A stretch of DNA of 64,000 nt from Protonemura montana (Eukaryota; Arthropoda; Insecta; Plecoptera; Nemouridae), in assembly GCA_947568835.1 (NCBI GenBank), contig OX387606.1, positions 16,988,001 through 17,052,000 on the forward strand, written 5' to 3'. A program made the position numbers and the translations under genes. Below, piece after piece: positions 1 through 64,000 of this stretch (its first letter is position 1; each line of letters begins with the position of its first letter). The notes beneath the pieces are model-generated. The model searched no databases. It saw only the letters and a program-made list of their open reading frames with translations, and was not told where the DNA came from.

Positions 1-72
1 AGACAAATATAATTGGTATTTTGCCAAATGTAACCAGAAAATCTTATATCTTTGCCATACATTAATGATTAC

Positions 73-1039
73 CAAGGAGTGAGATTCCACCACAAACAAG
101 CCAGACCACCAAACACAGTCCAACGGAGCCGGATCTCTCGAGGGCGCTCGTCGGAGATACAAAGATGCCAGACCCTTGAACAGAAAACATAATTGCAGAT
201 CAAATACTGTGTATATTTTCAGAATTCTTTATTGAGCTATTGATTCTCATCAAAATAGTGTTATGGGATAGCATAACAGTGCTTTGGGATTTACCTACTT
301 TTCTCAGAGTACAATATGATAATCCTCTGTAATTTCTATCATTCATGGTAAGGTATTGGATTTTTTTTTGTTCTGATTGCTCTTATGTTCCTATTTTAAG
401 GTAGATGGACGTTTTTCTTTGTTCTTAAAGCTCCAGTATCCTCATGTTAATTGATCCTGATTGTTGTTGGCTTAGCCACTGGGGTAAGTATGAACAACTA
501 ACTATGGAACGAGTTTTTGAATTGTGAATCTTGCCAAGCAAAACAAGAATGCAGAATGAGTCGCAATGAAATTTTGCTGTAAGGAATACAAAAAGAAGTT
601 TTGAATGGCACTAACTGGGCCTTTACTGGTTTCTGTTGTGAAGTGATGTGAAAGAATAATACAGGCGGCAAATTGGCGAATTGTGTGTATGGTCTTTGGG
701 CTGCCTACCGAGCCAAGCGTGACATGTCTAGCATTGCTTTATAAATCACTCACCTATCATCACTCCAACAATTAGGCTAACGGCACTAAAAAGGCCAAGC
801 TCTCTCTTGAGCTGTACCCCTTTCTCGGCGGGCTGCTGGACTGGTGCATTCGTCTCCTCGATTTTCTTTTCGAGTGGGATAACATCCTCTTTACCAGGCA
901 CACACGCCGATATGTTCCTGTTGTAAACGCCATCTGAAAAAAAAACACATTTTGTAACCGCTTTTCTGCCCGACCATCATCAAGCTTCTTGTAAAATTGT
1001 TTGAATTCCCTCACTTGTGATTTGGTTCAAAGGAGCCAT
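73..1039 (-). CDS. SLC7 LAT-type amino-acid transporter, 5' exons (partial)
   Basis: Three coding exons on the minus strand, complement(1015..1039), (754..933) and (73..174), join in phase 1 at each junction; the gene continues past the left edge. The start ATG (1039) opens an N-terminus beginning [13 protein letters not shown]; exon 2 ends [15 protein letters not shown] and exon 3 starts GSGIFVSP. That stretch is the first transmembrane segment and the substrate-binding unwound loop (GSGIF) of SLC7 light-chain (LAT/b0,+AT) transporters, which exchange amino acids at the plasma membrane as heterodimers with SLC3 proteins. A hydrophilic cytoplasmic head of about 50 residues precedes it. All donors are GT and acceptors AG. 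The subfamily (LAT1/2, y+LAT, b0,+AT) cannot be told from about 100 residues. Confidence 0.85.
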
Positions 1040-4000
1040 TCTTCTAGTCCGATCAACTTCCGATTGAGCTGTCAGATAAGCTCAATTGGTAAAGAAATAT
1101 CTCCTAACTGAAATCAACAAATTATGAAATTAGTATCATGGTTTAGAAGCTGGTTAAGATCGCATGAATTATATCTTCAGACTTTGGATTCTGTTAATAA
1201 TAATTTGAGATCTTTAAAGTAAATATGCCAATATGTCTTTGGTGACAAATTACGCTTATGTAGTTCTGTGTGTTTGTATGTTTGTAGTTCTTGGGATAAC
1301 AAAACTATACGTGAAGGATTGTCCCAAAGTCTCATAATTTCACATGGCTTGTGACGATTGTCTGGTAAGTTTCCTAAGTCGCAATAAGGTCAATAAAGAT
1401 CACAACATAAAGTGAAGAAGAACCTTGCAAGAAAAAATAGCACGTAGCACGCAACTCTATCAAGTGCAGTAATTATAAAAACATTTCTCTTGATAGTGAT
1501 TATCAGCAATGTTTATTTTTATTTTTTGCAAGCACGAGCCTCCATGGCATTGGTGGATTTACTTGATAATTAGAAAGAGTGTTGCGTTTGATAGCCGATG
1601 TTAGTAATATCATGGTCATTATTTTAGCAAACCAAACGTACGCCAATTCAGTTTCAATTTAAATTTTAAAATTTAAATAATTGACATTCCTGGTACGGCC
1701 GAAAAAAAACGAGGCTGATCTTTGATTGAACTCTTTTACTCAAATTTAGTTTTAATTAATTCTTCTTATTCATCGAGGAGGCACGTCGCAGAGACGTCTT
1801 AAGTCCGAACGCAACATGTCACTGAATATAAATAATGCACGAAAAGCGCAATTAATTTATTTTTTAGTAGCGCAAAAAGATTCCAAATTTAGGTTCATGG
1901 AGCATGATTTTCAGAATAGCGAAAAGGTTTCTACAGCCTGAAAATTATCAGTAAAATAATCTCCTTTTTTAAAGCCAATGGCCCAAACAAGTAAACAATT
2001 ATCGTCCAACGCATGAGTTCATGACATATCGGTCGATGGTACTTGACTCTGATTAACTTTTTAAAATGTCTGGAAGCCATTTCATTTCATCCGAGCGCGA
2101 TGAGCGACGATCAATTTATAAGACATCGACACACGACTTAAGTAATTGCATCTTCGAATATAAGCCACGGCAGCGATGTGCTGCGCATTTTTCGAATCAG
2201 CCGCTAGCCCTAGTCTGCGCGAAAATCCTAAAAACGCCCGTCTAAACTTTGCCTGCGTTCTTTACGGATTTTACCCTAATTTATTTTTGTAACTTGTAGT
2301 TCATGTTGAGTAAATAATCTTTGCTTTTTTATAACGAATCCAAAATTGTATTAGGTGAGCGGAGACATTACCTTTCGTGCGGTGTTAGTATAGTTCGATT
2401 GGTAGTTTTTATAATTTAAACAGTTTGGAATTCCCTTTTCAACTACCACAAAAACTACTCAAAAGCTATACGCACATCCCACAAGGCGACAAAGTGGAAA
2501 ATCTGAGGTCAGTCGAGAGCTGGCGCGTGGCGAGCAAATCGTTTCCGATCAAGCTAGCTATTTCTCGACAAAAGTGTCATTATATCACGTGCTGGTTTAT
2601 GTGTGCACAAGCATTAGCTTCAATTATATCTATAAATTAATCGCCAAGTCTAATGGGATGAGAACGAAAATACTAGCATTAAAATTGATATATGCCATCG
2701 GCGTGGATAGTCATAGGCACGTGTCAGTCGCTCTGATTGAAGAGGCTCTGATTTTGTGCGATGAATTGTCAAGTGGGGTCTCAAGAGAAATTTGCCTCTC
2801 AATTTTTGCACAATTAAGACAATTTGTCAATTGCTTTGCACAATTACTCACATCCTTGTTTATAAGACAAGACAAAAACGTACTTACAAACTGTACAATT
2901 GCTTTGTACATGCAATTGCCAAACATGGTTCCGAGCAAAAAAGTTACAAAAATTCAAGGTACCACCTCCTACAACGGATTGTCCACGTGCTGAGCACGAA
3001 GATACAACAGTGATACTAAAATTAGTTCACATTGATCAAATTGTAATATTCGTAGCAATTTTTAAATGAAAAATGAAGAAAAAATTTGCCACTTCCCACA
3101 TAACACAAAGAGCAAAAAAAAGTGAATACGGACAACGGAAATCGCGAAACCCTCGCTTAAAAACTAACGAACTACGAAATGCCCACACAAAATCGAAGGT
3201 TTTCTGTAATTTTTCCGAAGGTTTTCTCACCTGCTGGCTGGCTAAATCGGCCCACAGACCATTTCAATCCGTTTCGATGTATCGACAAGTTGAATAAAGC
3301 CCAGTAAGACAGTGCAACGACGCGCTCGTACAGTGCGTACGTCTGGGATGATTGTCCGAGTGAACCCTGTTTCGTCATCTGCTACCTAGACGGACGTCTT
3401 GAACGAACGCGCCTTCCTCTCCCCACCCTAATGACGTAGGGCGTCGTTGTGATCATACGCACACTACGCATAAACTTGGCAACACCATTATGATACAGGT
3501 CAAGGTTATCCCACCCTTGCTAGGCACTCTTTTGACATATGGCGTGATTCCACCCCTTGCTGTACTCCAATTGCTGATACGTGGGATGTTTTTTAATTTT
3601 AATTTTATTGATTTCACGGTTCGTAGATTGAAGCAGACTCTCTCGATAATTTCCTCTGAGAATATACCAAGTCTCTTCTTTGCTTTTCCTCATAAACTCA
3701 ATCATGATGCAACTTTCAGTTTACGAAATAGATGATCCATTAAAAAGTCATCAGCGTTGAGTTAAACTGTTGTGATTGCAATGCATAAGTTCAATGTAAC
3801 ATAATTTTTATCAAATTAATACCTAATGGGGAATACTCGTTTCGTCTGTAGTTGATAATTGCTTCATTTAAGCTATAATTTAGACGCTGAATGAACTGAA
3901 TATTTATCATTCATTTGCATAGCAGGGATTTACAAGTAAGTTGCTAAGATCTAGTGAATCGTATGCAATATGCAATGGGATACATTTACGATTAAATTGT

Positions 4001-4561
4001 TTAAAATTTTATAAAGTAATTGAGGTTATAATATAAAAAAAAAAACCCTCTTTCAATATTTAAAGTTTATTTTAACAATGTCAACACAAGTCTTTGGAAG
4101 AAAAGAACCCATAACTCAGATCACAACCATAGGTGTAGATGTATTAAACATTAAAATGTCTTAATTTCATTGGTAAAATGCATGCATTCCAGCAAGCTGG
4201 CAATCGATACAACAATTCAGATCTTTAATCATCAACTACTACCCACCACTTAGGTATATAATATTAGTAACACATAAACGTCTACGCCACTATAAAACTA
4301 TTAAAGCAAATATCAATGTGCCACAAGTCACATACAACACCACCACAGATTGTTTATAAACGGTTAAAAAAGTTCATTAAAAACTCTACAATATAATTAA
4401 AAATGTTAAGTAAGTAGTTCTGGAAGGTACATCATTTCTTAAATATTACTTCCTATTATAATTCAGTCAATATTTAAATATTTCTAATGTAATCAATTAT
4501 TAATAAATTAAGAGCCCAAAATTTGCACAGCCCTACATGTGAGTTAGCGTAGCGTAGGTAG
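1040..4561. other. Intergenic: SLC7 upstream region and SNX16 3' flank
   Basis: AT-rich DNA of 3.5 kb without a supportable gene. The right part (about 4050-4561) should hold the SNX16 3' UTR; an AATAAA on the minus strand lies near 4067-4072. The region around 3300-3440 is richer in GC and CpG and may be an SLC7 promoter or 5' UTR exon, but no start site can be fixed. Open frames of up to 139 codons near 2570-2990 have no recognisable domain or splice context. Confidence 0.5.
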
Positions 4562-6821
4562 TCAGTCCAGTTGCGCTAGTATACTCTTTACGTCTTGCAC
4601 TTGCATTATCTGAGGCATGTTTTTATTCGTGACCACATATGCATCACCAGCGCCTCTCAGCATTGCCGACCCCGGAATCCTAGCGGTGACATCGACTTGC
4701 TGACACTCTTTGATGCAATGAGTGCATTTCTTAGTTGAGCTTGTCACAAACTTAAAGAGCTCTTCCTTTTTCTTTGTTTCTGTCGACAAGTTCAGCCTGT
4801 GAAGAATTTTAAGTCATATTTTATAAGTTGGTAGGGGTTTTTTAGTGTATCAATTGGCTTGGAAAGACGTCTTGACAACCTAAGCGGAGCGTCACAGCCG
4901 AAATGACAACCAGAACTAGCTGGTTCTAAAAAAGTACAACACCAACATTGGCCTGCAATAATTTCTTGAAAGAGCCGCGAGGCATTAGAACAACGTACTG
5001 GCACATACTATGATAATGCTGCCCGTAAAGCTGAGCTGCGAAATAACTACAGCCGTAGTACACAATTTATATTAAATAAGTATTATTAAACCAGTGGTTT
5101 ATTTCTAAATAAAGGTGGGTGGACGCTTGACGATCTTATTTTTTGTGTGGTAGGGATGAGGAGGGGGGGGGGGGGGGGGGGTTAGCTCTTTTTGATTTCT
5201 GTAAGTAAATAGTTGAATCATTGGTTGGTTTATTGTCCTCAAAAAGACTTTGTGTAACTAAAATGTGACGTACCCAAAGAGGACTTAACCATCCTACATG
5301 AATTTGAATCCAACAAATTTTATTTGTTTCAGTAAAATACTTCTAATATTACCCTCCAATAACTGGAAATTTCTAAAGATATGAGAAGCGAACAGTACAA
5401 GTGACTGACGGGGTTTTTAAAAAAACAAGGCACTTTACGGAAGGACAAAGGAGAGGAAATGATAATTCTCGGAAATATTGTGCGCGTGGGTTACCGCGGT
5501 CAACCTAAATTTCCCTGCTAGTGCCATTGTTTCTTCCTGGAAATGAATTGTTGAAAAGATCGATCAACTAGCGTTGCTGACCTCTGCTTGCACGAGGAGT
5601 TGGGGGTAGAAATTCCAAGGCAATCCTGCTTACATCTTTTGACGAAAACATTAGCCCGAAACAACGCGATTGGAAGGAATTCTGTTCAACTTATAAATCG
5701 CCATTTTGTACAAAATAAAATGGTGTACCGTCTGCACTCTGAGTAAATTAGAACAAGTTGCTTTGACAAGGCAAAATTAAAATAAAAGACATTTTGAAAA
5801 TAATTGGGTGGGTGGACTGCGTCCACCCTGAAAAAAGGGTGGTGGACACCGTCTACCTGCGTCCACCCTGAAATTAACCTCTGTATTAAACTAACCACTA
5901 GTTTTAATTGTACCTAAGTTAAAAAAATCAAAATAATAAATAAACAAAAATATGCATGGATTTTTTTTTATGGGTTAGTAAAATTGAGCTGTTCATAAAA
6001 ACAAATATGGCCCACCTCAGTCTGTCAATTTCTTGATCTTTGAATTGGAGCTCAGTTCTTAGGTGATAGATTGTCTCTTCAAGAGCTTCAAAGATAGCCC
6101 GTGACTCTTCAACGCTCTCTGCGTAAGATGGTGGTTCATCCAGGCAGAAGAAGTCTCTGCAAAATGACAAAGCATTACACTGTTTAGTTGTGCACTATTG
6201 CTGCTTATTGAAATGAAAAAATTATCTCTTTCAGTTTTATCTTGTAAAAAAAAACAGTGCAAAAGGATACAATTTCATCCTCACCTAACAGCTTTCGATG
6301 AGCTAAGCTGTGAATTCTGCAAAATTGAATTCACAAACTCTTGAAGCCCGTTGACTCGTTCGTTTAGAAATCTTGGATCAAAATTATCTCCAAACCATCG
6401 CTTTCGAGGAAGAAATAATTTGGAATTTGGAAACAGGGTTTTTATTTTAGTACATAGTCTTACAAAGTCTGTGTACCTCCGGAAAACAAACCAATATTCT
6501 CCAACAGTAGTGTTTTGAATGCGCAACTTAAATACCTGAAAATCAGAAGTGATACATTAGATTTAAGAGCTTGGCAGGTATGTATTCAATTTGTAGTTTC
6601 AAAGCACAGTAAGCGTCATAACGGACCGTAAATCTAGCTCTTTCTTCAATTACTTCATAGCCCACAATAGGAATTGCAAATTTGTGATGAGAGCCAGATC
6701 GTGAAATTGCATTCATTGAACTTGCATCACGAGGGTTGAGCATCCTAAATCTGAATGAGTTGCTGCCATCAGAGCTTGGAGTTAGAAGATTTGGAAGTGA
6801 GACAGCGGCAGTAGAATTCAT
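4562..6821 (-). CDS. Snx16: Sorting nexin 16 (PX domain plus coiled coil)
   Basis: Four exons, complement(6627..6821), (6285..6535), (6016..6156) and (4562..4796), join in phases 0, 2 and 2 into 273 residues. Residues about 51-165 form a PX domain: IVGYEVIEERARFT, then the RRYTDF motif (84-89) that carries phosphoinositide-binding arginine, and LPRKRWFGDNF. After it come DFFCLDEPPSYAES and a coiled-coil start (LEETIYHLRTEL), the order found in vertebrate SNX16. SNX16 binds PI3P on early and late endosomes and sorts cargo such as EGFR and BMP receptors. The start ATG follows a probable 5' UTR acceptor (TTTTCAG). The last exon, after an intron of 1.2 kb that holds an old hAT-like element, encodes a cysteine-bearing tail (CTHCIKEC) that I do not recognise from vertebrate SNX16; it is assigned by matching phase only. 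Confidence 0.88.
5092..5901. mobile_element. Degraded non-autonomous hAT-like element
   Basis: Inserted in the last SNX16 intron. The left end CAGTGGTTTATTTC..GGGTGGACGC is repeated inverted at the right end (GCGTCCACCC...CCACTA). It resembles the intact element at 18950-19944 in terminal CAGTG, the subterminal GGTGGACGC-type motif and a long poly-G tract 70-90 bp from the left end (5163-5181). No clean target duplication remains, so this is an older copy. No transposase coding is visible. The right-hand 60 bp carries an extra internal palindrome of the GGGTGGACGC motif. Confidence 0.6.
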
Positions 6822-8370
6822 TGTGAGAATTGAATACCCTATGCAACAAACTGAAAACAGGCATTTAAAAATGTTAGAAAATTGAGCACTCCAGCTTAGC
6901 CCAAACACACTCCAGCTTAGCCCAAACACAATAGATACGTATGGCAAATGAACAATGAGCACACATTAACAATTTCAAAACAGTACCTACCTATCACCGT
7001 TGAGTCTATCACACTTGCCACATTCTTTAAATATTCCTTATGTTCAAGTCTAATTACAGATGGGTTAGTAAATAAGCAAAAATGAATGGTTATTTTTTTA
7101 CAGCCCGAATTGCGCCGAATTGTAAGGTTTTCGCACCTTTGTCAATTTGACAGCTGTCATAAGTCAGTGGCAAGGTGAATGAATATTGTGGCGGATTGTG
7201 GCAAGGTCGATTAATTTCCCCTTGCACATTTTTGAATGTATTAGCTTGGGAAGTGACGAGTGCAAAGGACGAGAGCAAAGACTGACGAGAGCTTTGGACG
7301 TTTGGACGAGAGCGGCTACTACTTAAAATTTCAAGATATCTGATTACTTTGATCATACCATATTGATTCAGCTAAAAGATTGGTGAAATATTAGCGTAAA
7401 TTGTACGATTACGACAGACCTATACAAACTATTTTTATTGTTGAGGGGTCGTATCATTATGAGTAAAATTCGGCAGGTTTTTATGCCAGTTACTATTTTT
7501 ATCAAAATTTCAATGTTTGAGAAATATTATGGTGTCATAATAATAATATATGTAGTTTATTTGGTCTGCTTGAATTTGATTAGACCGGATTGCATTATTA
7601 TACATTACGTGATATTAATTCAACCTTTTAAAAAAATACTTTAAATATTGAAAATAATGCTATCAAAATAGTAAAATAAAATCTTTTAAAAGTCGTAACG
7701 CATCAGAATAATATAGAATAATAGATAGAATAGATAGAATAACTGAGGTTAGCAACAAATGCCAGATCTCTCAATGAAAAACAGACACCACTAATTTAAG
7801 TGTACCTCTTTTCTGAAAATCTGGGTCTAAGACAAATTTAGTCCATCTTACAGCTGTCTTAAAGTCACAAAAATGTGAGCTCTTCCCTCAAAGTTACGAC
7901 AAGCTTCTGGAATGTGGCCCCAGGTTAACATTCGTTTAATTTTTTCAGGATTTTGGTGCTCCTATTGAATTGGCTGCATTAGTTCAGATATGCAACTGAA
8001 CAACGCTCAGTATAGAAATGTTAGAGCATATGGATTATATTGGAAAATGAAGTGCCTACAATGAGCAAAAATGCATGTAGGGTGCCAAGATGCTGGATAT
8101 TGATTGTGGTGAAGAAGGAACGAGAGGGAGCACAACTTACCGGAGTAGAAGATTGGCACTTTCGGGACATTTCTAGAAATATTGAGAATTGAGGAGTATT
8201 AGTTTGTTGCTTTTATCATTGTTGGAAATGTTATGTGACGCAAAGTTTTCTTCTCTGGTAAAATGATCAAAAGATGGACGTGCCTATAAACCCCATTAAT
8301 CATCACCCATTCACCACCACAATCAATCTACAAGGAACAATGAAATATTGGAAGTGCAGTTTTTACATAT
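6822..8370. other. Intergenic: SNX16 upstream region
   Basis: Probably holds the SNX16 5' UTR and promoter: a polypyrimidine tract and CAG acceptor lie just upstream of the start codon, implying a non-coding first exon between about 6860 and 7360. The rest is AT-rich with no recognised feature. Confidence 0.4.
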
Positions 8371-9316
8371 AGTCAGGAAGCAGAAATCCAATTTTTAAAA
8401 GATCTTGAGCCAGAGAGTACAAGCAGGCAACAGCCCTTATTTTGTGCAGTAGGATGTCCTGAACCACTTTAGACCGGTTACCAAGCTGGGAAATTCCTGG
8501 GGCGCCCGGGGCGCGTGGTCAAAGATCCACGACCCCGCACTTGAGGGCATACATCTTCAAAACCAAACGTCACACGACCAAAATTAGAAAATAAAAAGAA
8601 CAGATAGGTTAGGTTTAGTAAAATTTACAAAAAATTTCATATCAATTTAAAAATTTACAAAAAATTTCGAAAAAGGTTAAGTTTGGGTTAGGTTAGGTTT
8701 GGTTTGTTAGCTTAGGTTAAGTTCCATTTAATTAGGTTAGATATGCAATTTTTTAAAAAATACAAAAAAAAATTCAAAAAATTTAAAAGGTTTTCAAATT
8801 TTAAATTAAATTTCACTAAAAAAAAAGAAGAAATAAATTAATCCTTTTTTTTTTAGATAAATTTTTTTTAACTTATTTTCAAAAAAAAATAAAAAATAAA
8901 ATTTAAGGTTAAATGATGAAAATTAAGTTTTGCTAATAAAACAGAACCTTACGAGACGCGCAGGAAAAACTTTGATCTAACCTGAAAGTTTGAATAATAC
9001 TTGTATTAGTTTGCAGTTATCGATATAAAAGTACATGTATCAACAATGATAGTAAAAGTGCAGGATGTGAGGAAGGATTTGGAAAAAAAAAGTTTTCGTG
9101 GGACATTTGCTTTAGAAGAAATATGTTCTCAAGTGCGGGGGCGTGCGCACCCCTTTGACCACGGGCACCGGGCGCCCCAGGAATTTCCCAGCTGAGTAAC
9201 CGGTCTAAAGTGGTTCAGGACATCCTACTGCACAAAATAAGGGCTGTTGCCTGCTTGTACTCTCCGACTCGAGATCTTTCATTCCTAGACGTCTTTTGAA
9301 ATATTGCTTCCTGACT
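8371..9316. mobile_element. Foldback MITE with long terminal inverted repeats
   Basis: The first about 175 bp (from AGTCAGGAAGC at 8371) reappear inverted at the right end (GCTTCCTGACT at 9316), with the stretch 8401-8515 almost identical to the inverted 9165-9280. The arms contain GC-rich blocks ending near ACTTGAG, and the core (8560-9120) is very AT-rich with GGTTAGGTT-like repeats. No ORF is present. Flanks read ATAT/AATA, so a TA target duplication is possible but not proven. It sits between SNX16 and the ClC gene. Confidence 0.8.
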
Positions 9317-10257
9317 AATAATTATCGACTAGTTGCAAACATTTGAAAATCAAATAATATATTAATTGATCAATAAATATATTGGACAATAAGCAGCTAG
9401 GCATATACTAATAAAATTTAAAACAATGATTTCAGCTATAATTTTAAGTTTTAAACTAAATAAAGTGATTTACAGCATGACAAAATAATAAATATACAAA
9501 ATTGATCTAAATCAGTCCATTTACATATGTATTATTTTTCTATGAATCCATTATTTTTATACATAGTTACATTACATCTTCTTTAAATTCCACTCAATTC
9601 TTCCTAAAGAATTCATTTTTCACATCACAAGTACAGTAAAGATAGGGTTCGTAATCTCATGGCGTCAGCTCTGAAACTTTTTACAAATTTTAAAGTCCTT
9701 AACAAAAAAATAAAACAACATAAAATGAGCACATTAAAAAAAAATAAGACAGCTGATATCAACTTCTAGCAAATTTAAAATGTAAATAACATTATACTGA
9801 TAGTAATTCACAATTCTCTGCCTTAAGAAGGTAGCTTGAGAAAGATAATGTCTAAGAATACATAATCTGTTACGTTATGATAGGATAATGAGATGCTATC
9901 TGAATTCACATATACAGTCATTAATTTCACACAGTTGACCGGACGAACAATAAAAATAGTAAAGTAAGTAGAAAAGCATATGACAGATCTACTTCATACC
10001 TATTAATGTATTAATAACCACCAAAGTAGGTTCTGAAGGTTTGCCGCATTTGAATACAAAGCATTAAAAAATAACTGAATGGGTTTAGAGACTTTGGCAA
10101 GACTTAAAAAATAGCTCAATCACAATATGATGAATCATCCCAAGTAGATTCCTCAAACCATCCCATCGTACAGTAGGTACTATAAACCTGTTGGTTAAAT
10201 ACCTACGCTAGCTAAATAGTTACCATTTCAAAACATACCGACTAGGTACACGATAGG
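9317..10257. other. ClC gene 3' flank
   Basis: AT-rich sequence after the ClC stop codon (minus strand), presumably the 3' UTR in part. I see no gene and could not place a cleavage site. Confidence 0.4.
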
Positions 10258-13200
10258 TTAGTTGAAGAGAACCGAATTGGGGTCTTCATTATCCATTTGC
10301 TTGACGTGCCGCAAAACGTCTTTCTTGGTGATTACGCCGAGCAGCCGTCTGAAAATGAAAGACAGGATTTGTTTCTCTCCTAAATGCAAAAAGCTCAGCA
10401 TTGCTGGCAATGGATAGGGGTATTTGCAAAAGAGAGGTTTCCTTTCCTAGAGGGTGAGGGGAAGTTGCAAAACACTGAGAAAAGTGTAATGTTGTAAAAA
10501 ATGTATCCAATCTAGCTGCCCAATAAACATGCCGCACAAAGCTGAATGCAGCCTGTAAGCTATGAAATTGTCTTTGGCCTGGTAGTACAATACTTTTGAA
10601 GTCGAAGTTTAGCTCGTAACTCACAGGAACAGCTGACTTTCCCTGCCTGTGATTGGTTGTTGCCATGCAAATTAACATTACTCCCACTTTATCTATGAGG
10701 TAAGAAAATGGTTATGTAACTGCATTACCGTGAATGTTCTGATTTTATTTTTAGAGAGAAAACAATGCTATCCTTCAAGTGACAAGGTCAAAAAACTCAC
10801 ACCGTTGATGCAAATCAAGTTGCTTGTCAATGTCGTTTATCGTACTCACCCATTATGAGTGACCAACGTCTGTCGCAGACCGAGCTTGCGGAACATGTCG
10901 ACGACCGTCTCCATGGGCGTCTGATCAGTCATCGTTACCGGCGCCATGTCCAGGATCTTCTTCAGGTGCAGCGGCGGATGCGTCGATACAGGGACGTTCT
11001 CCGTTGCCGAGAACAGCACCAGCGACTGGCCGCTCATGCCCTGCACTGTGCGACGTGCATTGGCTGCAAACAAAGCCGACCAAGAATGAGTCAGGAGTGT
11101 TTGGAAACCTTGGTTTTTCATCACAACTGTGTGATTCACTAACTGTAACCATTCTAAACTGTAAAAACTGGCTTGATAAATGAAAATGCTAGTAAACATA
11201 TCTTAGCCAAGTGCTCTCATCTCTTGGGTATGAGCTTGTTGACTCACCAAGGCCCAGGATGAGATCCCTGCGTAGCACAAAGCCCACAAGGTACTGAGAT
11301 TCTCTGGACACAACGACGGGATATCCATTGTGTTCCGTTTCTTTTAGCAACGTTTCAACGTCGTCCACTGTCATCGAGTCTTGCGTCACCACGCTGAGTG
11401 GTTCGTTTCGTCTGCAACAATAATTTGCAAGCGTCAGCAATGTTTTACATGGGTAGTCTACCCCAGTAGTTGCTTGGCAGTTATTTTGTTTGGCACTTCA
11501 TATTTTGCATGATGGGTATCAAGTTTTAGATACAACTTCAAAGAAAACCATTTACTTTGAATTATGTCTCGAATAATCATGGAATTCAAAACTAGTTAGT
11601 GAATTTGTTCTTGAAACATGTTATATAATCTATTGATGCTAGTACCTAACAAAAGTTACAGCATGCATGCATTATAAAATATGAAATTGGATACAGTAGA
11701 AACAACATAAAAAACCCTATCCCTTCCGTAAGAAAAAATTCTTGTATCTTGAAATCCTATCTTTTATTCCAATTAAATTTAAAATCCCATTATTATTGTT
11801 CATCATTGCAAAGAAAGCTGGTATCTTAAATGGGAAAGAGGAAAGAAGTGAAAGAACACGACCAGTCCCTGGCCGCGATAGATGCAACCAGCATATTCAA
11901 CCTCAGTAAGTTTTTTTCCTTTTTTCCTTTCTTCATTACCTATGGAAACATATTCAAAAACTCTCGAAGAAGAAAGCCAGCCCGCGAGACTACTCACTTT
12001 GGTTGCATGACGTCAGCGGCAAGCGAAGTGTGCGCAAACTCGTCCTTGTTGTCGAGGAACGGGTAGCCGTTGAGTTCGATGTGGGCATCGTATATCCCCT
12101 GTCGACCAAGGGCGTCGCCCACCCACTTAGACGCCATTGCCGCCGCCATCAGTGGCACGATGTAACGAACTCCGCCCGTCAGCTCGAACATGATCACCAC
12201 CAGCGAAACTGCAACGAATGTTGGTCAAAGAGCTATCGAGCATTCACATCCTGACCCATCTGTGCTCTAGTGAGCTATAGTACCCGATAGGACCGTGCTT
12301 GAGAATCAAGCAGTGAACAAATCATTTCGAACATAGGGCATCATTACCTGTCATACGAGTGACGCCTCCAAGCACAGCTGCGGCCCCCACCATGGCGTAC
12401 AGTCCCGGAGTGATGCAGTCCTCGCCAGACGAACACTCCCCACTGAACATCCAGATGTGCGGGTAGTTGTAGGCTAGTTGCTCCATGGCAACGCCTGTCA
12501 GCACCAAGGGACAACGCTTCATTACTACAGACTTTGTGTGAGTGAGTAGGTTGATGAAGGATAGGTTTAACGTACTGGATATACTGTAACACAGGATTCA
12601 GTTTTCTGGATTTGTTTCATAACCAGGCAGTTGACAAGATTGGGGAGTTGCAAAATGTTAAGTTTAGTAAAGAAATACACATAAATAAAATTATATAACA
12701 TTTGTGATAGCTCCAATTTTGCAGCTTTGCTGAAAAGTCTTTCACACTTTAAGCAATTGATTTGAATAATCACTAACTAAGGAGTGTTCCTCCTCTGAGA
12801 GGCTTGTTCATAACATCGATAAATCTCTCAAAAGTTCTGTGTCAAAACGTACCGACAATGCGGCCCATGATGGCGCCAAGACAGAGCGATGGGATGAACA
12901 GGCCGCACGGCGCCTTGAAGCCGAACGTGAACACCGTGGCCACCAGCTTGAAGATCAGCGCTAGCCCGAGCAGCCACAGCGCCTTGTAGACGCCAGGACC
13001 CGCCGCGGCAAACTCGATCGAGTTCACGTCCGTGAAATTGCGGTTGTAATCGCTGTCGAGAGAAAGCACGATTTACTTGGGTGAAATTATTTGCCAATCG
13101 TCATTTGAGAATTAGCCAGATTATCTTGCAGTGCCATTAAACTAGTTGAATAACAGAAGTCTTAAAAACTGGGTTTTGGATTCACAATAAACATTATCAA

Positions 13201-16200
13201 GGTGTTAATTGATTACTTTTTTTTAAGTCAGTAAATTGTTGGCCCGGTTAAAGCAACGACTTTTCCTTGCCAAATAGGTGTGATTGGTAGAGCCAAGATT
13301 TTATGGTGTTATGATTTCGATAATTTCGTGGTAAGCTTTTTGGATTTCGGTGTTATGGCGGTGTTATGGAAAAAGTACAGAATTTCATGTCGATAGCAGA
13401 TTTCAGACATAGGTGACGAAAAAAGAAGGTACTACGTGTTTTTAGCATTAGTTTTATCGAAATTTTAGTGCTAATTATTTGAATTTTAGCGTTTATAGCT
13501 AAATAGAAAAAAAGAGCTTTTGCGATCTACATTCGAAAGGAATGAAGATTTAGGGTAAGCACTGGGATCTCTAATAAAAAAGTGATCAATAATAATTACA
13601 ATAAAGCAAATATTTAGTGTAGGTCCTCAACATAGGTATTTGTAAGGGACTTGGAACAAAATTAATAGCACATATAAATATTTTACATAAATGCCACCAT
13701 GAAATACATTGTATGATAGCATGAGCGACGCCTACTACTTGTTAAAACTTAACATTGAACAAGTTTCAATGGTAGCTTCCTTCATTCTTCTTCCTTTGTC
13801 GGTCAGCACAAGATTTTATTGACTAAAAATACCTCTCTGCATCAACACTGTTCACAGGGGCTCAAATAGTTTGCTTAGTCAGAACTGCAAATGAGGGGTT
13901 TGAGATTTTTATGTCCATTAGAATTTGAATTAGACCCACTGCCTGGTAGTAACATACTTTGCAAGATTGTCTTTTTTCTCCCAGACAAGTCTGGTGTTCC
14001 AGATTCCACACATCAAAATATATTCATCACTCACAAAGAGTTGCTTTGCTTGATCCTCAAAAGTCAAAGATTTATTACACCCCATTGAAATTTGAAATCC
14101 CAGCTAATCTCTAACAACTGGTAGATTGAATGCATGTGGTGCTGGTGCTCACATGGTAAGGAGGGGAAGATTCAGCCAACCAATGGCAATGGTTTCCTAC
14201 AGCAAACATTTTGCCCCACTACTTCTACCCCCTAAGCTTAGGAATGTTGACAGCATTTGATGAGAAACATACCTGAATATGACAAATCCATGGAAATGTG
14301 TGTTTATAGAGATAAAATAAACATTCTTAATTTTTGCATGGAAAAAAGTGGCTATTTCGCAAAATACACATATTATAGTGAAATAGCTTCATTATCTCTC
14401 AATTTAGCATAAAAACAAATGGGTTTGTTTATTTAATTTCCGTGAAATATGATTTGATAAAAATGAAAAAAAATAACAGATTATCTGAAATTTAAGATAA
14501 TTGGATGGGAAAAGGCTCATTTCGCGATGATTTCGCGGGAAATAGTTGATTTCGTTGTTATGGATGATTTTTCGTGAATTTCGCGTTTTGTCGCGATGAG
14601 CTTCTTACATATTTGAGTTGGGAACTCAATGAATCGCACTCATTTGTAAGAATAACAAGAGATAAGAACAATTCGCGATTTCGCGCATCACCATATAATC
14701 GTGGCTCTAGTGATTGGGGATCAGTTTTCTCAAATTTTCACATTTTAGACTGCCACTAATTGAACTAACTTTAATAGACATAATGTAAAATTAAATTAAT
14801 TAATGCATCACACATCCAATCAAGTAAAGTAACTCTATACTGGTAATATCAAAAAAATAGTCAGCTCAATATTTGAAAGACAGCTCTACAGATACCTTTT
14901 ATTTGCAGGCTGTGTTTGTCTTACCACAGAGGGTCTGAGTTGGAAACGCCGCACTGGTTGAACAACAGGTAGATGAGTTGACTAGTGTTCATGCGCGTGT
15001 ACGGGTTAGGGAAAGCGATGACAGCGGTGACAACTGCGACCACCATCACCTCCATCACGGGGTACTGGCCGAGCCGCGAAGACTTGCGGTATCGACACCA
15101 GTGCAGGTTTGCCTTGATGAACGCCGCCGCAATCACGCCCTGGCAGGGTGAAATCAAAGGGTTAATCATTTCAACACTTGATTTGTAAGCTGGTTAGTTC
15201 TCTTTCTTTTTTATTGCTATCTTTATTCACTTATAGATTATTTATTAACAGCTTAGCTTAGACAGATAAGAATGATACGTTCCAAATCCAACCACACATA
15301 TAACGGTAATATTTCAACAGAAGTTTCGTCATGAAATAGTAGAAATTAAGAAATGACACATTTCTATGCCTATCTCATCCATCTTGATTGATGTAATTGT
15401 CAATACCAGATTGGTAATGCACATAATGTCTTGAAATGCATACGTGCATGGCAGAGGGACTAAGTTTGAGGGTTGGCAATGTGTTTAGTGTTATGACTAT
15501 TGGATGTATTTTCTGTAAAAAAACAATCTATTTCATCACAACTTAATTTATTCCGCAAAAATATTTCCGTTCCCCCACGGGACCTTGTTTTGCAGGGTTC
15601 AAGAATAAGTCTCACGAGCAAGATATGTTAAAGGAGAATGTATGCAACAAAAACATTTTCAGCATCGTAAATAAGTCAGAGCTCACCCCAAAGATGCCTA
15701 GCCCGATGAAAGGAACGAGCTCGAAAAAGATCCACGGCTTGTTGTACTCGACGTAGAACAGCACCGAGTGTTCGTTGCCGAACGGATTGATTGATCGCAA
15801 AATGAATGCAGCAACTAGAGCGCAGAAGAATGACCGCCACAGCGTCTTCAGAGGGAAGTAGTAGCTCACCTACAACAGTAAAAAACACAGGGCTTAGAGA
15901 GAATGCAGATCAGGGTCACAGAGACACAGGGACACTAAACTACCTTTGGCCCCATCCAATCATGAGCACCTAACCTAACCCAACCTAACCTCCTCCAGAC
16001 TGAAGAGCACGCCGCCAATGGGCGCTCCGAACGCGACAGAGACACCAGCAGCGGCCGCCGCCGACAAAATCTCGCGCTTCTTGGCCTCATTGCGGCCATA
16101 CTTGGGGAACAGGTACGAGAGGATGTTGCCGATGCAGCAAGCGATGTGCACCATCGGACCTTCCTTGCCGAGGCTGAGACCTGCGGAGACGGCCAGCATG

Positions 16201-19200
16201 ATGCCCACCGACTTGATCACCAACGTCCACTTGCCGAGGTAGCCGCGGATTATGAAGCCACTCAGTATCGTCTTGATCTGTGTGCAGGTATTTTCGATTA
16301 GTGGATACGCTTGACGATTGAAAGACTTTTGTTGTTTCTTTCTGGGAGTTACATCTCGTCTAGTGCTAGGTGTTTGTAGATAATGTGGAGGAATCTGTGT
16401 GTATTGTGTGGTGGGATTCGGTTTTGAACCTACCTCGGGAATACCCGATCCACAAGCGTAAGGTGCGAACATGCGCACAAGAGCAGCGGCCAGCCCACCA
16501 AACACGAGCGCCCAGATGATGTAGAACAGGTACGACAGGATGTACGGACCAACCCCCTCACGCGACTGACTAAGCACCTCGGGCCACGTCCTCCACTGGT
16601 CAGAAAAACAGGTGAAAGGCGGCGGTCGTCAAAATTTTATCAGTACTAGAATTTAGCAACTGCAACTTCAACTATTGCCAAAACAGGGTGGGTTAAATTG
16701 CTTTCCAGGCAAAAAAAAATCCAAATTAAATTAAAAACTTATCCTAAATTGGATTAAATAATTAAACTTGAGATGTTATTTGTTAAATTAAAATTATCAG
16801 AGGTAAATAAAACCTATTCAGAAGAGTCGGCTTGTTTTGTTTTGTTTTTTTTTTTTTTTTTCGTGACAGTAAATAACTAGAAAAATTACGAATCAATTTA
16901 CTAACCTGAGAGCAATTTCCATTATCGAATGTGGTTTCGTTTGAAGACCAGCAACACTGTTCTCTGTTGAGCCAGAAAGCTTGAGGGCAGATGCCGAATT
17001 TTAGATCGGACATCCAGCTGGCACCGATATCTATCACTCCAGCGACACCACCTGCAAAGTGATAACACATCATATTTTGTTTAGAGATGTGACAAGAGGT
17101 TACATTTCTCACATTTAATGCATGGCTAAATTACTTAACCCTTGATTTATTACTAACCAAACCCATTACTATTGAGACAATTTTTACTCTCACTTGAGAA
17201 GGGGAACCTAACAAGCCTTACAAAAAATGTTCCAGGAGAATATCCTCAACTTTAAGGTCCCTATCTTTTCCAAACTGCATCGGAAAAATTAGATTCATGT
17301 ACCTGTAAATAGCCCCACCAGCAGTACGCAGACCCATCCAGACCAAGCGTCGTGTGCTCCTTTAATCATGTCCCATACCGAATCTTGCCGCTTTTTGATG
17401 ATATGCCGGTGCCGCATGCGGTCTTTGGCAATGTCTCGCTGCCAGTCGATTGTATGGAAGTCGTCATATTGCCCGATCCCTGGGATATCTTCCGGTTCCC
17501 CTGTAAGAAAACGAGTCTTAACGAAACAATGGCTACTTCCTAGCACACTTTTACCTACTGCTATGAATACCTATAGGGCATTATGGAGGTGCTATTGCAA
17601 TTATAGTGCTACTGCAGTTGAGCCACAGCCTGATGCTAGTATTTCTAGGCACAATATAGCCGCCAAAAAAATATTTTCATCACCGGAAACTAAATAGGTC
17701 TGGCAATGAACTCTGATTTTAAGAGCCCATAAAATTTGTTTTGGAGGAGGACAATAACAATTAATTATAGAGTTATACAGCCATTTTCTCTTCACAAATA
17801 AATGAATTGAACACACAAGATAAAATGAGATGTGATAAAATGAAGGTAACCCAAAATACTTATCAAATGTAAAGATTTTTATTATCTACCTAATTGAGGG
17901 TGTGAATTACTTGTTCCTTTCCTTCTTCTGAAGTAGTTTTGAAATGTAACTAATAAGATAATTTTACTTAACTGTAGATATGCCTTACCTTGCATTCCCA
18001 TGAATGTTATCCCACCTTGAAGAGAATAACAGAATTTCTAATCTTTACCCACACTTAACAGTGAACACAAAACACATGTAGGTGCAAAGAGATTTGCATT
18101 TACACACAACACTAAACACCTGGTGCATGATACCCTGCATAACTGTGATATTTAACGAGGTAATAATTGTAATTGGCTTCAAATGGTGAGGTCTACATGA
18201 AATTTAGAAGCGATACAACTCAATTTGCAATGGTCGTGCACTAAGGCGTTTCTAGAGTAAATTTATGATGTGTGATTAGGCATGACTGGATAGCAAGCTG
18301 TAGATAACAGAAGTTTCGGGTTCAAAACAAGCTGCTGACAAGAACGTGACAACTTCATCCAAAGCTCAAACATAATGGCAAGAAGGAAATATGAAAATCA
18401 ATAAAATGATTGAGAGAACTTACCGCCATGATGACCGGAGAACTTAATTGTTGGAGCTTAAATGGAAGGAAGATAAAAAATAATTGAAATGAACAAGCAA
18501 ACAAAAGAGTTGTTGTTACCCGTGCACTTATTTCAGGCTGGTTTACATTCTATTGGTGATGCTATGATGAAATGCTAGTATGGATACATTTAGGTAGCAA
18601 TTTCTAGAGAAGCAAATCCACTGTGCAGGTGCTTGTAAGAGGTAGTGCTTAGTCAGAAACAAAGTTAACTTCATTTGATTTTTAACTTGTTAGATATGAC
18701 TTGCAGATGGAAATAGGTGGAGAAGTTTTAATTCCGAAGTTCCTACTATCTACTCTACGCTAGCCTTCTCTAGGAGACTATTTCTAAGAAATTTAACAAT
18801 TATGGCAGCATGGTTTTGTATGAAAGCCATATTTCCCCACAAGTTCATTCCACATTGAAAACAACCAGATGACATAATAAAGACAGAACCAGCTAGAACA
18901 GAATCCTGTGTTTTTACGAGTTTATTATAGGTAAACCAACACTTTATTACAGTGATGTATTCGTAAAATGTTTAGTGGGGGTACGCAAAAATGACAAATT
19001 TTTTTGTGTCGGGGGGGGGGGGGGGGGGGAGGAGGAGACTCAAGGCGAATGCACCGAAAGAGTGGAAAATAGGGGGCTTCGGGCGCAGCTCCAAGTGAAT
19101 TTTTATTCTAAGGTTTCTTTTGGAGCCAATCTACGAGTTTACGATGAAATTGGGCTTGGAATGACATGGTCAGAACTGCATTTTTAATTACGTAATGATT

Positions 19201-21343
19201 TTGAGAAAATTAAATTAATGCCGCCCTCTCATGTCTACACCTTCCCACATTGTTGCAGTCTTCAAATTTGGTAGGGATTCGGGAATCTGGTAAAAGAAAG
19301 TCAATCATTTTAATCGAATACTGATTTAAATTTTTGTTGAAACTATCCATAGATACGCGCGTACTTTCGCGTTGAGGAGATTACATCAGTTTCCACAATG
19401 ACTCTTTTTCATTGAACTCTTCTTCATTCGACGTTTTCTCTTCTGTATCTTGAATTGAACTAATTCGTCCAGTGTGGCTCGTATGTGGCAATTTGGTTAT
19501 TGTTTGTATTGTTGTCTTTCCTGCGAATTCTTATTATTTGAAGCGGGCTTGCTTCTGAGAGCTTGCACCACCGTGCGACGCCGCGAAAGCGGCTACCGAC
19601 TTCCCTAAGTGATAACAGTAATATGGTTCTAACTAACCCCTTTGTTGCAAGTCGCGACGCCGACATAATTCCAGCCTACCTACTCTTAGTACGTTCGCAT
19701 ACAGTGGCAATCTTGCTAGGTCTATTTTTAAGTAAGTGGATTATTAGAAATAAAACCCTTAACTGGGATATTTTCGCCTTGAAAATAAAGAAGTGCAGGA
19801 TATTCCGAATAATCATAATTTAATACTGCTTTCCCGTGCGTTCACCTGCGTTCCCTCAAAAATTCAAAGTGGGGGTACGGCCAAAAATAAAATTAATAGT
19901 GGGTGGACTGCGTACACCCGCGTGCATTGACCAATACATCACTGCTTTATTACCAGCTATTTGGATTTTCAAATTGAATCAATGCCTCAAATTTTAAGAT
20001 GAGGCAACAGGTAAATCAATGTTGCTGTATTTCCTGCAAACTGTCGAGCTACCACTACACATACGACGTTAGATGCATTTTAAAAACTATCTTCCTTTAA
20101 CAGAAATTCAATGACTTGGTGTAAGCCCCTACGCAAAGTTATGTAACACTCAAAGTAGTCATTAGATGACTCGCGAAGTAAAATGCATGTTACTTGTCGA
20201 GACCTTAACTAGGTACCGAAATTAGTGATCACTTACAGTTTGTAGATTCCATGTGTTCCTCGTTATGCACAGACCGCTCTGTAACAGAACTTGATGTCTG
20301 TATGTCAATCATGTCATCGTCAGACACAGAACTCAGCGAGAAGTTACGTGATGCGTTGTGGTTATGTCCATTCACCTGCTGTGGAAGGCGAGAATATCGG
20401 TAGTCTGGCATGGTTTTCGCAAAAACAGATCGTCATTATAGTTGTCACGTAACTATGAGCATAGCCAGAAGGACGACCTAGCACTAATCACTAGTCTATT
20501 GTTATCACACAAGATAGATATCACAGGGTCAGGGAGAATGAGGGGAAGTTAAAATAGCGCGCTTCTCAAACTAACCTGGCCATCAAATGCGTGGTACGAA
20601 GCAGGCGAGTTAAAAGGAATTGCAGCTGCATGACCCTTCAGTGGGTCTTTTTCCATTTCATACAACATGAAAGAATCTAAAAATAAAATACTTCATCTTA
20701 AAAATTGTACAAACTGACGTATGGCGTGACACGTAAAACTGTCATGGCTGTCAAACAGGCAGCAGACGACAAAGATCTCTGTAACTATAACTTGCTTGCA
20801 CACGTACCATCTTCAATTTATTATGGCACCTATAACAAACTAGGCAAACTATAATGAGTAATAACTGTTAAGTAGTCGCTAATAATTATCTTTCGAAGTC
20901 GCACATCAATAAGATACACTACGAAGCACACTAGCCGCAGGCGTTTTGGATCATATGTTACTGTCATAAGTCAAAACAGCTTAAAACTGAAACAAGTTAG
21001 GTCGTTAAAAAAACACCCTTAGTATATAATCAAAAGATTTTTATTAATTTTAATTAAAAAACTTATTTTTTTGCAAACTAATGGTAGACTTTTGTTTTCA
21101 GTTATAACGCAACTGTTACCTACTTGACTAGCTAGAAATAGTGAAGTGTATGGAAGCCGCCAATTCAACTTTTCAACATGATGCTGGAATTATCAACGAC
21201 TCTTCTTTAGGTAGATGAACGCATGCACGAGATTAAAAAAAGATACTCTTAAGAAAAACAACACTATACAAGAGAATCCCCTTGTTTTTACCATCTTCAT
21301 CCAGGAGACTGCTACTCCTTGTAGGAGTAGACGTTGAAAACAT
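10258..21343 (-). CDS. ClC-c: ClC-3/4/5-type endosomal Cl-/H+ exchanger
   Basis: Constitutive exons, complement: 21292..21343, 20576..20676, 20237..20378, 17303..17500, 16906..17051, 16434..16595, 15990..16277, 15687..15869, 14925..15139, 12853..13052, 12348..12494, 11998..12208, 11248..11411, 10850..11063, 10258..10348. All phases agree, giving 837 residues; two cassette exons (18424..18456, 17989..18015) would add 11 and 9. Family signatures are GSGIPE (about 262-267), GKEGP with the gating glutamate (about 306), NPFGN, the proton-glutamate context FFELVPF (about 413), GLFIPS, and two C-terminal CBS domains ending [13 protein letters not shown] and SVLFN. Both glutamates are kept, so this should be a 2Cl-/1H+ exchanger of endosomes that supports acidification, not a channel. 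A second ATG at 20411 inside an extended exon 3 ([12 protein letters not shown]) is in frame and suggests an alternative first exon. Exon 3 has a NAGNAG acceptor (CAGCAG). Confidence 0.96.
13053..14924 (-). other. ClC intron of 1.9 kb
   Basis: AT-rich intron between ClC exons. Some TTTCGCG-rich stretches occur near 14520-14680; nothing codes. Confidence 0.6.
17989..18015 (-). other. ClC cassette microexon, 27 nt
   Basis: Flanked by TTCAAG acceptor and GTAAGG donor on the minus strand; enters and leaves in phase 1, so inclusion or skipping keeps the ClC frame. Included, it encodes GITFMGMQ before GEPEDIPG. It lies in the cytoplasmic N-terminus. Confidence 0.6.
18424..18456 (-). other. ClC cassette microexon, 33 nt
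   Basis: Acceptor TTTAAG after a pyrimidine-rich tract and donor GTAAGT on the minus strand. Phase 1 on both sides, encoding about [10 protein letters not shown]. It can join exon 3 to the 27-nt microexon or directly to the exon at 17500 without a frameshift. Confidence 0.6.
18950..19944. mobile_element. Non-autonomous hAT element with 8-bp target duplication
   Basis: Ends are CAGTGATGTATT... and ...AATACATCACTG, a terminal inverted repeat of at least 12 bp, flanked on both sides by the same 8 bp, CTTTATTA (18942-18949 and 19945-19952). An 8-bp duplication with CAGTG ends is the hAT hallmark. A subterminal GGGGGTACGC motif recurs inverted at the right end, and a poly-G run (about 19011-19029) lies near the left end. 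No transposase ORF is seen; 995 bp. It sits in the ClC intron between the 33-nt microexon and exon 3. Confidence 0.9.
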
Positions 21344-22199
21344 TGCTCTACTTATTAACAATAAGTTATTCTATGCAAGCCGCAAACACGAGTTCGCTCA
21401 CGAAAACAAACACACTGTCGTCTTGACACTATACAATATGCCAAATAATTGCACTAACTAAAAGGACACACGTTAAATCACAACATTTCCGCGGCGAGGA
21501 AGAACTGACTAGCATTGTCGACCACTGTCGACTGCTTATCGACAATCTGGGATCTGTGATAACTCACCACTGATATGCAAGGGACCATATAATAGGTACA
21601 TCAATACTTGATAGTGGATGACAAAACAGCTATACTCTAGTCAAGGCCGGGACCCGCCTCTTGTTTGGCATACTAATTGCTATAATAATATGATTCCATA
21701 CAGGACGATATCACTTTTGATCACTTCATAAAAACCTTTTTTTTTATATTCATTCATACTGAACGAGAAGACGAGCTCAACTTTCTTTCCTGATTTCAAT
21801 TCGAATCCGCTTTGAAGATTTAAAGGGTTTCTTATTATTAGGGTCACCAATATAGATTTTTGTTTCTGTAAAATGCGATAAAGTTGCAGCTTGCAGTAAG
21901 GCGATGTCACCAGAGATCATAGTTTCAGGTATAACGTTTAAGTGGTAGGTGTAAAATTATACCTGACTATCTTGATTCGGAACTTGTTTCCTTCCATCCA
22001 ACCTATGACCTTGCCCTTTCAAGTATTGACCTGTCTACCTACTTGAATGTATCTCTTATCTTCCTAGCCATATTTAGATGCAATTTATTGAGCCTCAAGG
22101 AGTGTTTATCACACCTGTGATTTGCAGCATCCAAGCACTTTAGTTAAACACTTAATGTACCTGTAAACTTGAAGTATACAAGAGGATATTCGAGAAAGG
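21344..22199. other. Divergent intergenic region between ClC and lysozyme
   Basis: About 0.85 kb separates the ClC start codon (minus) from the lysozyme promoter (plus). It must hold the ClC promoter and 5' UTR; no core element is clear on that strand. Confidence 0.4.
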
Positions 22200-22238
22200 T
22201 ATAAAAAGGTGACCAGTTGCAAGGAGCCACTCAGTTTG
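22200..22238 (+). promoter_or_regulatory. Lysozyme core promoter: TATA box and initiator
   Basis: TATAAAA at 22200-22206 is followed by TCAGTT at 22231-22236, an arthropod initiator match (TCAKTY), with the presumed start A at 22233. The 33-bp spacing is close to the usual TATA-Inr distance. The start codon lies 63 bp downstream of the predicted start site with no intervening ATG in a better position. Confidence 0.65.
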
Positions 22239-22295
22239 TTATTTAGAGGTCAGAGGATACGCAACTCTGCAAGAGAATATAAACTGGTAATAATT

Positions 22296-25086
22296 ATGCT
22301 CATCACGGTAGCATTGTTGTCGTGTTTTTTTTTGAGCGGATCTTTTGGTAAAGTTTATGAGAGATGTGAGTTGGCGCAAGAGCTAAGAGATGTGCACAAA
22401 CTTGAGGAAAAGGAGATCGCAACTTGGGTAAGTGAAACAAATGGTCTAGTACTGAAAACAGAAAAGGTTTTCGTACTCTTTATTCCAAGTCTTTAATCTT
22501 GGGCACAGTAAATAAATACTTTGTAAAACTGTCGAAGAACTTGATGGTTACATGAAATCTGATTTAAATTGTAAACGCTTGTAATGCGCGAGGTTTTGAT
22601 GCGGTACGGTTATTGATGCTCGGGGCATCGATTTTAAAAGGGTGGTAGTGTTCCTACTAATGAAAAACTCGATGGTTATGCATATGAAAAAAATTTACAA
22701 AAATAATCACCAATTTCTATCACTCAAAGATAAACTGGGGTTGCAGTTTTAGACGTTTAAATCTTACTTGTGATTCTATGTTTAATTAAACAGTTTCTTT
22801 AAGTTGGATTTGTTCGATACCAAATATCTGACGCCACTCTCTAAGCGTTCTCCCATACGTCAGGTAAATTATTGCATAGAGTGCTCCAAGAAGTGTATGC
22901 GTAGATGAAGCTGTAGATGTGTTACGTGGGGAGAATTTATATCGCTTCCTTTATTGACTCGCAAATTATGAAAGGTGTGCTACGAGAATCCATGGTCAGT
23001 GATGAATGCATTTTTGATTAATCTGTATAATGTGTGATTCGGCGAAGACTCTGCCCATGGGTTGCCTAACGGTTTTTTGAAAGTGTCGATGACGTTACAT
23101 ATTTTATTACCGAATTTCAGTCTTTTACAATACAAACTCCCTTCGCTCTTTCCCTGCATCCATCAATAACCATAAGTTCCCTTTCTATGGCCTCATATCA
23201 TCTATATCGACCAGTTGTGCTCCTAAAATATGTATGTACATAGTTTATTCATCATTTTTCACGTAAAATATGTCAATATCAAATTAACTGTGGCTTAATA
23301 TTATACCGGTATAGGCATAAAAAAATTTTCAAGGGTGACATTTTGTTTTATTCAATTCGTAAGTGAATTGCCTCTAAGCCTTTAACCATTTATAAAAGCT
23401 ATCGAAAACGCATTAGGTCATAGTATCGGAGACGTACACGTTCTTCCATTGATTAGTCCAGAAAATACTTGCAAGCAACAATCTCTCTCGTCAAATGAAT
23501 AGAAATATCCTGCCACTCTCCCACTTTGAGCCACTAGAAACCCACAAGTGATCAATGGCTCAAGCTTAGGGTTGTAAAGTTGTACAAGGTTGACTTCCAA
23601 TCAAATATCATGACTGGAAACCTCTTTTATCTATGAAAACAAGTCACTATAGAAATATGAATGACTTGGGTAACGAAGTGGAAACATAGGTTACGAACTA
23701 ACTCTATCTTCGGTATCCTTGCTTCGGCGCTAAGAAGGGTCAAGGCCGAATACCAGCGACATTGCTTATAGTCACGACTGTAGTACACACTCAACGGTAG
23801 TATCTTGACGGAGGTCATCAATGATATGGATCCTGAAGTGAAGAAGTGAGACCAAATACCATAAAGTGAGACGAACACATTTTTGAGGGGGTAGATAAAT
23901 TCTCATGGGAAACGCTCCTGATCCTATCTCGAATACATATCGCAAACTACTTAACAATTTGATTATTAGGAACACTAATAAACTCACAAAAATTGGTGTC
24001 ACATGTTCTCCAATGTTCAACAGATCGAATTCAAAGTTCAATGTTCGACAGGTGTGCATCGCGCGCCACGAGTCAGAATTCAACACTTCAGCCGTGGGTC
24101 ACATGAACTGGGACGGTAGCGGGGACCACGGACTCTTCCAGATCAGTGACCTTTACTGGTGCTCTCCGCCGGGGAAGGGCTACTCGTGCGGGGTTACCTG
24201 TGCCCAACTCGAAGACGACGACATCAAGGACGACGTCGTGTGTGCCAGAAGGATTCACAGACAGCACCAGAGGATCTCGGGAGACGGGTTTTCAGCGTGG
24301 GCGGTTTATAGGTATTTTCTGCTTTTATGTTGGTTTGTTACACAGGTTGTCTACTGTTACAATTTAGATTGCTTACCGTCAGAACTGATTTCGCAAGCTG
24401 TTTGTGTATTCTGTGTTCTGTGCTTCTATGCTATGAGATTAATAAGCAAAGCGAATGAAGTTTCTGTTCTAACTTACATCCCTCCAATGTCTCTACAGAA
24501 CAGAAATAATAATATCTATGGTGGCCATTCATCCAATAACTGACCCTGCGTGGTGATGCTCACCTTCGCTCATTTTACGAGATCCGGTGTTTCCGACACC
24601 CCAAACCGTTCGGAGGTCACCCATCCAATACCTAATTCAGCGCAGTGTTGCTTAACTCCACTGATCTCACGAGAACCGGTGTTTCCAACACCCCGAACCC
24701 GTCTGTTACAAATAGATTCGATTAAAAGGATTCCAATCTCTTACAGGCCACACTGTTCCGCCAACGTGGACCAATACGTGAAGGGTTGCTATGACAATGT
24801 CCCCACGGTGAGCAACATTGACCCTTCCAACGAGTTGACCAAGATCGAAATTGTCTCCGGCGAGGAGTTGGTGCAGAAGACGGAGGCGACAAAAGAAAAA
24901 GTTAAAGACGAAGTCGCGAAGAGCAAGCCCGATGAGAAGCCAGTACAAGCTCTCAAGTCTCGCGTCTTTCAGTCTGAAGCAGCTAAACGGGGAAGAATAC
25001 ATTCCCACGAAGAACAGTTCAAATCAAGGTCTAAAGCTGCTAAACCATTCTACGCCAAGCTGTACGAATTTGTGTATCAGCCGTGA
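22296..25086 (+). CDS. c-type lysozyme with long charged C-terminal tail
   Basis: Exons 22296..22427, 24052..24311 and 24747..25086 join in phases 0 and 2 to give 243 residues. A signal peptide (about 1-18) precedes mature KVYERCELAQEL. The glycosyl hydrolase family 22 fold is intact: catalytic Glu in ARHESEF (E51) and Asp in GSGDHGLFQIS (D69), plus all eight conserved cysteines (ERC, VC, WC, SC, TC, VC, HC, GC). It should hydrolyse bacterial peptidoglycan outside the cell, for defence or digestion. After the last cysteine (145) the protein runs on for about 97 residues rich in Lys and Glu, ending LYEFVYQP; ordinary c-type lysozymes stop near 120-130 mature residues. The promoter is a TATA-Inr type, and intron 2 holds a 5S-derived SINE. 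Confidence 0.93.
22428..24051 (+). other. Lysozyme intron 1
   Basis: 1.6-kb intron, GTAAGT donor and GACAG acceptor. No other feature recognised. Confidence 0.7.
24440..24715 (-). mobile_element. 5S rRNA-derived SINE, truncated, with two 5S-like heads
   Basis: Read on the minus strand, the segment at 24620-24700 matches the 5S rRNA internal promoter region (GGTTCTCGTGAGATC.., TTAAGCAAC.., ATTGGATGGGTGACC). A second, more diverged 5S-like block lies next to it (about 24515-24610). The part at 24440-24500 (AAGCRAARCGAATGAAGTT) is shared with the fuller copy at 28020-28362. It lies inside lysozyme intron 2. Confidence 0.7.
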
Positions 25087-25554
25087 ATGTGTACTTAGCT
25101 AAGTATTGAAACAATGAAGTAAATTATTTTTGAGATTTATGATTTTTTTTTCATTTTTTTTTTACATGTGAAAAAAACAAAATCAGAAAAGGGGTATTGA
25201 TTCCTATTGAACTCTCACTTCTAAAAAATTTTTTTTTTGCTTATTCATTTGAACAGTTATATTTCACTTAGCATTCAATGCCAATTTCTCTTTTTTTTTA
25301 GTTAACTTCAGTTTTTAACAATTATAAAAACATTTTTTTTTAATAACTCAAAATATCTTAAATCAAATGAAGTAGGTACATCATTTTAGAGTAATTGCTG
25401 TTAGAATTTCCACGTTCTAGGTTTCGAATCCACACCAATGTTCAAATGATCACCTCCTAACATAATATTTCTGTACAAGCACACATTGTTAGCTCGACAA
25501 ATCACCCTCACAGCCATAATTCCACCAAACACAATCATCGCCTCTTTCCACACT
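25087..25554. other. Convergent 3' region between lysozyme and SLC36
   Basis: AT-rich with several T-runs; holds the 3' UTRs of the two convergent genes. No other feature seen. Confidence 0.5.
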
Positions 25555-28500
25555 TCATGTCGGTTTATCCTGGTAGACTGCACGCACCACGTCCGCCATG
25601 CTCGCGTAGGTTCCCGTTAGGAAACCCAGGATGCCGATTAAGAAGATGGCGGCGTCCTTGGCGATGCCGTTGCGGGATATGGTTTCCCAGCGAGTGACCA
25701 TGTCGAGGATGGCTGGGAACAGAAGCGCCAGTGCGGTGCTGCTGACGGCGCCGATGAGCGAGATTACTAGACCCAGGTGGGGGATCACTCCTGCCAGGAA
25801 GACTGGAACAACCGGGGGAAATTAGGACAAGTGGGGAGGAGACTTTTTAAATATTAGTGTATATATTGCTGTATAATTAACATTTTTTATGCTAAGGTTC
25901 TACATGGCCAGTAAATGACTTTTGGTTGGATGGCTATTTTATGAAAATAGCATTTTTTTAAATTTGAGTCTTAGGAAAGTGATATTACTTCTTACAAGTC
26001 AGTCACGTACTTCGTAGATATATACTTTATATTTTCTCTTTAACGTAGTTGTGGTAAAGTCAGGGAATGATAAGCATACATTTATTTATTTTTACTCCTT
26101 TAATATATAAATAAATAAATATATATACTTTTAATGAAAAATAATCAAGAAGCAGAACAAATTTAGCTCACCTATGAGGCAAGAATAATAATGATTATTA
26201 TGTTGTAGAAAAAGGATTTAATTTTAGTCGAGCCAGAGTATTTTTATTTAATATTTTATTTGTCTTGGACTTTATTCTAAGCTTGATAAGAAATGTTCGT
26301 TTTTTGGGGGTTCGTTTTGGCAAATATAGAAAACGCTTTGAAAAAATGACCATGTTCTACTTAAATGCGAACCGTTATCTATAATATACTCGATTATTAG
26401 CATTCTTACTTTCAAAGAAGGTTGTGGATTGGTCTTCAAAAATTGGTCTGACATTCCTTTAGGTTATTCCCCTTTACGATTGACTGTACATGTAAGTTAA
26501 GTCGTATTTTGCACCCCTAAGACCGCTGGCAGTGGACATTTTTAAACAAATACACGACCTATATTTTTGAAACTATAATACCTTTACTCACATGTAATTA
26601 GCACCAAGACACTTCTGAAGATCGTTTCCAAAATAGCCGGATGCTTGAACGGTCCGTACTTATTGGTGATCGCTGGCCACATGATGATGAATGGAACGTA
26701 CATTTGAATAGCGAACGTGAAGATAATTCCCAAAGATATCGTCACTCTGATCAATTGTGGCAGCCTGTAGCAGAGAAAACCAAACGACAACATTAAGCAA
26801 CAATATCGTGTATTGTTCTTGGAGTTTTGTGACTTACGCTTGGTCCGTTGGCAGGTTGAGTGTGAGGCTTCCTTTCGCCCCCTCGCCGTACTGGAGGTAA
26901 CCTAGGGTGCCCATGGTGATGTGCAGAATGGTTACCATGATCATGCCAACGTTCAACACTCCAGCGGCCATGACAAATTGACGCGGTTTCTTCATCTGAG
27001 CTTGAAGCGGTAAAACCTAAAAAAAAAAAAACACTAACAAAACAACGCCAACATGGGAAGTAAGTCTGCAACATTTCTCAATGTAAGTCCTCATAGTTTA
27101 GAGATATGGAATGAGTATAATACACATATGTTTAAGATTACCAAACCGATTCCTTCAAATGCGTAGATGACTGTTCCAAAAAACAGCGGTATTCTCGAGT
27201 AATCTGCAACGAACTCGCGGTCTGTGGGTGGTGGCAGTTCCGATGACATGACGAAGAAGGTGCCGACGATGCCGATGAACATGAGGATGTTGGCTCCCAG
27301 AGACACAGGAACCAGGTATTTTAGGTCGCGAATCCAGCAGGAGAGCAGGATAGGAATCAGGACGACGGCCATGTGGACGTAGAGCTCGGCGACGACGTCG
27401 TAAAAGTCCAGTACCTGGGTTAATTAATTTGCAAGAATTTGAAGAGAATTATTAAATATAAAAATGTCTAAAGTAATAACTCACCAAGCTTTGCCAAAGT
27501 TTCACCTGTTTAAGATTTTCAGCGATGAACAAGAAAAATACGCAACAAAAGCCCATTTGAGTGACGCATAAAAAGACGTTGATAAGTTTTCTGTAAAAAA
27601 AGTATAAATATTGTATTTAAATAATGCAGGAATAGCCAAAATTGTACCGTATACATGGATTTTCTTGGACTGTATTTAGTCTATATACTTATTGTTGATA
27701 CCAAATAGAAATTAAGCTCTAGTCATCCGTCCAAGAATAGTTAGCCGCGAGGCTGTATAGTGGTGATTTACTTGGAAAACGTTGAATATTTGGCTAGTTG
27801 CGAAGGTCCAGTGTCGAAGGCGATTTCGACCGTGTCTGCAAAGCTCAGCTGTTCAGTCGAAGCAGTCCGACGCTTCATTTCCTTGGACGCTTGAAGCTGC
27901 GACACCAAACATCACCCACACATAATTGATTTGTGGTGTTTAACGACACACTGTTTTGACATCTGGCAATGCGGCACTGGTCTAATGACGTCGGTGAATG
28001 AGTGGATGATGATGAGGATGATGATGAACCTAACATAGCTTAGAAGGGAGGAGGGGAAACCCGGTGCCGGCACGTAGCCTACTCCTGTCGAAAAGCACCA
28101 AGGGGACCACCGGCTTCACGTCCCTTCCGAAGGACGGTACAACTCGAACAGCAGGATTCCTCCACAAATCCACGCTGTCGAGAGGTTGATAAGCAAGGCG
28201 AATGAAGTTGTTGTACTAACTTTCATACCTCCAACCTCTCTCCCGAACAGAACTGGTCATGTGTATGAGGGTCATCCATCCAATACTTAACTCAGCGTAG
28301 TGTTGCTTAACTTCGGTGATCTCACGAGAACCAGTGTTTCCAACACGCCAAACCGTTTGGTGCACATAGATGAGGCTTTTTATACCACCGAGCTAGATGC
28401 TAGATTGAAATTAGATGTAATAAGTAAAAGGGATATTTATTCCTAAAAGGACTTGGTGGCCCCACGTTTTAGAAGAGAACGTTTGCCTTATCTTCAGAGT

Positions 28501-29333
28501 AAAACTTATCTCAGAACACGGAGTTCTTTTATAGACTAAAAATCTTTCACAAACAAATCTCTAGAACATTTTTTAAAGAACAATACAAAATTACACAAAC
28601 ATTTTGAAGACCACAACTATCATTAACCATCTTGAACTTTCGAATTTCCTTTTTAACTTTCGAAAACTTGAGTTTTAAGTACGCTTTGAAAATTAAAAAT
28701 TAAATTTATATAGAACTTTGCGCATCACATTTTACTCAAATGAAATATTACAAATGAGAGTTGTCATCGTTTGGTTTAAAAATACAACAACAAAACAAAA
28801 TGTGTAAAACACGACATTAGCTCACGAGTAAATGTTGGCTGTGCACGCAAACTAGGCCCAAGAAGAGCGTGAGGAATGGTGCAAGAACAAGACCACAGTT
28901 CTTGAAAGCGTCACCCATCGAGAAAAGTCCCGGACCGACATTTCCTTTCAGAACGTGGATCAACGTCTCCCCATAACTAACGGAAAAGGGTGGAAAATTG
29001 AAGTGAATTTCAAGAATTTGTGGTAATAAGTAAAGTTCCACATAAGAAAGTGTTTATCTTACGACGTTGGATGATTTACACTGCAGCCATCAAGCATCGG
29101 TTCGTCGCTTTCATCAGATTTGCTGTCTCTGTGAGAAAAGAAAAAGAAGAAATTGAAAATTTGTTATGGTTCTTGTTATCAAATTTTCAATCTTTATCAT
29201 AGTGCGAGAATAAATACCTTCTATTCACATTGAAAGAGCATCCCTGTATTCCATTGCAAATTTCGTCATACTCCTTGGTAGAGGGCAACACATTTGACTC
29301 ACCAATGCACACTTTTTCCTGCGAGTTATTCAT
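25555..29333 (-). CDS. SLC36-type proton-coupled amino-acid transporter
   Basis: Nine exons, complement: 29218..29333, 29063..29128, 28826..28976, 27772..27896, 27485..27590, 27142..27414, 26838..27016, 26592..26764, 25555..25802; phases agree throughout, giving 478 residues. After a hydrophilic head of about 60 residues come [14 protein letters not shown] (first membrane helix), [72 protein letters not shown] and [14 protein letters not shown], the order of the SLC36/PAT family (AAAP superfamily; Drosophila Pathetic). These use a proton gradient to move small neutral amino acids across plasma or lysosomal membranes and feed TORC1 signalling. For the last exon the TTCCAG acceptor at 25803 was chosen because the alternative (GGCAG) would create a stop. 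Confidence 0.94.
27897..28825 (-). other. SLC36 intron carrying a SINE
   Basis: Intron between exons 3 and 4; the left part is mostly a 5S-derived SINE, the rest AT-rich. Confidence 0.6.
28020..28362 (-). mobile_element. 5S rRNA-derived SINE (SINE3-like), near complete
   Basis: On the minus strand the head (about 28362-28265) reads GGTTCTCGTGAGATCACCG, AAGTTAAGCAACACTACG and TATTGGATGGATGACC, closely matching the A-box/IE/C-box region of 5S rRNA. A body follows (CTTCGGAAGGGACGTGAAGC, GGTGGTCCCCTTGGTGCTTT) and the element ends in an ATCATC-rich tail near 28010-28030. The 5S promoter marks it as RNA polymerase III transcribed. A second copy lies at 24440-24715. Confidence 0.8.
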
Positions 29334-30412
29334 TTTACCTTACTATTACAGTATTACAAACACGCACTGAACACGCACTCGCTCGATCCGAGCACGATTC
29401 CCTCAGATCGAGAATGAACGCGGGAAACTTTCACAGGATCTCAAAGCTTTGGTAGCCGAGTGCCAATTTGGCAGCGCAAGCGATTGCTTGTTATTCCTGC
29501 ATTCTAAACAGTGTGTCAGAGAGGGACGGAGATACACACACAAACACTGCAACAACGTGGACATGGGATACTATACGACGTCTTTATATAGTTCATGGTC
29601 AAAGCGGATTCAATGCTTTCCGTGGTTCTTATTTATAGAGTAAGAGTGTTCGTACGCGTTGACTTAATCTTTGGCGCCATATAATTATGGCTGATATTGG
29701 GCATACCAACCAACATTTCACATTGTTTAAAATAATTCGGCTGCTGATAACAGATTATAGAATGTTCAACAAATTCAAATAGAGAGTTTAAAATTAGGCC
29801 TAGTGGTATCACTTGTAAATGGATGGAGGTGCAACTATATTTTATTGCTCACCGCCGAATTATCTGTAGTACAATGTTGCACTTGGACTGCTAACCAGAT
29901 GCGTGAAGCTTGCCAAAACGTTTGGAAAAAAAGTAAATATAATTAAATCTATTTCGCGTACTACGCATGCGTTCTGTTGGAAGTGGAATATAGATGTGTA
30001 CAAGTTAGTAAATAGGAAGAAGTACTATTAAGACATTTTAGAAATTACTTGAATAGTAAAGTCATACATTTTCCGCCTGAAAATGTAGGCTTTTTAACTC
30101 AGTTCAGTAAAAAAACTTTTACTGTAATTCTGAAACAATATTTTGTTTAACAAATTACCTGAAGTGCATGAAATTCTTGTAAACACGCTACATTGCCTGA
30201 AGTTTCAATGTAAAGGACAGTGCAAATGATTTTGCAATTGATTACTAAAGTCATTTGTACCGTGAAAATAGCGAAAAATTGCACATTACACAATCTTGAT
30301 CAAACCGGCAATCAATCAGTTTTGTTCCCAAGCAATACAGTTTCAAATTGATTGTATACAAATACAACTCGAAATTAGTGTCAGTTCGGAGAAAGCTTCA
30401 CCCGTATGCAAT
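29334..30412. other. Intergenic between SLC36 and the first IR gene
   Basis: Divergent region holding both promoters; no TATA box, initiator or repeat could be assigned with confidence. Confidence 0.4.
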
Positions 30413-33400
30413 ATGACGTTTATTTCGATTGGAAAATTTCTCTTAATGTCTTGTTTGATTGTTACAATGTCGAAAAGTGTCATCGAAGAAACATTACTTG
30501 AAGATTTTGAGACTTTTCTGGTTCGATGGGACATAAAGTATCTATCAATCATTTACGATCAACTACCAGAACACATAGGTAGATCATGCAATGGTTAAAT
30601 AGCCACATTGCATTAAAGCATGATGAAAATGTAAAAAAAACCAAACATCTCGACTTTTTCAGACGGTTTTACAGATTTTGACTCCCCAGCAGTAAAACTG
30701 ATCTCTGCCTACAAGGAATTGCTGAAAGGAATACGAGTCAATGTTATGTGGAGTTATGACAGAATACATTATGGCATTGATATTTCAGAAGGAGCATTTT
30801 TATATCTTTTTTCAAAAAATGAGCCAGCATCATATATAGCGAAGGTGATTAAATAGGTAACCAGTGATTTGCAAATTAAACAATAAATATTGATTCTTTG
30901 TTTTGCAAACCGTTCCCAGCTGATTGCGAAGTCGAGCAGCAACCGACCTCTCTTCCTGTACTCGCTGGGCGACGCCTCGCTGCCCACCTGGCTGCGCACG
31001 ACACGCATCCCTTTCTCCTCCAACGTGTACGTCATCTTGCAAGACGCGCAGCAGCCAGGGACGCTCACCTTGCAAGGAGTCTACCATCTTCACGAGGAAA
31101 GCAAACAGCTGACGGTTGACCTTGTGGGCAGGAGGATGCTTCAAGGACCAACCAATCGGTGGACATTCTTCGGACTTAAATACAACACGAAAAGACGGTC
31201 TGATTTACATGGAATTAAAATAAGAACAGTCATCCCAAAAGTAAGAACTCACCATTAATATAGATCATTAGAGGTGCTATGAAATGCAAGTTCCCGTACA
31301 CTGTTTTATATATTTAAGGTTATGTTTGATACAACGAATCACGGCATTGCATCATTCTACAGGGCCACGGAGCCTCTAGTTCATTTACTAATGGAAGCTT
31401 TAAATGCAAGGTATTGTATCTGCCATGATTTTATGCAGAAATAATTCTGGTTTAAGAGCCTTTCAGGGGGCAGGGCAGCGAAGGTCCAAAGCAAATACTG
31501 ATTCCACCCGTAGCCTGGTGCCTGTGTTCCTCGACAAAGCGCCGAACGTGGGATATCGCAATTCTTCAGGAGCGTGGAATGGGATGATCGGGATGCTGCA
31601 TCGAAGGGACGCTGATTTCTCTCTTGTAGGAACTGAAGCATCTGCTGCAATTTTAGAACCGATTGGCGTGACCTGTCCATTTGTGGGTCAAGTGTACGTC
31701 AAGTGCTCATCATTCGTTTGCATAATCGACATTGGCTAGTATTTTTTGTTGTTGTTATATTTCTCGTTTACACCACAGATTTCGGCTGTTTATTCGCAAA
31801 CCAGAGTTCACCTACTCACTTTCAACATGTTTCAAAGGGTTCACGGCACCTATGTGGTTAGCAAGTGGCCTAACTTCGATATTGTTGGCGACGTTTTCGT
31901 CGATATCGAACCGAATCGCAATTCGATTCAACTCTGATATTGTGAGTGATAACCCTGACCTCAGTGAGTGCATGTTGCAGACAATTGGCACTTGTTGCCT
32001 GCAAGGTAAGACACCTAATAATATGATCTTTTCTCAATAATACCAATTAATCTACATTTTTAAGTATTAAGAAGCTAAATTGATATTGCAATTGCTGGAT
32101 GAAAAACCTAATGCGATTCTATGATTAAAGTGGTAATTTAGAACGGTTTTTTTCTCGCACCAGTAATGTATAAAGGCAATGCTGAAATCAACAATTTGTA
32201 CTGGCCATTTCAGCGGTGAAAATTCTGAAGCCGAGTTTTGTTTGTCTTCCAGGCTGGGGTCGTTTGAACGAAACCATGGCTAGCTACTTAATTTGTTTGT
32301 CGACGCTTGTTTTCGGCTATTTGCTAAATCTTTACTACGTATCTCAGCTGCAAGCAGCGATTACGGCCAAAATAGCCCCGTTACCTTTCAAGGATCTCGA
32401 AGGTTTACTCGACAACGGCATCTACATTCCTGGAATAAACAGGGGCACCACACCGTACATCATTGCACAGGTAAAATAAGTTTACTTTCCTGCGTTCATG
32501 AATATTTTTTAGTGTAATTAAGAAGTGGTTGGTAGTGAAGAAGCGGTGGTTGGTGGAGAACATTCCATATATTATTATTAACAACACTATAACCGTCTCA
32601 AAAATTGATGCCCAAACGCGGACTCGAACCCCGATCAATTTTTGAGACGGTTATAGTGTTGTTAATAATAAAATAACCCGCGCATGGCAAGCGTTTGCAA
32701 TTTAAATAAGATTTCATCCTAAAACATTCCATATAGTTGACATTTTTTGATAAACAAAAAGCTACTTCAATATTAATATTTGGTTTTAGATTTATGTCTA
32801 CTTTAGTTTCGAAAATGAAAACTTTTAAAACGCTAGGGGTTTTGATGGTAAGTAAAACAAGAAATTTTTTCGACGTTTCGCAACTTATGCCTGTTACTTC
32901 ATCAAGGGTGAAAGCAGTGACTTTTCTCCGATAACAAACAAATATAAACAATCACAATTAAACAATAAAACAAGGCAATTTTTTATATTTTTGTGGTTCT
33001 TTTGTAACCGGAGAAAAGTCACAGTTGCATGAAAGAAAGAAACCCTTGATGGAGTAACAGGCATAAGTTGCGGAAAGTCAGGAAAATTAGTTGTATTAAA
33101 AAACCCGGTTTTTAAATATTTTTTTCTAGTTCAATATTACTTTTCACAATATTTGCTTCTATCAATGCACACCAACAATATTTTAGAAGCACTTTTATTG
33201 ACCATGTAAGCCAATGATTATAAAAAATTAAGCCAATGGCTCAAAGATAAAAATAACTAAGAAAAAAAAACTAATCTATCAGTAAAGGCATTGAAATGTG
33301 TGAACAAGATGGATAATCGTTCTTTCTTACAGTCTGCAACTAATGGAACCATGAAACGTGTCAGAGATTTGATTAGAAGCAGACCCAAAGACGTCCTCAT

Positions 33401-34945
33401 AGGTAGTTTGCCGTCGTCGGTACAACGGCTGTGCACTGAGAAGTTGGCACTTATCTCCTGGAAAATCCACATAAACCCCGAACTCAGAAAATCCGCCGAA
33501 TGCACTATCGTTGACACGAAGAAGTCAATGTTTCCTATCTTTGTTGCGTTTGGCGTCGTCAAAGGATTTCCATATACGCACATTTTGAATTTATTGTGAG
33601 TACGATTGAAAATTGTAGTCCTTAAAATATTTAGAATCTGTTATTCATTCTGGGGCTTCGCTAATGCACTTTGAGTTGGTTTGTAAAATGAGCGTAGCGA
33701 TATTTTGAGATGGCAAAATGTGAAGCTGATCCATGGTATAGATCACAGCAAAACAACCATATTCAGAAAAGGAAGTGGGAAGTTTGTGTATTAAAATGAA
33801 GAAGAAATCGAATATGGGCTCAAAAACGTCCAAACTACTTAATTTTGACGTTTTTCACATCTTTGAAAGTTTGAACATTTTTTAAACTCTTTTGGCGGCA
33901 CAGCTCCAAAACGGTTACCCAAAATCTGAAAAGTTTCGTAAATTTTGGATATTTACATAACTATTTTACATTTTTTTTTTTTTTAAATGCATGGGGTCTA
34001 AGTTGAAACACACACAAATGTGCTCTGCAATTTTTTACAAATCGGAGCAGGCGTTTGGTCACTGGAGCGAAAAATAGAAATGCGAAAAAAATAAAACAAA
34101 CAAACAAAAAACTTACACGCACAAATGATTTTTTTTTTTGGGTAAATGAAATTGAAGATTTGCTCCATCGCTACGCTTGTCAATTTGTTTGGTTCTGTTT
34201 TTATGACAGTATCACATGGGTTTAAATGCCAATTTCTTTTCAATCACAATTCTCAAAATATTTTAATTCAATTTTACTTGTGACCATACAATTACACAGC
34301 ATTTAATTTTATATTAAGTTTGTTCTTTGCAAAGTCTCAAAGTTAAATTGACAGCAGCAAATTTAAGCAGAAACATTTTTTTTTTATACGGTAGGAACAA
34401 TTTTTTTTTTGTTATTTTCAGCCTTAATTTTTTTTTAAATTTAAGTTTTTAAATTTTAACGCATAAATCTTAATGTTACATTTAACAAACAAAACAATAA
34501 CTGCGGTGAATCTTGTTTTAATTTATATCCTAGAAACTCCTAGAAACCGGTTACGAACTACCCCTTTTAACCTATGAGTTTGCAAAGTTAGAAAACATAA
34601 CATAACCCAGAGATTTGCGTATATAACGCAGCTTACATTCTTGTCGCCAGCATTCGACGTCTTGCTGAAGGAGGCGTAGTCAATCTTCTCATCACCGATC
34701 GGTTGACAAGGGTGGAGAACGGAGAGTCTCCATTCGTCGTGATCGAACTGGTAGACGTCATCCCCTTCCTGATTCTCTACGCCGGGGCGCTTGCAGTTTC
34801 ACTAGCGATACTCATCTTGGAAATATCTGTCAGCGCCTGGAGCCACCGAAAATATCAGCGAAAACATCCACACCGCTCTAGATTTGGAAAAATTATTGAT
34901 TCATTTCAAATTCGTCTCAACATCACTGGGTGCAAGAGCAAGTAA
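30413..34945 (+). CDS. Divergent ionotropic receptor A
   Basis: Exons 30413..30578, 30663..30844, 30920..31240, 31319..31410, 31514..31693, 31779..32005, 32253..32470, 33333..33595, 34651..34945; phases agree, 647 residues. The start is placed at the ATG opening a signal peptide (MTFISIGKFLLMSCLIV), although the frame is open further upstream. An N-terminal region is followed by a ligand-binding lobe (GAWNGMIGMLHRRDADFSLVG), the first membrane helix (FKGFTAPMWL), a pore stretch (LQTIGTCCLQGWG), the second helix (YLICLSTLVFGYLLN), lobe 2, and the third helix (DVIPFLILYAGAL). This is the layout of insect ionotropic receptors, ligand-gated cation channels of sensory dendrites derived from glutamate receptors. 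The canonical glutamate-binding residues are not evident, so it is a divergent IR, probably gustatory or olfactory. Confidence 0.9.
32560..32736 (-). mobile_element. Hairpin SINE with 13-bp target duplication
   Basis: The body, 32573..32723, is bracketed by the same 13 bp, AACATTCCATATA (32560-32572 and 32724-32736). It contains a perfect 38-bp inverted repeat (32573-32610 and 32635-32672) around a 24-nt loop. On the minus strand the loop carries GGTTCGAGTCC, the tRNA T-arm/B-box motif, and the element ends in TTAATAATAA. A long target duplication, B box and A/T-rich tail fit a tRNA-derived retroposon. It lies in intron 7 of IR A. Confidence 0.75.
32838..33106. mobile_element. Foldback MITE, IR A copy
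   Basis: Inverted arms around CGCAACTTATGCCTGTTACT, TCATCAAGGG and GACTTTTCTCCG (left 32876-32935, right 33006-33080). Related copies occur at 50510-50694 and 51260-51551. Intron 7 of IR A, which also holds the SINE, is 862 bp because of these insertions. Confidence 0.7.
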
Positions 34946-35725
34946 GTGAGCAAAGTATGTGAGTAATTAAACATGCGAGTACATACTTCAGTTAGAAGTT
35001 AGAGACAATACAGAGACACTCGGGAATAGATTTTTTCGATTTTTCGATGCTGAATCGTTCCAGTGTGTAAATTTAACAACATGTGCTGACTTCAATTGGG
35101 ACAGGTACAGGTAGTTTTCAAGGTTTTTTAGAAGTATTTAGGTGGCCACTGACATAAATAATTTTTACTCACTTGTGCAACCGTTGTTTGTAATTCACCT
35201 AATGATATACACGATTAACCAGTCAGCAAACTTGTTCAAAGATATTATCTAATGTATTGCACATAGGTAATAAAACATGCGCTATCTGGTATTTGCTTTG
35301 CGGCAGGTAGGTCCTTTATGGAGTACAACTTATTGATATTATTGTGATTTTAGTTTTTATTTCAATTTATATCCAACGAGAACATGATTTCTCGTAAGTA
35401 CAATTTAATAACTTTTAATTATTCACCAAAAATTTTATATAACTCATCGCGTACAATAAAGTTGCTAATAAATACATACGTGTTTTTTTTTCTGGTACAT
35501 TGTTCCATATATCAAAAGTACCTTTTAGTAACCCTATAAATAAACAAGTCCTTATACCTATATACAAAAATAAGTGCACTCAACTTTACCTGACTAAAGT
35601 TAGGTACTTAATTATGCATTACTAATGATTACAGTTGAAAGAGTTGTGGGAAAATGAGTCGATGCCTATGAGAGTTCTTGTAATCGAATTTGTTGACATC
35701 AAAACTGTTCGAACTCAGTGGCAAA
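34946..35725. other. IR A to IR B intergenic spacer
   Basis: 780 bp of AT-rich sequence; must hold the IR A 3' UTR and the IR B promoter. Nothing else seen. Confidence 0.5.
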
Positions 35726-38700
35726 ATGTTAACACATGCCTTCCTTTTATGCGTACATTTTCTGTATCATATACTGACAGTCACAACGTATGCCCCTGAA
35801 TTTCTTCAAGAAGACCTTTCATCGCTATTGGATCGATTGGACATCAACCATGTGACGTTCGTCGGAAGAGAAACTGGCAAGATATGCAATTACCTACGAT
35901 TGATGAACAGGCTGAAAGATGTTAAAACATTTCTCACAGCAGTTTAAGTCACAAAATTTCACAGGCCATTTGACAAGAAAAGCCCTCAAGAAATAAATTG
36001 AGTATCTTAACTACATATGGATCAACTCAGAAAGAATATACGATACTCAAAAAAAAGTACTGCCTGCTGGTGCTTTGTTTCTTCCTCTGGCTTCCCAAAA
36101 TCAAGAAGAAAACATTATCGAGGTAAGAAAAAATAACATGGAATACTTCATCCCAAGGAACAAAATTTTTCAACTTTAACTAATGGCAAGTTCTCTGTGT
36201 CACATAAACTTAACTCCTTTCAAGGAGAAGATAACACATGTATTCGTTATAAATGTATTGATATTTAAAACTAATCGAAATTGTCATTTTCATCTTACCG
36301 TCTCAAGCTTATAGCGCAGTCGTGCAGCAGTCGACCCCTCTTCTTGTACCAGCTGCACGAAACCTCACTGCCTACCTGGCTGCGCACGACACGCACCCCT
36401 TTCACCTCCAACGTGTACGTCATCTTGCGAGACGAGCAGCATCCAGGGACGCTCACCTTGCAAGGAGTCTACCACCTTCACGAAGAAAGCGATCAGCTGA
36501 CGGTCGACCTCGTGGGCAGGAGGACTCGTCAAGGACCAACCAATCAGTGGACATTCTTTGGGCAGAAGTTCAACGTGCTAAGACTGGCACATCTTGAGGG
36601 TCTTCAGATTAGAACTGTTATACCATTAGTAAGACGTTTTATAAGTTGCATACTCTTTGAAAATAATATTATTGTAAATATTTAACTTTGAAGCCACGCT
36701 TGCAAGTTTTAAAAATCCTGCTTAAGCGATGGGATATGGTTATTCTAAATTTGGACAATGTGTGAAAAGATAGCTTACATTTCAGATATATAAATGCAGC
36801 CCGCAGAGCAAACTTGGCACCTCCATCATATTTTGCTTTCTAGCCGTTGTTCAACAAATCAGATCGCCGCTTCGGATCGTACAAAAGTGAAACTGAGCCA
36901 ACAGTTCGGTTGGCATTGTACGCTCTTAATGCAAGGTACAAAATCTTTGTTTTTTCCAATCTAGTTTGGTATTATGTTTTTTAAACTCATGCCCATTTTA
37001 TCTTATCTTAGCTTTCTTATCAAATTTTAATTATTCTACACTAGTTCTACTTAGCAATAGTTTTAGCACTAGTTTGGTCTTGTTAGTCAAATAGCACCTT
37101 TGTATTTAACCAACCTTTCTAAAGTTTGTTACCGGTGCATCTTAACGAAAAGGTTACAATTGGAATCCGAAACGAGACTGGACATTGGGGTGGAATGGTT
37201 GGAGTACTTCAGAGACGAGAAGCAAAGTTTTCTATATTATCTGTAGCGGCATCAACAGCAATCATCGAAGTCATTGACTTGACTTGTCCTTACGTATCCA
37301 AAGTGTAAGAAGTCCAATCACTTCTCATTTCTTCGGAACCAAAGACTCACCTATGCACTAGATTTTTACTTTTTTTTTTCCAAAATGGGCATTGATTGGG
37401 CAGTAAATGAAGAGTCATTGTAAGGGCAACGAAGTTCAATAAGCAGTGAAGTCACAGAATACTTTGACGAGAAGTGAAGCTGGAAACAGCTTAATCACAC
37501 CACTTACCACCCACCTTGGAAATAATTATCTGTTTAAAATCACTCAAAGCCCCTTCAGTCTTGTATATTTACTGTTGGGCAGTAATTTACACCTTATAAG
37601 ATATTGTGACTATCCTTTTCACTCACCTCGTGTTACAGGTACCGTTTGTATATTCGCAAACCCGAGTTCACCTACTCCCTATTGACGAGCGTTAAAGGGT
37701 TCACCATCCCTCTTTGGATTGCAAGCTGTCTGACATTGAGTTTTCTATCAATATCTAAATCTGCCATCATGATTGAACGCCACTTGAGTTCAAAAAATGC
37801 CCATCAGTTCGCTTTTAGCGAGAGCCTGGTGTTCGCTATAGGTTCTTTTTGTTTGCAAGGTAACTGGTTCATTTTCTATTATTTCCCTTACACGGCATTG
37901 CTTACAAGGCAACACGGCATTGTTGCAACTTGTCGTTTTTTTTGGAATTTTCAGGATGGAGCCGAGTCTCTAACACAAATTCTGGATACATCATGTGCTT
38001 GTCTACAGTCGTGTTTGGGTACTTGTTGAACTTGTTCTACGTATCCCAGCTACGAGCTGTTGTAATGGCCAAAACTGCTCCTTTGCCTTTTCGCGACCTT
38101 GATGGACTCATAAACTCAGACCACTACCTGCCTGGAATGTTTCCTGGCACAACGCCGTACGTTATAGCACAGGTACTCAAACACTTTTAGAAAATCTGGA
38201 GTCTTATGGTGAGGTTGAAACTGATTTTAACTATAGCAATGTTATCCATATTTTAGACTGCAACCAGTGGCACGATGGGAAAAATCCGGGAGGTGATTAA
38301 AAAACAAGCCTCCCGAGTTATTTTACCAAACTTTAATGTCGGGGTAGAACAAATTTGTACGAACAACATTGCCATGATGATTTGGAAATCTAACACAGTT
38401 GTCAAATTCTTTCTTCTAGGAGAATGTACGGTAGTAGATATAAAAGTATCTATATTTCCAATATTTGTTGCATTGAGTATGGTGAAAGGCTACCCTTACA
38501 AGCACCCAATAGATTACCAGTGAGTTTTTTGTTGTTTGTAGAAGTTGAAGAATTTAAAAAGCTTTGCAGTGTCTGTACTTATTTGTGTTAATTTGAACTG
38601 GTACAGCTTGCGTCGGATCGCCCAGGTAGGTATCGTGGCACATCTAACAACAGTAAAGGTGCCCGAGAATGACGACCTGGTTGACTTCACTCCAATCGAG

Positions 38701-38802
38701 TTAGAGGACGTCTTTGCGTTCCTTGTTCTCTACGCCGGAGCGATCGCCGTTGCATGTTCGCTACTCATGGTCGAGATAATCTTGAGCGCAGTAAAGAAAT
38801 AA
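35726..38802 (+). CDS. Divergent ionotropic receptor B (5' part uncertain)
   Basis: Exons 36308..36628, 36844..36935, 37125..37304, 37639..37859, 37955..38172, 38257..38519 and 38607..38802 are open and in phase, with the same membrane and lobe motifs as IR A (HWGGMVGVLQRREAKFS, FKGFTIPLW-type pre-helix, FAIGSFCLQGWS, CLSTVVFGYLLN). The 5' part is less clear. A signal-peptide ORF runs 35726..35944 and stops; the homologous reading frame resumes as YIWINSERIYD, to the donor at 36122. A 82-nt intron (35921..36002, GTTAAA...TTGAG) restores phase and gives 601 residues, but its splice sites are weak. In IR C the same region is read straight through without an intron. IR B is either a gene with a poor short intron or a recent pseudogene. 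Confidence 0.75.
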
Positions 38803-39147
38803 TAGCTGATTTGCTTCGATCCATCATCTCACTATGCTTCTCCGTTAAAAATTTCATTTTTGGTATAATCATGTTCAGCACTGGTATCTTTTTCATTTCA
38901 CTTTCTTTGGACTAAAACTCTCATTATAACTGCTTTTTTGGTACTCTTATTAACTATTTTGTAACTTATACCAAGTTTTATAACACATAACGAAGTAGTA
39001 GGTAGTAGTAAAAGTAGTAGGCGCTACCTTAGCGCTGATATTTAACTGTCATCGCGAAAAATGACCGCCAAGTGACTACTTTACTGACAAAAAATGGAGA
39101 ATGCTACTTTAAGATTTAATAAAAGTGAACATGAGGATTTCTCGTGA
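38803..39147. other. IR B 3' flank
   Basis: Holds the IR B 3' UTR; contains short AGTAGTAGT-type repeats near 38995-39020. No gene. Confidence 0.5.
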
Positions 39148-39263
39148 CTCGAGAATGACGACGTGTTCATCCAGTTTATCGTCCTCTACTCAGAGGCGAT
39201 TTCAGTGGAACTTTTGCTTCCCATTCTCGAGACACTCTTTAGCTCGAAAGCAAAACGCTGGCA
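39148..39263 (+). pseudogene. Relic of a fourth ionotropic receptor (last exon)
   Basis: The stretch starts CGAGAATGACGACG, shared with the last exon of IR B (CCCGAGAATGACGACC), skips about 24 nt, then reads FIVLYSEAISVELLLPILETLF, which lines up with FLVLYAGAIAVACSLLMVEII of IR B. No other exon of this copy is found upstream or downstream. It is the remaining C-terminal exon of a lost tandem IR. Confidence 0.7.
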
Positions 39264-39598
39264 GGTAACTGTCACAGTCTCTAACAGCTTGTTATCACAC
39301 AAGAAGAGGGTCAAGTTTTGGTGACTCTTTGATGTCTGCAATTAGGCTAGCACAAAAACACACACTTTAATTAAACCTCAAATTTAAAGAGAAAAATAAA
39401 TTTATTTAAAAATCAACAGCTACCCAAATGTATGGTTGACCATTAAGGTCTAGCTTACTGATCTATGTTATAAATAAAATTTCTTATTAATAATATTTAT
39501 GATTATGATATTATAAGATAGGTATATGATTATGGTTATGGTAATTCGATTCAATTTCTTTATTTTCCATTGTAAAACATTTAACATGCCAGAGTTTT

Positions 39599-40219
39599 TT
39601 ACAAATGTGTGTTATAATAATTTACATATGTGTCAACATAATAAAAAAAATGAAAAATTAGAAAGCCCTTCACTTCATTTTTAAAGCTTTCTCTACTTTT
39701 TAAAAATTTTATGTTGTTAGGGAGGCGATTGTAAAAAGTTGGGCCCATATAAAAAGCGTTTATTCTGGCAATTTCAAGTTTTCCTTTATTGTATCGTATA
39801 TCAGTCTTGTTTCTCGTGTTTTGACTATGAATATTTTCATTTAATTCAAATCTATTTTGATTGTCCTTCACATACATGATAACCTCTAATATATATTTAG
39901 GGATAGAAGAGTTAATATTTTGAATGCTTTAAATGCATGCCTACATGTACGTCTTTATTTTATTGATCCAAGAATTCTTATTGCCTTCTTTTGTTTGATA
40001 AACATTTTCCGTACTCCTGTTGCCAGCCCCCAAACCAGTATTCCGTATTTTAGTATCGATTGTATATTAGCATGGAACATTAATTTTAGAGACTTGTTCT
40101 TTCCTACTTGATGGGAAAGTCTTTGAAGGATAAAACATGCAGTATTTATCTTCTTACTGACATTGATTAGGTGTCTAACCCATTTTAGCCTTTAGTCTAT
40201 TTGTAATCCAAGAAAGGGA
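39599..40219 (-). mobile_element. 3' end of a non-LTR retrotransposon (Jockey/CR1-like RT C-terminus)
   Basis: Minus-strand translation gives the usual post-RT pattern: INTACFILQRLS.., ILKYGILVWGLATG, IKQKKAIRILGSI, and after an in-frame stop GPTFYNRLPNNIKFLKSRESFK. The stop and 5' truncation show it is dead. Clade assignment is by pattern only. Confidence 0.7.
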
Positions 40220-40525
40220 CTTTGAAATAAATGTTTATTTTCCATTCAGAGAACTATTACATAAATTTACATAAACAAAAAATTAACATAGGCAAAAACA
40301 CAAAAAAATGTTGGTGGGCTTTATTGAAATTTGATTCTTTTACAGTGATTCTTTCACTTGCAAATTATAAAGCGTTATTATACAATTGGTTGTGCAAGAT
40401 GCAAATTGATGCTTTGAGAACGGCAGGAACTATAGAGTCTAATATTCAGAGCGAGATGATGAATCGCTTGAGAAATTTAGTAAAAAACGTCGGTATTCCT
40501 GCCCGAGCACCGACCAGCAGGCCCA

Positions 40526-41825
40526 CTACCTCCCATTTTCCGACAGGGATCTGATAGCGTCTAGACATGTTCTCTTTTTCTCATCGACGACTTCTTCCGC
40601 GTGTTTTGCACCTTGCTCGAAGCGAATGGTCGGGTCAAGGATTAAAACTTTCTTCTTGTCCGTGCGAATGGCGACAATATCCACACGGCGAGTCGAGCCA
40701 TCCTCCGCGATGCAGGGGATTTCCTCGTGAACCTCCCACCGGTCTTGTTGACGGAAGACATTGGCAATGATGGTTCTAAGTTCTAACGGTGTGGTGACGC
40801 GTTTTACGCAACAGCTCCCCTTTGCGGCATTTCCCTGACACGTGGGCGATTGTTTCGATCTAGTTGCAGTTTTCAATACTGCAACGGGTTGTGTTAAGGG
40901 ACGTTCCAGGAACAGCGCGGACAGCAGCCACATTGCAGGACATTTTTATTGAGTTTGTCTACTCGGACGACGACAAACCCTTTTTAGTGTAAACCTATTT
41001 GTTGGATCGCGGGGTTTCACCGACAACGACGACCACTTTGCCTTTTTGTGGAAGGCTTGCCCAAGTATTAAACGATTTCGTTCGGAGGCGATCACGAAGA
41101 GCATATCCAGTGACGCGAGCATCCGCGGGATCAAGTTCGATCGCAAGGTTGGGTACGCACAAGGATTTCTCTTCAGGCAAGTACCTGACGAAGGATAGAA
41201 GAGGGTCGTCTTCTGCCATGAGCTTTTTGCAGATGTTGTAATGCTGAATGTGCGCCTCCCAGTTGGAGCGGATGATGCCGAGCCCATGAAACTTGCGTGG
41301 GGCATAGATGAAGCTGGTAGGTGTGTCACCTGGCAGGCCAATGATCTCCTTCACGGCGCTGCGTATGATTATGTCTATATCTTCAAGAAATTTAGTTGTG
41401 AGCTGCTGAAGTGGGGCGCATTGTAGGGGGTATATTAATTTAGGCCACACGAATTGATTCAGAATGTTTAGCTTTTGATCAGGCTTGAGGAGATCGGATG
41501 AAGCTAGTTTGCTAACGTCACTGCGAAGGTCATTGATTATTTTTGCTTTGTTTACCACTATTTCACTGTCTTCTCGGGGAGTTCCTTGATAATATGGTCC
41601 ATCGCGAGATTGAACAGTGTTGGAGACAATTGGGCTCCTTGCGGCACGCCTCTTTTCACAGAGATTCGCTTGGATTTCGATCAGTTGGCTTCCACTAGGA
41701 CCGAGCAAGGACGAAGGACAGTACAGTTTCACGGAGAGCCGATGGAATGGGGAGGCTAGCAAGGCATGCTCTAATGTGCTCGTGGCCGAACTCGAGAGAT
41801 TGGTTTCACTGTAAATAGTAACCAA
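40526..41825 (-). mobile_element. R2-like (restriction-endonuclease class) retrotransposon fragment
   Basis: Minus strand. It begins with an RT block-4 motif (RGVPQGAQLSPTLFNLAMD) and then, in another frame, the thumb-like region (LKPDQKLNILNQFVWPKL, GLPGDTPTSFIYAPRKFHGL) and finally the PD-(D/E)XK endonuclease pattern (STRRVDIVAIRTDKKKVLIL, DPTIRFEQ). The catalytic YADD/FADD block expected between the first two is missing, and at least two frame changes break the ORF. It is 5' truncated and inactive. Confidence 0.75.
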
Positions 41826-42549
41826 ATGTGGCTAGCCTGCATTTTAATGCATGGTTTGTTGCGTTTCTGCTTGTCAAAAACAAGTTTTGCAAAAATCGTC
41901 TCAGAATTTCCTACTTTGTTTAAATTTATTTTAGCAAGTTTGAAAATATTAAAATACTTTCCATGCATAAACGATGATAGTTGGTTTCATTCTTGGTTCG
42001 TTAACAATTGATCAACGTTACAGCTATGTTCCTGGATTTTGTTGACAAACAGGGTAGCTAACAGCGCAATCAACGCATGGAATCAATGCAGCAATATCAC
42101 GATTAAACGTCAAACTTGTTTGAACAGTAAGTTGATCAATGCATTGGGGTTAAAGAAATAGAACCCTGGTAGCCCTTTTTGTCTGGATGTGAACATAACA
42201 TGTTATTAGCAGTAATATGTGACACAATTATCCTCCCAAATTGTTAGGCTATTAAAACACGCTATTCAAATAGAGACATATAATTTCAGAGGTTGCCAAT
42301 TCGTAAATATTATTAATGTCACGTGTAAATGTGATTTAGGTAGCTTGATATTTCTACGAATTATAGTCTCTGCCAACAAAGAATTGCCTATTATGACAAA
42401 CCAACATCCAATACAACAGTCTAACAGTTACTGTTTTATAAAGAAACAAAAATGCAATTGAGTTGACAAACAAAAATATGTCGCGACATTGCTGAATAGT
42501 GTTTTAGTGTCATATTTGCTACACTCGAAATCGGGAGCTAAGCTTGAAA
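41826..42549. other. IR C upstream region
   Basis: AT-rich; between the retrotransposon fragment and IR C. No supported feature. Confidence 0.4.
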
Positions 42550-45500
42550 ATGATTAGAAACATGTTCATACGATTTCTAGCAACATCTGTACAGTTTATG
42601 CATCTTATGCAGTCAACTGCCGCTTTTGTCCCTGAATTTCTTCACGAAGATCTTACATCATTATTAGAACGTTGGGATATCAAACATTTGACATTTGTTG
42701 AGGGATATTCTGGCAAGACATTCAATCAATTCAGAAAACATGGATTGAAAAGGGTGCCAAACATCTTAATTTACCAAGTATTTTATCTCACAGGAAATTT
42801 GAACAGTAAAGTGTTAACAGATGGAGCCACAATCACTAACGTCAACTTCATCTGGCTAAACTCCGTAAGAGCGTCTGAAATCCACAGAAAAGTGGCAATT
42901 GGGACTGTGTTTCTTTCCTTGACATTTCAAAATCCCGAAGAAAACATTCCAGAGGTAAACACAAATAAGAAACATTTCTCCTGGAACAAAAGTCATAATT
43001 AAAATAATCAAACTTATGTGAGACCTTTCAGCTGATTGCGCAGTCGAGCAGCAGCCGACCTCTCTTCCTGTATTCGACGCCTCACGGCGACGTCTCGCTA
43101 CCAACCTGGCTAGGCACGACGCGCATCCCTTTCACCTCCAACGTCTACGTCATCTTGCAAGACGCGCAGCAGCCAGGGACGCTCACCTTGCAAGGAGTCT
43201 ACCACCTTCACGAAGAAAGCGATCAGCTGACGATCGACCTTGTGGGCAGGAGGATGCATCAAGGACCTACAATTCGATGGAAGTTCTTCGGACCGAAGTT
43301 CAATGGATTGAGACGGGCAGATCTTCAGGGTCTTCAGATTAGGACAGTTATACCATTAGTAAGATATGAAATATGACAACTAAATTTAATTTATTTTAGA
43401 CTGCAATCATTATAATTTAGATGTAACCGAAATAAGACAGCAATCAACAAAGATTGTCATAGCGTAACTTATTTAAAATTGTTGGAAAGTAGATGTGATC
43501 AAAGCAGAGCAAAACTCGCGAAATTCGATTTTAATTTTCGCCCCTCGATGCAGCCCGCAAAACAAACCTGGCCTTTCCATCACTCTTAATTTTGCAGACG
43601 CTGTTTGACATGTCAGACCGAAGTTTTGGCGCATTTCATAGGGACACAGAGCCCATTGTCCGATTGGCGGTGCAAGCTCTAAATGCCAGGTGTGTAAAAA
43701 ACATTCGCAGCATTTGCAAATATTTCTCACAAGGATCGAATACCTATGTTGTTAACCTAATAACCTATGCACTCTGAAGCCTGGTGCCAGTGATTCTAGA
43801 AGAAAGGGTCAGCATTGGTCTCCAAAACGCGTCTGGACACTGGAGTGGAATGGTGGGTATGCTGCAAAGACGGGAAGCGGAGTTTTCGATGATATCGGTG
43901 GCGCCATCAGCAGCCATTTGTGAAGTTATTGACATGACCTGCTCTTACGTTTCCAAAGTGTAAGAAAAAACACTCGTGTCCAGATTTCAGTTACATAATT
44001 TCTTTGAAATCACATATTCTCATCGAAGTATATTTTCATATCTCAGGTATCATATGTATATGCGCAAGCCTGAGTTTACCTTCTCTCTATCAACAAGCTT
44101 TAAAGGGTTCACTGTTCCACTCTGGGTGGTAAGCTCTCTTACAATCATATTGCTGTCAATATCCACATCTGTTACCAGTCTTGTTGAGGGTCGATTCTTC
44201 TGTGCGAAGACACCTTCGTTTAGCATGAGCGAGAGCTTGATGCAAGCGATAGGTTCTTGCTGCTTGCAAGGTAACTGCTTTGATTTGATACTTTTCTTCA
44301 CGGCTTCCATATGTCTCCACTGTTTTACTACGCTATTTTTTATTCAGGATGGAGCCGACTGTCCTCTTCAAAGTCTGGGTACATACTCTGTTTGACCTCT
44401 GCCTTATTGGGCTATATTTTGAACATGAATTACGTATCGCAGCTACAGGCGGCTATAACGGCTAAAAATGTTCCGTTGCCCTTTCGCGACCTTGATGGAC
44501 TCGTTAACACTGCCGGCTACTTGCCTGGAATATTTCCAGGCACCACGCCTTACGTTCTGGCTCAGGTAAATTTAACTACTAACCTTTCATAAGAAATAAC
44601 CGTAAGAAATCCTTCAATTGAATTGTGTTGTAGCAGCTTTTTTTTTTCAGTCAGCAACCAACGGCACCATGGCACGGATAAAAGAAATGATTGCCACAGA
44701 AGCACCCAGAGTTCTGTTGCCAAACCTAGTCGTTGGCTTAGAAAGAATGTGCTCTGATAATGTTGCCATGATATGTTGGAAAGCTGCCGCAATTTCCAAA
44801 ATTTTACTAAAAGCCAACTGTACGGTAGTAGACACCAAAGAGTCCATCTTTCCAATATTTGTCTCATTAGGAGTGGCTAAAGGATATCCATATAGACACC
44901 TACTGGATTACTTGTGAGAATTTCCTTCGTTTTATTGGGATGGAACAAATTATGTTGAAAGGGGAGATTGGAAAATGTACAACCGACGCGGGATACGAAC
45001 CCGAGATCTCCCAGTTACCGGTCGGGTGCTCTACCAACTACCGTTCGAGATACAAAACGGAATTCAAGGAATGGAGACAGACGTTCTGTCCTGTGGCCAT
45101 TGAATTAGCATCTCATCATAGAGTTGCTAAGAACTCGTCATTACGAGTCGTCTCGTCCTCTTCCCCCTTGAGGGGATCCCTTATACCACCCAGCGAAAAC
45201 TGGAATTTGTGTGCCCGGATAGCACCCGATCGGTAATAGGGAGTACCCGGGTTCGTGTCCCGTTTCGGTTGCACATTTTCCAGTCTAGCCCCCCTTTCAA
45301 CATAATTTGCTGGTTTCAGCTCTCTAGTGAGATCACCAGAAAAACCATAAACCCTGCAAATCATGTTGCGTTTTTGGTGTAATTTTAGTGTGTTTGGTTC
45401 TGATCTTATTTCCTACACTGTACAGCCTGCGTCGCATCGCAGAAGGAGGCATCGTCGCTCATTTCACGTCAGGAACGATACCCGAGAAAGATGAGGTGGT

Positions 45501-45696
45501 TGGTTTCACTCCAATCGAGGTAGAAGATATCATCCCATTCCTCGTCCTCTACGCGGGGGCGATTGCCGCTGCATGTGCGCTCCTCATTCTCGAGATACTC
45601 TTCAACTCAGCGACTCATTGGTCAGTAATTTCTGGTACTAACGTTGGTATTAGATTGGTGATATATTTGAACTTCAACGGGATATGGAACTTGTAG
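42550..45696 (+). CDS. Divergent ionotropic receptor C
   Basis: Exons 42550..42954, 43032..43358, 43598..43689, 43780..43959, 44047..44270, 44348..44565, 44651..44913 and 45426..45696 join in phase to 659 residues. The first exon merges what are exons 1 and 2 in IR A. Motifs match its neighbours: signal peptide, PEFLHEDLTSLLERWDIKHL, the strongly conserved PGTLTLQGVYHLHEES block, GHWSGMVGMLQRREAEFS, FKGFTVPLWV, AIGSCCLQGWS, the second helix LTSALLGYILNMN, and DIIPFLVLYAGAIAAACALL as third helix. It is intact, with all GT..AG introns. Role as for IR A: a chemosensory ligand-gated channel with unknown ligand. Confidence 0.92.
44948..45307. mobile_element. Foldback element with two tRNA-like ends, head to head
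   Basis: In the last intron of IR C. The left end AATTATGTTGAAAGGGG reappears inverted at the right end (CCCCTTTCAACATAATT). Each arm carries a tRNA-like block: on the minus strand of the left arm, GTTGGTAGAGCACCCGACCG and GGGTTCGTATCCCGC (A and B boxes); on the plus strand of the right arm, GGATAGCACCCGATCGG and GGGTTCGTGTCCCG. Neither folds into a full tRNA by eye, so these are tRNA-derived modules, not tRNA genes. Confidence 0.7.
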
Positions 45697-45890
45697 TGCA
45701 CCAGCCTTCTGATAGCCGCATGTTTCATGTTACAAAGAATATGGATTTTCACCATAAATGCAAAAGTTCTCAGAACCTATTTGACATTTTCACATAGTTT
45801 ATTAATACAACAATTCTTAAGATGTGGTTAAATAAAAAATACGTTTTAGCTGGTTGTCCTCCTCGGGTTTTGTCCAAGGTCATTCTTAAA

Positions 45891-48800
45891 TTATGCTCTT
45901 GTGTACATTTTGTCCAATAGCGATTGCAAGTAATATCCACCCTTGCAAACCTGGAAAGTGACAAGATAAAGCATGTCATACCAGATCAGACGGGCAACTC
46001 GGTGAAAAGTTTCTTGAAGGTTTTAATTTTTTCTAGTGATCACAGAAAAGAGTGATATAATAAGCCAACACGAATAATACTGACTGATCTGAAGGTGCGT
46101 CGGGAGAGAGGAACTCCCGCAGCCTTGATGGCCAGATGCTTCTGTGCACGAGTCATCAAAAGTCGCAGAGAACGCTTGAAGGGCTCCGACGCTTCCAGCC
46201 AGTCGCACTCGTACGCCGAGTTGAACAATTGCATACTCTACAAGGATCTTGTGGTACAGAAATATTCACAGCCAAGTATTTTTTTTACCAGCAAATATGT
46301 TTTGCTTGATATAACCGTTAAGTCCTTTACGACATCACTAAGAAATCAATAGATCTGTTATTCTGCGCTGCACTTTCACACTGTTCGACAATGTCGATAC
46401 AGAAATCCAGGCTGGCTATTTGTTAGCAAAATAAGTTCTAGTTCTTTATACCACTGTGTCCGGGAGCCTTGCCAGTTTATCAAGTATCAGTATGAAAAGT
46501 AAGAAAAGTGCGACCCTGTGTCAACATTAGAAAGCATCTCACAGAACTGAACACAGAACTAATTAACTGGTTTATAGCTGATGAATAGACGTATTGCTAA
46601 CTCAAATTGTTATGAGTTGTAAATACTCAGCAAACGCTATTGTTATAAAACTCGTATGGAGAACAACATTTTCTTAGTAGTGACATTGTCCATCCAGAGC
46701 TTACCGCGATGGTGAGGCGGTCGCAACACAGGCAGAAGAAGAAGAATTCTGAAACACCCGCCATGATCAAGGCGCTCATCATGATTACTTTCGGGTCCGT
46801 CTTCTTCGACTGAAACACACACACACAAACAGGGTTCAATGTCTAGTTAAACTGCAAACTGTTAACTGCAGACTGATTTCCAGACTTACCAGAGTGCTAA
46901 CGTACAAGCCAACGAGTCCCAAGAGTCCGTTGAATACAATCTGCTCGGCCAAAACCACGTTAAAAATTGACTGTATCTCTTGGACAAGCCTGAAAAGAAC
47001 ATGTTTATTGCTTAGTTTACAAAACGAAAATTAATTATCTTCATTGAATTCATGCTTTAAAACACAAAATAGTTATAGTTTGTGATCAGGTCCAAACTCC
47101 TGTCACAATAAATTACTGGATTAACTGCTGGTGATGATTGGCGTTGATGCCGATGAGCTCATTCATCATTCTCGTCGTTTGTTCTTCCACCCTCTTCGAC
47201 GCCAATCTCTCTTTCTGCAAGTCCCGACTCGCCTCGTTGTCTTCCAGACAACATTTGGACTCTTCGGTTCCCACTACAACGTCCGGCTTCTTCACAATGT
47301 CGCCGAGGTACTTGTCCACCCAGTCTCGGTGCCTAATGTTTGCAAGAATCTCAACCCGTCGAATGCTTCTTTCATGCATTTTCACCATACTCGGAAATCC
47401 GGCACAACCTCGACGAGATCGTGACTTTAAAATTTCATCAACTATGAGTTTAACGTTTAAAATGTCGCTGCTAAAATACAAAACAAAAAATCAGAAAAAA
47501 AAGAGAGAGAGTAGGGGAAGAAACTGTATGGAGGTGGAGAATTCATTAAAACTGATCGGGCTTCCCAACCCAAAGGTTTTGTGAAGCAGTTTTAACCTAG
47601 GATGGGAGATCTGAGTAAGCCTACCGTAATGTATAAGTATTTTTGCACCTACCTGAGCATCTGCAACTGGCCGGCTATCTGCAAGATAGGGGTGATAAAG
47701 CAGAGATCACTGACAACTACAGTCAACAGGTCGATTAATATACCGACAGAGACAACGGTTGCGGTGATCTCATATGACGGGCTGACGGTAACGTCGTGAG
47801 GAAACCACAGCCTGCAAAAAAGTACCATTGTCATGCTTCGCAGTCGTATCTATTATGCAAGGCTGTGTAACGTTGAAGGATGAACGTACTTAGAGAGACA
47901 TTAAAAAATTTGCAAAAGTTGTTCAAAAATATTTTGTTGTTTTTTAATGTTGTGGAAAAACGGCAAAAATAATCAGTTAAATGAAAATTAGTGAATAATA
48001 CTCGTGAATATTACTGGAAACACATTTGTGAAATTTGTCGTTGTACAGAGCTGAGTAAAAAAATAATTGTACAAATAATCTGTATGTAGTTAACATCAGC
48101 AACACGAAAGCATTAGTGTACATCAAATCCAATATTTTTCAATAGCAAAAACCTTTTTTTCGCTCGTACGCTCATCCAACAACAAGAAAGCATGACTCAA
48201 ATGATTTTTCTTACATGAAAAGCACCTCTCTCTTTGAAAAGGCGTACGGGATTAATATACAGGTGCAGACGACCATGCCGCTGACAATCACCCCTGGAGG
48301 GTACTTGTTGATGAAGTTGGAGATGTTGTCTGTGTTGCGGAGGATGGCGACGTTGCGTTGAGAAACGCCGACCAGGTCCACGTTCAGTTGATCGACGCGT
48401 GCCAGCATGCATCGAACGCGTGCGCGGTGCCAGTAGAGCGTGAAGAACTTGAATTCACATTTAGAGAAAACCTAAGTAGACTTGTTGTGGTTTAAAGTTG
48501 TGAAAGGGAGAAAAGTCACCAGCACCTCAACAGTAAATTCTAGCATGCAATGAACAGATAAAATTTGAATAATCTGTTTATATGAGTGTTGGACGAAATT
48601 GATCTAACATATAAATACGTTTTTTTCTCTCAGAGTGGCAACCATACGTCGGGCACTGCGCCCCCAACATCTTTGAGATTTACCTTGACACCTGCGTGAA
48701 TGTACATAATGAACATGATTGTGAACTCGGCTGTCAGGTACGTGTCGCCCCACACCTGCTTGACGCTCATTGCCTCGCAGAGCAGAATGAAGACAACGCG

Positions 48801-49939
48801 GCACAAGACGAAGATCGGAAAGAATCGTCGCCAATTTTGCCCGCTTTTGCTGATTAGGGGGTCAATAGGCCAGAGTCCTGTGCCGGGAAATCCTGGCGAT
48901 TAGTACTTATTCACTTTTGCTGATAATCCTCGCTAGTTAATATCTATTTTATTGCAGTTATTATGACAGGTTTTACAAGTACCAAGTTAATGTTATCATA
49001 CATATTAACAACTATAGTTTCAAAGAGTTGACCGTTGTTCTTAAAGGGCGAAACTGGGGATTTTCAAGTATTTTCTTACTAAAGTAAAAAAAATTAAGTT
49101 TTAAAATCCGTGACGTTGACAATGGGTAGCAAAGCAAAAAGTAGTATTGAAGCATCACAAATGCCATTTTTAAGTACTTTCGATCGGTGACAAAAATTGA
49201 CAGAGTAAGAAGTTTTATTAAGAAGACAAATTAGAAGATATGAATGGAATTCTCTGTTTTCTAATTGGTAAAGAAAGCTTGAAGTTTAACGGAAAGGTGA
49301 TGAGAATAAAAGTAATAAGTTTTCCTGAGAAAATTCTTGAAATTAAATATGAAAAGAGGGGAGTAGGAAGACCACGGGAAAGATGAATAGTCCAAGAACG
49401 AAGAAATATTGAAGAAAGAGAAGAGAACTGGGACAAAACAAACAGAGAAAACATGGTTGAACAGAGGAAATAGACTGTGATTACGAGTCAAAGAGATTCA
49501 AAGAGATTCAATATAGATGAGTGAAGTTAAAGAAAAAAAAACTGTCAAATGTATTTATTTTTGCAGGCAGGAAAGACCCCAAACAAGACATTTTTACATG
49601 GTTGTTGAAGAGGCAAAGATAAACAAAGAAATTAAAGATAATAATGATAACTTACTTTAGTAAATAAATTGCATGGAAAATTAAAAAAAAAGACAATACC
49701 ATAGAAATGGAGTAAAATTTCTTGTTATACGGAGAGATTGTGTTTTTATGCCGAAAAGCAGAAAGGAATTGTGAGCAAAGAGTTGGCTTGTGAGCTGTGA
49801 GCTTGAGTGAAGACATTTTTATATCAACCTAAAAATAATTATTTGTAGCCACAAAGTTTCACTCACCGAGTAAATCCATAGCCTTTCGATTAAAATCCAG
49901 CACACTTTGATGTTTTAGTGGCCGACCCAACGAAGGCAT
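45891..49939 (-). CDS. Odorant receptor 1 (7tm_6) with long intracellular loop
   Basis: Nine exons, complement: 49867..49939, 48684..48892, 48215..48447, 47653..47811, 47117..47470, 46890..46989, 46705..46809, 46085..46237, 45891..45950; phases agree, 481 residues. The C-terminus YECDWLEASEPFKRSLRLLM, RAQKHLAIKAAG, PLSRRTFRSVCKGGYYLQSLL is the insect odorant-receptor signature. These proteins have seven membrane helices with the N-terminus inside the cell and form tetrameric ligand-gated cation channels, usually with Orco. The start opens MPSLGRPLKHQSVLDFNRKAMD. Exon 5 adds about 118 mostly charged residues before NHHQQLIQLVQEIQSIF, that is, between helices 4 and 5. Few ORs have such an insert; Orco does. 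Confidence 0.88.
49267..49473 (+). mobile_element. RTE-like retrotransposon C-terminal remnant
   Basis: In intron 1 of OR 1, plus strand, a frame reads EKRGVGRPRER, a stop where tryptophan is expected, then IVQERRNIEEREENWDKTN and ENMVEQRK. The GRPRxRW motif and following pattern are typical of the C-terminus of RTE/BovB-type elements. Short and inactive. Confidence 0.5.
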
Positions 49940-50509
49940 GCTTACTTTTAGGTTTGTCAGTAACAAACGTTGAAAAACGTCGGGAAAACAACTTTATTTG
50001 ACAACTTAAAAAAAAAGTTGAGTTATTTCAACACTGAACCAACTGTAACAAAGTGCGGAGTTTCCACAATGCGTCACAAACCTGTCGAATCGGGGAGTGT
50101 TTACCAGCGATGGTACCGGCAGTTCGGCAATAAAATCCTGTTACAAAGTCTACTGTGGCCACTTTCTGAGACACGTACTCGTACATTATGGATGGTCATC
50201 GATCGTTTCTCGGCAACACTTTGGTAATTTATTTTGTGTTCTCTTTAAACTAGCTGTATGCGTGAGGGTAATAGGAGGTAAAATATATCCCCGTTTCAAT
50301 AAGCCAGTTGTCATATGTATGTACGTGCTGTTAAGCTGTTCTCCTTTGGACTTTCATTAAAATCAAATAAATCCTGGTTCTAATAAAATATAGCACAGTA
50401 TCAGACGAAAAGTATCAGTTTTAATAAATAATTTATCTTCAAGTATCGATTCGAGACCACTCCGATAATAACACAAATAAAAAATACTAAACAAAGTTAA
50501 AAAAAAAAG
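49940..50509. other. Spacer between OR 1 and OR 2
   Basis: AT-rich; must contain the OR 1 promoter. No core element recognised. Confidence 0.4.
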
Positions 50510-50694
50510 CTGGATTTTGAATGTTGAGTGAAGAACAACTTAATTTCTCAACGTTTCGTAACTTGTACTTGTTACTTTATTAAGGGTGAAAGCGGTCCTG
50601 ACAATTTTCTGATAATTATCGGAAAATTGTCATGATTGTCAGGTACGGAACGTCGGGAAATTTATTTCTTTTTCACTTAGCATTCAAAACCCAG
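50510..50694. mobile_element. Foldback MITE, copy 2
   Basis: Arms CTGGATTTTGAATGTTGAGTG...AACGTTTCGTAACTTGTAC and the inverse at the right (ACTTAGCATTCAAAACCCAG). Downstream of the OR 2 stop codon. It and copy 3 share a further 35-40 bp of flank (AAAACTAGT.CTAAGGTTAG, ATAAAGTAGACATGAG), so part of the flank belongs to the element or was duplicated with it. Confidence 0.7.
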
Positions 50695-50788
50695 CTGAAA
50701 AAGTTGTAGTCAAAACTAGTGCTAAGGTTAGATAAAGTAGACATGAGTCTAAAAATCGTATTAAACGAAGTTCATGATCCATTTTGCT

Positions 50789-53700
50789 TCAAGTTGTTGT
50801 GTAAATTTTGTTGAGTAGCGATTGGAAATAATACGCTCCTTTGCAAACCTGGAAGCAATCAAATGAACCAGATTAAGTACCTTGCTGTTGAACACCATGA
50901 CGACGTGTGATGACGCCAATAATACTGACTGATCTGAAGGTGCGTCGGGAGAGAGGAACTCCCGCAGCCTTGATGGCCAGATGCTTCTGTGCACGAGTCA
51001 TCAGGAGTCGCAGAGAACGCTTGAAGGACTCCGACGCTTCCAGCCAGTCGCACTCGTACGCCGAGTTGAACAATTGCATACTCTGGAAGCATTAAGTGGT
51101 AGAACCACAGAGACCACTCACCTCCGCATACTAGAACATGTTCTTAAAGTCCACGCGAGACAATTTTCTACATCTGATCAGACGTGAGTTCTAAATGGTA
51201 AACATATTTTTGACTAAATCCGGAAAAATAGAAATTCTTCTCGACAAAAACTATTTGAACTGGGTTTTTTATGCTAAGTGAAGAACATCTAAATTTACCA
51301 AAGTTTCGTAACTTGTACCTGTTACTTTATCAAGGGTAAAAGCAGTCCTGACAATTTTCCGATAACTATTTCGATAATTATTTGATAATTATTGGAAATT
51401 GTCAGGACTCCATAACCGATCCATATTCCGATCCATATTCCGATAATTATCGGAAAATTTTTAGGACTGCTTTTACTCTTGATAAAGTGGCAGGTACAAG
51501 TTACGAAACGCTGGGAATTTAGTTGTTCTTCACTTAGCATTTAGAACCCAGTTTAAATAATTTTTGTCAAAACTAGTTCTAAGGTTAGATAAAGTAGACA
51601 TGAGGCTTAAAACTATCATAAGGAATACTTCTCGTTGTGATTCAGCCACATATCTGTTCGTTGTTTCTGAGAATACTTGCATCTTATACTAATTCGTTAG
51701 AATTTTCACGCCAAAGACAATCAAAGCAAAATGTCAATTTTAATGCATGTAAGCCAATCCCGGTGTTTTTAAGAGACTTTCATTGGCGCTATATATTCGT
51801 TTCCTTGTTGTGCATGTTAGAAATGTGACTGGCAAAAGGAGAGTGCTGATTCCTTACCGCGATGGTGAGGCGATCACAGCACAGGCAGATGAAGAAGAAC
51901 TCGATTAGACCCGCCATGATGCATGTGATCACCAACAGGATCTTCGGGTTTGATATCTTAGCCTAATGCAACGCCGAGTTAGTTTTGTTTTTGCACCAGT
52001 GAGCATCATGTCGACTTATTGTCTTGAGTTTCTTTCTTACCAGAGTGCTGACGTACAAGCCAGCGAGTCCCAAAAGTCCGTTGAATATTATCTGCTCGGC
52101 CAGCAGAGCGTTGAAAATTGACTGCATTTCTTGAATGAGTCTGCAAAGATAAGCAGTGACGCCAATCATACTAAAAAACGGAAACAATACGCGAAAACCA
52201 GTCCATGCAGGAATTTTGAAAAGTGTTCATATTTTATTTCACAGTTGGTCATGGCATTTCTATCTCTGTTCAACTATAGTACATGTAACTCAATCAACAA
52301 CACATTACTTGATTATTTGCTGATGGTGATTGACGTTGACGGCCATGATTTCATTCATCTTTCTCGTCATTATCACTTCCTTCATCTTCAAAGCCAATCT
52401 CTCACTCTGCATGTCACATCTTTTCTTGCTGACTTTCCCCTCGATTCGCTTACTCCCATCAACTCGCACTTCTACATCCGTCTTCTCGACGAGGTGTCCC
52501 AGGTATTTGTCCACATTTTCCCCGTGCTTCATGCTTGCAACGACCACAACCTTTAGAGTGCTTCCTTCCTGAGCTTTTACCACTCTTGGAAATCCGGCGC
52601 AAAGTCGATGAGACCGTGACTTTAAATTTGATTCAACAATGAGTTTTGCGTTTTCAATGTTGCTACTAAAATAAGAGAAGAATAGAGACTAAAGAACAGG
52701 CGTAGAGCCATTTTGCAATTCCTGGCCACTTTTCTTTTTAATGTTGAAAGTAGATGATAAAACACTCTTTCTATTTATGAGCCTGGTGTACCTTAGCATC
52801 TGAAGCTGACCAGCAAGCTGCAAGACGGGGATTGTGAGGCACATGTCACATAAAGATATGGTGACCACGTCAAGAAATACACCAAAGGTCACAACGACAA
52901 GGGTGATCTCTAACGACGGGCTGATAGTGGTGTCGTAAGGAAACCACATCCTGCCAGAGAAGACCCAATTTATAATTTAAAAGTGAATACCCTGGCGATT
53001 TTAAATAAAAGCTGTATTGCTCTTACATGAATAGAATCTCTCTCTTTGACAAGCAGTGAGGTACGAGAACACACATACAGGCGGCTATCCCGCCGATGAT
53101 TGCAGCTGGAGGGTACTTGTAAACGAAGTTGGAGATTATGTCTGTGTTGCGGAGGATGGCGACGTTGCGTCGAGAGACGCCAACCAGGTCCACGTTCAGT
53201 TGATCGACGCGTGCCAGCACTCGCTGGACGCTTGCGTGATGCCAATAGAGCGTGATGAACTTAACACAAAGCGTAGTAAAAAATGATTTATTCAACCAAA
53301 CCCGGCGTAGTAGCTCAGTAAGTTTGCTAACCCAGTCAAGGTGACCAGGTCGAGGAATGGTCGAGGAATGAGGACTCAAAGAACAATGTTCTCATTACAA
53401 ATGTTGCCCAAAAATGGGATCAAAATCACCATGCAAATTAATGAATACCTGTTGGACATTTACATGAAATATGTATATTTTACATCTCATAACATCCCCA
53501 CGCCACTCCTTCCTGATAGTGGGATCCTGATACTATAAAATAGTTTTTCCAACTCTGCTCAAATGTGCCGATTTACCTTGACAGTTGTATGGATGAGGAA
53601 GATGAGTATAATCGTGAACTCCACGGTCAAATACGTGTCGCCCCACGCCTGCTTGATGCTCATCGCCTCCACGAACATGTCAACGGCCAAGTGGCACAAG

Positions 53701-54160
53701 ATCAAGATCGGAATAAAGCGACGCCATAGGCGGCCACCTTTTGTACTTTGGGGATCAATGGGCCAGAGTCCTGTGCCAGGAAAGCCTGAAGGTTAGTTTG
53801 AGATTTGAGACCTGCTTTTTTGGAGCAAGAAACTTTTATAATCTTTGTCATCTTTATCTCAACTTACTAAAGTCAAATCTAGGAAAGATTTCGAGCCAGC
53901 TCGTGAAGGCTGAACATAATTGTATGCGTGAAACTGTTGTTAAAAATTTGGGGCCTCTGAGGCCATACCAGTTAAGAACTGGTAAAGAACTGGTATTTTG
54001 ATTGTTTTGGGTAGAAACCCTTAATTAATCCGAAAAGTTTAAATTAATCTCGTGAAAGAGAATTCAGAACCCTAAGGTTTCACTCACCGAAGAAGTCCAT
54101 AGCCTTCCGATTGAAGTCCAGCACGCTCTGACGCTTCTGATCCTGAACTAACGAAGGCAT
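50789..54160 (-). CDS. Odorant receptor 2 (7tm_6), paralogue of receptor 1
   Basis: Nine exons, complement: 54088..54160, 53577..53785, 53027..53259, 52792..52950, 52309..52665, 52041..52140, 51858..51962, 50930..51082, 50789..50848; 482 residues. Exon lengths equal those of OR 1 except exon 5 (357 versus 354 nt). It shares MPSL, QSVLDFNRKAMD, GFPGTGLWPIDP, LARVDQLNVDLVGVS.RNVAI, and the same C-terminal signature. The exon-5 loop is again long (about 119 residues) but has changed far more than the rest. Exon 8 is almost identical to OR 1 exon 8. It arose by tandem duplication and is intact; the ligand is unknown. Confidence 0.88.
51260..51551. mobile_element. Foldback MITE, copy 3
   Basis: In intron 7 of OR 2 (between exons 8 and 7 on the plus-strand map). 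About 105-bp arms: CTGGGTTTTTTATGCTAAGTG, CGTAACTTGTACCTGTTACT, ATCAAGGGTAAAAGCAGTCC at the left and their inverse at the right. The loop is made of ATTATCGG/CCGATAAT repeats that fold on themselves. Confidence 0.8.
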
Positions 54161-54859
54161 ACTAAAGAACAAACCAATACCAAAAAGGTGAAGTCATTTA
54201 TCTGTCCTTAATGAAGTGACAGATTTATATTCCACTGGGAACGCGACTGTAGTTAGTTTTAAAGAGAGTTTAGTTTTTTTGGCCACTCAAACCGATGCCG
54301 CAATCATAGCTTGCCTACCTTCCACTAAATATATGTACATAATTTTAACCCTCACATTATTTTAAAACTAATTGTGTGCAAGTTCAATGATTAAAAGTTT
54401 TAAACATATCCTAATTCGCTACTCAAATGTAATTTGATGGTAATACATATTAAACTATCAAAATAGACAGTAAATAAAAAATATTCATAGAATGGGTGAA
54501 TAATGGATATAGGCGTTTCAAAAAAACATTACTTGATTGTAGCTGTAGTTTCAAATATCAAGAACACAATAAAAGTTTGCTATTGAGACCAATTAAAGTA
54601 ATTTCGAAGTTGTCAACGTTATGTGAACGGTAATGTACTGTAATTGGGTTTCGATCAACTGGATAGAACCACACCACGCTAATGCTGCCAGGATCAAAAA
54701 TAAACGCATCGTCAAGGCGCGCCGGCGCCGTCTTAACAAAGAGACTAAACTGACACTTAGATCAAAGATAGAGGCTTCAATATTGATATACTTCTATGCT
54801 TGGAAATCCTTTGATAGCAGCTACCTATTGTATGTTATTCTGAGAGGCACTGCCCCATA
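54161..54859. other. OR 2 upstream region
   Basis: AT-rich; presumably includes the OR 2 promoter. No gene or repeat recognised. Confidence 0.4.
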
Positions 54860-57215
54860 AAAAAAAAACGGGTGTAGCTGTATCTTATTGATACGGCCGA
54901 TATTGAAGCGTGACTACGTTCAACTACCGCGTAGGTACGTAGGTCAACTACCGTACTGACCATACTTCACATGCAAGTTTTACATCTCTCTTTATTTGGG
55001 TTGTGTTTTCATATCTAATTTACATGCTGAAGGACTTTACAGATTGGGATGGAAGTGTCATCTTGCGATATATATATTATTTTTTTCCATTAGTCTAATG
55101 ACGAGTGCCAAAAACGCCGCCTCCTCTCACGCCTCCAATATTTGATCAATCAAAATAAAAAAAAAAGTACTTTTAGATAATTGTCTGAACTATTGAATGA
55201 TAATAAGTCGCATTCTGTCCTTTGTTTCCTGTAGGCTGTAGGGGTTGTTACACATTTGCCATTTTGCGTAATTTAACATTGGTCTTATGGAGAGAATTAA
55301 AAACGCCAATCCCTCTAACGCCTCCAATATTTATTTTATCAAAAATCAAAAAAAAGTAATTTTAGAAAATTGTCTGAACTATTGAATGATAATAAGTCGC
55401 ATTCTGTCCTTTGTTTCCTGTAGGCTGTAGGGGTTGTTACACATTTGCCATTTTGCGTAATTTAACATTGGTCTTATGGAGAGAATTAAAAACGCCAACC
55501 CCTCTAACGCCTCCAATATTTATTTTATCGAAAATAAAAAAAAAGTTCTTTTAGAAAATTGTCTGAACTATTGAATGATAATAAGTCGCACTCTATACTT
55601 AGCTTCCTGTAGGCTGTAGGGGTTGTTACACATTTGCCATTTTGCGTAATTTAACATTGGTCTTATGGAGAGAATTAAAAACGCCAACCCCTCTAACGCC
55701 TCCAATATTTATTTTATCGAAAATAAAAAAAAAGTACTTTTAGAGAATTGTCTAAACTATTGAATGATAATAAGTCGCATTCTGTCCTTTGTTTCCTGTA
55801 GGCTGTAGGGGTTGTTACACATTTGCCATTTTGCGTAATTTAACATTGGTCTTATAGAGAGAATTAAAAACGCCAACCCCTCTAACGCCTCCAATATTTA
55901 TTTTATCGAAAAAAAAAAAAAAGTACTTTAAGAGAATTGTCTGAACTATTGAATGATAATAAGTCGCATTCTGTCCTTTGTTTTCTGTAGGCTGTAGGGC
56001 TTGTTACACATTTGCCATTTTGCGTAATTTAACATTGGTCTTATGGAGAGCATTAAAAACGCCAACCCCTCTAACGCCTCCATTATTTATTTTATCAAAA
56101 ATAAAAAAAAAGTACTTTTAGAAAATTGTCTGAACTATTGAATGATAATAAGTCGCATTCTGTCCTTTGTTTCCTGTAGGCTGTAGGGGTTGTTACACAT
56201 TTGCCATTTTGCGTAATTTAACATTGGTCTTATGGAGAGAATTAAAAACGCCAACCCCTCTAACGCCTCCAATATTTATTTTATCGAAAATAAAAAAAAA
56301 GTACTTTTAGAGAATTGTCTGAACTATGGAATGATAATAAGTCGCATTCTGTCCTTTGTTTCCTGTAGGCTGTAGGGGTTGTTACACATTTGCCATTTTG
56401 CGTAATTTAACATTGGTCTTATGGGGAGCATTAAAAACGCCAACCCCTCTAACGCCTCCAATATTTATTTTATCGAAAATAAAAAAAAAAAGTTCTTTTA
56501 GATAATTGTCTGAACTATTGAATGATAATAAGTCGCATTCTGTCCTTTGTTTCCTGTAGGCTGTAGGGGTTGTTACACATTTGCCATTTTGCGTAATTTA
56601 ACATTGGTCTTATGGAGAGAATTAAAAACGCCAATCCCTCTAACGCCTCCAATATTTATTTTATCAAAAATAAAAAAAAAGTACTTTTAGATAATTGTCT
56701 AAACTATTGAATGATAATAAGTCGCACTCTGTCCTTTGTTTCCTGTAGGCTGTAGGGGTTGTTACACATTTGCTATTTTGCGTAATTTAGCATTGGTCGT
56801 ATGGAGAGAATTAAAAACGCCAACCCCTCTAACGCCTCTAATATTTATTTTATCGAAAATCAAAAAAAAGTACTTTTAGATAATTGTCTGAACTATGGAA
56901 TGATAATAAGTCGCATTCTGTCCTTTGTTTCCTGTAGGCTGTAGGGGTTGTTACACATTTGCCATTTTGCGTAATTTAACATTGGTCTTATGGGGAGCAT
57001 TAAAAACGCCAACCCCTCTAACGCCTCCAATATTTATTTTATCGAAAATAAAAAAAAAGTACTTTTAGATAATTGTCTGAACTATTGAATGATAATAAGT
57101 CGCACTCTATACTTAGCTTCCTGTAGGCTGTAGAGCTTGTTACACATTGGCTATTTTGGAGAGCAAATCCGTACATGCCTCCCTATATAATGCGCTTTAA
57201 GACGTAGTCACGTCA
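54860..57215 (+). mobile_element. Non-autonomous element with amplified 189-bp core
   Basis: Left 250 bp (from CGGGTGTAGCTGTATCTTAT, about 54869) and right 60 bp (to GACGTAGTCACGTC at 57214) match, in the same order, the inverted single-core copy at 62641-63095. Subterminal CGTGACTACGT (54909-54919) recurs inverted near the right end (57202-57212). Between them lie about 11 tandem copies of the core. No ORF. The structure (subterminal inverted repeats plus central tandem repeats, no target duplication seen) recalls DINE/Helentron-type elements, but that class is a guess. Confidence 0.75.
55110..57150 (+). repeat. Tandem array, about 11 units of 189 bp
   Basis: The marker CCTCCAATAT (with small variants) recurs at 55132, 55321, 55510, 55699, 55888, 56077, 56266, 56455, 56646, 56835 and 57024, a period of 189 bp with one step of 191. 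Units are nearly identical. A variant (CACTCTATACTTAGC instead of CATTCTGTCCTTTG) occurs in the unit near 55590 and in the last near 57105, which suggests exchange within the array. A-runs of variable length follow each ATCGAAAATA. Confidence 0.95.
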
Positions 57216-57460
57216 AAAACGATATTCCTGAAGGGTTAACGTTGCGTCCTTGTAAATTGCCTGTCGATATTTGAAATATGAACATGTATGGTTGGTTGCT
57301 AGCAAGTACTAGGATCTAGCCTCCTTAACTCTTCCAGAGTCAAAAATTAAGTACATGGCATGCAAAAATCTGCAACGGTAATTTTCTGATTTGATCCAAT
57401 CTACCGTGCCAAAAGTCACACCAGTGGGACTTCATTGTTTTCACTCTATTTTCGCCAAAA
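57216..57460. promoter_or_regulatory. Presumed SPAG6 promoter and 5' UTR
   Basis: Only 245 bp separate the repeat-bearing element from the SPAG6 start codon, so the promoter must lie here or inside the element. No TATA box is evident. Confidence 0.35.
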
Positions 57461-60400
57461 ATGGCTGCCAAGCTAGTGTTGAACACATTTGAAGTGTACC
57501 AGAAAGCGCGCGTGAGTTTTGCACAGACTACCGCCGACTTAGCATCACAGCCGGGCGCAGCGGACCCTCTGGTTGAAGCAGGGGCGCTGCAATTGCTGCC
57601 CCCGCTGCTCAATGATATCGCTCCGGGGGTGCAGCATTCGGCTGCTTTGGCGCTTGGCCGGTGAGTGCCTAGCCGGCGTTCATATTTTTTTCTCACCTGC
57701 CATTCCTGCCATTTCCATTTATTTACTTCGGTCAAATCTGTGTAGTTGACCAATGACATGTGAACCTCACGATTAAACTATTATCTATAGTGGGAGTTCG
57801 TATGGTTTAGGTTAAGACTGGACAAGTTTCCTCACACCACGTCTGATCCTAATCTACGTTTTTCCTATGAACTAGGCATTCATATGAAGTTTTAGCTTAT
57901 GTAACTCACTGAAAGTTTGCAGACTCATTGAAAAATATAAAAAAACAAGTAACCCGTTTCCAGTTTTGCGCAGCTCATCACAATAGGATAGTAAAGGGTG
58001 GATAAAACAAGTGTTTTCACTGCAATCTTATAAAATATCTTTGATGACAAACGACCCTGGGACGTAGCATTGAATATTTTGATTCCTTTCTAACCCTATT
58101 TGACAAGGGGTGTTCTGTGCTTATATACCAACGTCCCACTTTGACGGCGTAGGCACGTGGAGGTCGTGAGGTATGAACCAGAATGGAAAATGGGTTTGCT
58201 TGAACGACGCTGCTACGAAACCACCCTGCCCCATCGCACCCTGTCTTACTTGAACCCTCTGACAACAGTCTGGCTAACCACTCGCCTCGTCTCGCGCACG
58301 AAGTTGCCAGACGTGGCATGCTTCCCATCCTGCTTTCCTCGCTGAAGAAACAAAACCGATACTACAAGAAGGCGGCGATGATGGCGCTGAGGTCGGTGTC
58401 CAAACACAGCGCTGACTTGGCACAACTGGTCGTCGACGAGGCCGGCCTAGACGCCATCTTGTTGTGTCTCGAAGACTTTGACGCTGTCGTCAAGGAGACA
58501 GCAGCGGTGGCGTTAGGACACATCGCCAAACACAGTCTATCATTGGCGCAGGCGGGAATCGACGCAGGGGTGGCGCCGCTATTGGTAAGACTTGAAAACC
58601 ACAAGATAAATTGTTCTTACCACTACCTAGTACCAGATAAGAAAAAAAAAACTACAAAAATGAGTTTTCTTAAATGCAACCCGCATAACAAACTCGGCAC
58701 TTCCATTAAGTTTGTTCTAGCTTGTTCTGGCCACAGAAACTTGTGATAAAATAATGGGTAATTGACTCGACCAATATACTTATACCTATTCACAGTCTCA
58801 AGAGACTTTAGCAAGACGATCAACTACAGTAGCTGGTTTATCAGACCACACTGCTTTGGATCTTGCTAGCTGAATGTAATAAAATCACTAAAAATAATGA
58901 CAGTTTCTCTCATTATCGACTAAAACTAACGAGGCTCTTGCGCCTGAGAACTGATGAATGGATTGAAACCAAAAAAACAGCGATTGTAGCCGGGACGGGC
59001 GGAGATCGGAGTTGAGGTTGAAGCAAGACGCAATCGATGTGTAAAGATTCTCGTTTACTTATAACATCTTCACGTATAAACAAGCTGGCTGGGAGGAACG
59101 CTCGGCTGGCGTCCTGCTCGTCTGGCGTCCGAGTTCAGAGAGAGAGTGCCTCTAAGAGCGCGAGCCTGGCTCTCGCACTCCAGATATATCCATCAAAACT
59201 CTAGGGTTGCACTTTACTAGCTAGGCGCTCTCTGGCATTACTAGCGCTCTCTATAATGGTACTATGATACTCGGTGATGGTACTGTATCAACTGTAGTTG
59301 GTACACGATTGTGGAAAAGGAAATGCAGCTAAAACTCTTATATTTTAAGACGCGTGAAGGATTACAGGGCCAACAGGAAATCACTATCTCAGCTAACAGG
59401 ACCTGTTTTTCTGGCGACAGGTGCTGTGCTTGCAGGAACCCGAGAGCACGCTGCGACAGGTTGCAGCCTACGCGATCAGCGAGATCTGCCGGCACAGTGG
59501 TGAACTGGCACAGGCGCTCGTTGACGCAGAAGCTGTGCCAAGGTATGGTCGTTCCACCACTGACAGTTTAAGATTTTTGTTTCGATACCCAATCCTTAAA
59601 AAAAAAACGGTCCCTGGAACTGCGCTTTGATTGGCACTAACCTTTCCATCGCAGACTGGCGCGCATGGCAGCGTGTCTCGACCCGAAGCCTAGCGGGCAG
59701 CTGCGCGACTCGCTCAAGGCGCTTGCCACGATTGCTCAGCACAGCGCAGGTCTGGCAGAGACAGTGGCTGAGGGGGACCTCTTCCCCGATGTACTCACGC
59801 ATCTCGCGCACCCCGATCAGCGCGTGCGCGTGGAGGCAGGGCGACTTGTGCGCGAGGTCGTCAAGCAGACCGACGAGGTGAGCTAAGAGTTAGCCTCGAC
59901 TAAGAGTGAGTCGAGGATGAAACCGATGCCGACTAGAAGCACTGTTACTTTAGGTCATGCACCTCTGCATCTCTGACTGTAGGCTGTTGGGGCATGTAAG
60001 GAACGTCATCGGCTTAGCATGAATTTCTGATTGCCTGGTCCAGCTGGCGCTGCTGGTGGTGAATTACGGAGGTGTCGGCGCCCTTCTGCAGCTGATCGAT
60101 GAGTCTAAGGGCACAGCGCGACTTCACGCAGTCATGGCGGTCGGTTTCATTGCCGCCCAGTCCGAGCACCTGGCCTACTGTCTCATACAGGCGCACGCCG
60201 TGCACGAGCTTAGTATGTATAAGCTTTCTTTAGTCACGCTACAAGGTTTTAAACAATGCCATGAAGTTTGGCGCTTTGAAAATGAGTGCTTCAGCGTTAG
60301 TTAGCAGCTGCTCAATGTTAAAATTAATACAACCATTGCTATTACAACCATTGATACGTCAGTTTCACTCACAAAGAATATTTGCCAGGGAGAATAATTC

Positions 60401-61749
60401 ACTAGTTTCTGGTAAACTCATGTGGTGTTTAGTGTAGAGGGTGGTCACAGTTGATTTAATTCTAGTACCAGCAAGTGCTCAAGCCACGGTGGTCTTTTGT
60501 TAGCACAAAAGAAATCATCGTCTCCCTTGTGCGCTCCTATAGCTGAATATGCCAACAGTGTCAGTTGTTATCCATTCCCTGTCAATACCGAAGTTTTGGA
60601 TCCGAAAATAACATGGAAGCCACTTTTTCTGCTTCATTCAACTCGAATAGGCGATGAGCCACTTTCAGGTGATGAGAAGCTAGGTGGTAAAGAGGACTCC
60701 AAAATCCATATCCATTAAAGTGATCATTGAACTAATGTAAGTCATCTTAAAATTGCAAGAACAAACTAATAAAAGCCCTTAAGACACGCTAATGTTCAGG
60801 TAAGGTGCTGGAGGGCGGTGATGACGACCATGTGGCTGCCGGCACTGCATGGGCGCTGGGTCAGTTGGGCAAGCACAGTCCAGAGCACGCCAAGGCCCTG
60901 GCCGAGGCCGGCGTCTACCCCCAGCTGCTCCAGCTGGTTATCGACTCGTCGAGCTCGACCGACCTGTCGGCCAAGGCGCGGGCCGCGTTGAAAGATGCCG
61001 TCAGGAAGTGCATGGACATGGAGGCTTTGCAGGCGTTGGTAAAGGATGCGCCGCCTGACATCCTCAAGCAGGTGCAGTGGATAGAGTCTGCATGATCCCA
61101 GCGTGAAACACAGACATGAAATAAAATAGTTTCTTCAAACGCTGGGTCCAATATTGACTCATTTAACTGAGATGAGTTTGTTAAAAGAAAATTAATTTAC
61201 ACTTTGCTCCACAAATAAAACAATTTCAAATGCATTGTGCTGGGCACAAATTTCTTCTCAAAACTTTCGTAACAAATGTGTCTACAAATAAAACAAATAT
61301 GACAACAAAAAAATACAACAAAACAAATAAAACAACAAACAAATATTTTTTGGTAAGATAGCGTCCAGCTTGGACATCTTTAACATCTTGGAGATATATT
61401 GGAAAACTGGTCAGCTGACAACCAGGATTCAATTACTGAAAGGAGATAAGTCGGAAGAAAAATCTGCAAAATAAAAATAAAATAGATCTGCTAAATTTCA
61501 ATAAAGATTAAATGTTTGGTTCAAGTTCGAGTTGGGAAACTGAAACTGTGTTTAAACCAATACGCAGGTGATGGCACAGTTCAGCAAGATCTTGCCCAAC
61601 GACCCAGTGGCGCGCAAGATGTTCGTGACTAGTGGCGGTCTGCGACGTGTACAGGAGATGGATCCGCCGCTGGGATCGACCCTGCTCGAGCACATACTGG
61701 CCGTGCAGGCGTGCTTCCCGGAGGAGCTCGTGCGATTTTACTCGCCAGG
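57461..61749 (+). CDS. Spag6: SPAG6/PF16 axonemal armadillo-repeat protein (last exon not seen)
   Basis: Exons 57461..57660, 58269..58584, 59421..59542, 59655..59877, 60044..60212, 60800..61071 and 61568..61749 join in phase to 494 residues. The protein starts MAAKLVLNTFEVYQKARVSF, like vertebrate SPAG6, and runs through repeated armadillo units with the pattern ..IAKHS..LAQA.VDAGAV.. It ends FVTSGGLRRVQEMDPPLGS, CFPEELVRFYSPG. SPAG6 (Chlamydomonas PF16) stabilises the C1 microtubule of the ciliary central pair and is needed for sperm motility. The donor at 61749 is in phase 2, and the usual final YSDTLLQRVDSY exon was not found before the window end. Exon 6 can also read on to a stop at 61095 with AATAAA at 61120. 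Confidence 0.94.
58975..59290 (-). mobile_element. Possible solo LTR
   Basis: In SPAG6 intron 2. GC-rich against its surroundings. On the minus strand it ends CCCGTCCCGGCTACA, like the 3' end of Ty3/BEL-type LTRs. It has CT/AG-rich blocks and a TATAACATC-type stretch, but no matching second LTR or target duplication was found. Confidence 0.3.
60213..60799 (+). other. SPAG6 intron 5
   Basis: 587-bp intron, GTATGT donor, TTCAG acceptor. No other feature. Confidence 0.7.
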
Positions 61750-62640
61750 GTGAGTAGTGGCCGGCCACTTTTGATAAAAAGTTGAGATCACATAGAACTT
61801 TGTGACTAGTCTTGTTTACAGACGTTTGAATCGGACAAGAGGAGGTGGGAGGGTTGACCGCGAAGTGCTAAAACGAAAATCAAATTCAAGGTTATTTTGG
61901 AAAGGTCAAGGTCACGACTTGCCAAAAAAATCGACAGAAAAAGCAAATCGAGCTCACCTTGAAAAATTCCATGTCGATCACGCAGTGCTTTACTAAACTT
62001 GGATGCTCCTGTTCTAGAAACCGAGATCTAATTTCTGTGGCACATAGAAAAGACATAACAAATATTTTACAACACGATCTGTCTTTTTGGGAAAAATAAG
62101 ATCAAATTATGCCGTCCAAAGAAAAGTGGTACTCCAAGCGGCTGTCGACATCTTTTGGTCGAAGTACTGACTCGCACAAATGGCTTTTTTTAGGACATTG
62201 CAATTGAATTCAGACGATCCTTATCAGCAGAAATGAAATATATGTATTTTTTACTGTCAGGGTGACCAACGCATGATATAAAAACAGCCAAGATAAATAA
62301 AATATGCACAGTTAAATCAGTTGTCAGCATGACGATTGTGCAATTGTTATAAAATGCCTGAAATTTCGTAATTTGATCAAATAATGAAAAACATAGAAAT
62401 ACAGTATCGGATCAGTTCGTCCATATGTATAATATGCGTATAATCGGAGGTAATTATTTCTTTTTTTTTCAAAGAGATTTATACAATAATGTACAATGTC
62501 TGAGTATTCAATTCCATACTTCCATTCACATCCCTTTTGTTATAAATTCCCTAAAACTTTTTACATTTTCATCCCTTTTTCGTCATTACACTTTTCAGCA
62601 CCTCTTTCTTCAATCCCAATCCATTTCTTTCATAATTTTT
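61750..62640. other. SPAG6 last intron or 3' region
   Basis: AT-rich; follows the phase-2 donor at 61749. I looked for the final SPAG6 exon here and found no convincing match. Confidence 0.4.
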
Positions 62641-63095
62641 GACGTGACTACGTCTTAAAGCGCATTATGTAGGGAGGCATGTACGGATTTGCTCTCCAAA
62701 ATGGCACATGTGTAACAAGCCCTACAGCCTACAGGAAACAAAGGACAGAGTGCGACTTATTATCATTCAATAGTTCAGATAATTCTCTAGAAGTACTTTT
62801 TTTTTCTATAAACTAAATATTGGAGACGTGAGAGGAGGTGGCGTTTTTAGCACTTGTCATTAGACTAATGCAAAATAAAATATATATATCGCAAGATGAC
62901 ACTTCCATCCCAATTTGTAAAGTCCCTCAGGATGTAAATTAGATATGAAAACACAACACACATAAAGAGAGATGTAAAACTTGCAAGTGAAGTATGGTCA
63001 GTACTGTAGTTGACCTACGTGCCTACGCGGTAGTTGAACGTAGTCATGCTTAAACATCGGCCGTATCAATAAGATACAGCTACACCCGTTTTTTA
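62641..63095 (-). mobile_element. Single-core copy of the 189-bp-repeat element
   Basis: Inverted relative to the copy at 54860-57215. It starts GACGTGACTACGTCTTAAAG and ends GATACAGCTACACCCG. It matches both flanking arms and holds one 189-bp core unit (about 62700-62860), with a GAGGTGGCGTTTTTAGC junction as in the first unit of the other copy. Divergence from that copy is a few per cent by eye. Confidence 0.85.
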
Positions 63096-64000
63096 TTATT
63101 ACTTCAGCTCTGAGTTTTATGGACCTTCACCGTCCCTAAATTAACACAAACTCATCCAATGCCAGCCCGATCGCGAAGACGCAGAGAGAAATTTGATAAG
63201 CACCATAAAATATTTCATTTAACATTTTCCGATATCTGTATTCAACGGTATGAGCGGGATTTTCGACAAGGTTATTGGGTTTTAATGTTGATCAGATCAT
63301 GGTTTATGGCAAGGGAAACTGCTGGAGGGTGCAACATTTAAATGTATTTGCTTCGGATTACCCCACGATTCGGCTCTGATTGCATCGCCCGCTATGATCC
63401 TGATTTCCTTCGTCCCCGCTACCCCCCACCCCTCAACGCCGTCCTTCCACCTCAAACGCTCCACGAGGGCTCGACTCCGAGCATGTCTCCACTCGAAGAA
63501 CGTACGCTTAGTTTTTTTTCCTATCAATTTAAATTCATGTCCATTTTCCCCCCTAAACGATGCCTTCTCTCATTTATCTCCCATCTCGCAATCCACCCCA
63601 AAAGGATTTGTAAATATATGTTAACCTTGTTATTTTCCTTCTTTTTCTTTAATCTCCCAATTTTCATTATGAAATTTTCGTAGTAATGCTTGTGTCCTTT
63701 ATGTCTGTTATTTCATTTTCTTCCTCGTTTTGACTAACTTTGCGTTCATCATTCTCGTATTTTTCTTTTTTCTCATCGTTGTTTCTATCTTTCATTCCAT
63801 TCCCTTCCTTATTAACCTCATTTTCAAGGACATTTTTTCCTATTGCCTTAATCATCGTTCCTTATCATTTAAATTAATTTATCCAATAGTTTATTTTTTT
63901 TCCTCGAATATTTATTCTCTTTCTCCTTAGCTCTTTTTTTTTCGTTAATTCTCTAATATATTATGTAATATAAGTATATAATATAATTATAAGTAATAAC
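63096..64000. other. Pyrimidine-rich low-complexity DNA
   Basis: From about 63380 the plus strand is strongly C/T-rich (runs of TTTTCTTTT, CCCCACCCC). Open frames here are products of composition. No gene seen. Confidence 0.5.

Follow-up and report, generated by a model that had tools for sequence, protein, structure and literature searches.

How tandem arrays first originate from mobile elements is debated, and among the repeat-bearing derivatives of the Drosophila element DINE-1 is DINE-TR1. HINEs and DINE-1, which are associated with Helentrons and known from mite, mosquito and Drosophila, have, in the portion of the account drawn on here, subterminal inverted repeats that measure 11 bp or more and are separated from the 5′ end by 2-4 nt and from the 3′ end by 38-60 nt, a palindrome of 5-10 bp at 8-35 nt from the 3′ end, a preference for TT with variable Ts and no target duplication, and sometimes central repeats (PMC4067079). 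The subterminal repeats of the mite HINE are 12-15 bp long and palindromic (PMC4067079). Cg_HINE of the oyster Crassostrea gigas is described, in the parts of the report used here, as having Helentron arms with subterminal inverted repeats and a 3′ palindrome, T-rich or TT targets, no target duplication and scattered, central satellite-like tandem repeats; its 5′ microsatellite is followed by a segment variable in length and sequence before the first repeat (PMC7492417). Central tandem repeats are also present in Tetris and in the repeat-bearing DINE-1 derivatives of Drosophila, in which, according to the same portion of that report, they also occur as, or build, classical satellite arrays (PMC7492417).

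The window, that is the whole 64,000-nucleotide stretch of Protonemura montana DNA analysed here, contains two copies of one element with a 189-bp core, the ends of which were fixed from many copies (Table 1). Since the SPAG6 frames end near 61.75 kb, this gene sits between the two copies: its first exon matches PDB PF16 and Sperm-associated antigen 6 (E ~1.5e-17), and further exon-like frames, judged by eye, run to ~61.75 kb. Both the flanking of SPAG6 by the same element in opposite orientation and the contrast of one core with about 11 in the same arms, as proposed in the initial annotation, were thus confirmed. The one-core copy shows 91% identity to the left arm and first core of the 11-core copy and 89% identity to its last core and right arm, and for the array of the 11-core copy TRF reported a period of 189, a copy number of 10.8 and 94% matches, with 11 units counted, ten of 189-191 bp and a final one of 157 bp. 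An A-run, which is partly target sequence, adjoins both copies. No frame longer than 49 aa starts inside the 11-core copy, which in this respect agrees with the non-coding character of HINEs.

Table 1. Coordinates of the element copies, their parts and neighbouring features; positions are those of the window unless a locus is named.
Feature	Position	Strand	Remarks
Whole element, 11-core copy	54869..57218	-	strand of the Helentron 5′ to 3′ reading
Termini of the 11-core copy	5′ = 57,218; 3′ = 54,869	-	strand of reading
A/T runs beside the 11-core copy	54,859-54,868 and 57,219		target or ambiguous
3′ arm (left arm)	54869..55085	-	common to copies genome-wide
3′ hairpin, stem GTATC/GATAC, 5-nt loop	54880..54894	-	11 nt from the 3′ terminus
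3′ subterminal inverted repeat, ACGTAGTCACG in the Helentron reading	54909..54919	-	40 nt from the 3′ terminus
Central array	55110..57158	.	10 units of 189-191 bp and a 157-bp last unit
5′ arm (right arm)	57159..57218	-	begins TTTTGACGTGACTACGTC
5′ subterminal inverted repeat CGTGACTACGT	57202..57212	-	self-palindromic with its neighbours (GACGT-GACT-ACGTC)
Second copy, one core, opposite orientation	62637..63088	+	Helentron 5′ to 3′ on the + strand
SPAG6/PF16 first coding exon	57461..57660	+	243 bp beyond the element 5′ end
5S rRNA-like pieces, window	24591-24706 and 28242-28360	-	Rfam RF00001
5S rRNA-like pieces, locus L091	831-1052 and 5180-5801

On the strand complementary to that of the window, copies begin with TTTTGACGTGACTACGTC, which was present in 40/40 right ends picked by their match to this arm, and finish with GTATC-loop-GATAC-AGCTACACCCG followed by Ts. 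The stem of this 3′ hairpin is kept in 27/29 left ends, and its DNA fold (z = -1.6) is weakly better than that of shuffled sequence. Subterminal inverted repeats, one of the features on which the initial annotation had based its comparison with DINE/Helentron-type elements, are 11 bp long in the 11-core copy and lie 6 and 40 nt inside the two ends, CGTGACTACGT being situated 2 nt after the terminal Ts. The 3′ repeat, which has one change in the one-core copy, is exact in 27/29 left ends, and the 5′ repeat is exact in all 40 right ends, again with the reservation that these were picked by matching the same arm. At the 5′ side, at least TTTT was found in 41/41 distinct fetched ends, preceded by a further T in 33 of them, and 41/45 3′ ends show a T-run of at least three after 0-4 Gs. 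With the chimeric flanks of 25 full copies as queries, empty sites (related unoccupied sequence) were recovered for three independent insertions, one of which falls within another repeat with five unoccupied relatives. The exact join is ambiguous in two of these three sites (A/T run), and the third was read across relatives with several mismatches. No target duplication outside the T-run was present at the three empty sites, in line with the lack of an obvious duplication noted earlier; an all-T duplication would be indistinguishable from the Ts of the element. Insertion between T and T without duplication is the best reading of these sites.

Canonical Helitrons have a 5′ TC and a 3′ CTRR and insert between A and T, and were rejected as the class of this element, which has the ends TTTTGACG...ACACCCG and inserts into T-tracts. 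MITEs and foldback elements have terminal inverted repeats and target duplications. That the element is a cut-and-paste MITE or foldback element, with the short inverted repeats as its real ends, is highly improbable: 11-bp inverted repeats do lie near both ends, but they are subterminal, the ends are asymmetric and the three empty sites lack a duplication outside the T-run. By the described features, namely the length and placement of CGTGACTACGT relative to the terminal Ts and to the 3′ end, the 5-bp GTATC/GATAC palindrome 11 nt from the end (with the weak fold score given above), T-tract insertion with variable Ts and the three empty sites, assignment to a putative non-autonomous Helentron (HINE) family is supported, and the previously suggested Helentron/DINE-type likeness stands. 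The element shares with HINE and DINE-1, as far as these accounts describe them, the subterminal repeats, 3′ palindrome, TT preference, variable Ts and lack of duplication. However, it is likened to them by description rather than by the DINE-1 core sequence, and its (TA)n run is found towards the 3′ end with none seen on the 5′ side, whereas DINE-1 and Cg_HINE are described with a microsatellite in the 5′ module.

Like Cg_HINE, the element combines Helentron arms, with their subterminal inverted repeats and 3′ palindrome, with central satellite-like repeats, uses T-rich targets without duplicating them and is dispersed in the genome, and it is therefore of an already known type, the same kind as that described in part from the oyster. 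The two differ, in a comparison by description, in that the element here has a precise junction and an exact ladder of 1 to 17 units in place of the variable segment of Cg_HINE. What is unusually clean here is this exact ladder with constant arms, accompanied by block duplications and by duplicate pairs, and the latter permit a first test of the timing of the change in unit number.

The genome searched was a single 258.5-Mb assembly in 34 contigs. The right-end pattern (23 bases, up to 2 mismatches) gave 286 matches, the left-end pattern (28 bases, up to 3 mismatches) 284 and the core pattern (26 bases, up to 3 mismatches) 882, with 0 matches in the backwards control of each. Cores are in a ratio of about 3:1 to ends, i.e. 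about three cores per insertion, and 882 cores of 189 bp amount to ~0.064% of the genome. Co-occurrence of arms and core beyond the window, on which the proposal of a mobile element turned, was borne out: a core and at least one arm were found in 43/43 merged loci (window included), some of which had been found through their arms, and both arms were present in 28/43. These results support a multicopy mobile element. The choice of fetched copies relied mainly on resemblance to the two in the window and thus favoured younger ones; multi-core left arms chosen in this way are on average 96.0% alike, compared with 94.6% for those chosen by their 28-base end only.

Fifty-eight insertions could be paired from the 100 left and 126 right ends listed, 26 of the right ends having come from a 13-base pattern (209 matches versus 15 in the control); of these insertions, 55 fall on a ladder that rises from 1 to 17 cores in whole steps of 189 bp. 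The count of cores per insertion that had been called for thus gave ten insertions each with one and two cores, five with three, two with four, four with five, two with six, two with seven, four with eight, eight with nine, four with ten, two with 11, one with 12, two with 14, one with 15 and one with 17, the three off-ladder insertions being tallied at the nearest number. One-core copies form a separate class (10/58). For 68 right ends no left end was listed, and in 34 of the 40 that were fetched the match left no more than 40 bp uncovered on the inner side of the 331-bp stretch; similarly, for 42 left ends no right end was listed, and 17 of the 20 fetched are backed by a core. As most of the fetched ends on either side continue into the element, the unpaired ends mostly reflect the partial set of listed ends. 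Given that array length is known from the assembly alone, the 11-unit array could in principle be an assembly artefact, but this is scarcely conceivable, as a 2-kb array is within long-read reach and dozens of unrelated loci show the same ladder, with an ordered succession of unit-specific variants.

Comparison of the units of 25 full copies showed that the first, internal and last units of the array are distinct sequence classes. Between elements, last units are 97.1% identical to last units and internal units 97.2% to internal units, compared with 92.5% for internal versus last units. Internal units within one element are 97.9% alike, and this excess over the between-element value was reached by 0/500 label shuffles. 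When 91 internal units were compared for their nearest relative, one segmental duplicate having been dropped, for 54 it lay in another element, for 16 in their own, and for 17 the two were tied; four had no second internal unit in their own element. Because internal units are nearly as alike between as within insertions, arrays mostly travel with the element, and the two window copies are no before-and-after pair, so the view of the SPAG6 pair as a direct snapshot of array formation was not sustained. The slightly higher likeness within elements makes some change in place likely.

Selected by the same 28-base end, single-core left arms (7 rows) are 95.4% and multi-core left arms (8 rows, two of them identical duplicates) 94.6% alike, and the two groups are thus about equally diverse. 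In a tree of 45 left arms, neither single-core nor multi-core copies form one clade. The tree has 5 label changes compared with a shuffled mean of 7.5, and 4 and 6 of 500 shuffles as low indicate some clustering of the core-number label, in part owing to near-copies; 3/36 inner branches are well supported. Variant left arms occur in loci L071, L075 and L084, the first two of which are left ends backed by a core. In L071 the stretch that directly precedes the core is similar to the linker found between internal units of arrays, as though this subfamily had supplied the array units. In one single-core copy (L089, C12:690749-691359), the right-arm region is itself tandemly repeated at 44-bp intervals, so that repeats arise at a second site within the element.

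The unit number changes fast. Two insertions, each on its own contig, share 223 bp of identical left arm and contain 5 and 3 units, a third with the same arm contains at least 8, the fetched stretch ending within the last of them, and a second group of identical left arms contains 12, 2 and about 9 units. In a 14-unit copy, units 4-7 exactly equal units 8-11, and in a 17-unit copy units 2-4 exactly equal units 7-9. By contrast, two segmental-duplicate pairs kept their number, with 7/7 units at 98.3% and 10/10 units at 99.8% identity, one pair being located in a tandem-repeat region in which gene conversion could hold the number equal. As duplicates keep the unit number and identical-arm insertions differ, a change during transposition is hinted at, and these few cases (two duplicate pairs and two identical-arm groups) suggest that the number alters on copying rather than while the element resides in the chromosome. 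Many young insertions of this family share the same arms and differ in unit number from 1 to 17; with the exact block duplications and the few segmental duplicates, they make array growth during versus after transposition directly testable.

We consider it very probable that this is a HINE family in which the array is inherited and the unit number shifts in blocks, probably mostly during copying and less in place. Rolling-circle transposition would copy the element, presumably using the protein of an autonomous Helentron, and the array would be passed on as part of it, as the conserved first, internal and last unit classes indicate. Units would be gained or lost as whole blocks of one to several, probably for the most part while the element is copied and less often in place; template slippage or recombination of tandem units in a single-stranded or circular intermediate is a candidate cause. 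An unlikely alternative for the same element is that the unit number changes in place after insertion via unequal crossing over, of which multi-unit block duplications are an outcome and with which the higher likeness of internal units within elements, unmatched in the label shuffles, is consistent. However, divergence of 0.2% and 1.7% left the unit number unchanged in the two segmental-duplicate pairs, and independent insertions with identical left arms differ (3, 5 and at least 8; 2, 12 and about 9), which argues against this alternative. A more radical version, in which rolling-circle copying of the tandem template skips whole blocks of units and so rewrites the unit number at every transposition, while integrated copies stay fixed, is a tentative possibility that we rate at about one third. 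If true, each copying event would have left its gains and losses of repeats on natural record in the family, and satellite birth would start with replication and not with chromosomal recombination.

Satellite DNA is characterized by long arrays that are independent of a mobile element. The longest array, both among the 58 paired insertions and with the array query, has 17 units and spans 3.2 kb, and a 2,079-bp array query detected none with more than 17 units among the best 40 of 354 candidates scored. Placement of the first 100 listed of the 882 cores, which form 32 clusters, identified a listed element end within 4 kb of 30 clusters; the other two had arms when read, the right arm being partial in one. 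No core cluster apart from an element end was therefore present among the 32 inspected. Since the arrays stay short and stay with the element, there is, judged on assembled sequence, no evidence that they are (yet) satellite DNA, and the claim of the initial annotation that the element gives rise to satellite DNA was not upheld. Seeding of a true satellite, with long core arrays that exist or form outside the element, is improbable: arrays of up to 17 units with recent exact block duplications, the threefold excess of cores over ends and the possibility that a satellite is missing from the assembly, on which all counts are based, would fit it, but the limited array length, the small genomic share of the cores and their constant association with element ends or arms argue against it. 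In the parts of the report used here, some repeats of Cg_HINE are related to a classical satellite, whereas none was found for the element here, and the classical arrays formed by the repeats of Tetris and DINE-1 derivatives were likewise unseen (PMC7492417).

A search for an autonomous Helentron with the same ends did not identify one; the PF14214 search was dominated by another Helitron (best 150 of 207), and as that search was filled in this way the missing partner is weak evidence either way. In the consulted part of its description, Cg_HINE likewise has no relatable autonomous Helentron (PMC7492417). The abundant Helitron was rejected as a partner, being devoid of the element ends and inverted repeats in the two copies read. 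It is autonomous, with at least 150 copies (207 candidates), long open frames and nearly equal profile scores; the two copies read are 94-99% identical over most of their length, and clusters with a spacing of roughly 10-20 kb were located on C7, C8 and C33 and at C4:0.32-0.72 Mb, C12:16.6-16.7 Mb and C15:0.65-0.76 Mb. Another candidate, L135 (C16:28265500-28275400), is a single-copy locus resembling a Helitron: it matches DUF6570, falls just below the cut-off for Helitron_like_N and shows helicase-like frames by eye; it has different ends and was rejected as well, and a 500-aa piece of it used as a query matched only itself. An OTU search yielded 5 scattered matches from 11 candidates. Behind the left ends of L082, L084 and L088 comes other sequence, of which the first 5-6 kb contain no right end. 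Among the right ends, L109, L130 and L131 retain part of the core; in L105, 36 bp are left, and in L132 and L133, which are part of a 9.5-kb tandem duplication, 116 bp. No helicase-like frame was seen by eye in the duplication. This duplication, in L134 (C4:8069100-8079050), is 98% identical where its copies meet and carries a truncated right end of the 189-bp-core element.

Further repeats were observed in the window. A block of ~5 kb is arranged in tandem at 45872-49942 and 50770-54163 with 72-98% identity, and another repeated pair is located at ~36.3-38.8 and 43.0-45.6 kb. Furthermore, a dispersed repeat contains pieces that match 5S rRNA (Rfam RF00001), one of them barely reaching the cut-off. 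Elsewhere this piece seems to be tandemly arrayed with a step of ~91 bp, and the repeat is possibly a 5S-derived SINE that is also expanding its head.
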